The notes under the pieces: model-generated
The model's database searches: none
What the model was told of the DNA's origin: nothing
What the model saw: only the letters and a program-made list of their open reading frames with translations
Translations under genes and position numbers: made by a program
Shown: positions 1-64,000 of the stretch, piece by piece
How positions within the stretch are numbered: the first letter of the stretch is position 1
Layout of the letters: each line of letters begins with the position of its first letter
Assembly: GCA_903838055.1 (NCBI GenBank)
Contig: CAILWV010000003.1
Location: 1-64,000, forward strand
Direction: 5' to 3'
From: an uncultured Bacteroidota bacterium
GTDB taxonomy: Bacteria > Bacteroidota > Bacteroidia > Flavobacteriales > Flavobacteriaceae
DNA: 64,000 nt

Positions 1-1077
1 GAAAAACTTTCTAGCTCCTTTCATTGGGCTTTCATGAAAATAACCCATTCGCATTGAAAAGGAATCTTCATAAGTATATTCACTTCCTACAGAATAGGTA
101 ACTTCTTTTAATTCTTCTGACATACCACCTGGCGCATCATTGAATGACTTAAACATCCCCGAAACCCAGTTTATTTTTTTATATTCAGTATTTATTAAAG
201 ATTGGTCTGTATTGTTAATTACTCCATCTCCATTCACATCTGTAAGTGCTTGCGGAGTTGGAACCATCAATTTAGCAAATTCCACATTTAATGCAACTTT
301 ACTATACTCGTCTAAAATAAAATCAAATCCACCTCCAAGTCTCAAATTAGCAGGTAAGTAATTAGATGTAATATCGTTTTTAGTCGCATCATAACTGATT
401 TTTGGTCCCATATTTTGAAAATTGAATCCAAAACGATATCTACCGTTAAAATCATTAAAATTTATTTCTTCTGATTGATAAAAACCTGCAACATCTACAG
501 CAAAAGAAGTTCCTGCCACAGCATCGGTATTTATATCTGCTATTTTTAAGTTTGATCTTATGTACCTACCTCCTACTGCCATTCCAAAATGGTCACTTAA
601 TTTCAATGAATAGGAACCATCTAGAGCTAATTCGTTAGGTTTTACTACATTTGCAGGGTCATCAAAATTTTGTCTTAATTCGATTTCTCCCAAACTAAAA
701 TAACGCAAACTTGTTGCAAATGCACTTCTCTCAGAAATACGATTAAAATAATTTACTTGTCCTAAAGAAATATCGTTAACTAACTGAGTTAAATAAGGGG
801 TGTAACTAATAGAAAACCCTTGTTTATCTAGTGCAAATACATATTTTGCTGGATTCCACTGTTGGGAATAAGCATCGGAAGATGTTGCAACACCTTGATC
901 AGCCATACCAGCAGCACGAGCATCGGAGGCAACTAATAAGAAGGGAACGCCTGTAGTAATAACTCTTTCTTGTGCATTAATAATCTGATTAGTAAAAACA
1001 AGCAACACTAACATTACTAATGTTTTGCCGGTGCTAATTTGATTTTTTATTATTAATTGTTGAATCTTGGATTTCAT
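1..1077 (-). CDS. porV: Type IX secretion outer-membrane protein PorV/LptO (C-terminus truncated by window edge)
   Basis: My own minus-strand translation from ATG at 1077: MKSKIQQLIIKNQISTGKTLVMLVLLVFTNQIINAQERVITTGVPFLLVASDARAAGMADQGVATSSDAYSQQWNPAKYVF...; typical PorV N-terminus, adjacent to porU. Absent from the ORF track because it runs off the edge. Confidence 0.92.
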   Translation of the reverse strand, partial: MKSKIQQLIIKNQISTGKTLVMLVLLVFTNQIINAQERVITTGVPFLLVASDARAAGMADQGVATSSDAYSQQWNPAKYVFALDKQGFSISYTPYLTQLVNDISLGQVNYFNRISERSAFATSLRYFSLGEIELRQNFDDPANVVKPNELALDGSYSLKLSDHFGMAVGGRYIRSNLKIADINTDAVAGTSFAVDVAGFYQSEEINFNDFNGRYRFGFNFQNMGPKISYDATKNDITSNYLPANLRLGGGFDFILDEYSKVALNVEFAKLMVPTPQALTDVNGDGVINNTDQSLINTEYKKINWVSGMFKSFNDAPGGMSEELKEVTYSVGSEYTYEDSFSMRMGYFHESPMKGARKFF

Positions 1078-1114
1078 TTTTATAATATTATTATTTAACA
1101 AATATAGTATTTTC

Positions 1115-4100
1115 TTATAGGATAACAAGTTTTTCAAATTTTTCTGCTTTGTTATTAGAAACTGAAGACTTAACGGTAAGTTTATAAATATAAACCCCTT
1201 TCCCAATTTTATCACCAAAATCATCTTTACCATCCCAAGTTATATCTCTAGACAAAAATCCGTCGGTGGTAATAATTTGATTGATCGTTTTAACAATTTT
1301 TCCTGTAATTGTCATTACTTGAACTTGAACTTCTAAAGGCTCATATGGTTTGTTATGACTAAACCAAAATTGAGTATAATTTACAAAGGGATTTGGATAA
1401 TTTAATACATTCGTTAAGGTTACTTCCTGACTGTTAGCAACTACAAATTGAATTTCACTGGACACATAATTATTATAAACATCCCAAGCTTTAAATATAA
1501 TAGTATGCAAACCTGCAGCTAAATTCCGAAATGGAAAGCGAATTTTACCTTTAGTATAATTATTTAATTCTGTTTCGTAATAATCATTTAAAACATAAGG
1601 CTTAGTTTCGTCTCCATCTAGAATTGCAACAATATCATGGCCAATTCCACTTGCAGTATTTATTCCATGTTCATCTTCTAAAAAAGCGAGAAAAAATGGG
1701 GATTCATTAGTAATCCCACCGTTAACAAAAGTTTCATCATTCATATACAATTTAACTCTTGGAGGCGTAACATCTGCAACAGCATTGGTATTAATACCTC
1801 CAACTTTAATATTTAAATTGTATCCAGTTTTATCTAAAAGTATCTGATTCCTTTTGGCATAAAAACTTACTCTTCCATTTCCTAAAGGAATTTTAATATC
1901 CTTAGGAACTACAAATCCTAACTCGAACAAACCATTAGTTACGGATGCATTCCCTCTAAAAATAGTTTCACCTAAATTATCAAGAGAAATGGGCGGACTA
2001 TAACCATCATTATTTAAGGTCAATTGGGAATAGTTTTTATCAAAAACATTAATAGACAAGTCTCCATTATAAGAAGTTAACAAAGCACCATTTTCATCTT
2101 GAACTTCCCCTGAAAATTTCACATAACTTAATGCCTTTAAATCATCTACAGGTTGCAAAATTGAAACGTCATTAATTTTCGTAAGAACTACATTAGGTTT
2201 TGGCATCGCTAACATTAATGCAGGATCACCAATATAAGAAGTCACTCTAACAGCAGATCCATCGGCATTACTTATACTTTTTGTTTGTCTCAAAGCTTCA
2301 GCAATAGATACCTCCGGAGAATTACCAAATGAAAAAAGAAATTCTGACAAGGAAGTATTAAAATCAAAAGCATAACTAATTTCTCGAGTGGTAGAAACCA
2401 AAGATATAGCACCCCCTGTAGGGTTCCAATAAGTATATTCTCCAGCAGTAGGCCTATACGGATTATCAAACCGAGTAAATTGACATGTTATTGTTATAAA
2501 TAAAGGGTATTTATATTGATTATGAAAATTTGCACCATCTAATTTATCCCAAAGCCGTTCCCCTGTTAATCCATCTTCTCCACCATGACCTAAATAATTA
2601 AACACTAAAGCACCTTTTTCAACATAATTAGTTAAATCTTCTTTGGCTTTAGGATAACGAGCACCCCCTGCAGAAGTTTCTTGTTGGTAGGAATCCAATA
2701 AAATTTTCTTGAAATTGACAAAAGGTTTATTTGCATAAATTAAATCGGTTAAGTTGTTTTGAGCATCTTGCAAAACCTGATCTCCATCTTTATCTGTATC
2801 ATCTGAAATTGCAACATAATTATTTCTCCAACTTCCATAGGATTTTATGTCGTGGTATTCTATAACTTTGTTAACCATTTCGTCTGCTTGTTGCACCGAA
2901 GAAACAAGCATTCTTCCTATAGCAATATCAGGAGTTCCATAAAAACTATAGTCAAGATTACCCTCATTAGAATCCATCATAACAAAATAATCATCCGATG
3001 AAAAAGAAGTTGAAGTTTCAAAATAACTATTTACAGCATGATAAATTGGAACTATATTGGTATTATTTTGAATTCTATTTTTAAAATCATACGATGCATC
3101 TCCAAAAAGATTTACATATTTTACTTTATTTGCAGGAGAGGAAGCATTTTGGTAAACATATTTAATAAAATTTCTAATAGCACCAATATCTTGTTTACCT
3201 CCTCCAAATTCTTGATATATAAGATCAAGATTAACAACTTTCACATTCAATCCAGAATAATTTCTATGAAAATTAGCTAACCTTTCGGCTTGTGCAATTA
3301 AAAAACTTGGAGTGATAATTAAATAATCAACATCTTGAAAATTTCCTTGCGCATTTTTGAAAATTGTTCCTTTCAAATTTTGATTAGATACAGAAACGTT
3401 TGTTTCTTTAAAAGGAGTGTAAATATCTGTTAAATCTATAGCTATATATTTTTTATCTTGCCCTAAAAGGGAAGTAAACACAAAATTACTTTGTCCTTGA
3501 TTTGTATAAGTACCAACATTATAAATATCCGTAATATCCCAAACCTGTGAAATTCCAACCGCATTAGATATTTGATATTGTGCAATTCCTGATAAGGCAC
3601 TTGCATTACTGTATGTAAAACGAAATTGTTTTCCGTAACCAATTAGATTGCTTTTAGCTTTTAAATTAATGTAATCTAAATAGCCTTTGGATGTCGGCAC
3701 ACCATTATTATTATAGGTTAGTTTTATACTAATATTAGAAGCAGCAGGAAAGGTAGTGGCAGAAGACAAACTAGCTTCTGCAGCGACTTTACCAGAATTT
3801 AATGCAACATCTACCATAGTTAATGTACCTATATTTAATCCGTTAGCTGCTGCTACAAACGAAGTAGAAACAACCGAATTAGCTCCAGTGTGAAGTGCGA
3901 TACTAACAGGAATTGAAGTGTCAATATTTGGAAAATTAAAATCGAAAGTTTGTTCATTTTTCAAACTAAAATCTTCTCCGAACCAAGTTCTACCCAATTT
4001 TCCGATATTAGTTAAATCTACTTCATGAAATTGGTAATCATCAAATTTAGTAATTGTAAGGTCGGGAGTTCCTAATGGCTGTGCAATTGTATTTATTCTT

Positions 4101-4951
4101 TTCCCATCTGCAGCACCAACTGTAATATAATAATAGGACTTATCGGCATACAAATTTAAATTCGTCTTATTTTCTGGACTCCAATTATCCATTCCTTCTG
4201 CATAAAACAAAATATAATCCTCCTCATTAAAACTACCATCCGATTCACCTATAATCTGTATGGCATTTTCTGTTAAATCAGAAGGGTAATAAACACTATT
4301 AAAAAGTGGCGCCATTCTGCCACCTAAACCGTAAATTTGAATTTTTCGAGGATTAATAGCATCCGGATTAAATCCTAAATCAGCCAAAAAACTTTTAGTA
4401 ATTTTATATACTCCTGATTTTTGAACGTAAATACGTTTCCAAGTACCAGAAGATAAAACTGAATTTGTAATAGCTGCTACATTATTATTGGATATAATTT
4501 TGGAAGTATTAGATTCCTTATTAAAAGAATAAGTTAAGGATTTTACTCTTTTATATCCAGATTCATCTTTAATAATTGGTGAAAAGGATAAATAAGCAAA
4601 GTATTTATCTCTAGAAATTATTGTTTTAACAGACGAATTAATAGAATTTTTTATTGTGTTTACATTCAATTCTCCTAATTGATTAACGGAAACAGGCTCA
4701 AATATAATAGCAGTGATTTGAAGAGAGGATTCGTCAACAAAATAATCAATTGGGATTTTCTTAACATAAGAAATGGATTTATTTTGCAAATCAAAATTAT
4801 AAGAATCTGACGAAAATTGAGGCACTTGTAATTTAGCATCTCCAATAGAATAGTCTGTTTTAGTAACCCAATCTAAAGTAATTGTAGCGCTCTGCTGTGC
4901 ATTAACAAAACAAGAGAAAAATAGTACAATAAAGATTATAAACTTTTTCAT
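1115..4951 (-). CDS. porU: Type IX secretion system sortase PorU (C25 gingipain-like)
   Basis: 1278 aa, signal peptide, C25-type motifs (YVNLFGDASYDFKNR, NYLGHGGEDGLTGERLWD, ITCQFTRFDNP), C-terminal GKGVYIYKLTVKS...; next to porV and gldJ. Confidence 0.93.
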   Translation of the reverse strand: MKKFIIFIVLFFSCFVNAQQSATITLDWVTKTDYSIGDAKLQVPQFSSDSYNFDLQNKSISYVKKIPIDYFVDESSLQITAIIFEPVSVNQLGELNVNTIKNSINSSVKTIISRDKYFAYLSFSPIIKDESGYKRVKSLTYSFNKESNTSKIISNNNVAAITNSVLSSGTWKRIYVQKSGVYKITKSFLADLGFNPDAINPRKIQIYGLGGRMAPLFNSVYYPSDLTENAIQIIGESDGSFNEEDYILFYAEGMDNWSPENKTNLNLYADKSYYYITVGAADGKRINTIAQPLGTPDLTITKFDDYQFHEVDLTNIGKLGRTWFGEDFSLKNEQTFDFNFPNIDTSIPVSIALHTGANSVVSTSFVAAANGLNIGTLTMVDVALNSGKVAAEASLSSATTFPAASNISIKLTYNNNGVPTSKGYLDYINLKAKSNLIGYGKQFRFTYSNASALSGIAQYQISNAVGISQVWDITDIYNVGTYTNQGQSNFVFTSLLGQDKKYIAIDLTDIYTPFKETNVSVSNQNLKGTIFKNAQGNFQDVDYLIITPSFLIAQAERLANFHRNYSGLNVKVVNLDLIYQEFGGGKQDIGAIRNFIKYVYQNASSPANKVKYVNLFGDASYDFKNRIQNNTNIVPIYHAVNSYFETSTSFSSDDYFVMMDSNEGNLDYSFYGTPDIAIGRMLVSSVQQADEMVNKVIEYHDIKSYGSWRNNYVAISDDTDKDGDQVLQDAQNNLTDLIYANKPFVNFKKILLDSYQQETSAGGARYPKAKEDLTNYVEKGALVFNYLGHGGEDGLTGERLWDKLDGANFHNQYKYPLFITITCQFTRFDNPYRPTAGEYTYWNPTGGAISLVSTTREISYAFDFNTSLSEFLFSFGNSPEVSIAEALRQTKSISNADGSAVRVTSYIGDPALMLAMPKPNVVLTKINDVSILQPVDDLKALSYVKFSGEVQDENGALLTSYNGDLSINVFDKNYSQLTLNNDGYSPPISLDNLGETIFRGNASVTNGLFELGFVVPKDIKIPLGNGRVSFYAKRNQILLDKTGYNLNIKVGGINTNAVADVTPPRVKLYMNDETFVNGGITNESPFFLAFLEDEHGINTASGIGHDIVAILDGDETKPYVLNDYYETELNNYTKGKIRFPFRNLAAGLHTIIFKAWDVYNNYVSSEIQFVVANSQEVTLTNVLNYPNPFVNYTQFWFSHNKPYEPLEVQVQVMTITGKIVKTINQIITTDGFLSRDITWDGKDDFGDKIGKGVYIYKLTVKSSVSNNKAEKFEKLVIL

Positions 4952-5148
4952 TAAATAAAGAAACGTGAATTTCTAGTAAATATTACAATTTGGTAAAATT
5001 AAAATTTATTCTTTGCAATACAATAATAAATATTAGATAACGTTATATATTTGTGATCGAAATATTTTTTTTCTATTTTTAAAAAAAGATGTTGCAATTT
5101 CAAGGTTAATTCTTATATTGCGGCTCGAAATTTATTACCTACTTAAGT

Positions 5149-6864
5149 ATGAAAGTAAACAAATTTATGGCAATTAGAGTATTACTAATGTTAGTAATTA
5201 CCGTTAGTTTTTCAAGTTGTAGCAAAAAATCAAGTTCTAATTCAGGATCAAAAGCAACAGGTTGGAAAATCAATGACAAAAAAGGAGGATTTCAATATGC
5301 TTCTAAATTTAAGAAACAAGAAACCGGACCAGGATTAGTATTAGTGGAAGGCGGAACATTTACTATGGGTAAAGTTCAAGACGACCCTATGCACGATTGG
5401 AACAATACTCCAAACCAACAGCATGTTATGTCCTTTTATATGGACGAAACTGAAGTTACTAATTTAATGTACATGGAGTACTTAGATTGGACAAAAAGAG
5501 TATTCCCTCCAGAAGAAGACAACTATAAAAACATCTATGAAGGGGCTTCTCCAGATACTTTAGTATGGAGAAACAGACTAGGTTATAACGAAACAATGAC
5601 TGAAAACTATTTAAGACATCCTGCTTACGCAGAATATCCAGTAGTTGGAGTTAATTGGATTCAAGCTACAGAATTCAGTAAATGGAGAACAGACCGTGTA
5701 AACGAATCTGTTTTAGAAAGAGAAGGTTTCTTGAAAAAAGATGCAAAAGTTGCTGATGTAAAAGCAGAAGCTACATTTAGTACTAATACCTATTTAGCAG
5801 CTCCAACTAAAACTTTTGGTGGAGATGATAAAATTGTATTAAAAGGACCTAGAAATTCAAAAGCTGCAGGAAAAGGTGGTACTAAAGGAGCAAATGGAGC
5901 AAATAACGAACCTAAAAACGTTTATGCGCAAAGAACTTCTGGATTAATTTTGCCAGAATATCGTTTACCAACTGAAGCGGAATGGGAATATGCTGCTGCT
6001 GCAGATGTAGGTCAAAGAGAATACAATACATACAAAGGACAAAAGAAATATCCTTGGTCTGGCAGTTATACTAGAACTAGCAAAAGACAAATAAAAGGTG
6101 ATCAATTAGCTAACTTCAAACAAGGAAAAGGGGATTATGGCGGAATTGCAGGTTGGTCTGATGACAATGCTGATATTACTAATAGAGTAAAATCATATCC
6201 ACCTAATGATTTTGGATTGTATGACATGGCAGGAAATGTTGCCGAATGGGTAGCAGATGTTTACCGTCCTATTGTTGATGATGAAGCAAATGACTTCAAC
6301 TACTTTAGAGGTAATGAATATTTCAAAAATAAAATTGGCGAGGATGGAAAAGTAGAATTAGTTACTCAAGAGACTCAAAAATTTGATACTATGAGAAATG
6401 GGAAACTAATTGCTAGAAATTTTTCTGGACAAATTGCTCAAGTTCCCGTTGATGATAAAGAAACTTATTTAAGACAAAATTTCGATAAAAGTTTTGAAGT
6501 AGATTACAGAGATGGTGATAGACAATCAACAAAAAATTTCAAAGCGGGTTCTGAAGAAGGTGATGGTAAATTAAAAGACGGACAAAGAATGTATGATTCT
6601 CCAGTTCACAATGTATCTACTGACAGTATTGGAAATATGCTTCGTAAATATGACCACTCTAACTCTAGAACTACATTAGTAGATGACAAATCAAGGGTTT
6701 ACAAAGGAGGCTCTTGGAGAGACAGAGCATATTGGTTAGATCCTGCTCAAAGAAGATATTTTCCTCAAGATATGGCAACGGATTATATTGGATTTAGATG
6801 CGCAATGTCTAGAGTTGGACCAAAATCAGATTTCAAAAAATCTGCAAGAAATAAAAAAAGATAA
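5149..6864 (+). CDS. gldJ: Gliding motility lipoprotein GldJ (FGE/SUMF1-like fold)
   Basis: Lipobox SFSSC, GGTFTMGK, YRLPTEAEWEYAA, GNVAEWVADVYRP, YKGGSWRDRAYWLDPAQRRYFPQ; adjacent to porU. Confidence 0.95.
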   Translation: MKVNKFMAIRVLLMLVITVSFSSCSKKSSSNSGSKATGWKINDKKGGFQYASKFKKQETGPGLVLVEGGTFTMGKVQDDPMHDWNNTPNQQHVMSFYMDETEVTNLMYMEYLDWTKRVFPPEEDNYKNIYEGASPDTLVWRNRLGYNETMTENYLRHPAYAEYPVVGVNWIQATEFSKWRTDRVNESVLEREGFLKKDAKVADVKAEATFSTNTYLAAPTKTFGGDDKIVLKGPRNSKAAGKGGTKGANGANNEPKNVYAQRTSGLILPEYRLPTEAEWEYAAAADVGQREYNTYKGQKKYPWSGSYTRTSKRQIKGDQLANFKQGKGDYGGIAGWSDDNADITNRVKSYPPNDFGLYDMAGNVAEWVADVYRPIVDDEANDFNYFRGNEYFKNKIGEDGKVELVTQETQKFDTMRNGKLIARNFSGQIAQVPVDDKETYLRQNFDKSFEVDYRDGDRQSTKNFKAGSEEGDGKLKDGQRMYDSPVHNVSTDSIGNMLRKYDHSNSRTTLVDDKSRVYKGGSWRDRAYWLDPAQRRYFPQDMATDYIGFRCAMSRVGPKSDFKKSARNKKR

Positions 6865-6881
6865 TTTTTTTAATCTAATAT

Positions 6882-6918
6882 AGCAAAAGCCCTTTTATTA
6901 GGGCTTTTTGTTTTTTTA
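6882..6918 (+). terminator. Rho-independent-like hairpin after gldJ
   Basis: AAAAGCCC-TTTTATTA-GGGCTTTT followed by a T tract. Confidence 0.8.
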
Positions 6919-6929
6919 ATATTTTAAAA

Positions 6930-8213
6930 ATGACTATTCAAGAAATTCACAAAATATTCTTAAACTGCAAATCAGTTGTTATTGATACTAGAAAAATTGA
7001 AACTAACTCTTTTTTTATTGCAATAAAAGGAGAACGATTTGACGCTAATACTTTTGCAAAAGAAGCTTTAGAAAAAGGCGCTTCCTTTGTACTTATTGAC
7101 AACCAAGAATATTACATAGACAATAGAACTATCCTTGTTGAAAACTGTTTAATCACTTTGCAAGAATTAGCAAAGTATCATAGAGAATTTTTAAATATTC
7201 CGATTATTGCCTTAACAGGAAGCAACGGTAAAACAACTACTAAAGAATTAATTCTTGTAGTACTTTCTAAAAAATACCAGACTACAGCAACAATTGGAAA
7301 CTTAAATAATCATATTGGAGTTCCTTTAACACTTTTATCATTCACCCATAATACTGAAATTGGAATTGTTGAAATGGGAGCAAACCATTTAAAAGAAATT
7401 GAATTTCTTTGCGGTATTGCACAGCCAGATTATGGTTATATAACTAATTTTGGTAAAGCTCACCTTGAAGGTTTTGGAGGAGTACAAGGAGTAATTCAAG
7501 GGAAAAGTGAAATGTACAATTATTTAAAAACCAATCGAAAAAAAGTATTTGTAAATCTAGATGATACAATTCAAGCAGAAAAAACTAAAGATATAGAACG
7601 TATTACGTTTAGTCAAACTACTAAAACAGGTTCGGTTTCCATAGAAAATGTAATTGCAAATCCATTAGTAAATTTGGATTATCATGGATTAAATATTCAT
7701 TCTCAATTAATTGGCCTATACAATGCAAATAACATTAGTGCAGCAATAACTATTGGGAATTACTTTGCTGTTCCCGACATGGACATTAAAGAAGCAATAG
7801 AAAGTTATATTCCTGAAAATAATAGATCACAATTAATCAACAAAAATTCCAATGAGATTATCTTGGATGCTTATAATGCAAACCCAAGTAGTATGTTAGT
7901 TGCATTGGAGAACTTTTTGCAATTAGAAAAAAACAACAAAGCAATTGTTATAGGAGACATGTTTGAACTTGGCAATGAAAGTCTTGAAGAACATAAATTA
8001 ATTATTAACTATTTAGAACCTAAGGAAAAAGTAACTTGCTATTTTATTGGAAATGATTTTTATTCTAATAGGATAGAAAATCCGAATTTTCATTTCTATA
8101 AAGACTTCGAAACATTTACAAGTTTTTTGAAAGAAAATCCATTTCACAATAAATCCTTATTAATTAAAGGTTCTCGAGGCATGGCTCTAGAAAGAACTTT
8201 AGAATACTTATAA
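6930..8213 (+). CDS. murF: UDP-N-acetylmuramoyl-tripeptide--D-alanyl-D-alanine ligase
   Basis: Mur ligase motifs TGSNGKTTTKE, NLNNHIGVPLT, EMGANHLKEI, DAYNANPSSM. Confidence 0.95.
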   Translation: MTIQEIHKIFLNCKSVVIDTRKIETNSFFIAIKGERFDANTFAKEALEKGASFVLIDNQEYYIDNRTILVENCLITLQELAKYHREFLNIPIIALTGSNGKTTTKELILVVLSKKYQTTATIGNLNNHIGVPLTLLSFTHNTEIGIVEMGANHLKEIEFLCGIAQPDYGYITNFGKAHLEGFGGVQGVIQGKSEMYNYLKTNRKKVFVNLDDTIQAEKTKDIERITFSQTTKTGSVSIENVIANPLVNLDYHGLNIHSQLIGLYNANNISAAITIGNYFAVPDMDIKEAIESYIPENNRSQLINKNSNEIILDAYNANPSSMLVALENFLQLEKNNKAIVIGDMFELGNESLEEHKLIINYLEPKEKVTCYFIGNDFYSNRIENPNFHFYKDFETFTSFLKENPFHNKSLLIKGSRGMALERTLEYL

Positions 8214-8215
8214 AA

Positions 8216-8243
8216 AAATGCTCCAAAATAATTGGAGCATTTA
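8216..8243. terminator. Bidirectional hairpin between convergent murF and hemL
   Basis: AAATGCTCCAAAATAATTGGAGCATTT, near-perfect inverted repeat in the convergent gap. Confidence 0.8.
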
Positions 8244-8246
8244 AGT

Positions 8247-9533
8247 TTATAATATCTTAGAAACCTTATCTATTGCATTAATTGTAAAATCTAAATCTTC
8301 ATATGTAAGAGCATCGGTAATAAACCATGTTTCATATGCAGACGGAGCTATATAAACTCCCTCATTTAACAAACCATGAAAAAACTTTTTAAAAGTTTCA
8401 TTATCTCCATTTTTTGCTGTTTGAAAATCTATCACCGGATTTTTATCAAAATGAACTGATATCATAGATCCGACTCTATTAATAGTAAACTCAATCCCAT
8501 TTTGAGCAAGGACTTTGTTAATTCCAACTTCTAAATATGATGTCTTATTATCTAATCTAGCGAAAAGTTCTTGGTCCTCATTTATAGATTGTAACATAGT
8601 TAATCCAGCAGCCATTGCCAAAGGATTACCTGAAAGTGTTCCTGCTTGATAAACAGGTCCCAAAGGTGCTAAATAATTCATTATTTCTTCTCTTGCAGCA
8701 AAAGCTCCAACTGGCAAACCACCACCTATAACTTTTCCGAAGCATACAATATCAGCATTAATATTATACAATTCTTGAACGCCGCCTTTTGCCAATCGAA
8801 AACCTGTCATTACTTCATCAAAAATTAATAATGCCTGATTATCAGTGCAAATTTGTCTTAATCCTTCTAAAAAACCTAGTGCCGGAGGAATACACCCCAT
8901 ATTTCCTGCTACAGGTTCCACAATTATAGCAGCTATTTCATTTTTATTTGCTTCAAATAATAATCTTATACTTTCTAAATCATTATAAGTAGCAAGCAAA
9001 GTATCTTTAGCTGTTCCTTGTGTCACTCCAGGACTATTTGGAGTTCCAAAAGTGCTAGCGCCGCTACCCGCTTGGATTAAAAATGAATCTGAATGGCCAT
9101 GATAACAACCTGCAAATTTTATTATTTTGTCTCTTTTAGTAAATCCACGGGCCAAACGAATAGCACTCATACAAGCTTCAGTTCCAGAATTTACAAATCT
9201 TATTTTATCAATATTAGGAACCATAGAAACTGCTAATTGTGCAATTTTAGTTTCTAATTCTGTTGGCATCCCAAAGGAAGTACCAAGCTTTGCTATTTCG
9301 GTTATGGCCTCAATAACTGGTTGGTAGGCATGGCCTAAAATCATGGGGCCCCAAGAATTGATATAATCTATAAGCTTATTGCCGTCTTCATCGTAAAGAT
9401 ATGCTCCCTTAGCACTTTTAACAAAAACTGGCGTTCCTCCTACTCCTTTAAAAGCTCTAACTGGCGAATTTACTCCACCCGGAATGACTTTTTCCGCTTC
9501 AGCAAATAACTTACTGCTTCTTTGGTATTGCAT
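8247..9533 (-). CDS. hemL: Glutamate-1-semialdehyde 2,1-aminomutase
   Basis: [56 protein letters not shown]. Confidence 0.96.
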
Positions 9534-9556
9534 TAATACTATTTTTGTGTGAATTA

Positions 9557-10468
9557 TTATTTCACAATTAATTTTTGACCTATTGATATTCCAGTATCTG
9601 AAATATTGTTTTTACGTTTCAATTCGTCCACTGAAATATTATATTTTTTTGAAATAGAATACAAGGTATCTCCTTTAATTACAAGGTGCAATTCTGAACT
9701 AGTCATTGTCGCAACTGTGGTAGTATCAATTGAATTTAAAGAAGTGGCTAAATATTCTTTACCTAGTGCTTCAGCATCATATTTTTGTAGTTGGTAACGT
9801 TCTATCAATCCTATTAACTTAGTTGGATAAGCTACATCTGTTGCATAGCCTGCATCTTTCAATCCTTTTGCCCAAGATTTATAATCCTCTTTATCCAATT
9901 TAAATAAACTTGAATACCTATCTCTAGAAGTTAAAAATAAGGAGTGATCTCTATAGGATTCTTTTGGTTCATTATATTTTCTAAAACATTCTTGTGCCGC
10001 ATCATCATCATAATTAATACTTGGACCTGTCCATTCTTTATGGCATTTAATTCCAAAATGATTATTGGCTTGAATACTTAATGGCCCTGTTCCGGCTCCT
10101 GATTCTAGAATTCCTTGCCCCAAAGTAATACTTGCAGGAATTCCAAATTCCAACATATCGTGCTTCGCAATTTCTTTATATTTTTCAATATATTCCAATA
10201 CCATTGCAGTGGTTACTTTTACTCTTGTTGTAGCAGCTAAAACTTCAGTAGAATTATTTGAATTAGCATTCTGAATTTCAGAAGTAGAATTGTTACTCTT
10301 AGAAGCTTGGCTTTTGTTTTCTTGATTAAGAGGTGTATTTTTCTTTACCGTTTTAGTCACAGTATTTGAAGATGTTCTAGTTCTATTCGAATTAGAAACT
10401 GCAGGTCGACTTGTACCACATGAAGTAGCCAAAATAATACTGCAACAAAAAACTATCTTTTTAATCAT
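9557..10468 (-). CDS. Lipoprotein with glucosaminidase domain and C-terminal LysM
   Basis: Lipobox [30 protein letters not shown]-terminal [28 protein letters not shown]. Confidence 0.88.
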
Positions 10469-11363
10469 CGAATCCTATTGTTTGTAAATTTTTGTTTTTC
10501 AATTTAATATTCATTCCCTCTACACCTTGAATCCCTCCTGTATGAATTAGTAGGATTTTAGAATTTTCTGGAAAATAATTTTTCTTTATTAAATCTATAA
10601 CGCCAAAAACCATCTTTCCAGTATAAATTGGATCTAATGGAATTTTATATTCTTTATAAAATGTATTAATAAAAAGAATTAATTCTTCATTTACTTTTCC
10701 GTAACCTCCAAAATGATAATCCGAGATTAAACTGAAATTATCTTGCTTTGCAAAATTACAAATATCTTTTTGTAAAAAATCTCCTTTTAACGAAGGAAAA
10801 CCTAAAACTTTTTGCTTTCCGGTTATGCTATTACTTATTCCAGCAATGGTTCCACCGGTTCCTACCGAACAACAAATATAATCAAAAATGAAATCCTCAT
10901 TGGTAAGAATTTCTTCACATCCTAATATCGCATATGAATTTGTTCCACCTTCAGGAACCAAATAATAAGAGCCATATTTTTCATTTAATTTGGAAATGAA
11001 ATCCGAAGATTCTTTCATTCGATATTGCTCTCTCGAAACAAATTCAAATTTCATACCACAATCTTGAGCAAATTTCAAAGTTGGATTTTCTTTAATTTTA
11101 GAAGCCAATTCATCTCCCCTAATTATTCCGATAGTTTTAAACCCACTTTCTTTTCCGGCATATGCCGTTGCCGCAATATGATTAGAATAAGCTCCTCCAA
11201 AAGTCAAGAGAGTATGGTGATTTTCTTTGATGGCTTGCAGCAAATTATATTTGAGTTTTCGAAATTTATTCCCAGAAACAAAAGGATGAATCAAATCTTC
11301 CCGACGAATAAATACTTTTACTGTTGAATTTACAATTTTTATTTCTTGTGTCGGAATTTCCAC
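10461..11363 (-). CDS. PLP-dependent ACC deaminase / D-cysteine desulfhydrase-like enzyme
   Basis: VSGNKFRKLKYNL (PLP Lys), LTFGGAYSNHIAATAYAGK, SVGTGGTIAGI. Confidence 0.85.
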   Translation of the reverse strand: MEIPTQEIKIVNSTVKVFIRREDLIHPFVSGNKFRKLKYNLLQAIKENHHTLLTFGGAYSNHIAATAYAGKESGFKTIGIIRGDELASKIKENPTLKFAQDCGMKFEFVSREQYRMKESSDFISKLNEKYGSYYLVPEGGTNSYAILGCEEILTNEDFIFDYICCSVGTGGTIAGISNSITGKQKVLGFPSLKGDFLQKDICNFAKQDNFSLISDYHFGGYGKVNEELILFINTFYKEYKIPLDPIYTGKMVFGVIDLIKKNYFPENSKILLIHTGGIQGVEGMNIKLKNKNLQTIGFDD

Positions 11364-11447
11364 TTTTTTATTGCAAAGTTAACAATCTTAAAACTGAAGA
11401 TTAATTATTTAAACAATTATCTTTCTAATTTTGCCTTTAAAATTTTT

Positions 11448-11773
11448 CTAATAATATTTAATAAACAACCAAAAAGACCTATTAGTTAAATAGTTTAAAT
11501 CTTTCTCATTAGCATATGCTTCTCTTTCGAATGAAATATTAAAATATGCTTTCCTCCTGTCTTTATATTGAATTAATCGAAACAAATATTCAATTATATA
11601 CCAAACATAAAAAGGAAATACCAACATCTCTACCTGTTGCCTTATATGGATTTTTTCATGATTAAGAAAAGTCGAATCACTTCTATCTTTCTCATTAGAA
11701 ATTATAACAAAGGATACAAAGTTAACCCTCGATAATCTTTTGGAATTAAATATTTAAAAACAACTACAATCAT
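11448..11773 (-). pseudogene. Small conserved Bacteroidetes protein with an apparent 1-nt frameshift
   Basis: Minus strand reads MIVVVFKYLIPKDYRGLTLYP, hits a stop (LL*), then continues in another frame: FVIISNEKDRSDSTFLNHEKIHIRQQVEMLVFPFYVWYIIEYLFRLIQYKDRRKAYFNISFEREAYANEKDLNYLTNRSFWLFIKYY*. Length 326 nt = 327 minus 1. Not in ORF track. Confidence 0.75.
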
Positions 11774-11801
11774 ATAGTACAAAGTTGCTAAATTTGTAGA
11801 T

Positions 11802-11984
11802 ATGTTTGAAGATAAAAAAGAAAATAAAATAATTGAAGGTGAAGATTATTATCTCTCACCTGAAGGATATAAAGTTTTCACAGAAAAATACCATTTAAAA
11901 CGTGGACACTGTTGCCGAAGTGGCTGCAGACATTGTCCGTATGGATTTGATAAAAAAACGGGAAGTATCAAAAAAAACAACTAA
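11802..11984 (+). CDS. DUF5522-like small Cys-rich protein
   Basis: 60 aa, YYLSPEGYKVFTEKYHLKRGHCCRSGCRHCPYGFDKK. Confidence 0.8.
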   Translation: MFEDKKENKIIEGEDYYLSPEGYKVFTEKYHLKRGHCCRSGCRHCPYGFDKKTGSIKKNN

Positions 11985-12085
11985 TTACAAACAAAATATT
12001 TATTGTAAATTAATTAATATCGGAGGTTTTTAGTTACTACTTTTTATAAACTTTCAAACTCATAAACTTATAAACTCATATTAAA

Positions 12086-14065
12086 ATGACCTTTCAAGAA
12101 GAAATACTACAAGGAATTCCATCCGAATTACCGAATGTAAAACCATATGAAACTGAAATAAATCATGCTCCTAAACGCAAAGAAATTCTTTCTGCAGATG
12201 AAAAAAAATTAGCATTAAAAAATGCTTTACGCTATTTCGAAAAGGAACACCACGCAACTTTATTACCAGAATTCAAAGCAGAATTAGAAACTTATGGTCG
12301 TATTTATATGTACCGTTTGCGACCAGATTACAAAATATATGCCCGACCAATTTCTGAATATCCGGGAAAATGTGAACAAGCAAAAGCCATCATGTTGATG
12401 ATTCAAAATAATTTAGATCATGCCGTGGCACAACATCCACATGAATTAATTACATATGGTGGAAATGGCGCTGTATTTCAAAACTGGGCGCAATACCGCT
12501 TGACCATGAAGTATCTTGCCGAAATGACCGAAGAACAAACTTTAGCAATGTATTCCGGTCATCCAATGGGGTTGTTCCCATCCCATAAAGAGGCTCCAAG
12601 AGTAGTTGTTACTAACGGAATGGTGATTCCAAATTATTCCAAGCCCGATGATTGGGAAAAAATGAATGCCTTAGGAGTTTCCCAATACGGACAAATGACA
12701 GCAGGAAGTTATATGTATATCGGTCCGCAAGGAATTGTTCATGGTACTACCATCACAGTTTTGAATGGTTTCAGAAAAATAAAAAAATCACCTAGAGGAG
12801 GTCTGTTTGTAACTTCTGGACTTGGCGGAATGTCTGGCGCACAGCCAAAAGCAGGAAATATAGCTGGTTGTGTGACGGTTTGTGCCGAAGTAAATCCAAA
12901 AATAACTCATATTCGCCATTCACAAGGTTGGATAAATGAAATAGTAGAACATATAGAAGATTTAGTACCTAGAGTTAAAAAAGCACTAGAAAATAAAGAA
13001 GTAGTTTCCATCGCTTACCTCGGAAATGTAGTAGATGTTTGGGAACGATTCGATCAAGAAAATCTGCATATCGATTTGGGTTCCGATCAAACTTCCTTAC
13101 ACAATCCATGGGCTGGAGGATACTACCCTATCGGTCACACCTTTGAAGAGTCTAACGAATTAATGGCTAATAATCCAGAAAAGTTTAAAGAAGAAGTCCA
13201 AAAAACGCTTCGTCGTCATGCCGCAGCAATCAACAAACATACTGAAAAAGGAACTTATTTCTTCGACTATGGTAATGCATTCTTATTAGAAGCTTCTCGA
13301 GCTGGTGCCAACGTAATGGCTGAAAATCATATCGATTTTAAATATAATAGTTACGTACAAGACATAATGGGACCAATGTGTTTTGATTATGGTTTTGGCC
13401 CTTTTCGTTGGGTTTGTGCTTCTGGAAATCCAGAAGATTTAGTTAAAACCGATAAAATTGCTTGCGATGTTTTAGAAGAAATGATGCAAAATTCACCCGA
13501 AGAAATCCAACAACAAATGGCGGATAATATCCAATGGATCAAAGGAGCTCAAGAAAACAAATTGGTCGTTGGATCACAAGCACGAATTCTATATGCCGAT
13601 GCCGAAGGGAGAATTAAAATAGCTGAAGCATTTAACCAAGCTATTGCTCGTGGCGAAATTGGCTACATTATTTTAGGTCGTGATCATCATGATGTTTCAG
13701 GAACAGATTCTCCATATAGAGAAACCTCTAATATTTATGATGGCTCACGGTTTACTGCGGACATGGCAATACAAAATGTTATTGGCGATAGCTTTCGTGG
13801 AGCAACTTGGGTATCTATTCACAATGGTGGTGGCGTAGGTTGGGGCGAAGTAATAAACGGAGGTTTTGGTATGGTGCTGGACGGATCTATGGAAGCATCT
13901 AAGCGTTTAGAATCGATGCTTTTTTGGGATGTAAATAATGGAATATCTCGAAGAAGTTGGGCTCGAAACGAAGGAGCTATTTTTGCAATAAAAAGAGCCA
14001 TGGCCACGCAACCTTTATTAAAAATTACCATCCCAAACATGGTAGATGAAGATTTGTTAACCTAA
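12086..14065 (+). CDS. hutU: Urocanate hydratase (long Bacteroidetes type)
   Basis: YGGNGAVFQNWAQYRLTMKYL, TSGLGGMSGAQPKAG, GRDHHDVSGTDSPYRETSNIYDGS, SIHNGGGVGWGEVINGGFG. Confidence 0.92.
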   Translation: MTFQEEILQGIPSELPNVKPYETEINHAPKRKEILSADEKKLALKNALRYFEKEHHATLLPEFKAELETYGRIYMYRLRPDYKIYARPISEYPGKCEQAKAIMLMIQNNLDHAVAQHPHELITYGGNGAVFQNWAQYRLTMKYLAEMTEEQTLAMYSGHPMGLFPSHKEAPRVVVTNGMVIPNYSKPDDWEKMNALGVSQYGQMTAGSYMYIGPQGIVHGTTITVLNGFRKIKKSPRGGLFVTSGLGGMSGAQPKAGNIAGCVTVCAEVNPKITHIRHSQGWINEIVEHIEDLVPRVKKALENKEVVSIAYLGNVVDVWERFDQENLHIDLGSDQTSLHNPWAGGYYPIGHTFEESNELMANNPEKFKEEVQKTLRRHAAAINKHTEKGTYFFDYGNAFLLEASRAGANVMAENHIDFKYNSYVQDIMGPMCFDYGFGPFRWVCASGNPEDLVKTDKIACDVLEEMMQNSPEEIQQQMADNIQWIKGAQENKLVVGSQARILYADAEGRIKIAEAFNQAIARGEIGYIILGRDHHDVSGTDSPYRETSNIYDGSRFTADMAIQNVIGDSFRGATWVSIHNGGGVGWGEVINGGFGMVLDGSMEASKRLESMLFWDVNNGISRRSWARNEGAIFAIKRAMATQPLLKITIPNMVDEDLLT

Positions 14066-14073
14066 TATTAAAA

Positions 14074-14868
14074 ATGATAGATTTCATACAACAACTCAAA
14101 CACCGCAATGAAACCCTATTCTATTATGGGTTGTTGTGCCTTTTGCTGTCTATTGTTTTTATTACGCTCACAAAATTCTCAAATACAAAAGTATACAATG
14201 TAAATGCATGGTACAAGCCCTTTAAATTTGCTTTTTCTACCTTCTTATTTTCATGGTCTATGGGTTGGTATTGCTATTATTTACCCAATTTCAATATCCA
14301 ATTTTACAATTGGACAGTCATAATTTTATTAGGATTTGAGATTTTTTATATAGCATTTCAAGCCAATAAAGGGCAACTATCTCATTACAACATTAGCACG
14401 CCAGTTTATGCTACTTTATATTCAATGATGGCGATTGCAGCTAGTCTAGTAACTATTTACACAGGATATGTTGGACTATTATTTTTCGAAAACTCATTTC
14501 CAGATTTGCCAAATTACTATGTTTGGGCTATTCGATTAAGTATTCTGCTATTTGTAATTTTTTCATTTGAAGGCTTTGCAATGGGCTCCAGACTAAATCA
14601 TAGTGTTGGCGCATTATATGACAATTCCAATTGGTTTATTTTAGGATGGAGTAAGACTGTTGGTGACTTGAGAATATCTCATTTTATTGGAATGCACGCA
14701 CTTCAAGTAGTACCTTTCCTATCCTATTACATACTTAAAAACACCAAACTAACAATTGGCTTATCTATACTTTATGGAATATTGGCTCTGCTTACACTTA
14801 TACAAGCAATTCAAGGAAAACCATTAATTAAAGAAAGAAATTCAATAATATGGAAACAGAAATCTTAA
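14074..14868 (+). CDS. Hypothetical polytopic membrane protein
   Basis: 264 aa, several hydrophobic segments, short gap after hutU. Confidence 0.75.
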   Translation: MIDFIQQLKHRNETLFYYGLLCLLLSIVFITLTKFSNTKVYNVNAWYKPFKFAFSTFLFSWSMGWYCYYLPNFNIQFYNWTVIILLGFEIFYIAFQANKGQLSHYNISTPVYATLYSMMAIAASLVTIYTGYVGLLFFENSFPDLPNYYVWAIRLSILLFVIFSFEGFAMGSRLNHSVGALYDNSNWFILGWSKTVGDLRISHFIGMHALQVVPFLSYYILKNTKLTIGLSILYGILALLTLIQAIQGKPLIKERNSIIWKQKS

Positions 14869-15125
14869 ATGGCATCTTACATGAAGTTCCTGACGATATG
14901 CAAAAGACATTATCATCTGATGCTAAACTACTTGAAAAATGGAATAAACTTACCCCCATTCAACGAAATGAATGGATATGTTGGGTAACAATTGTAAAAA
15001 AATCAGAAACTAGAGAAGACCATATTAAACGAATGGGGGAAGAATTAAGTGAAGGAAAACGACAACCTTGTTGTTGGCCTGGATGCCCACATAGAAGACC
15101 AAATGCACAAAAATGGTTTAAATAA
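14850..15125 (+). CDS. YdeI/OmpD-associated family protein
   Basis: LLEKWNKLTPIQRNEWICWVTIVKKSETREDHIKRMGEELSEGKRQPCCWPGCPHR. Confidence 0.75.
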   Translation: METEILNGILHEVPDDMQKTLSSDAKLLEKWNKLTPIQRNEWICWVTIVKKSETREDHIKRMGEELSEGKRQPCCWPGCPHRRPNAQKWFK

Positions 15126-15261
15126 ATCCTTGTTAATTAATGTTAAAACTTGTTTAGAAAGTGTTAATTAAGAAAACTAAAAGGAGTTTCATCTTATTTT
15201 TTATTAAATTTGATATTCAAATAACATTCTAAAAATCATTTATTTATTAAATTCTCTGATT

Positions 15262-15792
15262 ATGAAAACAGCAAAATTAGTTTCTCTATTTTTACTATTA
15301 ATAGTAACTTCATGTAGTTCGGTTAGAGTAAATGCCGATTACGACAAAAAGGCTAATTTTGAAAGTTACAAAACCTATGCTTACCTAAAAAGTGCCGTAG
15401 ATAAAGTAGAAATTTCTGACTTAGATAAAAAACGAATTCTACATTCTATTGACGATGCGCTAACACTAAAAGGTTTTTCTAAAAGTGAAACTCCTGATTT
15501 ATTAGTAAGTATTTTCACTAAAGAAAACCAACGAGTAGACATTTACAATAATGCTAGTTTTGGATGGGGTCATGGCGGGGGCTGGGGTCCTTACATGGGT
15601 ATGGGTTACACCTCTACTTATATTACTCCCGAAGGAACTTTATATATAGACCTAATAGATGCTAAAACCAAAGAACTGATTTGGCAAGGCGAAGGAAGCG
15701 GCTATCTAACCAAAGACACCGAACAAAAAGACGCCCGTATTAAAGAATTTGTAGATAGAATTTTATCGCAATATCCACCAGTTAAGAAGTAG
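15262..15792 (+). CDS. DUF4136 lipoprotein
   Basis: Lipobox VTSCSS; VNADYDKKANFESYKTYAYL; ELIWQGEGSG. Confidence 0.85.
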   Translation: MKTAKLVSLFLLLIVTSCSSVRVNADYDKKANFESYKTYAYLKSAVDKVEISDLDKKRILHSIDDALTLKGFSKSETPDLLVSIFTKENQRVDIYNNASFGWGHGGGWGPYMGMGYTSTYITPEGTLYIDLIDAKTKELIWQGEGSGYLTKDTEQKDARIKEFVDRILSQYPPVKK

Positions 15793-15929
15793 GCAATGTT
15801 CCGTTTTCAGTTGGCAGTTTAAAATATTGACCATACAAAGACGCTAACAAAAAAAAGGAATCAGACATCATTTGGGCTCATTAATATGGTATTGAATAGA
15901 TAAAAAACCATTCTTTAAACCAACTGTTC

Positions 15930-16013
15930 CTAGCCCTGATTGCAGTGGAAATCCTTTTGTTTTTTTCTTTAAAAAAATAAAAGATTGGAACGGAAAGCAG
16001 GAAATAGCTCCTT
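15930..16013 (+). ncRNA. Flavo-1-like structured intergenic element, copy 1
   Basis: CTAGCCCTGATTGCAGTGGAAATCCTTTT...AAAAGATTGGAACGGAAAGCAGGAAATAGCTCCTT; conserved ends and internal hairpin shared with copies near 22350, 40865 and 53753. Confidence 0.6.
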
Positions 16014-16065
16014 AAAAAACCAATAATTTACATTATGCGATTCCTAAGGAAGGACAATATTGTGG

Positions 16066-18117
16066 CTAATACTCCAAAAGTTCCTCCATTTTCAATCGTA
16101 CTTTATCCACATTCGGAATCATAGTAAACTCTAAAACGCTGTTCAATGGAATTGCTGGCATGTTCTCGGAGCCAATCACCATCACGGGAGCATCCAAATG
16201 TTTAAAACATTTTTCTTGAATTAATCCTGCCAAACTTCTGGCAAAAGAATTATTGGTTGGCTCTTCGGTTACAACCAAACATTTTTTAGCTTTCTTAACC
16301 GATTTAAAAATCGCTTCTTCATCTAGTGGATACAAAGTTCGCAAATCGATAATCTCCACTTGGTTCTTAATAGTTGCCGAAGCATTCAATGCCCAATGCA
16401 CTCCCATTCCGTAGGTGATAACGGTTATAGTTTCGTCGGTTTCTTGCTCCCATATTTCTTGAACGATATTCGCTTTACCGAATGGCAACATATAATCTTC
16501 ACTCGGTTCGTTTACTCTAGCTGCATCGGTACCTTTAACTTTACTCCAATACAAACCTTTATGTTCTAAAATAACCACTGGATTTGGGTCGTAATAGGCT
16601 GCTTTTAACAATCCTTTTAAGTCGGCACCATTACTTGGATAGGCAATTTTTATCCCTCGAATATTAGTCAGCACACTTTCTACAGAAGACGAATGGTAAG
16701 GTCCACCACTGCCATAAGCACCAATTGGCACTCTCAAAATCATACTCACCGGCCATTTTCCGTTGGATAAATAACACGAGCGACTGACTTCTGTAAATAA
16801 TTGGTTTAACCCTGGCCATATGTAATCTGCAAATTGCACCTCAACGATTGGTTTTAAACCCACCGCTGACATTCCAACAGTTGAACCTACAATAAAAGCC
16901 TCCTGAATGGGTGTATTAAAAACACGATTGTCTCCGAATTTTTGAGCTAAAGTAGCGGCCTCTCTAAAAACACCACCTAATCGTCCGCCTACGTCTTGTC
17001 CGTAAAGTAAACACTCCGAGTGCTTTTTCATTAATTCTTCTACTGCAAAAAGAGCGCAATCTACCATTACTACTTTCTCTTCACGATCCGGATTTCGTAC
17101 TCCAACTTCTTCAGTTATTGGAGTTGGAGCAAAATCATGCGTGAACAAATCTTCTGGCGAAGGGTCCTCTGCAAGTTGTGCTTTTTCAAAATCGGCTTGC
17201 ACTTTGGCAACAGCTTTATTTTCAATATTTTTTATTTCTTCCGATGAAAATCCAGCATCTTCTAATTGTTTAATTAAAACCGGATACGGATCTCGAGATT
17301 TTGCTTCATCCAAATCATCGCGATACCATTCCATTCGAACTCCAGAAGTGTGGTGATTTAACAACGGAACTTTTGCATGAACTAAAAACGGTCGACGCTC
17401 TTTTCGAATGGTTTGCACCACTTTTTGAACGGCCTGATAACTTTCAGTAAAATTAGCGCCGTCAATAGAAATAGCTTCTATCCCGTGAAATCCTTTGGCA
17501 TATTCAAATGCATTTTGAGATCTTGTTTCGGCAGCATTAGCCGAAATATCCCAGCCGTTATCTTGCACTAAATACAATATTGGAAGCTGTTTTAAAGCTG
17601 CCATTTGAAGTGCCTCTGCAATTTCACCTTCTGTTACCGATGCATCACCAAGCGAACAAACCACAATTGGATTTTCTTGATTCTTATCTTGAATTCCTGT
17701 ATTTTCTTTATACCAAAATCCCATTGCAGCACCAGTTGCTGGAATTGCTTGCATTCCTGTTGCCGAAGATTGATGTGGAATTTTAGGTTTATCAGCATCC
17801 TTCAAACTAGGATGACAATAATAAGTTCGACCACCAGAAAACGGATCGTCTTTTTTTGCCATTAATTGCAACATCAAATCATAGGGTTGCATTCCAATAC
17901 CCAACATCATGGCATCATCCCGATAATAGGGAAATACATAATCTTGAGGCAATAATTGCATTGCCATGGCAATTTGAATGGCCTCATGCCCGCGTGAGGT
18001 TGCATGTACATATTTAGAAACTATTTTGAAATTGTCTTCATACAAGGCAGCCATTGCTTTGGCTGTTGCCATAGTAGAGAAGGATTTTTCAAGGATATTT
18101 TTGTCTAATGAACTCAT
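16066..18117 (-). CDS. Fused alpha/beta E1 of branched-chain-type 2-oxoacid dehydrogenase
   Basis: N-terminal E1-alpha features (YYRDDAMMLGIGM, GDASVTEGEIAEALQMAALKQLPILYLVQDNGWDIS) and C-terminal E1-beta (YGQDVGGRLGGVFREA, FNTPIQEAFIVGSTVGMS, VTEEPTNNSFARSLAG). Confidence 0.92.
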   Translation of the reverse strand: MSSLDKNILEKSFSTMATAKAMAALYEDNFKIVSKYVHATSRGHEAIQIAMAMQLLPQDYVFPYYRDDAMMLGIGMQPYDLMLQLMAKKDDPFSGGRTYYCHPSLKDADKPKIPHQSSATGMQAIPATGAAMGFWYKENTGIQDKNQENPIVVCSLGDASVTEGEIAEALQMAALKQLPILYLVQDNGWDISANAAETRSQNAFEYAKGFHGIEAISIDGANFTESYQAVQKVVQTIRKERRPFLVHAKVPLLNHHTSGVRMEWYRDDLDEAKSRDPYPVLIKQLEDAGFSSEEIKNIENKAVAKVQADFEKAQLAEDPSPEDLFTHDFAPTPITEEVGVRNPDREEKVVMVDCALFAVEELMKKHSECLLYGQDVGGRLGGVFREAATLAQKFGDNRVFNTPIQEAFIVGSTVGMSAVGLKPIVEVQFADYIWPGLNQLFTEVSRSCYLSNGKWPVSMILRVPIGAYGSGGPYHSSSVESVLTNIRGIKIAYPSNGADLKGLLKAAYYDPNPVVILEHKGLYWSKVKGTDAARVNEPSEDYMLPFGKANIVQEIWEQETDETITVITYGMGVHWALNASATIKNQVEIIDLRTLYPLDEEAIFKSVKKAKKCLVVTEEPTNNSFARSLAGLIQEKCFKHLDAPVMVIGSENMPAIPLNSVLEFTMIPNVDKVRLKMEELLEY

Positions 18118-18180
18118 TTGTATTATTTTTTGAGCGGATGCCTCGGGCTTTATTTGTTAATCATTTTCCCGCCGCTAGTA

Positions 18181-18213
18181 TACCTGACAGGTTATTGAAA
18201 CCTGACAGGTTTG
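18181..18213. repeat. Duplicated near-palindrome ACCTGACAGGT
   Basis: TACCTGACAGGTTATTGAAACCTGACAGGTTT: two copies of CCTGACAGGTT between ilvE and the E1 gene. Confidence 0.75.
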
Positions 18214-18215
18214 AA

Positions 18216-19271
18216 TTATTTTGCTTCCACTATCCAACCAAAGTCGTCTTTAATATCTTGAACTTTAATGGCGTTCAAGGTGTCGTTTACCATTACTGAA
18301 ACTGTATTATTTTCAGGAAATTTAATAGCTAATTCGTTATTTCCAATTTCTTCAATCATAGCAATTCCTACAGCTGTTCCAGTTCCGAATGCTTCCTCTA
18401 AAGTTCCATTTTTAGAAGCTTCAACTATTTCGGAAATAGTTATTGGTCTTTCAGTCACTTCAAACCCTTTGCTACGAAGCAAATCAATAACACTCATTCT
18501 TGTAATTCCAGACAATATAGAACCACTTAAATCAGGAGTAATGAATTTTCCATCAATTTTAATAAAAATATTCATGGTTCCCACTTCTTGAATATATTCA
18601 AAATCTTGAGAGTCTAGCCATAACACTTGGTCGTATCCTTTTGCCTTTGCGTATTCTGTAGGACGAATAGCGGCAGCATAATTTCCGGCAGCTTTAGCTT
18701 CTCCTGTACCACCATTAACCGCACGAACATATTTTTTCTCAGCAAATAGTTTAATTTTTCTGCTATATAAGGGTCCTGCAGGAGACGCCATTACAATAAA
18801 CTTATAACTCGTTGCAGCACGCATACCAATAAAAGGCTCATCGGCATACATAAATGGTCGTAAATACAAGGCGCTTCCTTCATTAGTAGGAATCCAATTT
18901 TTCTCTAATGCGGTAAATAGTTTAAGTGCTTCAACGAATAAATCTTCTGGAAAAGATGGCATTCCCATTCTATCAGCACTATGATTTAAGCGTTTGGCAT
19001 TTTCATTAGGACGAAATAACAATGCAGTTCCATCTTTTCCTAAAGTTGCTTTCATTCCTTCAAAAATAGCTTGTCCGTAGTGCAATGCCATAGCTGCTGG
19101 ATGGGTAGGAATTAATTCTAGCGGTTCAATTCTTGGATTATTCCATTGTCCGTTTTCATAATCACAGACAAACATATGGTCTGTAAAATTGAATCCCATT
19201 GTTACATTATCCAAATCTACTTGGCCTACTTTGGATTGCGCTACTTTACTAATTTTAATGTCAAATTTCAT
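18216..19271 (-). CDS. ilvE: Branched-chain amino acid aminotransferase
   Basis: ALHYGQAIFEGMKA, LYLRPFMYADEPFIGMRAA, VNGGTGEAKAAGNYAAA, EVGTMNIF. Confidence 0.95.
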   Translation of the reverse strand: MKFDIKISKVAQSKVGQVDLDNVTMGFNFTDHMFVCDYENGQWNNPRIEPLELIPTHPAAMALHYGQAIFEGMKATLGKDGTALLFRPNENAKRLNHSADRMGMPSFPEDLFVEALKLFTALEKNWIPTNEGSALYLRPFMYADEPFIGMRAATSYKFIVMASPAGPLYSRKIKLFAEKKYVRAVNGGTGEAKAAGNYAAAIRPTEYAKAKGYDQVLWLDSQDFEYIQEVGTMNIFIKIDGKFITPDLSGSILSGITRMSVIDLLRSKGFEVTERPITISEIVEASKNGTLEEAFGTGTAVGIAMIEEIGNNELAIKFPENNTVSVMVNDTLNAIKVQDIKDDFGWIVEAK

Positions 19272-19286
19272 AATCTTATTCCTAAT

Positions 19287-20573
19287 TTATAGTGTTGTGT
19301 TTGTGTCAAATTGTTCTAAATAATCTCCGATTTTTCTTAAAAAAGAACCTCCTAAAAATCCATCTACTACCCTATGATCAAAAGACAGGGATAGATACAT
19401 CATACTTCTTACAGCAATTTCGTCTCCTTTAGATGTCGAGATTACTTCTGGTCGTTTTTTTATAATTCCGAGTGCTACTATTGCAACTTCGGGTTGGTTG
19501 ATAATTGGTGTCCCCATCAAACTTCCAAATGTACCTACATTGGAAATTGTAAAAGTGCTACCTTGAATTTCTTCTGGTTTTAATTTGTTATTTCGAGAAG
19601 CATCTGCCAAATAATTAACATCTTTTGCTAAGGCTACTAAATCTTTTTCGTTAGCATTTCGAACCACCGGAACAATTAAATTGCCATTAGGTAGCGCAGT
19701 TGCCATTCCGATGTGAATATCGCTATGTACTATAATATTTTTATCATCTACAGAAACGTTAATCATTGGAAAATCTATAATTGCTTTGGTAACAGCCTGA
19801 ACAAATACAGGAGTAAATGTGAGTTTCTCGTTGTATTTTTCTTGGAATTTATCTTTATTTTCATTGCGCCAATTCACCAAATTCGTAACGTCAACTTCTA
19901 TATAAGAAGTTACATGTGGCGATGTTTGTTTGGAATACACCATATGATCGGCAATCATTTTGCGCATACGATCCATTTCTACAATTCGGTCTTTTCCTTC
20001 AACAAAATTGATTTTTGGAGTTGGGTATGTAGACTTTTTTGATTGTCCATCGACCAATATCGGCTTGCTTTGAATTGGATATTTTCTATTTTTTAGATAA
20101 TTGAAAACATCACTTTTTTGCAAACGCCCATCAGCGCCAGAACCTGAAATGGTTTGTAATTCTTCAATAGAAAGGTTTTCTTTTTGTGCAATTGATAGGA
20201 TTAATGGACTTATAAAGGTTGTAGATTGTAGGTTGTGGGTTTTAGATTTTGGATTTTGGATAGTAGGTTTTGGGTTATTGGGTGAAATAGTATCTATTCC
20301 CTTTTTTACATTGCCTACAGCATCATCACTACTTTCTACTGTCTCAATTAATGCCAAAACAGTTCCAACTTCAACTACAGCATCTTTTTGAAAACGAATT
20401 TCAGTAATCACTCCCGATACAGGCGCAGGCACTTCACTATCGACTTTATCGGTCGCAACTTCCAATATCGTTTCTTCAGCTGCCACATAATCGCCTACGT
20501 TTTTCAACCAACTGATTATTGTAGCTTCGGATATACTTTCACCCATTTTGGGCATTTTGAATTCTGTTATCAT
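19287..20573 (-). CDS. Dihydrolipoamide acyltransferase (E2) of 2-oxoacid dehydrogenase complex
   Basis: Lipoyl domain (EVATDKVDSEVPAPVSG), peripheral subunit-binding domain, catalytic SFDHRVVDGFLGG. Confidence 0.93.
   Translation of the reverse strand: MITEFKMPKMGESISEATIISWLKNVGDYVAAEETILEVATDKVDSEVPAPVSGVITEIRFQKDAVVEVGTVLALIETVESSDDAVGNVKKGIDTISPNNPKPTIQNPKSKTHNLQSTTFISPLILSIAQKENLSIEELQTISGSGADGRLQKSDVFNYLKNRKYPIQSKPILVDGQSKKSTYPTPKINFVEGKDRIVEMDRMRKMIADHMVYSKQTSPHVTSYIEVDVTNLVNWRNENKDKFQEKYNEKLTFTPVFVQAVTKAIIDFPMINVSVDDKNIIVHSDIHIGMATALPNGNLIVPVVRNANEKDLVALAKDVNYLADASRNNKLKPEEIQGSTFTISNVGTFGSLMGTPIINQPEVAIVALGIIKKRPEVISTSKGDEIAVRSMMYLSLSFDHRVVDGFLGGSFLRKIGDYLEQFDTNTTL
20217..20280. repeat. 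G/T-rich TTTTGGATTTTGG-type repeat inside the E2 linker
   Basis: GTTGTAGATTGTAGGTTGTGGGTTTTAGATTTTGGATTTTGGATAGTAGGTTTTGGG; shares the 17-mer TGGGTTTTAGATTTTGG with the intergenic repeat near 21493; encodes NPKPTIQNPKSKTHNLQST. Confidence 0.7.
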
Positions 20574-20590
20574 TTTTGTTTTTGGTTATG

Positions 20591-20878
20591 TTAACCTAAA
20601 TATTTTATAATCAAAAAAATATAAATCAAAATTATTGTTGCATGAATTATAATTGAAAAAATGTTAGTTTTCGCTCTGTAATAATATTGCCAAATATTTT
20701 TTAACAAGAGTATCAAAGCTATTAATGGCATTACAATTGGCGCAATAGTTTCAAGAATCATCATTACGTTTCCTGATGGAATAATTTTATATCTGATAAT
20801 AATCAAAAAAATATAAATTGTATAAAACGACAGTGTTAAAAATGCACTTTTATATTTTGGATTTTCTATATTAATCAT
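20591..20878 (-). CDS. Hypothetical small membrane protein
   Basis: 95 aa, three hydrophobic segments, tightly packed in the run. Confidence 0.65.
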   Translation of the reverse strand: MINIENPKYKSAFLTLSFYTIYIFLIIIRYKIIPSGNVMMILETIAPIVMPLIALILLLKNIWQYYYRAKTNIFSIIIHATIILIYIFLIIKYLG

Positions 20879-20882
20879 TCAA

Positions 20883-21479
20883 CTAATTCTTTTTAAACTC
20901 TTCTAATGTTTTATAAAACGCTTCTTGTGTTGGTCTGTCTTTTGGAATTTCTCGCAAAGGCTCTACTGCTTTTAATGTTTCATAACATTCTTTTGGCAAT
21001 TGCTGATACAAAGCAGTTCCTTTGGTTTTCCATTCTATCATTTCGTCAGAAACATCTTTTATTATTGTTGCAGGATTTCCAACTACCATTTTCCGGTTTG
21101 GAATTTGGGTCCCAGCTTTAATGAAACTTAATGCTCCAACTATACATTCATCGCCAACAGTCACCTCATCCATTATTACAGCATTCATTCCGATAAGGGA
21201 ATTTTCACCAATGTTGGCTCCGTGAATAATTGCTCCGTGACCAATATGAGCTCCGGCTTTTAAAACCATCGTCTTTCCAGGAAACATGTGAATGGTACAA
21301 TTTTCCTGCACATTGCAACCATCTTCTATAATGATTTCACCCCAATCACCCCTAATAGCCGCTCCTGGACCGACATAAACGTTTTTCCCAATAATCACAT
21401 TACCAGTTACCGCGGCTTGCGGATGGATAAAACTACTTTCGTGTATGACTGGGATGAACCCTTTAAATTCGTAAATCAT
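20883..21479 (-). CDS. PaaY-like gamma-carbonic-anhydrase family hexapeptide protein
   Basis: VIIGKNVYVGPGAAIRGDWG, NCTIHMFPGKTMVLKAGAHIGHGAIIHGANIGENSLIGMNAVIMD; within the paa cluster. Confidence 0.85.
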   Translation of the reverse strand: MIYEFKGFIPVIHESSFIHPQAAVTGNVIIGKNVYVGPGAAIRGDWGEIIIEDGCNVQENCTIHMFPGKTMVLKAGAHIGHGAIIHGANIGENSLIGMNAVIMDEVTVGDECIVGALSFIKAGTQIPNRKMVVGNPATIIKDVSDEMIEWKTKGTALYQQLPKECYETLKAVEPLREIPKDRPTQEAFYKTLEEFKKN

Positions 21480-21482
21480 TAT

Positions 21483-21515
21483 TTTTGGATATGGGTTTTA
21501 GATTTTGGGATCTAA
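21483..21515. repeat. Intergenic copy of the G/T-rich repeat
   Basis: TTTTGGATATGGGTTTTAGATTTTGGGATC; shares TGGGTTTTAGATTTTGG with 20217..20280. Confidence 0.7.
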
Positions 21516-21551
21516 GTTTTCACTCCTACCTAACACCCCAAACCTTATACC

Positions 21552-22301
21552 TTATTTAAATTTCTTCAATGTTTCTTTAGTAAAATCAGATAATACTAAT
21601 CTTCCGCTGATGGCGGCTCTTTCGGCTAATAAATTGTCCCAATCTTCAGTACCTCTCCAAAATACCTTTTTCATTTCGAGCATGGCTTCTGGATTATAAG
21701 TACATAAATGTTCTGCGAATTTATTTACTGCTTCATCCAATTCTTGGATACTTTCAAAAACATTAGCAAACAATCCTTTCTCTTTAGCCCAATTGGCTTC
21801 GTAAAAAGAATTAGCATCAATAGCAATTTGAGACATGGCAGAAACTCCCATTTTTCTTTCTATAGCTGGCGACACAACGAATGGTCCAATTCCAACATTT
21901 AATTCTGATAATTTTATGGCTGCAAATTTAGTAGCCATGCAATAATCTGTTGCTGCTGCAATTCCTACTCCCCCACCAACGGTTTTTCCTTGAATTCGGC
22001 CTATAATAAATTTAGGACATTTTCGCATGGCGTTAATTACATTAGCAAATCCTGAGAAAAATACTTTTCCTGTAGCGGCATCGTTTATTGAAATTAATTC
22101 TTGAAAACTTGCTCCAGCACAAAAGGTTCTGTCTCCGCCACTTTTTAGGATGATGACTTTTACATCAGAAAGGTTCCCTACTTCAGTAATCGTATTAGCT
22201 AATTGTGCCAAAATAGAACCTGGCAACGAGTTTTGTTCCGGATGAAAAAACTCAATTGTGGCAATGTGATTTTCTATATTATGTTTTACGTATGCGTCCA
22301 T
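21552..22301 (-). CDS. Enoyl-CoA hydratase/isomerase family protein (PaaF-like candidate)
   Basis: DRTFCAGASFQELISI, IIGRIQGKTVGGGVGIAAATDYCMAT. Confidence 0.88.
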   Translation of the reverse strand: MDAYVKHNIENHIATIEFFHPEQNSLPGSILAQLANTITEVGNLSDVKVIILKSGGDRTFCAGASFQELISINDAATGKVFFSGFANVINAMRKCPKFIIGRIQGKTVGGGVGIAAATDYCMATKFAAIKLSELNVGIGPFVVSPAIERKMGVSAMSQIAIDANSFYEANWAKEKGLFANVFESIQELDEAVNKFAEHLCTYNPEAMLEMKKVFWRGTEDWDNLLAERAAISGRLVLSDFTKETLKKFK

Positions 22302-22349
22302 TTTATATTTAAAGTTTTTAAAACAATAAGATTTAATATTTTTTATTTT

Positions 22350-22430
22350 TAGCCCTGATAGTAGCGATATCCTTTTTCTTTTTTCTTTAAAAAGGAAAAG
22401 ATTAAGCGAATAGCAGGATTAGCTTCTAAT
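22350..22430 (+). ncRNA. Flavo-1-like structured intergenic element, copy 2
   Basis: TAGCCCTGATAGTAGCGATATCCTTTTTC...AAAAGGAAAAGATTAAGCGAATAGCAGGATTAGCTTCTAA; conserved ends, internal CTTTTTC/GGAAAAG pairing. Confidence 0.65.
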
Positions 22431-22437
22431 CCTAATT

Positions 22438-24933
22438 TTACAAAATATTGAACTGTTCAAAATGATGGTTCAAATGTTTTCGTTCCAATAAATAGGATTC
22501 ATATTTATTTAATTCTCCAAAAACCATGTTCTTCATAACAGCTTCAGGATTTTGTTTGAAAAAAGTTTTATATACTTCTCTTGCTTCAAAAAATTTAGCC
22601 TTTGCTGTATCAAAATCTGCATGTATTAAATTTTCTACCTCGCCTTTTTTCATGGTTGGAAAAGCGGTGCCTCTCGGAAACTTTTCAAAATTATATAAGG
22701 AGTTATGTACTTTATCCAAAATCTTTTCGGGAGTTGCAATTTCAAAATCTTGAATTTCTCCAGACATTATTTTATAACCATTCTCCAAATGTTCTAATAA
22801 ATGTTGGGGAGTTAAAATTCCCCATTGTGGTTTAGAATTTTCAGTTAATTTATGGATGCATTCTGCTATTTTTTCATCGGTCATTTCAACAAAAACTTCT
22901 TGTTTTTTCTCTACCATTGTCAATATTGTCGCCACTGCAACCAACTCATCACTGGTATCAAAAACCTCCACAAACCATTTTACAATTCCACTTGGATGTT
23001 CGGCAGAAGCCACATCTCTATCTACTTTTTGTTTGCATGTCAAGCGCACATAAACGGTATCATTATGGTATATTGGACGTAAGAAACGGCACTCTTCCAA
23101 TCCATAATTTGCCGCCACGGGCCCTTTATTTGGATAAACAAACAACCCAGCTGCGGCTGCCAAAATAAAGTAACCATGGGCAGTTCTTTTCTTGAAAATA
23201 CTTCCGTCTAGCGAAGTAATATCGGTATGCGCATAGAAATGATCCCAAGTCAAGTTGGCAAAATTAATAATGTCGGTATCGGTAACGGTTCTATTATTTG
23301 TTCGCAACGACATTCCGGGTTGGATATCTTCCCAATGGTACTGAAATGGGTGTTGTGTAATTTCTTTGTAAGCTGAATTTGCTTGGTAAATTCCGGTGAT
23401 TTCTGTTAAGGTTGTTGGAGTTCCTTGAATGGCACAACGTTGCATGTAATGAGTAATACCACGAACACCACCCATCTCTTCTCCACCGCCAGCACGCCCT
23501 GGACCTCCGTGAACTAATAATGGTAATGGCGAGCCATGACCGGTACTTTGTTTCGCATTTTCGCGATTTAACACTAAAATTCTACCGTGGTGAGAAGCGG
23601 CATTTATAACATATTCTTTGGCTATAGCATCTGAATTAGTTACAATAGAAGATACTAAAGAACCTTTACCCATTTGAGCTAATTCGATCGCTTCGTCCAA
23701 ATTTTTATATGGCATTAGAGTTGAAACAGGTCCAAATGCTTCTGTTTCATGTACTGCTATATTTTGAAATGGGTTATCTTCTCTTAGTAAAATTGGATTT
23801 ACAAAAGCACCTTTAGAATCAGCGCCAATTAAATTTACTTTTTCAAAATCACCATAAACAATTTTGGCAGTTTGTGACAATTCCGAAACTCTATTTTTTA
23901 AAACCTCCACCTGGTCTTTACTAACCAATGCACCCATGCGTACCTCTTTTAATCTTGGATCTCCAACGGTAACTTTTTCTAATGAATTAGAAAGGGCATT
24001 TTGTACGGCATCAATTAGTTTTTCTGGAACAATCATTCGACGAATGGCAGTACATTTTTGACCAGCTTTAACTGTAATTTCGCTTCGCGCCTGATTGATA
24101 AATAAATCAAATTCAGGTGTACCAGGAACGGCGTCTTCACCTAAAATCGAGGCATTCAATGAATCGGCTTCCATTGTAAACGGGACAGCTTCTTGGATAA
24201 TTCTGGGATGAGATTTCAATAATCTTCCTGTTGTAGCCGAACCTGTAAATGTAATCACATCTTGACTTTCAATGGTATCGAAAATATTTTTGGCAGTTCC
24301 GCTAATAAGCTGCAAAGCACCTTCTGGCAAAATATTAGAAGCTATAATTTCTCTCACTACGGCTTCTGTTAAATAAGCAGTAACTGGTGCTGGCAAAACA
24401 ACGGCTGGCATTCCGGCCATCCAATTAACAGCACATTTTTCTAGCATTCCCCAAATTGGAAAATTAAACGCATTAATATGAATTGCAACTCCTTTTTTGG
24501 GAACCAAAATGTGATGGGCCATGAAACGACCTCCTTTTGATAAATCAATTGGATCGCCTTCCACATGATAAGGCTGATTAGGAAATAACTTTCGCAAAGA
24601 GGCATTAGCATATAAATTTCCGAATCCACCTTCAATATCAATCCATGAATCTACTCGTGTTGCTCCAGTTTTATAACTAATTTCATAAAATGCTTCTTTG
24701 CGTTTGGTTAAATACATGGCCAAACTTTTAAGCATATTTCCGCGTTCTTGGAAAGTCATTTTACGCAATTTTTCACCGCCTTTGGTTCTTCCATAATGCA
24801 AAATAGCAGGAATATCCAATCCTTCAACAGAAGTTTCAGCAATAAATTCACCTGTTACCGCATCGTAAGTGGCTTTTCCTTCACCAATAGCCGATGTCCA
24901 TTTTCCAAGTACGTAATGTTGAGTTTTATTCAT
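22438..24933 (-). CDS. paaZ: PaaZ-type bifunctional aldehyde dehydrogenase / oxepin-CoA hydrolase with C-terminal DinB/DUF1569-like extension
   Basis: ALDH part (FTGSATTGRLLK, GQKCTAIRRM), MaoC-like hydratase (WDHFYAHTD, RTAHGYFILAAAAGLFV), then ~145 extra residues starting EVFVEMTDEKIAECIHK and ending LNHHFEQFNIL. Confidence 0.93.
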   Translation of the reverse strand: MNKTQHYVLGKWTSAIGEGKATYDAVTGEFIAETSVEGLDIPAILHYGRTKGGEKLRKMTFQERGNMLKSLAMYLTKRKEAFYEISYKTGATRVDSWIDIEGGFGNLYANASLRKLFPNQPYHVEGDPIDLSKGGRFMAHHILVPKKGVAIHINAFNFPIWGMLEKCAVNWMAGMPAVVLPAPVTAYLTEAVVREIIASNILPEGALQLISGTAKNIFDTIESQDVITFTGSATTGRLLKSHPRIIQEAVPFTMEADSLNASILGEDAVPGTPEFDLFINQARSEITVKAGQKCTAIRRMIVPEKLIDAVQNALSNSLEKVTVGDPRLKEVRMGALVSKDQVEVLKNRVSELSQTAKIVYGDFEKVNLIGADSKGAFVNPILLREDNPFQNIAVHETEAFGPVSTLMPYKNLDEAIELAQMGKGSLVSSIVTNSDAIAKEYVINAASHHGRILVLNRENAKQSTGHGSPLPLLVHGGPGRAGGGEEMGGVRGITHYMQRCAIQGTPTTLTEITGIYQANSAYKEITQHPFQYHWEDIQPGMSLRTNNRTVTDTDIINFANLTWDHFYAHTDITSLDGSIFKKRTAHGYFILAAAAGLFVYPNKGPVAANYGLEECRFLRPIYHNDTVYVRLTCKQKVDRDVASAEHPSGIVKWFVEVFDTSDELVAVATILTMVEKKQEVFVEMTDEKIAECIHKLTENSKPQWGILTPQHLLEHLENGYKIMSGEIQDFEIATPEKILDKVHNSLYNFEKFPRGTAFPTMKKGEVENLIHADFDTAKAKFFEAREVYKTFFKQNPEAVMKNMVFGELNKYESYLLERKHLNHHFEQFNIL

Positions 24934-24986
24934 ACTTTTTTATTTGATTGTTGATTCAAAAAGTTCAAAATTCAAAAATCGTTAGT

Positions 24987-26189
24987 CTATTCTCTTTCAA
25001 TAATTACCGCATAACCTTGTCCAACACCAATACACATGGTTACTAATGCATATCTTTTTTGCGTTAATTGCAATTCTAATGCAGCAGAATATAAAATTCT
25101 AGCGCCTGTTACTCCAAGTGGATGACCGATTGCAATGGCTCCACCATTTGGATTTATTCTTGAATCATTATCTTTTAATCCTAATTCTCTAATGCAAGCA
25201 ATACTTTGTGCTGCAAAAGCTTCATTAAGCTCTATAATATCTATTTGATCTAGAGTTAATCCTGCTTTTTCTAACGCTTTTTTTGATGCTTCAACAGGAC
25301 CAATACCCATTACTCTTGGCTCTACTCCTACAGCGGCTGAACTTACTATTCGCGCCAAAGGTTTCAAGTTATATTTTTGCACCGCTTCTGCAGAAGCAAT
25401 AATAGTTGCTGCAGCACCGTCATTTAACCCAGAAGAATTTCCGGCAGTTACGCTTCCATCTTTTTTGAATGCAGGGCGAAGTTTAGCCAATCCATCCATA
25501 GAAGTGGTTGGCTTTACAAATTCGTCTTTTGAAAAAAGTAAGGCATCCCCTTTTCGTTGCAGAATTTCAACAGTAACAATTTCTTTTGCCAATCTACCTG
25601 AAGATTGAGCTGCAGCTGCTTTTTGTTGGCTATGCAAAGCAAAAGCATCTTGATCTTCACGAGTAATATTATATTTTTCAACTAAATTTTCGGCGGTTTC
25701 ACCCATTGCATCCGTACCGTACATAGCATGCATTTTAGGATTTACAAAGCGCCAGCCAAAACTAGAGTCGTACATTTTAGAATCGGTTCCATAGGCAGAA
25801 GATGGTTTAGAAACAACTAATGGACCACGAGTCATATTCTCAACTCCACCAGCAATAAAAACATGTCCATCGCCAGCTTTTATTGCACGACTAGCGTGAA
25901 TAATTGCAGACAAACCAGAGCTACACAAGCGATTTACCGTTTCACCAGGAACTGTATAAGGCAATCCCGCTAATAATAAAGACATACGCGCCACATTTCT
26001 ATTATCATCACCGGCTTGATTAGCACATCCAAGAATTACATCATCGTAAGCATCCAATGGAATTGTTGGGTTTTTATCGGTCACCGATTTAATTACTAAA
26101 GCTCCTAAATCGTCAGCACGAACTGATGCTAGTGTTCCTTGGTAACTTCCAATTGGAGTTCGAACTCCGTCTATAATATATGCTTCCAT
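24987..26189 (-). CDS. paaJ: 3-oxoadipyl-CoA/acetyl-CoA acyltransferase (PaaJ/PcaF)
   Basis: Thiolase motifs VNRLCSSGLSAIIHASRAI, NPNGGAIAIGHPLGVTGARI, CIGVGQG; in the paa operon. Confidence 0.92.
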   Translation of the reverse strand: MEAYIIDGVRTPIGSYQGTLASVRADDLGALVIKSVTDKNPTIPLDAYDDVILGCANQAGDDNRNVARMSLLLAGLPYTVPGETVNRLCSSGLSAIIHASRAIKAGDGHVFIAGGVENMTRGPLVVSKPSSAYGTDSKMYDSSFGWRFVNPKMHAMYGTDAMGETAENLVEKYNITREDQDAFALHSQQKAAAAQSSGRLAKEIVTVEILQRKGDALLFSKDEFVKPTTSMDGLAKLRPAFKKDGSVTAGNSSGLNDGAAATIIASAEAVQKYNLKPLARIVSSAAVGVEPRVMGIGPVEASKKALEKAGLTLDQIDIIELNEAFAAQSIACIRELGLKDNDSRINPNGGAIAIGHPLGVTGARILYSAALELQLTQKRYALVTMCIGVGQGYAVIIERE

Positions 26190-26195
26190 TTCGAT

Positions 26196-26233
26196 AATTA
26201 TGAATTATTAGTTATAAATTATTAGTTATGAAC
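26196..26233. repeat. Terminal inverted repeat, paaJ-proximal side of the four-helix-bundle gene
   Basis: AATTATGAATTATTAGTTATAAATTATTAGTTATGAAC; inverted relative to 26584..26612, with an internal partial duplication. Confidence 0.8.
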
Positions 26234-26587
26234 TTGTATATTTTTCTTTGTTGTAATAATTATACTTTTAATTATTTTTAAAACTTCTGTTGTTTGTTTG
26301 TAGATTGGATTAAAATCTATCTCCTCAATATATTTTGTTGCATTTAATAATTCAAGCCAATATAATGATTCATCACATTCTTTTTGTGCTATAGCCAACT
26401 TATGAATAAAATCTAATTTACTTTGAGCATTTACAGCTTCTCTTACATTAGCTCCAACAGAAGTTATTGATCTTAAAAACTGTTTACTCATTACAAATTC
26501 CTTCCTTTCAGTTACTAAATATTTATAAAAATTAACCCCTGAAATTGCTAAATCAAAACTCTTAACTTTTATTATACTTTCACTCAT
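26222..26587 (-). CDS. Four helix bundle protein (23S rRNA intervening-sequence protein / Avd-like family)
   Basis: SKQFLRSITSVGANVREAVNAQSKLDFIHKLAIAQKECDESLYWLELL is the family hallmark; start and stop codons are embedded in the flanking inverted repeats. Confidence 0.93.
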   Translation of the reverse strand: MSESIIKVKSFDLAISGVNFYKYLVTERKEFVMSKQFLRSITSVGANVREAVNAQSKLDFIHKLAIAQKECDESLYWLELLNATKYIEEIDFNPIYKQTTEVLKIIKSIIITTKKNIQVHN

Positions 26588-26612
26588 AACTAATAATTAT
26601 TAATTCATAATT
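26584..26612. repeat. Terminal inverted repeat, paaI-proximal side of the four-helix-bundle gene
   Basis: TCATAACTAATAATTATTAATTCATAATT; reverse complement AATTATGAATTAATAATTATTAGTTATGA matches 26196..26233. Confidence 0.8.
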
Positions 26613-26614
26613 AA

Positions 26615-27019
26615 TCAATCCCATTCCTTTTGAGTGCGATACACCACGCCTTTAAATAGCGCTACCATCTCATCTCCTCTTTTTACTTCAATTATATTGA
26701 ATCCCAATTTGTTATTTACTTTTTCAATTACGGATTCGGCAACTAAATAATCGCCTTCGTTTACTGCTTCAATATGATTTATTGAAGTTTCAATTGAAAC
26801 CGCAAACTTTCCATGGGTATTTGCAGCAAATCCAAAAGCAGTATCTGCTAAAGAATATGTTATTCCGCCATGTGCTTTATTCATGCTGTTCAACATTTCT
26901 TTACGAACAGTCATAGCCACTTTGCAACGCCCAATTTCGCATTCTAAAATTTCGATACCAAGCCATTGGCTGTAGGCATCTTGAGAAAGCATTTTATATG
27001 GTATTTTTGTTCCTTCCAT
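26615..27019 (-). CDS. paaI: PaaI-type hotdog thioesterase
   Basis: LNSMNKAHGGITYSLADTAFGFAANTHGKFAVSIETSINHI. Confidence 0.9.
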   Translation of the reverse strand: MEGTKIPYKMLSQDAYSQWLGIEILECEIGRCKVAMTVRKEMLNSMNKAHGGITYSLADTAFGFAANTHGKFAVSIETSINHIEAVNEGDYLVAESVIEKVNNKLGFNIIEVKRGDEMVALFKGVVYRTQKEWD

Positions 27020-27036
27020 AATGATTTATTTAATCG

Positions 27037-28266
27037 TTAATTTAAAAACCTACTACCTGCTTTTGCCATTCTTCTTAGAATCGGACTACATCTATATCTA
27101 TCCTCATGGTATTCATTGTAAAGTGCATCAAGTTTTTCAACACACCAATTTATTCCAAGTTCATCAGCCCATTCTAATAATCCTTTTGGGTAATTCACTC
27201 CTTTAGTCATCGCATTATCAATGTCTTTTGCAGAAGCAATATTCAAAAACAAAGTATCTGCAGCTTCATTAATCAGCATTACAACTACTCGTTCAAAAAT
27301 AGATTTTGCCAGTTCATTATCTTCTTTAGGTTTTGGCATTTCTAGATTATAATCATAAAAACCTCTACCTGTTTTCTTACCTAAAAACCCTGCTTCTACC
27401 AAACGTTTTTGAGTGAAAGACGGCTTGAACTTCGGATCAAAATAAAAAGCATTAAAAACAGTTTCGGTAACGGTATAATTGACATCATGACCAATAAAAT
27501 CCATTAATTCAAATGGCCCCATTCGGAAGCCACCAATAGTTTTTAAAGCCCAATCAATCGTTACTAAATCGGCTATTCCCTCTTCATAAATCCTTATGCT
27601 TTCGCTATAATAAGATCGTGCTACACGATTTACAATAAAACCGGGAGTATCTTTGGCGACAGCTACTACTTTTTTCCAATCGGAGATAATTTGCACTACT
27701 TTTTCTAAAACTAGGTCACTCGTTTGTACAGCAGGAATTACTTCCACCAATTGCATTAATGGTGCTGGATTAAAAAAGTGAATTCCAATGACGCGATCAG
27801 GATTTTTACATGATGCAGCAATGGAAGCTATAGAAAGTGACGAAGTGTTGGATGCCAGAATAGTGTTTTTAGAAACTAGTTCTTCCAATTCTGAGAATAC
27901 CTTTCGCTTGACTTCCAAATTTTCAACAATTGCTTCAAGGACTAGATCGGAATCTGCCAAATCTTTAATTGAACTTACATAAGAAATATTACTTTGAATT
28001 CGACTTTTTTCAGCAGTATCTATTTTTGCTTTTTCAACCAATTTAGATAAAGTAACTTCCAAAGCATTTTTGCTTTTAGCTAAAGCATCTTGATTTAAAT
28101 CGAATAATTTTACTACACAACCAGCTGTCGATGCTACTTGTGCAATACCACTTCCCATAGTTCCAGAGCCAATTACTGCAATGTGAATTAACGATTGCTG
28201 ATTTGCGTTTGTTGAACCGAGAGCTGTGCTCGAATTGTCGGAGTATTTTTGATTTTTTTCGTCCAT
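27037..28266 (-). CDS. paaH: 3-hydroxyacyl-CoA (3-hydroxyadipyl-CoA) dehydrogenase
   Basis: IGSGTMGSGIAQVASTAG, NPDRVIGIHFFNPAPLMQLVEVI, DTPGFIVNRVARSYYSE, GPFELMDFIGHDVN. Confidence 0.92.
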   Translation of the reverse strand: MDEKNQKYSDNSSTALGSTNANQQSLIHIAVIGSGTMGSGIAQVASTAGCVVKLFDLNQDALAKSKNALEVTLSKLVEKAKIDTAEKSRIQSNISYVSSIKDLADSDLVLEAIVENLEVKRKVFSELEELVSKNTILASNTSSLSIASIAASCKNPDRVIGIHFFNPAPLMQLVEVIPAVQTSDLVLEKVVQIISDWKKVVAVAKDTPGFIVNRVARSYYSESIRIYEEGIADLVTIDWALKTIGGFRMGPFELMDFIGHDVNYTVTETVFNAFYFDPKFKPSFTQKRLVEAGFLGKKTGRGFYDYNLEMPKPKEDNELAKSIFERVVVMLINEAADTLFLNIASAKDIDNAMTKGVNYPKGLLEWADELGINWCVEKLDALYNEYHEDRYRCSPILRRMAKAGSRFLN

Positions 28267-28341
28267 CTTACTATTTAAATCTATTTTTTATAGAAGCTGT
28301 TTTTAAACTAGCAACAAAAATTTATATTCTTCAACCGTTAA

Positions 28342-29163
28342 TCAATTCCCTTTAAATTCTGGTTTTCTTTTTTCAACAAATGCTGTTACGCCTTCGTTAT
28401 AATCAAGGGATGAACTTGCTTCTATTTGCAAGTCGCTTTCTAATGCTAATTGTTGTTCTAAATTATTATTCATGGATTGATTTAATAATCTTTTGGTTAA
28501 TCCAATTGCTTTGGTTGGCATTTGAGCTAAATTTATTGCTAAGTTTTTCACCTCTTCATCAAATAAAGCCGTTGGAAATATTTTATAAATCATACCCATA
28601 GTTAATGCTTCGGGAGCTGTAACTTTATCGCCCAACATCATTAAAGCAGATGCTTTTTGAAAACCAATTAATCTTGGCAAAAAGAAGGTTCCAGCACTAT
28701 CAGGAACCAATCCAATTTTACTAAAAGCCTGAATAAAACTTGCATGCTCATTAGCTACTACAATATCACATGCTAAAGCAATATTTGCACCTGCACCTGC
28801 TGCAACACCATTAACTGCTGCAACAATTGGCTTTTCAATATTTCTTATTTTTTGAATGATTGGATTATAATGTTCTTCCAATATTTTACGAAAACCAGGA
28901 TTTAGCTCAGAATCTGTAACTTCTTTTAGATCTTGTCCTGCACAAAAAGCCTTCCCGTTTCCAGTAATAACAATGGCCCGAACACTACTATTAGAATCAC
29001 AATCATCTAGTGTTTTTTGCAATAGCAAAGCCATTTCACGATTGAAACTATTAAACACTTCAGGTCTGTTGAGTGAAATACACGCAACACTATTTTCAAT
29101 TTTTAATTCTATTGAATTATTGCTCATACCTTTATTTTTTTTCTCATCCCAGCTCCTATCCAA
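28342..29163 (-). CDS. paaG: 2-(1,2-epoxy-1,2-dihydrophenyl)acetyl-CoA isomerase (PaaG-type)
   Basis: GNGKAFCAGQDLKEV, AAVNGVAAGAGANIALACDIVVA, KIGLVPDSAGTFFLPRLIG. N-terminus may start at the internal MSNNSIELK. Confidence 0.88.
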   Translation of the reverse strand: MDRSWDEKKNKGMSNNSIELKIENSVACISLNRPEVFNSFNREMALLLQKTLDDCDSNSSVRAIVITGNGKAFCAGQDLKEVTDSELNPGFRKILEEHYNPIIQKIRNIEKPIVAAVNGVAAGAGANIALACDIVVANEHASFIQAFSKIGLVPDSAGTFFLPRLIGFQKASALMMLGDKVTAPEALTMGMIYKIFPTALFDEEVKNLAINLAQMPTKAIGLTKRLLNQSMNNNLEQQLALESDLQIEASSSLDYNEGVTAFVEKRKPEFKGN

Positions 29164-29185
29164 AATAAGGGCTGCAAGAGAGAAC

Positions 29186-29686
29186 TTATTTCAAACATTT
29201 AAAATAATCAAATGGTTCTAGGCACTCCTCACATTGAAAAAATGCTTTACAAGCTGTAGACCCAAACTGACTTATTAATTTAGTATTTAACGAACCACAT
29301 TGTGGACATTTAACTAATTTTTTATTTCCTAGAAGTGCATCTTTATCAGCCTCAGCAGATAAGGGAGACGCAATTCCGTATTTTTCTAATGCTAACCTTC
29401 CTTTTGGAGTAATCCAATCGGTAGTCCATGCCGGTGACAGTATCAATTCAACTTTGGCTTTATATCCTGCTTTATTAAATGCTGCATTGATATCATCTCC
29501 AATAACATCCATTGCAGGACAACCACTGTAAGTTGGTGTAATTTCTACTTCAACTATACCGTTTATTAACTCGGCAGAACGAACAACTCCCATTTCCACA
29601 ATAGACAAAACCGGAATTTCTGGATCGGATACCGTCTCCAAAATTTCAAATAATTTTTTATCAATATGTGGAAGTTGTTTTGTCAT
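29186..29686 (-). CDS. paaD: Phenylacetyl-CoA epoxidase subunit PaaD
   Basis: SDPEIPVLSIVEMGVVR, TPTYSGCPAMDVI, C-terminal zinc-ribbon CPQCGSLNTKLISQFGSTACKAFFQCEECLEPFDYFKC. Confidence 0.94.
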   Translation of the reverse strand: MTKQLPHIDKKLFEILETVSDPEIPVLSIVEMGVVRSAELINGIVEVEITPTYSGCPAMDVIGDDINAAFNKAGYKAKVELILSPAWTTDWITPKGRLALEKYGIASPLSAEADKDALLGNKKLVKCPQCGSLNTKLISQFGSTACKAFFQCEECLEPFDYFKCLK

Positions 29687-29767
29687 GCAGATTTAATTAA
29701 TTTGGAATGGATTTAAAATAAATCTATACCTATCTTCGGGAACCTCCAAAGGAGTAGAAATATAATA

Positions 29768-30520
29768 TTACCAAGTCATATTTGGATACGTTCGTTGCAT
29801 GTACTGCAATTCGGTTAAAATATATCCCATATGCTCACTGTGAATTCCTTGTTTTCCACCTTTTTGAAAATATTCTATAACTGGAGTTTCAAGTGTAGCT
29901 TCATCTAAAAAGCTGCTTACTTTTTTGTAATAATTTGATTTTAACAAGGTCGTATCCACTCCGATTCCTTGAGCAACCATAGCTTTATCGGCATCTGTTT
30001 GGTGAAATAATTCATCAGTAAAAATCCATAAATCATTAATTGCTTTTTGGATTCTATTGTGACTTTCTTCTGTTCCATCTCCTAATCTTTTTATCCAATC
30101 GGATGAAAACCGAGTATGGTATAGAACTTCTTTAATGCTTTTCTTTGCAATTGCTGCTAACATTTGATCTTTACTATTTTGTAATTCTTCCAATAATGAC
30201 AAATGAAAAATATCAAATAGAAATTGTTTAGTTATGGAATAAGCAAAATCGGTATTAGGTTGTTCTACCAATAAAACATTTTTGTATTCTCTTTCCAATC
30301 GAAGGAAAGCAACCGTATCTTCTGTAGCTTCACCACCTTGCAATTTTGCAACATATTGGAAATAACTCCTAGTTTGACCTAATAAATCTAATGAAATATT
30401 GGTAAGTGCAATATCGGTTTCTAGACTAGGTCCATGACCGCAAAGCTCTCCAAGGCGTTGGCCTAGAATAAGCGAATTGTCTGCAATTCCGAAGATGTAT
30501 TGAATTAAATTGTTGTTCAT
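29768..30520 (-). CDS. paaC: Phenylacetyl-CoA epoxidase subunit PaaC
   Basis: DNSLILGQRLGELCGHGPSLETDIALTNISLDLLGQTRSYFQYVA; SEHMGYILTELQYMQRTYPNMTW. Confidence 0.95.
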   Translation of the reverse strand: MNNNLIQYIFGIADNSLILGQRLGELCGHGPSLETDIALTNISLDLLGQTRSYFQYVAKLQGGEATEDTVAFLRLEREYKNVLLVEQPNTDFAYSITKQFLFDIFHLSLLEELQNSKDQMLAAIAKKSIKEVLYHTRFSSDWIKRLGDGTEESHNRIQKAINDLWIFTDELFHQTDADKAMVAQGIGVDTTLLKSNYYKKVSSFLDEATLETPVIEYFQKGGKQGIHSEHMGYILTELQYMQRTYPNMTW

Positions 30521-30646
30521 ATTTAAATTATTTTCTCGAAAAAAGCTGAGTTATAAAGACTTTTACCGCAAATTCGTAAATTAATTTTAGTTTAACACCA
30601 TCTCTCCCTTTGGTCACCCTTCCAAAGAAGGAAAATGAGAAGAGGT

Positions 30647-30928
30647 TTACATGTGTTTTAATTCGTCAGGCAATTCATAGAATGTTGGATGACGATAGGC
30701 TTTGTCCATTGCTGGCTCAAAAGTTTCCCCATTATTTTCAGGATTAGATGCGGTAATTTGTGCAGAAGGTACTACCCAAATACTTACTCCTTCCATTCTG
30801 CGTGTGTAAACATCTCGAGCATTTTCAAGTGCCATTGTGGCATCGCTTGCATGTAAACTTCCGCAGTGGCGGTGCTCTAATCCGTTTTTACTTCTGATAA
30901 ATACTTCCCAAAGTGGCCAATTTTTCAT
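30647..30928 (-). CDS. paaB: Phenylacetyl-CoA epoxidase subunit PaaB
   Basis: WPLWEVFIRSKNGLEHRHCGSLHASDATMALENARDVYTRR. Confidence 0.95.
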   Translation of the reverse strand: MKNWPLWEVFIRSKNGLEHRHCGSLHASDATMALENARDVYTRRMEGVSIWVVPSAQITASNPENNGETFEPAMDKAYRHPTFYELPDELKHM

Positions 30929-30941
30929 AATTCGTAATTGA

Positions 30942-31898
30942 TTATATTGCTTGTTTCTCTAGTTTATTCTCTTGCTTTTCGGCATAAGCCATAGCAGCAT
31001 CTCTTACCCATTCTCCTTCTTGGTAGGCTTTAATTCTTGCTTCAATTCTTTGTTTGTTGCATGGACCATGGCCTTTTACAACTTGCCAAAATTCATCCCA
31101 ATCAATATCTCCAAAATCATAATGCTTTCTATCTTCGTTCCATTTTAATTTGGAATCCGGTATAGTTAATCCTAAGATATTAGCTTGCGGAACCGTTTGA
31201 TCAACAAATGCTTGACGTAATTCATCGTTTGTTTTTCTTTTTAATTTCCATTTAACAGATTGCTCTGTATTTGGAGATTCAGCATCACGTGGTCCAAACA
31301 TCATTAATGAAGGCCACCACCAGCGGTTTAGAGAATCTTGTGCCATAGCTTTTTGTTCTGGAGTTCCATTACAAAGAGTTAATAAAATTTCATATCCTTG
31401 GCGTTGGTGAAAACTTTCTTCTTTACAAATACGAACCATAGCGCGAGAATATGGCCCATAGGAAGTTCCCATTAAAGCTACTTGATTCATAATTGCAGCT
31501 CCATCTACCAACCATCCTACAGTTCCCATATCTGCCCAAGTTACAGCTGGATAATTAAAAATACTAGAGTATTTAGCTTCGCCCGAATGCAATTGTTCAA
31601 ACAATTCATCTCTAGTTATTCCAAGAGTTTCTGCGGCACTATACAAATACAATCCATGGCCACCTTCATCTTGAATTTTAGCCAGCAAAGCCACTTTTCT
31701 TCTTAAGGAAGGAGCGCGAGTAATCCAATTTCCTTCTGGCAACATTCCCACAATTTCGGAATGAGCATGCTGTGAAATTTGACGAATATGTGTCTTGCGA
31801 TACTTTTCGGGCATCCAATCTTTTGGTTCTATTTTTTCATCGTTATCAATACGAGCCTGAAACAGTAATTCTAAATTTTTTACTTCTTTTTCTGACAT
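30942..31898 (-). CDS. paaA: Phenylacetyl-CoA epoxidase subunit PaaA
   Basis: [60 protein letters not shown]. Confidence 0.96.
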
Positions 31899-31948
31899 AA
31901 TTTTTTACAATTTATTTGATACTTATGGATGTATTAAGTCTGTTATTT

Positions 31949-33022
31949 TTAAATTCCAAAATCAACTACCACTTTTTTGGAAGTAGGAACGGCTTGGCAA
32001 CTAAGCACATAATTTTTGGCTAATTCATCTTCTTCAAGTGAATAATTCAATTTCATTTCTACAGTTCCTTGAATTACTTGACAGCGACAGGTACTGCAAA
32101 CTCCACCTTTACAAGCAAAAGGTAAATCAGCACCAGCGGCTAAAGCACCATCCAGAATAGTATCAAAATCTTCTCCCATTACAAAATGGAATTCCTTGCC
32201 ACCATCTACAATAGTTACTTCGGTTCCTTCTACTTTTTTCTCTACAATTTTGTTAATTCTTAGCTTATCCTCTTCTGTTAATCCAGTGGTGAAAAGCTCG
32301 TAATGTATTTTATCTTTATGCAATCCAGCTGCAGCTAGTTCCTCACGAATGAGAAAAATCATTTCTTCGGGACCGCATATAAAGCAATCACTTACAGCAG
32401 GAATATTAATTATTTGTTGGGTTAAAATCTGTAATTTATCATTGGTAAAACGACCATTAAATAATTCGGAGGCACGGTGTTCTTTGGTTAAAAAATGGAA
32501 AATTTCAAATCGATTGAAATATAAATTTTTAAGTTGTTCTAATTCCTCTTTAAAGATGATTGATTTAACCGTTTTATTTAAATAAAAGAGCTGAAAAGTG
32601 CTATTTGGCTCATTTGCAAGATGGTTTTTTATGATAGATAGTATTGGCGTTATTCCACTTCCTGCAGCAAATGCTATATAGTTTTTTGCTAAACTAGGAT
32701 TAACTTGAGTGAAAAAAGTTCCATTAGGTGGCATAACTTCTAAGAAATCACCTTTTTTTAATTGGTCATTTACAAATGAAGAAAATATTCCAGAATCAAT
32801 TTTTTTAACGGCAACTTGCCAACTGTTTTGTGTTGGACTTGAACATAAAGAATAGGAACGTCTTACTTCGTCACCATTAATAGTGGCTCTTAAGGTAAGA
32901 TGCTGCCCTGAATTATAAATAAAATCAGATTTTAAATTATCAGGAATATCAAAGGTGATTACCGAACAATCTTTAGTTTCTTTATAAATATCCGCAACTT
33001 GTATTCTATGAAATTTGGACAT
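31949..33022 (-). CDS. paaE: Phenylacetyl-CoA epoxidase reductase PaaE
   Basis: FAD/NAD reductase plus 2Fe-2S ferredoxin domain (LPFACKGGVCSTCRCQVIQGTVEM). Start placed at MSKFHRIQ (33022), not the ORF-track Met at 33049, which overlaps the putative operator. Confidence 0.92.
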   Translation of the reverse strand: MSKFHRIQVADIYKETKDCSVITFDIPDNLKSDFIYNSGQHLTLRATINGDEVRRSYSLCSSPTQNSWQVAVKKIDSGIFSSFVNDQLKKGDFLEVMPPNGTFFTQVNPSLAKNYIAFAAGSGITPILSIIKNHLANEPNSTFQLFYLNKTVKSIIFKEELEQLKNLYFNRFEIFHFLTKEHRASELFNGRFTNDKLQILTQQIINIPAVSDCFICGPEEMIFLIREELAAAGLHKDKIHYELFTTGLTEEDKLRINKIVEKKVEGTEVTIVDGGKEFHFVMGEDFDTILDGALAAGADLPFACKGGVCSTCRCQVIQGTVEMKLNYSLEEDELAKNYVLSCQAVPTSKKVVVDFGI

Positions 33023-33039
33023 AAAAATATTATTTAACC

Positions 33040-33059
33040 AAACTAACAAATGTTAGTTT
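33040..33059. promoter_or_regulatory. Candidate TetR/PaaR-like operator upstream of paaE
   Basis: AAACTAAC-aaat-GTTAGTTT, perfect 8-bp arms, just downstream of a TAAATTTG -7 box on the minus strand. Confidence 0.6.
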
Positions 33060-33065
33060 ACAATG

Positions 33066-33073
33066 CAAATTTA
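33066..33073 (-). promoter_or_regulatory. Bacteroidetes -7 element (TAAATTTG) for the paa operon
   Basis: CAAATTTA on plus = TAAATTTG on minus; TTTC about 21 nt upstream as a weak -33. Confidence 0.5.
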
Positions 33074-33153
33074 CTGATTTTTTTGTTATGTTACGAAAAC
33101 GTTGTAATTTTTTTCAGGACATAAATTTATTACAAGAATAAATACATTTAGAA

Positions 33154-33723
33154 TCAGGCTATTCCATTTAACAGGACTTTTATCATGTTATCTGTCAATG
33201 CTTTTGAACTTAATTTATTAGTCTTATTGTACCAGATATATAGGGTTCTTAATGTAGAAAGAATTGAAAAAATTATTACATCTAGATTGTAATTCTTTAT
33301 TTCGCCATTGGCAATTCCTTGTTTTACAATTGTTTTAAAATTATTTTCATACTCTTCCCTCATTTTAATAAAATGAAGTAATTCGGCATTTGTTAAGTGC
33401 ATCCAATCGTTATTAAGGCAAGCCAATGCATCCGGATTTCGAAGAGTAATATCAATGTGCAACTGAATAATACGTTCGATTTTAGAAATTGCTGATTCAT
33501 TAGAAATCAAAACTTCATTCATAATTTTAGTAAATTCTTCGGCAATTTCGATAATAATTAATACTAAAATTTCCTGTTTCGATTTGATGTGATTATACAA
33601 GCTAGCAGCTTTAATATCCATTGCCTGCGCAATATCTCTCATTGTAACTGCACTATAACCTTTCTCTTTGAAAAGTTTAGCAGCTACATTTATTATTTCG
33701 GTTTTTCTGTCGGTAATCTTCAT
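33154..33723 (-). CDS. TetR/AcrR family regulator
   Basis: N-terminal HTH: INVAAKLFKEKGYSAVTMRDIAQAMDIKAASLYNHIKSKQEIL; upstream of paaE. Confidence 0.92.
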   Translation of the reverse strand: MKITDRKTEIINVAAKLFKEKGYSAVTMRDIAQAMDIKAASLYNHIKSKQEILVLIIIEIAEEFTKIMNEVLISNESAISKIERIIQLHIDITLRNPDALACLNNDWMHLTNAELLHFIKMREEYENNFKTIVKQGIANGEIKNYNLDVIIFSILSTLRTLYIWYNKTNKLSSKALTDNMIKVLLNGIA

Positions 33724-33756
33724 ACGATTTCAAATATAAAGAATATTTTGGCTTAC

Positions 33757-33770
33757 GTAACCTTTGTTAC
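33757..33770. promoter_or_regulatory. Candidate autoregulatory operator upstream of tetR
   Basis: GTAAC-cttt-GTTAC; shares TAAC-N4-GTTA core with the paaE-upstream palindrome. Confidence 0.5.
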
Positions 33771-33874
33771 AAAATTGCTAAAGAAAATACTTTAATTTTG
33801 GCATCAGATTGTTTCTTTAATGCATCTAAAAGAATCAATATTTACAAAAAAATAATTTAAAAAAATAATAAAAT

Positions 33875-34183
33875 ATGGGACTATTAAGCATGTTAGGTTT
33901 AGGCGGAAAATCGGAAAGTGTTACAGAATTTATAGCTAAAGGTGCTGTAATTATTGATGTAAGAACTCCAGGAGAATACCAAGGAGGTCATATAAAAGGA
34001 TCAAAAAACATTCCGTTAAATGAACTTTCAGAAAAAATAGCTGAAATAAAAAAATGGGAGAAACCAATTATTGCTTGTTGTGCAAGCGGAATGCGAAGTG
34101 CTCAGGCAACTTCAATTTTGAAGAGTAATGAAGTGGACGCCATGAATGGTGGCGGATGGAGTAGTTTGCAAAATAAAATGTAA
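33875..34183 (+). CDS. Rhodanese-like domain protein
   Basis: VIIDVRTPGEYQGGHIKGSKNIPLNEL, IACCASGMRSAQA. Confidence 0.9.
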   Translation: MGLLSMLGLGGKSESVTEFIAKGAVIIDVRTPGEYQGGHIKGSKNIPLNELSEKIAEIKKWEKPIIACCASGMRSAQATSILKSNEVDAMNGGGWSSLQNKM

Positions 34184-34194
34184 ACGAAATTAAT

Positions 34195-35145
34195 TTAGAA
34201 TTTCATAAATGGAAATTGCGCTTTGAGTAGAGCTGCTTTTTCAGAAAGGTTTTGAAGAAATTTAATATGGCTTATCGACTCTGGATGAAACGGGCGATGG
34301 GCCATTCCTTTTTGTATACTTTCCACTTCAAGCAGAATTGAATTTGCTTGATCGGTAATGGTGCTTTCGCAAAAACGTTCCCAAATATAATCTATAGCAA
34401 TTGAATTGGGATGCAACATATCTTGGGCATAAAACCGATAATCACGAAGTTCATCCATCATAATTTCGTAAGAAGGAAAATAATGGATATTGGACAATGG
34501 ATACTTTATTATTTTTTGGACAGCCGTTATTAAATGAGCCTTACTTAATTGGTTCTCAACAAACCCATCCTTTAGGTGACGTACAGGAGAAATAGTGAAA
34601 ATAAAATTACACTTCGGATTTGCTTTTTGAATAAATTCAATACTATTTTGAATAGATTTTTCGATATTTTCAACAGAAATAATTTCTTTATCAAACTGAT
34701 TTTGGGATACTTTATGGCAATTTGCAACAACGCTTTCTGAAGATTTTAATTTATAAACCCAAGAAGTTCCATAGGTAATAATTATATGAGTTGCAGTAAT
34801 TAATTGCTGATTCATTTTAACAAGAATTTGATTCAATTGAGAAAGAAATTCTTCTTTATTATCGGTACTTAAATCGGAATGCACCTCGAAAGAATGCCAT
34901 AAATCGTTATAAAAAAAAAGATCTTCAGCAGTAAAATAATTCAGTTTAATGGCTCTATCAATAATCTTTTCAATAGAAATTGGATTGAATATTATTCCGA
35001 AAGGATTTGTGGTATTTTGAAACTTATAAAAATCCAATTTCTCTCCCATATTCTCAGCAAAACAAGAGCCAATAGAAACTATTTTAGAAGAATAGTCTAT
35101 TGGTGAATTGGATTTTGCAATCGGAATTTTAGTAGTGAAATTCAT
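34195..35145 (-). CDS. GSCFA domain-containing protein
   Basis: SIGSCFAENMGEKL, FGIIFNPISI, FTISPVRHLKDG. Confidence 0.9.
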   Translation of the reverse strand: MNFTTKIPIAKSNSPIDYSSKIVSIGSCFAENMGEKLDFYKFQNTTNPFGIIFNPISIEKIIDRAIKLNYFTAEDLFFYNDLWHSFEVHSDLSTDNKEEFLSQLNQILVKMNQQLITATHIIITYGTSWVYKLKSSESVVANCHKVSQNQFDKEIISVENIEKSIQNSIEFIQKANPKCNFIFTISPVRHLKDGFVENQLSKAHLITAVQKIIKYPLSNIHYFPSYEIMMDELRDYRFYAQDMLHPNSIAIDYIWERFCESTITDQANSILLEVESIQKGMAHRPFHPESISHIKFLQNLSEKAALLKAQFPFMKF

Positions 35146-35155
35146 ATTTTATGGA

Positions 35156-35818
35156 TTAGATATTATGTTCAGCGTTGTATCGCGCTTCGATTCGCTTAAT
35201 ATCCTTAATGGTATTTTTAGCCCATTGTAATCTTTTTTCAAGTATTTCGTTTTCTGATAATTGCCAATTAATTTCCGATTTGTGCAAACGACTCATTAGA
35301 TTTTGAATTATAATGGCAGCTGAAACAGAAATATTCAAACTTTCGGTAAATCCTGCCATTGGAATCTTAATAAATCCGTCAGCATTTTGGAGTACTTCTG
35401 TAGATAAACCATCCCTTTCTGTTCCGAAAAAAAGGGCACTTGGTTTTGAAATATCAAAATCATCTAAATCACAATCGTTTTCGTGGGGTGAAGTGGCAAT
35501 AATTTGATACCCTTTACTTCTCATATCCGAAATACAACCCGAAATACTATCAAACCGATTCACATCTACCCATTTTTGGGCTCCCATAGCAATTTCTTTA
35601 TCTATAGATTTTGTGTAGCGTTCTTCAATGACATTTAGTTGTTGGATGCCAAAAACTTCACAACTTCGCATTACAGCGCTAGTGTTATGTAATTGAAAAA
35701 CATCTTCCATACAAATTGTAAAATGATTGGTTCGTTTTGCCAAAACTTGTTGAAACCGTTCCTTTCTATTGTCAGTAAGGATGTTTTCTAAAAAGAATAG
35801 GTATTCTAAATCGACCAT
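35156..35818 (-). CDS. TrmH/SpoU family RNA methyltransferase
   Basis: HNTSAVMRSCEVFGIQQLNVIE, ALFFGTERDGLS, IPMAGFTESLNISVSAAIII. Confidence 0.9.
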   Translation of the reverse strand: MVDLEYLFFLENILTDNRKERFQQVLAKRTNHFTICMEDVFQLHNTSAVMRSCEVFGIQQLNVIEERYTKSIDKEIAMGAQKWVDVNRFDSISGCISDMRSKGYQIIATSPHENDCDLDDFDISKPSALFFGTERDGLSTEVLQNADGFIKIPMAGFTESLNISVSAAIIIQNLMSRLHKSEINWQLSENEILEKRLQWAKNTIKDIKRIEARYNAEHNI

Positions 35819-35987
35819 TTGGGAATAATATTTTTGACAAAAATAGTAAAATTGGAAGGTTTTTATTCAATTAAAAAAAGTGATGAAAGATATATTAATT
35901 AGGAAATGCTGTTTTTTTTTCAATTTACAAGATATAAAATTGATAAAAAACTGAAATTTGATTACAAAACACTGAACACTAATGCTT

Positions 35988-35995
35988 ACTTTTGC
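35988..35995 (+). promoter_or_regulatory. Candidate -7 element (TACTTTTG) upstream of purB
   Basis: TAnnTTTG match 25 nt before the purB ATG; no good -33. Confidence 0.35.
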
Positions 35996-36019
35996 AACTT
36001 CAAATAACAACACAACAAC

Positions 36020-37363
36020 ATGCAACTAACTGAATTAAACGCTATTTCTCCTATTGACGGAAGATATAGAAGCAAAACTGTTTCCTTATCGCCATTCTTT
36101 TCAGAGGAAGCGCTTATTAAATATAGGGTTTTAATAGAAGTCGAATATTTTATTGCACTTTGCGAAGCCGAATTACCTCAACTTTCTGGCGTTAGCAAAT
36201 CTGTTTTTGAGGATTTACGTAAAATTTATACTAATTTTTCTACCGAAGACGCCCTTTGGATAAAAGAAACCGAAAAAACTACGAACCACGATGTAAAAGC
36301 GGTAGAGTATTTCATCAAAAGTAAATTTGAAGCGTTAGGATTAGAACAATTTAAGGAATTCATCCACTTTGGTTTGACATCTCAAGACATCAATAACACA
36401 GCCATTCCGCTATCTACTAAAGAAGCCTTCGAAAAAGTATATTTACCTGGGCTGATTTCTTTAATTTCTAAATTAAAAGAATTATCTGTTGAATGGGCGA
36501 CCATCCCAATGCTTGCAAGAACTCATGGACAGCCTGCCTCTCCAACTCGTTTAGGAAAAGAAATATTAGTTTTTGTAGAACGACTTGAAGAGCAAATGCG
36601 TTTGTTATTTAACATTCCGTTTGCGGCTAAATTTGGCGGCGCTACAGGGAATTACAATGCACATCACGTAGCGTATCCAACAACCGACTGGAAGAAATTT
36701 GGAACTGATTTTGTTGAATCAACTTTAGGATTACACCATTCTTTTCCTACAACGCAAATAGAACATTACGATCATTTTGCAGCTTTTTTTGATGCTTTAA
36801 AGCGAATTAATACCATAATAATGGATTTAGATCGCGACATTTGGACGTATGTTTCAATGGATTATTTCAAACAAAAAATCAAAGCAGGTGAAATTGGTTC
36901 TTCTGCCATGCCTCATAAAGTAAACCCTATTGATTTTGAAAATAGCGAAGGAAATCTTGGAATTGCAAATGCTATTTTTGAGCACCTTTCTGCAAAATTG
37001 CCACTTTCTAGATTGCAACGTGATTTAACTGATAGCACCGTTTTGAGAAACATTGGTGTTCCAATGGGACACACTCTAATTGCCTTTGAATCGACTTTAA
37101 AAGGGTTGAATAAATTGCTATTAAACGAAAATAAATTTCACGAAGATTTAGAGAAAAACTGGGCTGTAGTTGCCGAGGCAATCCAAACCATATTAAGAAG
37201 AGAAGGCTACCCAAACCCATATGAAGCATTGAAAGGATTGACTAGAACAAACGAAACAATTGACAAAAATGCAATTCACACTTTCATTCAAACCCTAGAA
37301 GTTTCTGATGAAATAAAAGTGGAACTTATGCAAATCACACCAAGTAATTTTGTAGGGATTTAA
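36020..37363 (+). CDS. purB: Adenylosuccinate lyase
   Basis: SPIDGRYRSKT, ARTHGQPASPTRLGKE, GEIGSSAMPHKVNPIDFENSEGN. Confidence 0.96.
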   Translation: MQLTELNAISPIDGRYRSKTVSLSPFFSEEALIKYRVLIEVEYFIALCEAELPQLSGVSKSVFEDLRKIYTNFSTEDALWIKETEKTTNHDVKAVEYFIKSKFEALGLEQFKEFIHFGLTSQDINNTAIPLSTKEAFEKVYLPGLISLISKLKELSVEWATIPMLARTHGQPASPTRLGKEILVFVERLEEQMRLLFNIPFAAKFGGATGNYNAHHVAYPTTDWKKFGTDFVESTLGLHHSFPTTQIEHYDHFAAFFDALKRINTIIMDLDRDIWTYVSMDYFKQKIKAGEIGSSAMPHKVNPIDFENSEGNLGIANAIFEHLSAKLPLSRLQRDLTDSTVLRNIGVPMGHTLIAFESTLKGLNKLLLNENKFHEDLEKNWAVVAEAIQTILRREGYPNPYEALKGLTRTNETIDKNAIHTFIQTLEVSDEIKVELMQITPSNFVGI

Positions 37364-37414
37364 TTGACCTTCTGATATGTTGTTCATTTATTACTAACTA
37401 GTTAATTCAAAAAT

Positions 37415-38041
37415 ATGTTTAAGAAAATTCTAAAAATAATTTTGATTTTATCTGGAATTGGACTTTTATTTTTAATAGGCTACATAATTATGATTATTTA
37501 TGCTTTTGGTGGCTTTGATAAAGATTATTCAGTTACAGATTTAAAAGATAATTTCGAAAATAATAAAACGAAAATTTATGAACTAAAAAAATATTTTAAC
37601 CAAATTGTTCCGAAAGATAAATTTGTGGAAATTGAATTTGAAGATGATAATACATTAGCGAGATTTGGAATTTCAAAATTAGACTCTACAAAAAACGGAT
37701 TTAATAAAAGAATTTTTTTAGAATGGGATTTAAAAACTGACAATTCTAGAATGGATAGTATAATTAATACGTTAGGCTGGACAAGAGAAACTTTAAAAAT
37801 AATCAAACAGAAATTAGACGATGCGGATTGCATTCAAATTGAAAGTGGTGAACCAACTAAAATTGGTTTTAAACGAAGTGGAATGGGAATGTATTCCTTT
37901 AATGTTTTTGATAATCCAATTCCTGAAAATTTAAGAAATAAGTATAATGATAGTTGTACTTATATACAAGTAAATGACAAATTAGTGTTAGAGTATGGCG
38001 GAGGAGCAATAGGTTCGCAATGCTTCTATAACATAAGATAA
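37415..38041 (+). CDS. Hypothetical protein, N-terminal membrane anchor
   Basis: 208 aa, one hydrophobic N-terminal segment, no recognised family. Confidence 0.7.
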   Translation: MFKKILKIILILSGIGLLFLIGYIIMIIYAFGGFDKDYSVTDLKDNFENNKTKIYELKKYFNQIVPKDKFVEIEFEDDNTLARFGISKLDSTKNGFNKRIFLEWDLKTDNSRMDSIINTLGWTRETLKIIKQKLDDADCIQIESGEPTKIGFKRSGMGMYSFNVFDNPIPENLRNKYNDSCTYIQVNDKLVLEYGGGAIGSQCFYNIR

Positions 38042-38163
38042 TTATAGCAGCCTAAACCTCCTACTTTGGTTTTGAAATCACTGAATTGAAATTAAATAAA
38101 CAAGAATCGCATCTAAATGGTGTGATTTTTTTTTAGTTTTGTCTTATTCATAGAATAATCTAG

Positions 38164-38589
38164 ATGGAAATAAAAGCACGAATAAGAGATTTTATTAAAA
38201 GTCAACCCGAGCTAAAACAGAATGAAATGCAAGAATTGCACAATCTCATTCTACAAATCTTACCTAATTGCAAACAATGGTATTTTGATGGTAAGAATGA
38301 AAATGGTAAACAAATAGCTCACCCAACGATTGGTTATGGAAATTACACAATAACTTATAAAGATGGAAGTACTAGAGAATTTTTCAGAATTGGATTATTA
38401 GCAAATACTACTGGACTTGCCGTTCATATTATGGGTTTAGAGGACAAAAAATTCTTACAAGACAACTATGGAAAAACTATTGGCAAAGCTAAAGTTGGAA
38501 GTTATGGCATAACCTTTAAGTCGATTATGGATATAAATTTAGAAATACTAAAAGAAGTAATTTTTTTTAGAGCAGAGCTTAACAATTAA
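38164..38589 (+). CDS. DUF1801-like protein
   Basis: 141 aa; WYFDGKNENGKQIAHPTIGYGNYTITYKDG, GKAKVGSYGITFKSI. Confidence 0.6.
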   Translation: MEIKARIRDFIKSQPELKQNEMQELHNLILQILPNCKQWYFDGKNENGKQIAHPTIGYGNYTITYKDGSTREFFRIGLLANTTGLAVHIMGLEDKKFLQDNYGKTIGKAKVGSYGITFKSIMDINLEILKEVIFFRAELNN

Positions 38590-38617
38590 CAAACTTTAAT
38601 ATTAATAATATAAAAAT

Positions 38618-39055
38618 ATGGCACAAATAAATCCTCACATTAACTTCAACGGAAATGCCGAAGAAGCATTTACATTTTACAAATCGGTATTTGGCGGAGA
38701 GTTTGCAAAAATAATGCGCTTCAAAGACTTGGCAAGTGATGAATTTCCGGTTGCAGAAAAGGAAGCAAATAAAATAATGCACATTGCATTACAAATTGGA
38801 GATAGTATTTTAATGGCAAATGATGTTCCTGAAATTTTGGGACCAACAAACGAGAACGAAAATAGATCTAAAATAGCAATCAGTGCTGAAAGCAAAGAAG
38901 AAGCCGACAGATTATTCAGCGGACTTTCAGCAGGTGGACAAATTGAATTTCCTATTTCCGATAGTCCTTGGGGTTCTTATTTTGGTATGTTTAGAGATAA
39001 ATATGGAATTGAATGGATGGTTGACTTTGATCCTAAATACAAAGGGAAATTGTAA
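38618..39055 (+). CDS. PhnB-like VOC superfamily protein
   Basis: INPHINFNGNAEEAFTFYKSVFGGEF, WGSYFGMFRDKYGIEWMVDF. Confidence 0.9.
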   Translation: MAQINPHINFNGNAEEAFTFYKSVFGGEFAKIMRFKDLASDEFPVAEKEANKIMHIALQIGDSILMANDVPEILGPTNENENRSKIAISAESKEEADRLFSGLSAGGQIEFPISDSPWGSYFGMFRDKYGIEWMVDFDPKYKGKL

Positions 39056-39085
39056 ACAAATTAACTAACATTGTCTTAAAAAAAG

Positions 39086-39114
39086 AATAGCACGTATTTG
39101 AAATACGTGCTATT
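39086..39114. terminator. Bidirectional hairpin between convergent VOC gene and guaB
   Basis: AATAGCACGTATTT-g-AAATACGTGCTATT perfect inverted repeat, flanked by an A tract. Confidence 0.85.
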
Positions 39115-39162
39115 TGTATAATGAAATTCCTAAGAATTTAAAACCGGGAACAAAAAACTAAA

Positions 39163-40635
39163 CTATCTTGAATAATTTGGAGCTTCTTTGGTAATAGTCA
39201 CATTATGTGGATGACTTTCACCAATTCCGCTAGCTGTAATTCTAACAAAGCGACCAGTTTCTTGAAGAGTAGGAACATCTTTAGCTCCGCAATATCCCAT
39301 TCCGGCACGAAGACCACCTACAAATTGTTGCATACTTTCGTTTAGTTCTCCTTTGTAAGGCACGCGCCCTACAATTCCTTCTGGAACTAATTTTTTTATA
39401 TCATCTTCTACATCTTGAAAATAACGATCTTTGGATCCATCTTCCATTGCTTCAATAGAGCCCATTCCGCGGTAAGACTTAAATTTTCGTCCTTCAAAAA
39501 TAATAGTTTCTCCCGGAGATTCTTTAGTTCCTGCTAATAGCGATCCTAACATAACACAATCTGCTCCTGCGGCAATAGCTTTAGGTATATCACCTGTGTA
39601 ACGAATTCCACCATCAGCAATTACAGGAACACCTGTGCCTTTTAATGCTGCAGCAACTTCTAATACTGCAGAAAATTGAGGAAAACCGACTCCTGCAACT
39701 ACTCTAGTAGTACAAATAGATCCAGGTCCGATTCCTACTTTCACGGCATCAGCACCATTTGCAACTAAATATAATGCTGCTTCGGGAGTAGCAATGTTTC
39801 CAACTACCACATCCAAATCTGGGAATTTATCTTTTACTTGTTTTAAAACCGTTACTACACCTTGCGTATGTCCGTGAGCAGTATCAATAATTACAGCATC
39901 TACACCAGCATTAACTAAAGCCGTTGCTCTTTCAAGCACATCGGCTGTTACCCCTAATGCAGCAGCAACACGTAAACGACCAAATTTATCTTTATTGGCA
40001 ATAGGTTTTTGCGTTAGTTTGGTAATATCTCTAAACGTAATTAACCCAACTAATTTATAATCCGCATCCACTACAGGTAGCTTTTCAATTTTATTTTGTT
40101 GCAAAATCCCTTCAGCTTCTTGTAAAGTCGTTCCTACCGCAGCAGTTACTAAATTTTTAGAAGTCATTACTTCAAGTATAGAACGGGAATTTATTTTTTC
40201 AAATCTCAAATCGCGATTAGTAGCAATTCCTTTAAGGATTCCGTTTTCATCTACAACTGGAATTCCGCCAATTCCAAATTCTTTCATGGCTTGTTTAGCA
40301 TCTCCAACTGTTGCTGTTAAAGGTAAGGTTACCGGATCTATGATCATTCCAGCTTCGGCACGTTTCACTTTTTTAACTTTTGCTGCTTGCTGTTCAATGG
40401 TCATGTTTTTATGCAAAACACCAATTCCGCCTTCTTGTGCCATAGCTATTGCCATAGAGCTCTCGGTAACAGTATCCATAGCAGCAGAAACAATAGGAAC
40501 GTTTAACGTAATGTTTCTAGAGAACTTCGATTGGATGCTAACTTCGCGTGGTAATACTTCAGAGTAATTAGGAATAAGCAGAACATCGTCGTAAGTAAGA
40601 CCTTCGCCAATGATTTTAGAAGTGTGTGCTTTCAT
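39163..40635 (-). CDS. guaB: Inosine-5'-monophosphate dehydrogenase
   Basis: [21 protein letters not shown] pair, [29 protein letters not shown]. Confidence 0.97.
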
Positions 40636-40864
40636 TGCAATTTATAGATGTAGTTAAATTGCGAGCAAATATAGTAAAAAGTTGGAAATTAGAAGATAAT
40701 TGCAGTAAGTTTTTTTCTTAATCTGAATTATATAGTTAATTTAGGGATTAAGTAAATAGGATTTAAAAATGAATTATTTTATTTGACACGAATGGACGAA
40801 TTTGCACAAATTAATAAATTTAGAACATCTCTCACGGAACACTTAGTAGTAGATACTACCTCTC

Positions 40865-41010
40865 TAGCCCAGATAGAAATGAAAAGCTTTGCGAAGGGAA
40901 AAGCTATTTTTTCTTGACTTAAAACTGCGACCTTGGGAGCGCGTTTTTAGACTTAGAAAAAAGATTTTTTACTAGCAAACTTGAAATGGATAGCTGGATT
41001 GGCTTCTAAT
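40865..41010 (+). ncRNA. Flavo-1-like structured intergenic element, copy 3 (expanded/degenerate)
   Basis: CTAGCCCAGATAG...AGCTGGATTGGCTTCTAA: the CCTG/CAGG pair of the other copies is CCAG/CTGG here. The 3' end overlaps the stop codon of the neighbouring minus-strand gene. Confidence 0.5.
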
Positions 41011-41878
41011 GGAACTCGCCAAACAATCGGGAAGCGACATTATAAGCGCTTTCAAAACTCATTGGGCTTGTGTTGGTATCGGCCTTGTGTTGGGTAAAAT
41101 AGGACAACATTTTTTCGGTGGGCATATTGCCTGTTAAATCGTCTTTTGCCATCGGACAACCACCAAAACCTTGAATAGCACCATCATAACGGCGGCAACC
41201 AGATTTGTATGCGGCATCGATTTTTTCAAACCATTTATCGGGAGTAGTATGTAAATGAGCGCCAAATTCGATGTTTGGATATTTTGGAATTAAATTGGAG
41301 AACAAATAACTAATTACCTCTGGCGTAGAACTTCCGATGGTATCCGAAAGAGATAAAATTTTCACTCCCATAGTGGCTAATTTTTCGGTCCATTCGCCTA
41401 CTACATCAACATTCCAAGGATCGCCATAGGGATTACCGAAACCCATAGAAATATAAGTTACCACTTCTTTATTGGTCTTGTCGGCAATATTCAAAATCTC
41501 TTGTAAGGTGATTAAACTTTCGGCAATAGTTTTGTGGGTATTTCGCATTTGAAAATTCTCAGAAATCGAAAAAGGGAATCCTAAATACTGAATTTCTTTG
41601 TGAACAGAAGCCATTTCTGCACCTTGAGTATTTGCTATTATTGCTAATAATTTACTTGTAGTTTGAGATAAATCTAACTGTGACAATACCGCGGCAGTAT
41701 CTACCATTTGCGGAATGGCTTTGGGCGAAACAAAACTTCCAAAATCGATAGTATCAAAACCTACCCGAAGTAAGGATTGAATGTAATCCACTTTCCGCTC
41801 GGTGGGAATAAAAGGTTTAATGCCTTGCATAGCATCACGTGGACATTCTATGATTTTGATTTTGTTCATTGAAGTCAA
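41006..41878 (-). CDS. Hydroxymethylglutaryl-CoA lyase
   Basis: IIECPRDAMQGIKPFIPT, TIDFGSFVSPKAIPQMVDT, LSLSDTIGSSTPE, GAIQGFGGCPMAKDDLTGN. Confidence 0.9.
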   Translation of the reverse strand: MTSMNKIKIIECPRDAMQGIKPFIPTERKVDYIQSLLRVGFDTIDFGSFVSPKAIPQMVDTAAVLSQLDLSQTTSKLLAIIANTQGAEMASVHKEIQYLGFPFSISENFQMRNTHKTIAESLITLQEILNIADKTNKEVVTYISMGFGNPYGDPWNVDVVGEWTEKLATMGVKILSLSDTIGSSTPEVISYLFSNLIPKYPNIEFGAHLHTTPDKWFEKIDAAYKSGCRRYDGAIQGFGGCPMAKDDLTGNMPTEKMLSYFTQHKADTNTSPMSFESAYNVASRLFGEFH

Positions 41879-41905
41879 AGATAGAAAAGTTTGAAGTTTA
41901 AAAGT

Positions 41906-42931
41906 TTATTGTTGAATATTTTTCAATATTTCTTTATTGATATCTCTAACTAATTTTGGCCCTTCATAAATAAATCCTGTATACAATTGAATTAAACTGG
42001 CTCCAGCATTTAATTTATCGATGGCATCTTGAGCAGAATGTATTCCTCCAACTCCAATAATAGGAAATGATTTATTGCTTTTTTCTGATAGAAAACGAAT
42101 GACTTCTGTAGAACGATTGGTTAAAGGCTTACCCGATAAACCACCTGTTTCAGCTTTATTTTCTGATTGCAAGCCTTCTCTTGACAACGTGGTATTAGTG
42201 GCAATTACTCCAGCAATTTTAGTTTCATTCACAATATCGATTATGTCTAAAAGCTGAGAATCTGTTAAATCGGGAGCGATTTTTAAAAGGATTGGTTTTT
42301 GATTTTGTTTTGCTAAATTTTTATTTTGAAGTGTCTGCAAAAGTTCCGTTAGCGGTTTTTTATCCTGAAGTTCACGAAGATTTGGCGTATTTGGAGAGCT
42401 TACATTTACCACAAAATAATCAACATAATCAAAAAGTGCTTCAAAGCAAATTTCATAATCTTGGATTGCATTTTCATTTGGCGTAAGCTTATTTTTTCCG
42501 ATGTTTCCACCAATTAGTACGTTTTTATTTTTCTTTAATCGCGTTACAGCTTCTTGAACTCCCCCATTATTAAATCCCATACTGTTAATGATTGCCGAAT
42601 CTTCTTTTAAGCGAAACAACCGTTTTTTTGGATTACCATCTTGACCAACTGGGGTTAAAGTTCCGATTTCAATAAATCCGAAACCAAAATTTGAAAGTTC
42701 GCTATATAATTTGGCATCTTTATCAAAACCTGCTGCTAGTCCGACTGGGTTTTTAAATTTTAATCCGAAAACTTCTGTTTCTAATCGTTTATCATTTACT
42801 AAATATAATCCTTTGAAAAGCGATTGAAATCCAGGGATTTTAGATAAAAATCGAATTAAAGAAAAGGTGAAATAATGGACTTCTTCTGGATCAAAAAGAA
42901 AAAGAAACGGTCTAATTAGTAATTTGTACAT
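41906..42931 (-). CDS. pyrD: Dihydroorotate dehydrogenase (quinone type)
   Basis: [68 protein letters not shown]. Start at [19 protein letters not shown]; upstream part of the ORF-track entry overlaps rlmH. Confidence 0.93.
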
Positions 42932-43041
42932 AGCGTTGTAGTTGTATGTTGCAAAAGTAGAAAATTGTTTGGAGTTGGTTGTTGGATGTTGGAATAAAAT
43001 AAAAATCAATTTGTAGATTTGTACATTAATTTGAAATTGAA

Positions 43042-43515
43042 ATGAACATTCGTCTTCTAGCCATTGGCAAAACCGATAATAAATCGCTACAAACATTGAT
43101 TGACGATTATACAAAACGGTTGTCGTTTTATATAAAATTTGATTTGGAAGTAATTCCGGATATTAAAAACGTTAAGAATTTATCGGAAGCGCAACAAAAA
43201 GAAAAAGAAGGTGAATTAATTTTATCCAAAATATCCCCAACTGATCAATTGATTTTATTGGATGAAAACGGAAGCACTTTTTCGAGTGTAGAATTTTCAG
43301 AATATTTGCAAAAGAAAATGAATGCCGGAATTAAAACTTTGGTTTTTGTAATTGGAGGTCCCTATGGCTTTAGTGAAGAAGTATACAAAAAAGCACAAGG
43401 GAAAATTTCACTTTCAGCAATGACTTTTTCACATCAAATGGTGCGCTTATTTGTAATTGAACAATTGTATCGAGGGTTTACTATTTTGAGAAATGAGCCG
43501 TATCACCACCATTAA
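43042..43515 (+). CDS. rlmH: 23S rRNA (pseudouridine1915-N3)-methyltransferase
   Basis: [11 protein letters not shown]-like region, [64 protein letters not shown]. Confidence 0.96.
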
Positions 43516-43567
43516 TCAGTTGGCAGTGTTCAGTTTTTAGTATTCAGTTATTAGCAAAATATCTAAG

Positions 43568-44188
43568 TTAATAAATGAACTCTTCTTGTTTTACAACTTC
43601 AATTTCTAAACTTCTTACCAAAATTACATTTTTAAAATACTCCCCAAAAGAATCATTTTTATCATAACAAAAGTTAATATCATGATAGTTAATGTCTGCC
43701 ATTTTATTCAGATAAACCTCTAATGAATCCTTTTGCACTCCAACATTATTTACAAGAACTTTATTATTTTTAGCAAAATAAACAATCACGCCAGTTTTTG
43801 GTTTCCCAATCACAAACTTCACTTTAGTAAACGGTAAAAAAGCCATAGTTTTTTTAATATCATTTGCATACGAAAAAAAGTTTTCGGCAGCTTCATTTTT
43901 GTGCATGCTTCCGTCTTTTTTTGCTTGCAACTTTATCAATTCAGGAATTACTAAACGCAGTGGCAAGCGCTTGTCGATATTGAAAATCCAATTGGTAGAA
44001 ACAATAGAGTTTTTTCTGTTCACATCTGCAATTGTATCTTTTCCTTCTATTTTGAAAAAAATATAAATAGGAGAATGTTCTTGCACATCGGCAACTATAG
44101 TTTTATTTGCTTTTGGGAGTTGAATTTCTTTATTTCCTTCACAAGAAAACAGGGCTAATGCAATTATTAGTGCTAAATATTTTTTCAT
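43568..44188 (-). CDS. Hypothetical lipoprotein
   Basis: MKKYLALIIALALFSCEG lipobox; 206 aa. Confidence 0.8.
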   Translation of the reverse strand: MKKYLALIIALALFSCEGNKEIQLPKANKTIVADVQEHSPIYIFFKIEGKDTIADVNRKNSIVSTNWIFNIDKRLPLRLVIPELIKLQAKKDGSMHKNEAAENFFSYANDIKKTMAFLPFTKVKFVIGKPKTGVIVYFAKNNKVLVNNVGVQKDSLEVYLNKMADINYHDINFCYDKNDSFGEYFKNVILVRSLEIEVVKQEEFIY

Positions 44189-45016
44189 TTATTTCTTTAA
44201 TTGATTGTATAATTGTATGCATTCAAATGCTTCTTTCACATCGTGAACACGTAAAATTTTTGCTCCTTTTAGTAATGAAATAGTATTTAAAGACGTAGTT
44301 CCATTTAACGCAAATTCAGCTGATGTTTCTAATGTTTTATACACCATTGATTTTCTAGAAACTCCTACTAGCAATGGTAATTCTGTCATTTGAAACAATT
44401 CTAATTTGCTTAGCACTTCAAAATTTTGTTCTAATGTTTTTGCAAATCCAAAGCCTGGATCTAAGATTAAATCGTTTATCCCTAAACTTCTTGCGTATGA
44501 AATTTTTTGAGAAAAATAAAACAATATTTCTTTTACGATGTTTTCATATTGTGCTAAAGATTGCATGGTTTGAGGTGTTCCTTTCATGTGCATCATAATG
44601 TATGGCACTTGCAATTTGGCAACTGTTTCCATCATTTTGGCATCTAAATTTCCAGCAGAAATATCATTAATTAGTGCAGCTCCATTTTCAATAGATTCTT
44701 TTGCAACCTTACTTCGAAAAGTATCTGCAGAAATAACAACACTTGGAAATTCCTTAACAACACTCCGAATTACAGGTATTAATCGATGTAATTCCTCCTC
44801 TTCAGAAACAAATTCGGCACTTGGCTTACTTGAATTGCCACCAATATCAATAAATGCAGCACCTTCAAACAGCATTTTTTCTACCTGAATTAAAATCGCT
44901 TTTTCGGTAGTATGCTTTCCTCCGTCAAAAAAAGAATTGGGTGTTACATTGAGTATTCCCATTACTTTTGGCGAAGACAAATCGATAAGTTTTCCGTTGC
45001 AATTTAGCGTCATCAA
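44189..45016 (-). CDS. folP: Dihydropteroate synthase
   Basis: VMGILNVTPNSFFDGGKH, FIDIGGNSSKPSA, INDISAGNLD, ILDPGFGFAKTLEQN. Confidence 0.95.
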   Translation of the reverse strand: MMTLNCNGKLIDLSSPKVMGILNVTPNSFFDGGKHTTEKAILIQVEKMLFEGAAFIDIGGNSSKPSAEFVSEEEELHRLIPVIRSVVKEFPSVVISADTFRSKVAKESIENGAALINDISAGNLDAKMMETVAKLQVPYIMMHMKGTPQTMQSLAQYENIVKEILFYFSQKISYARSLGINDLILDPGFGFAKTLEQNFEVLSKLELFQMTELPLLVGVSRKSMVYKTLETSAEFALNGTTSLNTISLLKGAKILRVHDVKEAFECIQLYNQLKK

Positions 45017-45093
45017 TATTCAGTGTTACAATAAATTAATTTAAGAAGTTAAAATCTTTATACTTAATACTTCCATCTTAATTCAATATTATT

Positions 45094-45101
45094 TACTTTT
45101 G
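45094..45101 (+). promoter_or_regulatory. Candidate -7 element (TACTTTTG) upstream of the DUF1599 gene
   Basis: TAnnTTTG match 26 nt before the start codon. Confidence 0.35.
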
Positions 45102-45126
45102 AAAAATATATACAAAGATATCATTA

Positions 45127-45669
45127 ATGAAGAATACTTCACAAGAATACGATAAAGTTATTGGAATTTGCCAAGATTTATTTGAGAAAAAAATGAACGA
45201 TTACGGAAGTGCTTGGCGTATTTTACGATTACCTTCACTTACCGATCAAATTTTCATCAAAGCACAACGCATAAGAAGTTTGCAACAAAATGATATTCGA
45301 AAAGTGGATGAAGATGAAACAGGTGAATTCATTGGGATTATCAATTATTGTCTAATGGCTTTAATCCAATTAGAATTAGGTGTTGTTGAGCAACCTGATT
45401 TAGGTGTCACTGAAGCTGTGAAATTATATGAGGAGAAAATTGCGATAACTAAGCAATTGATGGAAGACAAAAATCACGATTACGGTGAGGCTTGGCGCGA
45501 AATGCGAGTTAGTTCGCTTACCGATTTGATTCTACAAAAATTACTTCGCGTAAAGCAAATTGAAGATAATCAAGGAAAAACATTAGTTTCTGAAGGAATT
45601 GATGCAAATTATCAGGATATGATTAACTATTCGGTATTTGCTTTGATTTTGATGAAATTCGGACAATAA
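45127..45669 (+). CDS. DUF1599 domain protein (two internal repeats)
   Basis: KMNDYGSAWRILRLPSLTDQIFIKAQRIRSLQ and KNHDYGEAWREMRVSSLTDLILQKLLRVKQIE are paralogous halves. Confidence 0.9.
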   Translation: MKNTSQEYDKVIGICQDLFEKKMNDYGSAWRILRLPSLTDQIFIKAQRIRSLQQNDIRKVDEDETGEFIGIINYCLMALIQLELGVVEQPDLGVTEAVKLYEEKIAITKQLMEDKNHDYGEAWREMRVSSLTDLILQKLLRVKQIEDNQGKTLVSEGIDANYQDMINYSVFALILMKFGQ

Positions 45670-45703
45670 CAATTCATTAACAACATAGTATTGAAAGCCT
45701 TTA

Positions 45704-45711
45704 TATATTTG
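45704..45711 (+). promoter_or_regulatory. Candidate -7 element (TATATTTG)
   Basis: TAnnTTTG match 15 nt before ATG at 45726. Confidence 0.35.
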
Positions 45712-45725
45712 TAAAAACCTATTTT

Positions 45726-46829
45726 ATGGCAACTAAAAAAACCTACATCGCATGGAGTCTCCGGATAATTGTTTCGGCACTTTTCATTCTTTCTGCATTG
45801 GCAAAACTTTCTAAGGGACATTTACTAGATTCTCCTTATTTTGCTATTTCTACATTTGAAGTAAAACAACTTTATACGATTGGATTTTCTGAAGGATTTG
45901 CACCTTACTTTTCACGAACACTTATCGGAATTGAGCTGGCATTAGGATTATTGCTACTGCAAAATAATTGGCTTCGTAAATTTTTAATTCCGGTAACAAT
46001 TACAATGTTAGCGGTATTCATAGGACATTTAACGTATGTCACTTTTTTAAGCGGTGGAAATTCTGGAAACTGTGGGTGCTTTGGTGAGTTGTTGCCAATG
46101 ACCCCTATTGAGGCTATCATCAAAAATATTGTTGCTATTGGTTTGCTAGTTTATTTATATAAATTACTTCCAAGCACTTCTAATAATGGTAATTTTTGGA
46201 TTTTAACAACGGTGCTTTTCGCAACTATTTTAGGTATTTATATGTTGGCTCCTATTCAGCCACCAGCAACAAATTTTACTGTTTCTCCTATTGTGGAAAG
46301 AGCGCAAGACACTATATCGGATGAAGTTGTTACAATAGATTCAATAAAGAAAAAAACTCCTATTACAGAGGTAATAAAAGACACTATAAAAAAGGTAGAT
46401 ATTGAAGTCGTTAATGAACCAAAGAAAGTAAAATCGGGAAATTCTAAATTATTTCCGGGTATTGATAAAGGCAAAAAGTTACTTTGTTATTTTGTTCCAG
46501 GCTGTGATCATTGTCGTGCTGCGGCAAAAGAGTTGACCGAAATGAGAAAAAAAGACGCTTCTATGCCACCACTTTCTGTTATTTTCATGAACGAGGAAGC
46601 CGAATTAATTCCGGATTTCTTTAAAGAAGCAGGCGCAACTTATCCGTATACAATTATTGAAATCATTCCGTTTTGGAATATTTTAGGAAAAGGAAAAGAT
46701 ACTCCAGGTGTAAAATATCTTTGGAATGGAAACGAGATTAAATACTATTGGGGAATTAAGGAAGATAAATTTAATGGCACTGATTTGAATGTGTATCTAC
46801 ATAAATCATATTCAGAGTTAAAGAAATAA
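45726..46829 (+). CDS. BT_3928-like protein: DoxX/MauE-like membrane domain plus C-terminal thioredoxin-like part
   Basis: Multiple TM segments, GNSGNCGCFGELLPMTPIEAIIKN, then LLCYFVPGCDHCRAAAKELTEM. Confidence 0.85.
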   Translation: MATKKTYIAWSLRIIVSALFILSALAKLSKGHLLDSPYFAISTFEVKQLYTIGFSEGFAPYFSRTLIGIELALGLLLLQNNWLRKFLIPVTITMLAVFIGHLTYVTFLSGGNSGNCGCFGELLPMTPIEAIIKNIVAIGLLVYLYKLLPSTSNNGNFWILTTVLFATILGIYMLAPIQPPATNFTVSPIVERAQDTISDEVVTIDSIKKKTPITEVIKDTIKKVDIEVVNEPKKVKSGNSKLFPGIDKGKKLLCYFVPGCDHCRAAAKELTEMRKKDASMPPLSVIFMNEEAELIPDFFKEAGATYPYTIIEIIPFWNILGKGKDTPGVKYLWNGNEIKYYWGIKEDKFNGTDLNVYLHKSYSELKK

Positions 46830-47057
46830 TTGCTTAATAGATTTAAAATAGTTGTTAAGAGAAAAGCCAAGGCAATTTACAATAGTATAATTTGTATTGT
46901 ATTTATTAAGATTGGTATCTTCCTAATAATTATCAAAAGTAATTTGAAAATACTAGATTTACCATTATATCCTACAATAGGAATTTTGGTGGTGGTTGTA
47001 AATTTACTATTATTATTGAAATGGATTGCTCATTTTCACGATTATCAAAAAAATTAA
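46830..47057 (+). CDS. Hypothetical small membrane protein
   Basis: 75 aa with TTG start directly after the preceding stop; two hydrophobic stretches. Confidence 0.5.
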   Translation: MLNRFKIVVKRKAKAIYNSIICIVFIKIGIFLIIIKSNLKILDLPLYPTIGILVVVVNLLLLLKWIAHFHDYQKN

Positions 47058-47068
47058 AACATCAAAAT

Positions 47069-47569
47069 ATGAAAAAAATATTATTATTATTAGTTATTAC
47101 TATGGCTTCTATCTCTTGCAGTAATGCACAAAAAAATGAATTTTCTAAAAAAGCCCTTAATGGAATTTTAACTAATTCCGACAATAAAGAAGTGCCTTTT
47201 AAAGAAGTAATTGAAAAATACAAAGGAAAAACTTTGGTAATTGAAATATGGGCTTCATGGTGCGGGGATTGTGTGGGAGCAATGCCAAAAATAAAAGAAC
47301 TGCAAACTAATAATCCGGATGTAGCTTATGTTTTCATTTCAATGGACAAAACATTTGACAAATGGAAAGCAGGAATTGAAAAACACCAATTAACAGGTGA
47401 TCATTATTGGGTGAATGATGTAGATGGAATGAAAGGAGCCTTCGGAAAATCAATTGATTTAGACTGGATTCCGAGATATATGGTTATAAATAAAAATGGT
47501 TCAATTGCAATTTATCGTGCCATAGAAACTGATTTTGAGAAAATAAATACTACTCTAAAAACTTTATAA
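47069..47569 (+). CDS. TlpA-like thioredoxin-fold lipoprotein
   Basis: MKKILLLLVITMASISCSNAQ lipobox; VIEIWASWCGDCVGAMPKIKEL. Start moved to 47069 from the ORF-track 47021. Confidence 0.9.
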   Translation: MKKILLLLVITMASISCSNAQKNEFSKKALNGILTNSDNKEVPFKEVIEKYKGKTLVIEIWASWCGDCVGAMPKIKELQTNNPDVAYVFISMDKTFDKWKAGIEKHQLTGDHYWVNDVDGMKGAFGKSIDLDWIPRYMVINKNGSIAIYRAIETDFEKINTTLKTL

Positions 47570-47571
47570 AA

Positions 47572-48324
47572 ATGAGAACAAAGATTGTTGCTGGTAATTG
47601 GAAAATGAATAAAAATGCTGAAGAAACGGAAGACTTATTGAACGAATTAATTGAAAAATTACCCTTGGATAAAGAAGTTCAAATCGTAGTTGCACCTACA
47701 TTTATTAACTTAGCATCCGCTGTTGATCATTTAGAATTCACCAATATTAGTGTTGCTGCTCAAAATATGCACCAAGCTGAAAATGGAGCATATACAGGAG
47801 AAATATCTGCTGATATGTTAAAAAGTGTTGGTGTAAATACTGTAATTCTCGGACATTCTGAGCGTCGTGCTATTTTTCATGAGTCAGATGCAATGATTGC
47901 AAACAAAGTTGACACTGCCTTAAAGCATGATATGACCGTAATTTTTTGTTTTGGGGAAGAGTTGAAAGACCGTCAAAATAATCAACATTTTAATGTGGTT
48001 GAAAATCAACTACGAGATGGTTTATTTCATTTAGAAAAAGATTCATGGGAAGACATTATCCTTGCTTACGAGCCTGTTTGGGCAATAGGTACGGGAGAAA
48101 CTGCTAGTCCAGAACAAGCACAAGAAATGCATGCGTTTATTAGAGAAACTGTGAGAAAAACTTTTGGAAGTGATGTTGCCGAGGATGTTTCTATCCTTTA
48201 TGGAGGTAGCGTTAAACCTGACAATGCCAAAGAAATATTTGGAAAACCAGATGTTGACGGAGGATTAATAGGTGGGGCAGCATTGAAAGCCGAGGATTTT
48301 GTTGCAATTGTAAATGCAATTTAA
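47572..48324 (+). CDS. tpiA: Triosephosphate isomerase
   Basis: VAGNWKMNKNAEE, GHSERRAIFHESD, AYEPVWAIGTGETASPEQ, ILYGGSVKPDNAKE. Confidence 0.97.
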   Translation: MRTKIVAGNWKMNKNAEETEDLLNELIEKLPLDKEVQIVVAPTFINLASAVDHLEFTNISVAAQNMHQAENGAYTGEISADMLKSVGVNTVILGHSERRAIFHESDAMIANKVDTALKHDMTVIFCFGEELKDRQNNQHFNVVENQLRDGLFHLEKDSWEDIILAYEPVWAIGTGETASPEQAQEMHAFIRETVRKTFGSDVAEDVSILYGGSVKPDNAKEIFGKPDVDGGLIGGAALKAEDFVAIVNAI

Positions 48325-48344
48325 CACTAAAAAACAATTCTTAT

Positions 48345-48378
48345 TCCCCAATTGATTAAACAGTTGGGGATTTTTTTT
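48345..48378 (+). terminator. Rho-independent terminator after tpiA
   Basis: TCCCCAATTG-attaaa-CAGTTGGGGA followed by TTTTTTTT. Confidence 0.9.
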
Positions 48379-48409
48379 TATAGAAATTTAAATTCTAAAA
48401 CTATTCCTG

Positions 48410-48970
48410 ATGGAAAACAAAACCATATATCTTAATTTTTTTGATGCAATAGACCCTGTCAAAGTATCTAAATTTATTCAATTTACATCAGACGTTATTC
48501 AGCAACATAATCCAAGTGAACTTTATTTTTTCATTTCTTCCAATGGTGGTGATGTAGATTCAGGATTTGTATTATACAATTTTTTAGTTTCGCTTCAAGG
48601 CAAAATGACCATTACCATGCACAATACAGGTACAATTGATTCTATTGCAAATGTAATTTTTGCTAGTGGTCAAAACCGATATGCTGCACCAAATGCTGCT
48701 TTTTTGTTTCATGGTGTTTCTATGAATTTTGGCGGTCCACAAACTAGAAATGCTTTAAAAGAAGCATTAAGCAGGTTAGAAGGAATGGAAAATAGAATTG
48801 CACAAACCGTGAGTAAACATTCTAAATTAACTGAAAAAGAGTTAACAGACCTATTTTTACAAGGTGAAGGAAAGGACGTAAATTTTGCCTTAAATAAAGA
48901 AATTATTCAAGAAATTAAAGTTCCTTCGGTGCCGGAAGGAGCAATACATATAGCTATTCCGATAGGATAA
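48410..48970 (+). CDS. ClpP-like peptidase S14 family protein (non-canonical)
   Basis: ELYFFISSNGGDVDSGFVLYNFL, TGTIDSIANVIFASG, AAFLFHGVSMNFGG: ClpP/crotonase fold with candidate Ser and His. Confidence 0.8.
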   Translation: MENKTIYLNFFDAIDPVKVSKFIQFTSDVIQQHNPSELYFFISSNGGDVDSGFVLYNFLVSLQGKMTITMHNTGTIDSIANVIFASGQNRYAAPNAAFLFHGVSMNFGGPQTRNALKEALSRLEGMENRIAQTVSKHSKLTEKELTDLFLQGEGKDVNFALNKEIIQEIKVPSVPEGAIHIAIPIG

Positions 48971-49018
48971 AAGAATAAAAATAAACCTCTAAGGTACCTT
49001 AAAATCAACAAAAATTAA

Positions 49019-49115
49019 AAACGAATTACACGAATTTAATCTACCTATGGCAGATTTGTGTAATAAGTAATTTATTTGGTTTTCGAACCAATTCGTGCAA
49101 TTCGTGTAAAAAAAT
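49019..49115. repeat. ACGAATT(N)CACGAATT-type intergenic repeat, two inverted blocks
   Basis: AACGAATTACACGAATTT ... AATTCGTGCAATTCGTGTAA; related to ACACGAATGGACGAATTTGCACAAATT at 40785. Confidence 0.65.
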
Positions 49116-49170
49116 CAATAAGTTATCTTAACCATTTCCCTCTGTTGGTTACTAATGCAAATCAATTCAC

Positions 49171-49178
49171 TACTTTTG
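49171..49178 (+). promoter_or_regulatory. Candidate promoter for the ABC transporter gene
   Basis: TACTTTTG with TTGG at 49145, spacer 22 nt. Confidence 0.45.
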
Positions 49179-49201
49179 CACTTCTTTAAAACAAAGGTCC
49201 T

Positions 49202-50953
49202 ATGAAACTTCTTTATTCCTATATAATTAAACACAAGATTTTGTTGTTTTTTGCACTACTTATGGCTGCAATCAACATTTGTTTCAGTTTATCAGATTCG
49301 ATTATTACAGGAAAATTAATGCAACATTGCGGAGTTGAAATAGGAAATTTCAAAGGCGATAAAATAGCATTTATTAAAGTCTTAAGTTTTTGGCTAGGAC
49401 TTTCGCTTGGTGCTGCAATGATTTCAAGAATTACAAAAAACTTTCAGGATTATTTCACAAATATTGTAATTCAAAGAACTGGCGCACAAATGTATACTGA
49501 TGGAATAAAAAAATCGTTAGACTTACCATTTGAAGATTTTGAAGACCAACGAAGTGGGGAAACTTTAAGCAAATTAACCAAAGTGCGTTCGGATTCAGAG
49601 AAGTTGATAACATTTTCAATTTCATTAATTTTTCAAACCGTAATAGGATTCATCTTTGTTATCATCTATGTATCCCGAATAGATTATAGAATATCATTAA
49701 TTTTTCTAATTACCGCACCAATAATTGCTTTAGTAAGTTCTTATTTGGGGAAAAAAATAAAAGTAGTTTCTAGAAAAATAGTCAATCAAACTAATGCTTT
49801 GGCAGGTTCAACAACAGAAAGTCTAAGAAACATTGAGCTAGTTAAAAGCTTAGGTTTAACCTATCAAGAAGAGAAGCGCTTGAATTTGAATACTTTCAAA
49901 ATTCTACAACTTGAATTGCAAAAAATTCGATTTATTAGAAGTTTAAGTTTTATTCAAGGAACTACGGTGCATTTTTTAAGAACTTCTGTAGTTTTTACTT
50001 TGTATTATTTCTTATTCGGAGGTAAAATTATTGTTGGTGACTTACTTACAATGGTGTTTTTTACTTTTTATATATTTGGTCCTTTGCAAGAATTGGGTAA
50101 TTTTATTATTGCACTTAATGAGACTAAAGTATCCATGGAAAATTTCAAAATTCTATTGAGCGCTCCAAAAGAATTCCGCCCTAAAAACCCAGAACATGTT
50201 GGCGCTATTCATTCCTTACTATTTTCAAATGTTAGTTTTCAACATAAAACTGCAAATTACAAGGCGGTTGACGATATTAATTTTGAAATAAAGCAAGGAG
50301 AAACTGTTGCTTTTGTTGGTCCATCGGGTGCTGGAAAAACTACTTTAGTAAAATTACTTGTTGGATTATATCCACCGGAACAAGGAAAGGTACTTTATAA
50401 CGGCATTGATTCAACTAAAATTGATTTATTAGATTTGAGAAAACAATTGGGATTTGTAACACAAGACGCGCAACTTTTTTCAGGAACGATAAGAGAAAAT
50501 TTATTGTTTGTTAAATCAACCGCTACCGATGAAGAACTTAATGAAGTATTAAAAAAAGCTAGTTGTGAAAATTTACTAAACCGTGCCGAAGATGGATTAA
50601 ACTCCACTATTGGTGAAGGCGGAATGAAAATTTCGGGAGGAGAAAAACAACGTTTGTCTATAGCGCGTGCCATCTTGCGAAATCCGAATTTGTTGATTTT
50701 TGACGAAGCAACATCGGCTCTAGATTCAATAACAGAAGAAGAAATTAATACTACCATCCGTAATATTTCCGATAGTAATCGGATTACCGTTTTGATTGCA
50801 CACCGATTATCTACAATCATGCATGCCGACAAAATATTTGTATTAGAGCAAGGGAAAATTATTGAGCAAGGGAAACACGACGATTTATTGTTAGAAAAAG
50901 GCTTGTATTATGCCATGTGGAGACAGCAAATTGGGGAACGAAAAAAAGTGTAA
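49202..50953 (+). CDS. ABC exporter, fused TMD-NBD (MsbA-like)
   Basis: Walker A VGPSGAGKTTLVK, signature ISGGEKQRLSIARAIL, Walker B LLIFDEATSALD. Confidence 0.95.
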   Translation: MKLLYSYIIKHKILLFFALLMAAINICFSLSDSIITGKLMQHCGVEIGNFKGDKIAFIKVLSFWLGLSLGAAMISRITKNFQDYFTNIVIQRTGAQMYTDGIKKSLDLPFEDFEDQRSGETLSKLTKVRSDSEKLITFSISLIFQTVIGFIFVIIYVSRIDYRISLIFLITAPIIALVSSYLGKKIKVVSRKIVNQTNALAGSTTESLRNIELVKSLGLTYQEEKRLNLNTFKILQLELQKIRFIRSLSFIQGTTVHFLRTSVVFTLYYFLFGGKIIVGDLLTMVFFTFYIFGPLQELGNFIIALNETKVSMENFKILLSAPKEFRPKNPEHVGAIHSLLFSNVSFQHKTANYKAVDDINFEIKQGETVAFVGPSGAGKTTLVKLLVGLYPPEQGKVLYNGIDSTKIDLLDLRKQLGFVTQDAQLFSGTIRENLLFVKSTATDEELNEVLKKASCENLLNRAEDGLNSTIGEGGMKISGGEKQRLSIARAILRNPNLLIFDEATSALDSITEEEINTTIRNISDSNRITVLIAHRLSTIMHADKIFVLEQGKIIEQGKHDDLLLEKGLYYAMWRQQIGERKKV

Positions 50954-50966
50954 TAAACTAAAAACA

Positions 50967-51003
50967 AAAATTCCTTTTAGGAAATACTTCTTAAAAGGAA
51001 TTT
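50967..51003. terminator. Bidirectional hairpin between ABC gene and alaS
   Basis: AAATTCCTTTTaggaaatacttcttAAAAGGAATTT in a convergent gap. Confidence 0.8.
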
Positions 51004-51021
51004 GTTTATTACTATATTGTA

Positions 51022-53658
51022 TTACTTCACAAAATCAACTGCTTTAGCTAATACTTCTGTAATTCCAGCAACGTTTTTACCTTTTCCAGAAGCGAAAAAT
51101 GGTTGTCCTCCTCCGTTACCTTCAATATATTTGCCTAATTCTCTAATTACATTTCCTGCATTTAAACCTTTTTCAGCTACTAATTCTTTAGAAATAGAAC
51201 AATGAATATTAGGTGCATTATCTTCAATAGAAGCAAGAACTACAAACGAATTTGGCGTAGAACTTCCAATTGATTGAGCTAAATCTTTAGTGGCACTCAT
51301 ACTCAAATCTACTTGTTTTGCTAAAAAGTTAATTCCGTTAATTTCTTGAAAATCAGCAGACAACAAATTTTTCAATCCCTCAACCTTTTCTTTCAATAAT
51401 TGTTCTAATTGCTTTTTTAATTTGGCATTATCCTCTTGCAAAGCAACAACCGCTTTAATGGTATCCTGAGGATTTTTCAAAGTAACTGCAATTTCTGCTA
51501 GAGTATTTTCTTGATTGGAATAATAATTCTTAACAGCAGCACCTGTAATGGCTTCAATTCTTCGAATACCTGCTGCAACAGCACCTTCAGAAACAATTTT
51601 GAAATGCCAAATCTCAGTAGTATTTTTTACGTGAATTCCACCACAAAGTTCCATGCTTTGACCAAACTTAATGGCACGTACACTATCCCCATATTTTTCC
51701 CCAAATAAAGCCATTGCACCTTCGTCTAATGCTTGTTGGATAGGAATATTTCTTCGCTCTATTAATGGCAATTGGTCTTCAATTCTTGCATTAACAAAAT
51801 CTTCAACTTGCTTAATTTCTTCGTCAGTTACTTTTGCAAAATGCGAAAAGTCGAAACGCAAACGCTCCGGATTTACCAAGGAACCTTTTTGTTCCACATG
51901 AGTACCCAAAATTGAACGTAATGCTTGGTGCATCAAGTGAGTAGCCGAATGATTTTTAGATGTTGAAGTTCTTAAATCGGTATTTACTTTGGCAACAAAA
52001 CTGGCAGAAACATTCTCTGGAAGTTGTTTAGTAAAATGAAGAATTAGGTTATTCTCTTTTTTAGTATCTATAATTTCAATGGTTTCGTTAGCAGAAACTA
52101 AGGTTCCTTTATCGCCAACTTGCCCTCCTCCTTCTGGATAAAAAGGCGTGTTATCAATTACTATTTGATATAGTATTCCATCTTTTTTAGAGTCTACTTT
52201 TCGAATACGAGTTATTTTCACTTCATTTTCTGTCTGATCGTAACCGACAAAAGTTTCTACATTTCCAGGAATTAAAATCGACCAATCTTCCGTAGACACT
52301 TCAGATGCTGCACGAGAACGATTTTTTTGTTCTTGCATGGCTGCATTAAATCCAGCTTCATCTAGTTCGTAACCTTTTTCTCTTAAAATTAAAGCAGTTA
52401 AATCAATTGGAAAACCGAAAGTATCATACAATTCAAATGCTTTTTCCCCTTGGACTGTATTTCCATTTGATTCTAAAATAACTTTGTCTAATAATTGTAA
52501 ACCTTGGTCTAAAGTTCTTAAAAAAGACACTTCTTCCTCGCGAATAACATTGGTAACCAATTGCTGTTGTGATTTGATTTCTGGAAAGAATTCGCCCATT
52601 TGATTTGCCAATACTTCCACTAGTTTATTAATGAATGGTTCTTTGGTATCCAAAAAGGTAAAACCGTAACGAATAGCACGACGTAAAATTCTACGAATAA
52701 CATAACCTGCACCAGTGTTGGATGGCAATTGACCATCAGCAATAGCAAATGCTACAGCACGAACGTGATCTACCACCACACGAATTGCAATGTTAGTTTT
52801 ATTTTGTTCTTGAGATAGGTTTACAATTTCGTTTGAAGTATATTTTAAACCTGTAATCTGTTCTACTTTTTCAATAAGTGGTGTGAAAACATCGGTATCG
52901 TAATTAGAAGTTTTATTTTGTAATGCCATACACAAACGCTCAAATCCCATTCCGGTATCTACGTGTTGTGCAGGAAGTTTTTCTAGTGAACCATCAGCTT
53001 TACGGTTAAATTCCATGAAAACGTTGTTCCAAATTTCTACTACTTGTGGATGGTCATTATTCACCAAACTTTTCCCAGAAACTAAGGCTTTTTCTTCGGC
53101 AGTACGTAAATCAACATGGATTTCAGAACATGGTCCACAAGGACCTTGATCACCCATTTCCCAAAAATTGTCTTTTTTATTTCCTAATATAATCCGATCT
53201 TCATCAATAAGTTCTTTCCAAATATCCCAAGCTTCTTGATCAAATGGAACATTCTCGTCGGGATTACCCTCAAAAACAGAAACGTATAGATTTTCTTTAG
53301 GGATCTTGTATGTTTCGGTCAATAATTCCCATGCCCAATTAATGGCTTCCTTTTTAAAATAATCTCCAAAAGACCAGTTTCCTAGCATTTCGAACATAGT
53401 ATGGTGGTACGTATCAAAACCTACATCTTCTAAATCATTATGTTTTCCAGATACACGAAGGCATTTTTGGGTATCGGCAATTCGCTTGCTTTTAGGAGTT
53501 CCGTTTCCTAAAAAGTATTCTTTGAATTGTGCCATTCCCGAATTATTGAACATTAAAGTAGGGTCATCTTTTAATACTATTGGAGCAGATGGAACTATTA
53601 AATGTCCTTTTGATTCAAAGAATTGTAAAAATTGCTTGCGGATCTCTTTTGATTTCAT
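51022..53658 (-). CDS. alaS: Alanyl-tRNA synthetase
   Basis: [65 protein letters not shown]. Start at MKSKEIRKQ (53658). Confidence 0.96.
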
Positions 53659-53752
53659 ATGTAATTTGCCCATAAGGCGCTAAGTCACAAAGTTATTATT
53701 TTTATTTTTGAATAGTTGTTATAATTTTAATTTTATACAATTAGATTGCTAC

Positions 53753-53845
53753 CTAGCCCTGATAGAAGTGAATCCCTATTTTTCATAGGGAGAAACGGAA
53801 AGCAGGAAAATGGAAAACAAAAATGCCAAATGATTCGCTTCTAAA
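53753..53845 (+). ncRNA. Flavo-1-like structured intergenic element, copy 4
   Basis: CTAGCCCTGATAGAAGTGAAT-CCCTAT-ttttc-ATAGGG-AGAAACGGAAAGCAGGAAAATGG...TTCGCTTCTA; strongest variable hairpin. Confidence 0.6.
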
Positions 53846-53941
53846 AAACAAAAAATAGATTTAGAAGAAAACATTTCTTAAATTTGTTGGTAAAACCATT
53901 GTTATTCTTAAAACGATTACAAAAATAGTATAATTTAAGAA

Positions 53942-54919
53942 ATGTCGAAGAAAGTTAAGTATTATTACGATCCTGAAAGTTTGGCTTACCGAATAATTGG
54001 CCCTCAAAAGCGAAAAAAGTACGGTTATCCTGCACTTTTCTTATTAGCATCGGCATTATTTGGTTTTTTATGCTTTGTGGTATTAATGAATACCTCTTAC
54101 TTTGAAACACCAAAAGACAAGATTCAGACCCGAGAAATAGAAAATTTGAAGCTTCGATATGCTATTTTAAATAAAAAAATAGAAGAGATTGATCAAGTTG
54201 CATCCGATTTAGAGGATAGAGACAATAATTTATATCGTGTTTATTTTAATGCTTCACCAATTTCAATTGAAAAAAGAAGAGGTATTATAGATAAAAAAAG
54301 ATACCAAGAATTAGAAGGTTTTAACAATTCGGAGTTAGTGATTAACACCTCTGAAAAAGTAGATAGAATTTCGAAAGCTTTAGCGGTACAATCAAAATCA
54401 CTTGACGAAATTTTGAAATTAGCTAAAGCAAAAGATAAATTATTAAGTGCGATTCCGGCAATTCAGCCTGTAAAAAATGAAGATTTAAAACACATGGCAT
54501 CAGGTTTTGGATATAGAAGTGACCCATTTACTAAGGCAAGAAAAATGCACGAAGGAATGGATTTTACTGCTAGAACGGGAACACCTATTTATGCAACTGG
54601 AGATGGATTTGTGAAAAATGCCGATAATTCACTATCGGGGTATGGAAATCATATTGAGATAAATCATGGTTATGGATATTTAACTTTATATGGGCATTTG
54701 AGTAAATATAAAGTACGAACAGGACAGAGAGTTAAAAGAGGAGATATTATAGGATATGTAGGTAGTACTGGCAGAAGTCAAGCGCCACATTGTCACTATG
54801 AGGTACATAAAGATGGAAAGGTAGTAAACCCAATAAATTTTTATTACGGCAATATTTCTGCGGCAGAATATGTTGCGATTTCTAAAATTGCTAATCAAGA
54901 GAACCAGTCGTTGGATTAG
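53942..54919 (+). CDS. M23 family peptidase
   Basis: GFGYRSDPFTKARKMHEGMDFTARTGTPIYATGDG, GYLTLYGHLSKY, HCHYEVHKDGKVVNPINF. Confidence 0.95.
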   Translation: MSKKVKYYYDPESLAYRIIGPQKRKKYGYPALFLLASALFGFLCFVVLMNTSYFETPKDKIQTREIENLKLRYAILNKKIEEIDQVASDLEDRDNNLYRVYFNASPISIEKRRGIIDKKRYQELEGFNNSELVINTSEKVDRISKALAVQSKSLDEILKLAKAKDKLLSAIPAIQPVKNEDLKHMASGFGYRSDPFTKARKMHEGMDFTARTGTPIYATGDGFVKNADNSLSGYGNHIEINHGYGYLTLYGHLSKYKVRTGQRVKRGDIIGYVGSTGRSQAPHCHYEVHKDGKVVNPINFYYGNISAAEYVAISKIANQENQSLD

Positions 54920-54952
54920 GTTTAGGGTTTAGGGTTTAGGATTTAGGATTTA
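54912..54952 (+). repeat. Short TTTAGGG/TTTAGGA heptamer array
   Basis: TTGGATTAGGTTTAGGGTTTAGGGTTTAGGATTTAGGATTTAAAAT; includes the stop codon of the M23 gene. Confidence 0.9.
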
Positions 54953-54973
54953 AAATAATTAAAAAATAAAAAT

Positions 54974-55306
54974 ATGCATGTAGAGTTATCAAAAGACAAA
55001 TTATATTTTAGCATTGGAGAAGTTGCTGAAGCATTTAATGTTAATGCATCACTGATTCGTTTTTGGGACAAGGAATTTGCAATTCTGAAACCAAAAAAGA
55101 ATGCTAAAGGAAATAGAATGTTTACACAAGAAGATATAAAAAATTTAAAATTAATATATCATTTGGTAAAAGAACGTGGGTTTACTTTAGAAGGCGCCAA
55201 AACCCATTTGAAAGAAGGCCAAAAGAAAACTTTAGATAAATTTGATGTTATTTCGAAGTTGGAAGGTATAAAGGCAGAACTGATAAATATAAAAAATCAA
55301 CTTTAG
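54974..55306 (+). CDS. MerR family transcriptional regulator
   Basis: YFSIGEVAEAFNVNASLIRFWDKEFAILKPKKNAKGNRMFTQEDIKNLKLIYHLV. Confidence 0.93.
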   Translation: MHVELSKDKLYFSIGEVAEAFNVNASLIRFWDKEFAILKPKKNAKGNRMFTQEDIKNLKLIYHLVKERGFTLEGAKTHLKEGQKKTLDKFDVISKLEGIKAELINIKNQL

Positions 55307-55362
55307 GAATGATTTTTGCTAAATCAATTAGAAACTAAAATAAACATTAAATAAATTAGAAA

Positions 55363-55950
55363 ATGGATTTTAAAAAATTTTTACCTTGGATTATTGGAAT
55401 AGGAGCAATTTTAGTAATTGCTTTTTGGGTTATGGGAGTTAAAAATAGCGGTTTGAGATACAGTCAAGCTACTGAAAAAGAATGGGGAAATGTTCAAACT
55501 TCTTACCAAAGAAGAAATGACCTTATTGGTAATTTAGTAAATACGGTAAAAGGCGCTGCTGATTTTGAAAAAAGCACTTTAACAGCGGTTATTGAAGCAA
55601 GAGCAAAAGCAACTTCAATAACTATTGACCCAAAAAATATTTCTGCAGATAAATTAGCACAATTTAATTCAGCGCAAAGTGGCGTAAGTAGTTCTTTATC
55701 AAGATTATTAGTTTCTGTAGAAAAATATCCTGAATTAAAAGCAAACCAAAATTTCTTGGATTTACAAGCTGAATTAACAAGTACTGAAAATCAGATTCTT
55801 ACTGCAAGAACAAGATTTAATGAAAGTGTTCAAAATTATAATGGTTACATTTTAGCAATGCCACAAAGCTGGTTTTTAGGAAACTATAAAGAAAAAGCTT
55901 ATTTTCAAGCCGTTGCCGGTGCAGATAAACCTGTAGAAGTTAAATTTTAA
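55363..55950 (+). CDS. LemA family protein
   Basis: QRRNDLIGNLVNTVKGAADFEKSTLTAVIEARAKA; TARTRFNESVQNYN. Confidence 0.95.
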   Translation: MDFKKFLPWIIGIGAILVIAFWVMGVKNSGLRYSQATEKEWGNVQTSYQRRNDLIGNLVNTVKGAADFEKSTLTAVIEARAKATSITIDPKNISADKLAQFNSAQSGVSSSLSRLLVSVEKYPELKANQNFLDLQAELTSTENQILTARTRFNESVQNYNGYILAMPQSWFLGNYKEKAYFQAVAGADKPVEVKF

Positions 55951-55951
55951 A

Positions 55952-56395
55952 ATGTCAAAAGTAGCAGCATTTTTATCGAAAGAAGAAGAGACAGAAGTTT
56001 TAGAAGCCATTGGGATGGCAGAAAAAAGTACCTCTGGTGAAATTCGAGTACATATAGAAAAAGAAACTTCCATTGCTCCTTTAGAGAGAGCAGTGGAAGT
56101 TTTTCATTTACTAAAAATGGAAAATACTCAAGAACGAAATGGAGTATTAATTTATGTTGCTGTGAAAAGCAAGCAATTTGCTATTTATGGCGACCAAGGA
56201 ATTCACAACAAAGTAACCGATTCGTTTTGGGATAGCACTAAAAACATTATGTTAAACCATTTTAAAGAAGGCAACAATAAACAAGCATTAGTGGAGGGAA
56301 TTATTAAAGCTGGGGAACAATTAAAAAGTTATTTTCCGTATCAAGAGGATGACACTAATGAACTTTCTAATGAAATATCTAAAGGGGAATTATGA
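55952..56395 (+). CDS. TPM domain protein
   Basis: GEIRVHIEKETS, RNGVLIYVAVKSKQFAIYGDQGIHNKV. Confidence 0.9.
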   Translation: MSKVAAFLSKEEETEVLEAIGMAEKSTSGEIRVHIEKETSIAPLERAVEVFHLLKMENTQERNGVLIYVAVKSKQFAIYGDQGIHNKVTDSFWDSTKNIMLNHFKEGNNKQALVEGIIKAGEQLKSYFPYQEDDTNELSNEISKGEL

Positions 56396-57186
56396 AAAAT
56401 AAAATGAATTTTCCGAAAACTTTTGGGATTTTATTAGTTTGCTTGTTTTCACAAATTGGTTTTTCACAATTTACAATTCCAGACAAACCAACTATTCAAA
56501 CTTCCGTTTATGATTATGCCAAACTATTGAGCGATTCGGATAAAGACCAATTAGAAGAAAAATTAGTTCGTTATTCTGATTCTACAAGTACCCAAATAGT
56601 GGTTGTAACTATAGACAATATTAAAGGAGAAGATATTGGAATATTAGCTCCGAAATGGGGACAACAATGGGGAGTAGGCCAAGCCAAAGAAGATAATGGA
56701 GTTTTTATTTTGGTATCTAAAGAAGACCACAAAATATGGATTGCTCCTGGTTATGGTGTTGAAGACAAATTAATAGCGGGAACAACTAGTGAAATTGTTA
56801 GAAATATTATTATTCCGGAATTTAAAGCTGGAAGTTATTATAATGGATTGGATAAAGGAGCGGATGCAATTTTTGATGTATTAAGAGGGAAATATAAAGG
56901 GACAAGAAAACATAACAACACTAATGGGAGTTTACCATTACTGATATTCTTAGTAATTTTTATTGTTGTACTTATCATCATGTCTAAAAATAAAGGAAAT
57001 GGAACAGGTTCCGGAATTGGCGGCCCTAATTTACTAGACATACTTATTTTAAGTAGTTTGGGAAGAAGTAGTGGCGGTGGTTTTGGAGGTGGCGGTTTTG
57101 GTGGATCTTCAGGTGGAAGCGGAGGTTTCGGTGGCGGTTTCGGTGGAGGAGGATTTTCAGGAGGTGGAGCCGGAGGTAGTTGGTAA
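56392..57186 (+). CDS. TPM domain membrane protein (YgcG-like) with Gly-rich C-terminus
   Basis: YDYAKLLSDSDKDQLEEKLVRYSDSTSTQIVVVTI, terminal TM and GGGFGGGGFGG tail. Confidence 0.92.
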   Translation: MKNKMNFPKTFGILLVCLFSQIGFSQFTIPDKPTIQTSVYDYAKLLSDSDKDQLEEKLVRYSDSTSTQIVVVTIDNIKGEDIGILAPKWGQQWGVGQAKEDNGVFILVSKEDHKIWIAPGYGVEDKLIAGTTSEIVRNIIIPEFKAGSYYNGLDKGADAIFDVLRGKYKGTRKHNNTNGSLPLLIFLVIFIVVLIIMSKNKGNGTGSGIGGPNLLDILILSSLGRSSGGGFGGGGFGGSSGGSGGFGGGFGGGGFSGGGAGGSW

Positions 57187-57212
57187 TATTAAAACAAAAA
57201 AACTATATAAAA

Positions 57213-57240
57213 AAACTCGTTTAGAATTCTAAACGAGTTT
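57213..57240. terminator. Bidirectional terminator between convergent genes
   Basis: AAACTCGTTTAGAATTCTAAACGAGTTT perfect 28-nt palindrome plus T tract. Confidence 0.88.
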
Positions 57241-57276
57241 TTTGATTTTATAGATTCATATATTTATGCTCATTTA

Positions 57277-60200
57277 CTAGAAGATAATTTTCTTAGTAAC
57301 AATTTTCCCATCTTCTGAAGTAACTTTTACCAATACTACTTCTTGTGAAGAAATAAAATTTGTTACTTCAAATTGAGACGAATTAATATCTTTTTGTTGG
57401 AATAATTCTCTACCTCGGATATCGTAAATCTCTATAGATTTAAGAATTGTATTATTAGCACTTATGATTATATTTTGATTATTTTTATATACAATAACAG
57501 ATTCATCTGAAAGCACATTAGAAGTGTTACTCAATAGCGAATTAGTATATCTTAAAACAAAACGATCTTCAAAAGTACCTGAATTACAAACAAAACTATA
57601 ATTACTTGCTTTAAGATCTTGAATTACATTCAATAATTTATCTTCTAAATAGATATCTTGATCTACAAACAAACCATCAAAATCATACAAACTAATAGTA
57701 AAAGTTCCTGCGCTATCAGCATGGAAACCTACAGGGACAATGTCATTAACTTGAAATGGCAATGGTCGTCCTTGTATAGAAAGTGATTTATTTCCTGCTA
57801 AGGTATATAAACACACTTTGGTTTTATTAAATAGTTCACCATCAAAACCTCTATCTAATCCAAAAGTTGCAGCTGTAGCATATCCTAGAAGAAATTGTTT
57901 ATAGCCTCCTTGAGAATCATTAACTCCAATCCAAATTCTATTTTTTTCAACAGAATTTCCATTACTTGAGTTTGAGCTGTTTTTGAAAAACTGATTATTG
58001 CTACCTGAAACACGCATTGAATTTAAGAAAGTAGCGGTTCCTCCTGTATTTATACCTTTAATAAAGAAGGATTCGCCCGATGCAATTTTACCGTTTGGAA
58101 TATCGGTATTAAATCCATTTGAAGGTGCGGAAGTAGTTCCTGTACCACCTAAATAATTATAAACTGCATAATCATCAGAAGTATATTGAAGATTGGTAAT
58201 TGGTGTATTATGCGTCCATAAATAAATAGTTCCTTCAACCGCTAATACATTTGAAGTATTTGCTAAAAACAAATCTGCGTCAATTGCACTTGGGTATGGA
58301 TTTCCAATAAGATTATATTTATTTGAAACTATTGGTGTAGTTAAAGTACCATTATTAGGGACTCCATTAAATATACCAGTAAAAGCTTGTCTTATAGTTA
58401 AATCATAGGATTGCGGTCCTCTAATAATATATCCTTTTCCTGGAGTCATAATATCACTATTATTACTATTAGCCCAATTATCTATAGTAGTATCATAATA
58501 AAAGTATTTATCATATAAAGTAAGTGGCGATAAGTTGAATAAAGATTGCGAACTTACTGGAGTTGACCAATAATTGTAATCGTATCTATTAATTGGCTTT
58601 GTGATTCTATTATAGGTAATATTTCCAATATTTCCACCATTATAAATACCTAATCCATTTGAAACATCATTAGGTTGCAATAAACTTGAACCGTCTTGAA
58701 AAGTTAAAGTTCCATAATTTTTAACTACATCTAATACTTTAAGAGTGAAACCAGGATTTACAATTAATGTTGCATCAGAATTAATTGTCAAATTATTTGA
58801 AAAAGCATTTGAATTAATAATTGGACTATTAGGTGTTCCTGATGAAATTGTAACGCAATCAGCTAAAGTAGGCGCTCCTGATGGAGTCCAGTTAGAACCT
58901 GTTGCCCAATCTGAAGAAGTTACTCCATTCCACAATTTTCCAATGCTTATTGTAAATGGCATAGACGAACTGTAGCATCCCGTATTTGCAAGAGTTAAGT
59001 TTCCAGTGTAAATACCATTTGGCACAGCAGCAGGAACATTAAATACTATCGGGTTTGTAAGCGGTGTTGTTAAAGGATTTGTTAAAGCTACATTAATAAA
59101 CCCTGCGTCTAATGCTGGTTGGTTCCAAATAATTTTATATTTATCTGGAGATCCTATTATATTACTGTAGCTTAAAGTAGATGTTTGTGCACTACTACTA
59201 AGGCATAATGTTGCCGCAATAGGGTCTAAAATTATTGTTGGCTGTTGATTAATTGTAACAGTAAAGGGTGCTCCTGAACTTTCGCAACCATTATTTTGAA
59301 CCGTAACAACTCCGGTATATACTCCGCCCATAGTTCCTCCAGGAATTGAAATATTAATAGGGCTTGAAATCAGTGGTAAGTTTGTAACAGGAACAAAACT
59401 ATTAGCTGGTGTTGTATTCCAAGTTATACTATAGGTAGCAGGATTTCCTGTAGTAGCAGTATATACTAATGGACGTGTTATTAGGGTTGCACTTCCACAA
59501 AGTGATTGCACTGAAGGAGCAGTAGTTATAGATAATTTTGGTTTAATAATAATTGTAAAAATAAAAGGCACACTCTCACAACCATTAATATTTGTAATTA
59601 CTAAACTACCTGTATAAGTTCCTCCAGGAGTATTTGCAGGAATATTAATTGAAATTGCTGAAGGAGTCAATGGATCGCCATCAACAGGATCAAAACCTAG
59701 TATTGCATCACTTGAAGTTGTACTATAAGCAATAATATTATAATTTGGCAATGCACTATTTACTGCACTATTTACTGCACTGTATGATAATTGCACCGTT
59801 TGACTATTCGCACTATAACATAGGGTTGTAGAAGCGGCAGCAGCAGAGAAATTGATTGTAGGTCTTGGATCTACTGAAATAGTAACAGGTGCACTTGAGG
59901 AAGAACAACCATTACCAAAAGTTGATGTCAAAACATAGCTTGTTTCTACTGTTGGACTTGCATCAGGATTTAGAACATTAGCTGCACTTAATCCTGTTGT
60001 TGGAGTCCAACTAAGTATTGGATTAGTGTATCCTGTAACAACAATATCATCTACTCCAATATCTGAAGATCCAACACCATCACTAGCACCAGTAAATTTA
60101 ATTCTTACATTATTAAAACCTGTTCCAACATAACTATTTAAGTTAATTGTAATTTGAGTCCAAGATCCATAATTAGAATAAGTAGAACCTAATTGGGTAT

Positions 60201-63200
60201 AAGTTCCTCCATTATTATTAGCATAAACCTTGACATTATCAGTACCCGTAGAATTGTAAATCCAAAAAGTTAAATTAGAAGCAGAATAGGTTGTCAAATC
60301 CATAGCAGGAGAAATCATATCACCACTAACCCCACTTCCTATCAAGAAGGAATAAAAATAACTGCAATAGCCGGTATGACCAGCGCCAGTCCAAGTATTT
60401 CCAGCTGAAGCAGCCTCAAAAGTTGTACGGAAATCTCCAGGACTACGCCCACCATTATTTGTTCTTGTCCAAGTAGAAGGCCAAGTACCTGTATTAAAAT
60501 CTTGACTAATTACTGTAGTTGGAAATCCTAAAGCTGAACCTCCTAATGTTATTGATGCCCCTGAACAAATTGTGCTAGAAGTTCCGGCATTAGGAATACT
60601 TGGAATTGGGTTTACTGTAAATATAGTAGTACTTGTTCCTGTAGCTTGAGCATTTGAAACAGTAATAAATCCAGTTGTTGCTAATGCAGGTAACGTTACT
60701 GTTATAGAGGTGTCTGAATTAACAGTAAATGGAACAGCATTAACCCCATTAAATTTAACAGAGGTTGCATTTGTAAAATTGCTTCCTAGTATAGTTACTG
60801 TTGGAGTAGTTCCAACACATGCATTTGTAGGAGTAAAACTTGTTATTTTAGGAACTGTTACACAAATTATTGTTGCATCCCATCCTGCATACGTAACCGA
60901 AGTATCAGTTGTAAATTTAAAAGTCAAAGATCCATCAGAAGCAGTAGAAATTATAGTTCCAGGTGAATTAGTCCCATAAAATGATCCTGCTGGGCAAGTT
61001 GCAGCATTAAAACCTACTGGTAAACCTGAGGAAATTAAAGGAGCCGTGGTAGAGTTTCCGTTATAAATTGATAATCCATCCCAGCTATTTTCTGTTCTAA
61101 AAGAATTGAAAACAACTTTCAATTTTGAGTTTGGAGTTGAAGGATAAAAAGTATAAGTGAACGTTTCATTATTAACGTAATTAACTAATGGCCCTGCACT
61201 ATCATAAAATCTCACATTACAAGAAGTAAAATTGCCATTTGCCATATTAATTACATCTTGAGGAATTGTAATGAAATCGCCTGTCCCAACCCATGGATTT
61301 GGTGTTCCACAATTGGAACGAACCCAAAAATAATAATGTTGGTTAACCATTAATCCAGTTAACGAAACTGAATTAGCACCGGTGACTGTTCCTGTTGGTG
61401 TAGCACCTACAGCTGGTGTAATTGGTGATAAACTAACATAATAATTATAAACACTATTTGGAGTCATGGCGGCATCTGTCCATGTTATAATTGCAGTAGT
61501 ACCAGTAACACTAGCTGTTGTTAGTGCAGATGGGGTGCTTGGGGCACATGGTGGAACGGGCACAACAACAAGTGTATAATCTTCCATTTCACCCATTCCC
61601 GAAGCATTAATAGCACACGGAGTATTAGCCCCTACCCAACTTGTTGAGACACGCATACGGTAATTACCGGGAGTTTGTAAATTAGGAATTGCAAATGCTC
61701 CTGTAAATGGTCCGCCTAAATAAGTTGTTGTTGCTAAAATAGTTTCGCCTACATCTGCAAAATCTCCATCTTGGTTCCAATCAATCCAAATATAATAGAA
61801 AAAAGTTTGATCTGTTGAATCTGTCCTAACACTTGTAATAGAATAATTTACTAAAGAAGATGGATACTGTGAACACGATTGAGTGGTGTAATTAGCATAA
61901 CCACCAGTTGAAAATCCAGTAATATTATTTGTAATATTTGTAATCCCTCCATTAGTTGAAAAACTATTTACAAAAGAAGTTGTGGTTGAAGGTGCGGCAG
62001 GAATACAATAAGTAATGTTTACTGTAGTTTGAGAAATAGAACTTGAATAAGATGTGCCACAAGAATTGCTATTGGTACTAACTCTATAGTAATAAGTAGT
62101 CCCAGCACTTAATCCAGTAATTGGATAAGTTACTACATTTCCAACAGATAAATTATTATATCCCGTTACAAATGATGCAAACGTACTACTAGTGGACACA
62201 TCAAGAAAATATTGAGTAACCCCAGCAATTGCATTCCAATTTGCAAAAAAGGAAGAAGTTGTAACTGTTGTTGCTGCAGTTGCAGATGGAACTGCTGCTG
62301 GAGCGGTTACATTTACAGCACCAGAAACAGTAGTTGTTACAGTACAATTTAAATTACTTGTAATTACACAATAGTAATATAAAGTTCCAATTGTTGTAGT
62401 AAGTGGAATATAACTAGAACTATTTGTTCCTACAGCAATTCCTCCTGTTGTAGTTGCGGTTGTATTACTATACCATTGGTACGTACTAACAGTTCCGCCA
62501 GTTGCCGATGCGGTTAATGCAACAGCATTTGTTGCATTTCTACATAAATTTTGGACAGTAGAAGATGGTGATGTAGCTAAAACAAAAGTACAACTTGTTG
62601 TAGAAAAATTAATTGATGATGACCAAGGACTATAACTATCAGGGGATGAACTACATTTAGAACGCACCCAAACATAATAGGTCAATCCTGCAGTTAAACC
62701 CAAAATATCATATGAATTTGTAGCAACATTAGTAACAGTAGGGGTTATTACTCCTGTTGGCAATATTCCGGTTGTATTATAATAAATTTCATAATTAGAA
62801 GCACCAGTAGTGTTCCATGTTAAAGAAGCACTTGACACACCAACAAGTGTTGTTGCTAAACCAGTTGGAGTCGGACAACGAACACAATCCACTTTAATGT
62901 TAAATCCAACAACATTAGTTGTAGCATCCGAAGTGAATCTAATGGTTATTGAACCATCCGCAGAAATAGTAGAAATATAAGTTAATATAGTTGGTGCTGC
63001 AATAGCTGTATGCGTTAAAAGATTAGTAGCTGCATTTAAAGCCGTTCCATTATCATCCCAAACTTCAATCTTGTCTGTCGTAGCACCTGCATAATTAACA
63101 AACTGAATTCTTACTCTATCACCAGCTAAATAACCTGCGCTTGTAGGTGTAAAGGTAACTGTATTTAGTTGGTTTGTACTACATTTATCTGAAATACCTC

Positions 63201-63960
63201 CATTATCATAAAAATTATAAGTTTCTGAAGATCCAACTATAACTTGTCCACCTGCACAATTTTGAATAAGTGCTCCATTTCCATTTCTTGCTGGCACAAT
63301 AACATTGTTATCTGAAGAATTGTAAGTATCCCAAAACACATCGTCTATTTGCAATTGACCAAAATAAGTAGATGGAGGACTAGCTAATGCAGCCGATGTT
63401 GCTCTAGTATTAATATCTTTAATTCTAAATTTCACATCTGCACCCAAATTTGGCAAAGTAACCGAAACAAGATTATAAGATGAAGTTGCACTTGTAGGCA
63501 AAATTACTCCTGACACATTGTTAATATTGGTAAAAGTGGCATAACTATCTAAAGAGGTAGCATATTCTACAATAAAAGAAGGGGGACTAGATCCAGGCAC
63601 ACTAGAGTTTGTAAACGTCTTAATATAAAATGAAAATGTTTTAGGATTTGTAATAGCAGGAGTCATTAACCAACCTCCATTTGCCATTGTCTGACAGAAA
63701 ACAGTTCCAGATCTTGCATTAGCCACACCTGATCCAAATGTAACTGTTGCAGTTGATAAAGTTGTGAAATTAGGCGAAGATGTTGATGTAACTACATTTG
63801 TTCCAGGAGCAGCAAAGCTCTCAAACCGCGCATAAGGACCAATACATTGGGCATTTAAATTTGGATTACTTAATAATATAAAAAGCAAAACAATAAAAAA
63901 ACTTGTTTGAGAAAAAATGTTAAATCTATTCTTAAATCCTGAATATATTATTTGAATCAT
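57277..63960 (-). CDS. 2227-aa multidomain secreted protein with T9SS type A sorting domain
   Basis: Signal peptide; two CUB-like regions; several FN3-like modules; GEVED domain (DWNQDGDFADVGE...GEMEDYTLVV); IPT/TIG-like segment (KITSFTPTNACVGTTPTVTILGSNFTNATSVKFNGV); choice-of-anchor-like domain; C-terminal KSIEIYDIRGRELFQQ...VTSEDGKIVTKKIIF. Confidence 0.92.
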   Translation of the reverse strand: MIQIIYSGFKNRFNIFSQTSFFIVLLFILLSNPNLNAQCIGPYARFESFAAPGTNVVTSTSSPNFTTLSTATVTFGSGVANARSGTVFCQTMANGGWLMTPAITNPKTFSFYIKTFTNSSVPGSSPPSFIVEYATSLDSYATFTNINNVSGVILPTSATSSYNLVSVTLPNLGADVKFRIKDINTRATSAALASPPSTYFGQLQIDDVFWDTYNSSDNNVIVPARNGNGALIQNCAGGQVIVGSSETYNFYDNGGISDKCSTNQLNTVTFTPTSAGYLAGDRVRIQFVNYAGATTDKIEVWDDNGTALNAATNLLTHTAIAAPTILTYISTISADGSITIRFTSDATTNVVGFNIKVDCVRCPTPTGLATTLVGVSSASLTWNTTGASNYEIYYNTTGILPTGVITPTVTNVATNSYDILGLTAGLTYYVWVRSKCSSSPDSYSPWSSSINFSTTSCTFVLATSPSSTVQNLCRNATNAVALTASATGGTVSTYQWYSNTTATTTGGIAVGTNSSSYIPLTTTIGTLYYYCVITSNLNCTVTTTVSGAVNVTAPAAVPSATAATTVTTSSFFANWNAIAGVTQYFLDVSTSSTFASFVTGYNNLSVGNVVTYPITGLSAGTTYYYRVSTNSNSCGTSYSSSISQTTVNITYCIPAAPSTTTSFVNSFSTNGGITNITNNITGFSTGGYANYTTQSCSQYPSSLVNYSITSVRTDSTDQTFFYYIWIDWNQDGDFADVGETILATTTYLGGPFTGAFAIPNLQTPGNYRMRVSTSWVGANTPCAINASGMGEMEDYTLVVVPVPPCAPSTPSALTTASVTGTTAIITWTDAAMTPNSVYNYYVSLSPITPAVGATPTGTVTGANSVSLTGLMVNQHYYFWVRSNCGTPNPWVGTGDFITIPQDVINMANGNFTSCNVRFYDSAGPLVNYVNNETFTYTFYPSTPNSKLKVVFNSFRTENSWDGLSIYNGNSTTAPLISSGLPVGFNAATCPAGSFYGTNSPGTIISTASDGSLTFKFTTDTSVTYAGWDATIICVTVPKITSFTPTNACVGTTPTVTILGSNFTNATSVKFNGVNAVPFTVNSDTSITVTLPALATTGFITVSNAQATGTSTTIFTVNPIPSIPNAGTSSTICSGASITLGGSALGFPTTVISQDFNTGTWPSTWTRTNNGGRSPGDFRTTFEAASAGNTWTGAGHTGYCSYFYSFLIGSGVSGDMISPAMDLTTYSASNLTFWIYNSTGTDNVKVYANNNGGTYTQLGSTYSNYGSWTQITINLNSYVGTGFNNVRIKFTGASDGVGSSDIGVDDIVVTGYTNPILSWTPTTGLSAANVLNPDASPTVETSYVLTSTFGNGCSSSSAPVTISVDPRPTINFSAAAASTTLCYSANSQTVQLSYSAVNSAVNSALPNYNIIAYSTTSSDAILGFDPVDGDPLTPSAISINIPANTPGGTYTGSLVITNINGCESVPFIFTIIIKPKLSITTAPSVQSLCGSATLITRPLVYTATTGNPATYSITWNTTPANSFVPVTNLPLISSPINISIPGGTMGGVYTGVVTVQNNGCESSGAPFTVTINQQPTIILDPIAATLCLSSSAQTSTLSYSNIIGSPDKYKIIWNQPALDAGFINVALTNPLTTPLTNPIVFNVPAAVPNGIYTGNLTLANTGCYSSSMPFTISIGKLWNGVTSSDWATGSNWTPSGAPTLADCVTISSGTPNSPIINSNAFSNNLTINSDATLIVNPGFTLKVLDVVKNYGTLTFQDGSSLLQPNDVSNGLGIYNGGNIGNITYNRITKPINRYDYNYWSTPVSSQSLFNLSPLTLYDKYFYYDTTIDNWANSNNSDIMTPGKGYIIRGPQSYDLTIRQAFTGIFNGVPNNGTLTTPIVSNKYNLIGNPYPSAIDADLFLANTSNVLAVEGTIYLWTHNTPITNLQYTSDDYAVYNYLGGTGTTSAPSNGFNTDIPNGKIASGESFFIKGINTGGTATFLNSMRVSGSNNQFFKNSSNSSNGNSVEKNRIWIGVNDSQGGYKQFLLGYATAATFGLDRGFDGELFNKTKVCLYTLAGNKSLSIQGRPLPFQVNDIVPVGFHADSAGTFTISLYDFDGLFVDQDIYLEDKLLNVIQDLKASNYSFVCNSGTFEDRFVLRYTNSLLSNTSNVLSDESVIVYKNNQNIIISANNTILKSIEIYDIRGRELFQQKDINSSQFEVTNFISSQEVVLVKVTSEDGKIVTKKIIF

Positions 63961-64000
63961 ATTGATGTAATTTGAGGGGGTTAAAATACAATTTATTTTT

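Follow-up and report, generated by a model that had tools for sequence, protein, structure and literature searches.

A PF05635 gene between paaI and paaJ is bracketed by inverted arrays

The window, the whole 64,000-nucleotide stretch of DNA analysed here, carries a short gene between the protein-coding genes paaI and paaJ, outside rRNA. A preliminary description took this gene and the inverted repeats around it for a possible mobile cassette. What are these repeats, and how are they tied to the gene? The features concerned are as follows.

26222..26587, minus strand: PF05635/TIGR02436 four-helix-bundle (S23/IVP) gene, 121 amino acids (profiles, fold, dN/dS)
26584..26618, minus strand: 5' arm, upstream of the gene (inverted repeat, shuffles, lag-7 periodicity)
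26197..26231, plus strand: 3' arm, downstream of the gene, five heptamers (inverted repeat, lag-7 periodicity)
26615..27019, minus strand: paaI, upstream neighbour (4HBT thioesterase domain)
24987..26189, minus strand: paaJ thiolase, downstream neighbour (Thiolase_N/C domains)

The 121-amino-acid product scored 86.2 bits against PF05635 (cut-off 33.8; Pfam profile search) and 96.1 bits against TIGR02436 (cut-off 24; NCBIfam profile search). Among the three species having the gene, dN/dS was 0.04-0.19; the gene is under purifying selection in these species. There were no Rfam matches in 25900-26900 and there is no transposase within the unit.

Imperfect inverted repeats of 32 nt (26195-26226 and 26582-26613; 84% complementary) surround the ORF. 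The arm-to-arm local alignment scored 22, compared with a mean of 9.7 and a maximum of 18 for shuffled sequences. Not one of 3000 shuffles reached 22, which rules out chance low complexity as the source of the arms. Each arm is a tandem array. Read outwards from the gene, the 5' arm comprises four clear heptamers (GTTATGA/ATTATTA/ATTAATA/ATTATGA; 26584-26611) and a degenerate fifth unit that runs into the paaI stop codon. The 3' arm, on the plus strand, reads ATTATGA ATTATTA GTTATAA ATTATTA GTTATGA. At a lag of 7 nt we counted 24/36 matches for the 5' arm (equalled in 0/500 shuffles) and 22/37 for the 3' arm (7/500). As described previously, the start codon (26585-26587) is inside the 5' arm and the stop codon (26222-26224) is inside the 3' arm. 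Gene and arrays take up all but a few bases of the 425-bp paaI-paaJ gap. The 'internal duplication' reported at one end, which was suggested as a possible scar or part of a recognised structure, is just two adjacent repeat units.

The product is a predicted homopentamer

The AlphaFold model of the window protein has four helices (pLDDT 94). Its best structural match was 2RLD (55% identity, TM 0.86), and 2GSC also matched. The 2RLD structure has five chains, 2GSC has chains A-E, and the S23p protein of X. campestris is a homopentameric toroid (PMC4990558). By analogy with these relatives, the window protein is predicted to be a homopentamer.

The model also resembles Avd (4DWL, TM 0.73), with which it shares the four-helix-bundle fold. 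This likeness, and a weak Avd profile match at one other locus (L001; 30 bits, cut-off 80), would fit an Avd-like accessory gene of a diversity-generating retroelement. Conversely, no Avd family matched the window protein, and RVT_1 matches were found in neither G000 (96% complete) nor G064 (94% complete). With no match to a reverse transcriptase in the host, a retroelement is disfavoured, and we regard this origin as barely credible.

Inverted arrays flank most members of the gene family

PF05635 is present in 119 of 121 genomes of the genus Flavobacterium and in 116 of 148 genomes of the phylum sample. Inverted flanks, defined by a score at least 6 above shuffles, were found at 84% of 82 family genes in the genus (a few of which show the window's own copy again) and at 2% of 297 background ORFs from one genome. 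They were also present at 18 of 28 genes (64%) from the phylum sample. A check suggested earlier was whether the window's ends recur around other four-helix genes; the general kind of flank does, but there is no fixed sequence. Instead, the repeat unit varies by gene lineage, and we refer to the variants as dialects. The window's own genome has four PF05635 copies with four different units. Along the protein tree there were 14 changes of dialect, compared with 43.9 when dialects were shuffled. This agreement is partly plain vertical descent because most members of one dialect occupy one common locus. A TGTATW clade that seemed to occupy four distinct loci proved to be an artefact of incomplete neighbours; it is mostly at one locus, with a second in G040. 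The family genes also share an orientation. Among 61 with two callable neighbours, 59 were co-directional with both and 2 with the upstream neighbour only, whereas the background was 276/500 (55%).

Genes of the same family lie between terminal inverted repeats in the 23S rRNA intervening sequences (IVSs) of Coxiella, Leptospira, Brucella and Xanthomonas. In Coxiella the IVS has a 28-bp terminal stem, is excised by RNase III and carries heptameric repeats before the S23p ORF (PMC4990558). These repeats are like those of the window and are a published hint of a gene-array association. Conversely, the window unit lies between protein-coding genes, its repeat unit varies by lineage, and ORF-less pairs are abundant. 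The Coxiella element nonetheless raises the possibility of an mRNA intervening sequence, whose arms would pair in the polycistronic transcript so that the loop bearing the gene is cut out by RNase III. The arrays would then be RNA stems, and mobility would be unnecessary. The predicted fold does pair the arms (0/100 shuffles fold equally well; z -3.5) and the gene is co-directional with the operon. Against this, mismatches between arms lacked a G-U bias (100 of G-U type vs 162 of A-C type), arm identity was only slightly greater within elements (0.693) than between them (0.662), and there are hundreds of gene-less array matches. Mismatch types and arm identity do not support RNA pairing as what chiefly constrains the arms. 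We consider an mRNA intervening sequence unlikely.

The unit is absent from the paaI-paaJ junction of most relatives

We compared 30 loci retrieved by PaaI, 29 of which had a readable paaI-paaJ junction. The unit of gene and arrays was found in 3 of the 29 genomes (L043-L045), all close (PaaI 97-100% identical). Most other junctions had a lone array ahead of paaJ or an ORF-less inverted pair of a different unit. At two of them (L059, L063) the gene-less array ahead of paaJ has a unit resembling the window's 3' arm. Directly upstream of paaI, L056, L057 and L058 carry a second PF05635 lineage, distant from the first, whose arrays are of the AGGTGTTAGG type. The paaI-paaJ spacer thus varies among relatives.

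Gene and repeats are not shared at this locus by all relatives, in line with the proposal of a mobile unit. The junction comparison that was suggested as a check confirmed that the gene is missing from most relatives but revealed neither a clean empty site nor a target duplication, since relatives carry other arrays or hairpins in this spacer. A search for empty sites under a looser array definition returned many conserved or possibly overlapping matches and was set aside as evidence. Another repeat, of ~100 bp (GAGCGAATGGCTCGGGCATTTTCAG...CAATCAGGGCT), occurs in the paaI-paaJ spacer of L046, L048-L051, L053, L054, L056, L057, L062 and L064.

Gene-less arrays are abundant and usually have five units

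The best-sampled dialect is described by the pattern CWRAGDTN x3. Ten of 61 genomes had 93-211 matches and most had few or none; these abundances are pattern matches, so a single array may be counted more than once. The reversed pattern, used as a control, gave 0-6 matches per strand. The CT form alone had 301 matches in one further genome. The window's own genome had 2 CWRAG matches.

The arrays have a fixed layout: a T-run, WRAG, four times DTNCWRAG and a T-run, which gives five WRAG cores spaced by 8 nt. Arrays with three or more strict cores numbered 420; of these, 252 had five units, 107 had four, 41 had three, 17 had six and none had seven. For the 167 facing gene-less pairs, five units were counted in 120/167 and 103/167 arms. 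Facing pairs (122) outnumbered back-to-back pairs (29). Pair identity was 0.670, compared with 0.671 expected for independent draws from the layout profile. Because non-core positions are saturated, the constant number of units is not accounted for by recent common copying alone. The five-unit mode is clear for the CWRAG dialect only. Other dialects gave 4-14 units by a general self-alignment method that overextends, and five units in every dialect are not established. ORF-less pairs lie between same-strand genes in 101 of 108 cases, many of which are orthologous sites counted repeatedly.

For the window's dialect, one ORF-less hairpin was seen in the window's own genome (L039; G000:C28 near 49646-49671). 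This inverted array, between one gene and an accD-like start, consists of AATTACGA x3, a short loop and an AATTCAT array. Its hairpin score was 17, compared with 11-15 in four shuffles. Elsewhere, the spacer of L211-L290 (near 6457-6797 in L216 coordinates) has other palindromic elements, TGTCATTTCGACGAAGGAGAAATC and CCAGCTTTAGCTGG/GGCTTTAGCCAAA, with facing arrays on either side, as though they were nested in the loop.

The REPIN/RAYT systems, or REPtrons (PMC3116915, PMC3733652), likewise combine many short inverted elements between genes with a related gene flanked by similar repeats. Array-rich genomes have the many elements expected of a REPIN-like system, in the CWRAG dialect; the window's own genome does not. 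The array system also differs in having no tyrosine transposase and in following a unit grammar instead of a fixed sequence. If Y1/RAYT transposase elements owned the arrays as their ends, the four-helix gene would be a passenger; mobilisation in trans, proposed previously, would have the same candidate enzyme. Y1_Tnp genes did occur in 11 of the 12 genomes searched. None of 20 Y1 loci had a CWRAG array, which rules out ownership at these loci, and G064 (94% complete) has the window's unit without a Y1 match. The Flavobacterium Y1 genes carry repeats other than the arrays, unlike the pairing in REPIN/RAYT systems. We judge Y1/RAYT ownership to be very unlikely, and trans mobilisation by this enzyme is unsupported for the same reasons. 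At L291-L310, many Flavobacterium Y1/RAYT genes are bordered by ordinary palindromic repeats (for example TCCCGTTAGGGA and GTTCCATCGGAAC), so that these genomes contain another repeat system, distinct from the arrays.

Arrays accompany the matching protein lineage

Genomes with at least 20 pattern matches were classed as array-rich. The matching protein lineage was present in all 13 of these and in 5 of the 48 others (Fisher p 1.3e-9, phylogeny uncorrected). Gene-bearing and array-bearing species cluster phylogenetically, so such statistics are not independent. The repeats are widespread, yet they are linked to the gene family.

These counts bear on a further explanation, in which the arrays are spacer sequence kept for mRNA stability, termination or translation initiation, and the gene settles there without acting on them. 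The arrays or hairpins of other dialects that fill the gene-less paaI-paaJ spacer in most relatives are consistent with this, as is the strong co-direction of the spacers. Conversely, dialect tracks protein lineage, the matching lineage is in every array-rich genome but in few array-poor ones, and a spacer function gives no obvious reason for the five-unit mode. Overall, retained spacer sequence is an improbable account of the arrays.

The best-sampled locus, here called locus A, was compared in 80 named species, with arrays counted per 21 kb. The gene was intact in 69, frameshifted in four and absent in seven. Species with the intact gene had a mean of 4.65 arrays (eight had zero), the four with a frameshift had 0, 0, 0 and 5, and the seven without the gene had zero. 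The relationship of gene state to array count is suggestive only, as array-poor species cluster by relatedness; L240 is the single contrast whose nearest relatives bear arrays. In L240, L245, L262 and L279 the gene appears frameshifted directly upstream of position 10000, and the flanking arrays are still recognisable. Both arms at locus A agree in CA/CT subtype, which tends to match that of arrays genome-wide (p=0.009). Homogenisation from arm to arm was unsupported, the self score being the same as the cross score with the nearest relative.

The gene-bearing unit at locus A is mostly vertically inherited. The mobile cassette proposed for the window stands in part. The unit is present at its junction in L043-L045 only and has no transposase inside, and ORF-less elements with ends of this kind abound wherever the matching gene lineage is found; frequent joint movement of the ORF with its ends is not borne out by a locus kept intact in 69 of 80 species.

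A model for the PF05635 protein and its arrays

Taken together, the data suggest that protein and arrays form a REPIN-like repeat system without a known enzyme. The reading that we favour, with a probability of about one half, is a widespread two-part system in which a PF05635 pentamer is matched to a cognate array made up of some five short, degenerate units, one copy of the system being in the window. Several points speak against it. The unit with the gene is as a rule passed on vertically, species with gene and arrays cluster phylogenetically, and at locus A arrays are missing from eight species with the gene as well as from the seven without it. Further, the five-unit mode is clear for one dialect only, the junctions showed no exact empty site or target duplication, and four species retain recognisable arrays around a frameshifted gene.

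Two inverted arrays, recognition sites in this model, bracket the gene, and some genomes have many gene-less pairs. Each pentamer may bind one array, as DNA or RNA, with one unit per subunit. The two facing arrays might then be joined by the protein or by hairpin formation. Array pairs could have spread, in the manner of REPINs or MITEs, into the spacers between co-directional genes, through putative host enzymes. Array architecture, inverted pairing, co-direction, the tie of dialect and abundance to the protein lineage, and the missing unit at this junction in relatives were observed; we infer the binding, the match of units to subunits and the movement. One unit per subunit is proposed because structures of the family are pentamers and the best-sampled dialect has five units. 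In the window, the 3' arm has the expected five heptamers and the 5' arm has four or five.

The proposed match is drawn by analogy with TRAP, a ring protein whose target repeats are as many as its subunits, with 11 subunits and 11 (G/U)AG RNA repeats (PMC4027176). There is no known kinship between the two proteins, and the arrays described here have five units of 7-10 nt. More tentatively, and at somewhat less than even odds, this may be a new class of repeat system, in which a pentameric non-enzymatic protein recognises five-unit arrays, facing pairs multiply and dialects change together with the protein. The components, an S23p ORF in an inverted-repeat element and REPIN-like repeats, are already known. 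We found no published account of the gene-array association, or of this combination, in the open-access PMC literature, preprints excluded.

Although described decades ago, the S23/IVP family has no established function; the arrays are a concrete candidate ligand. Five units for five subunits is a simple quantitative prediction. If true, the model would account for a large class of degenerate repeats in the intergenic DNA of Flavobacterium. It would also link rRNA intervening sequences, Avd-like proteins and REPIN-like elements.
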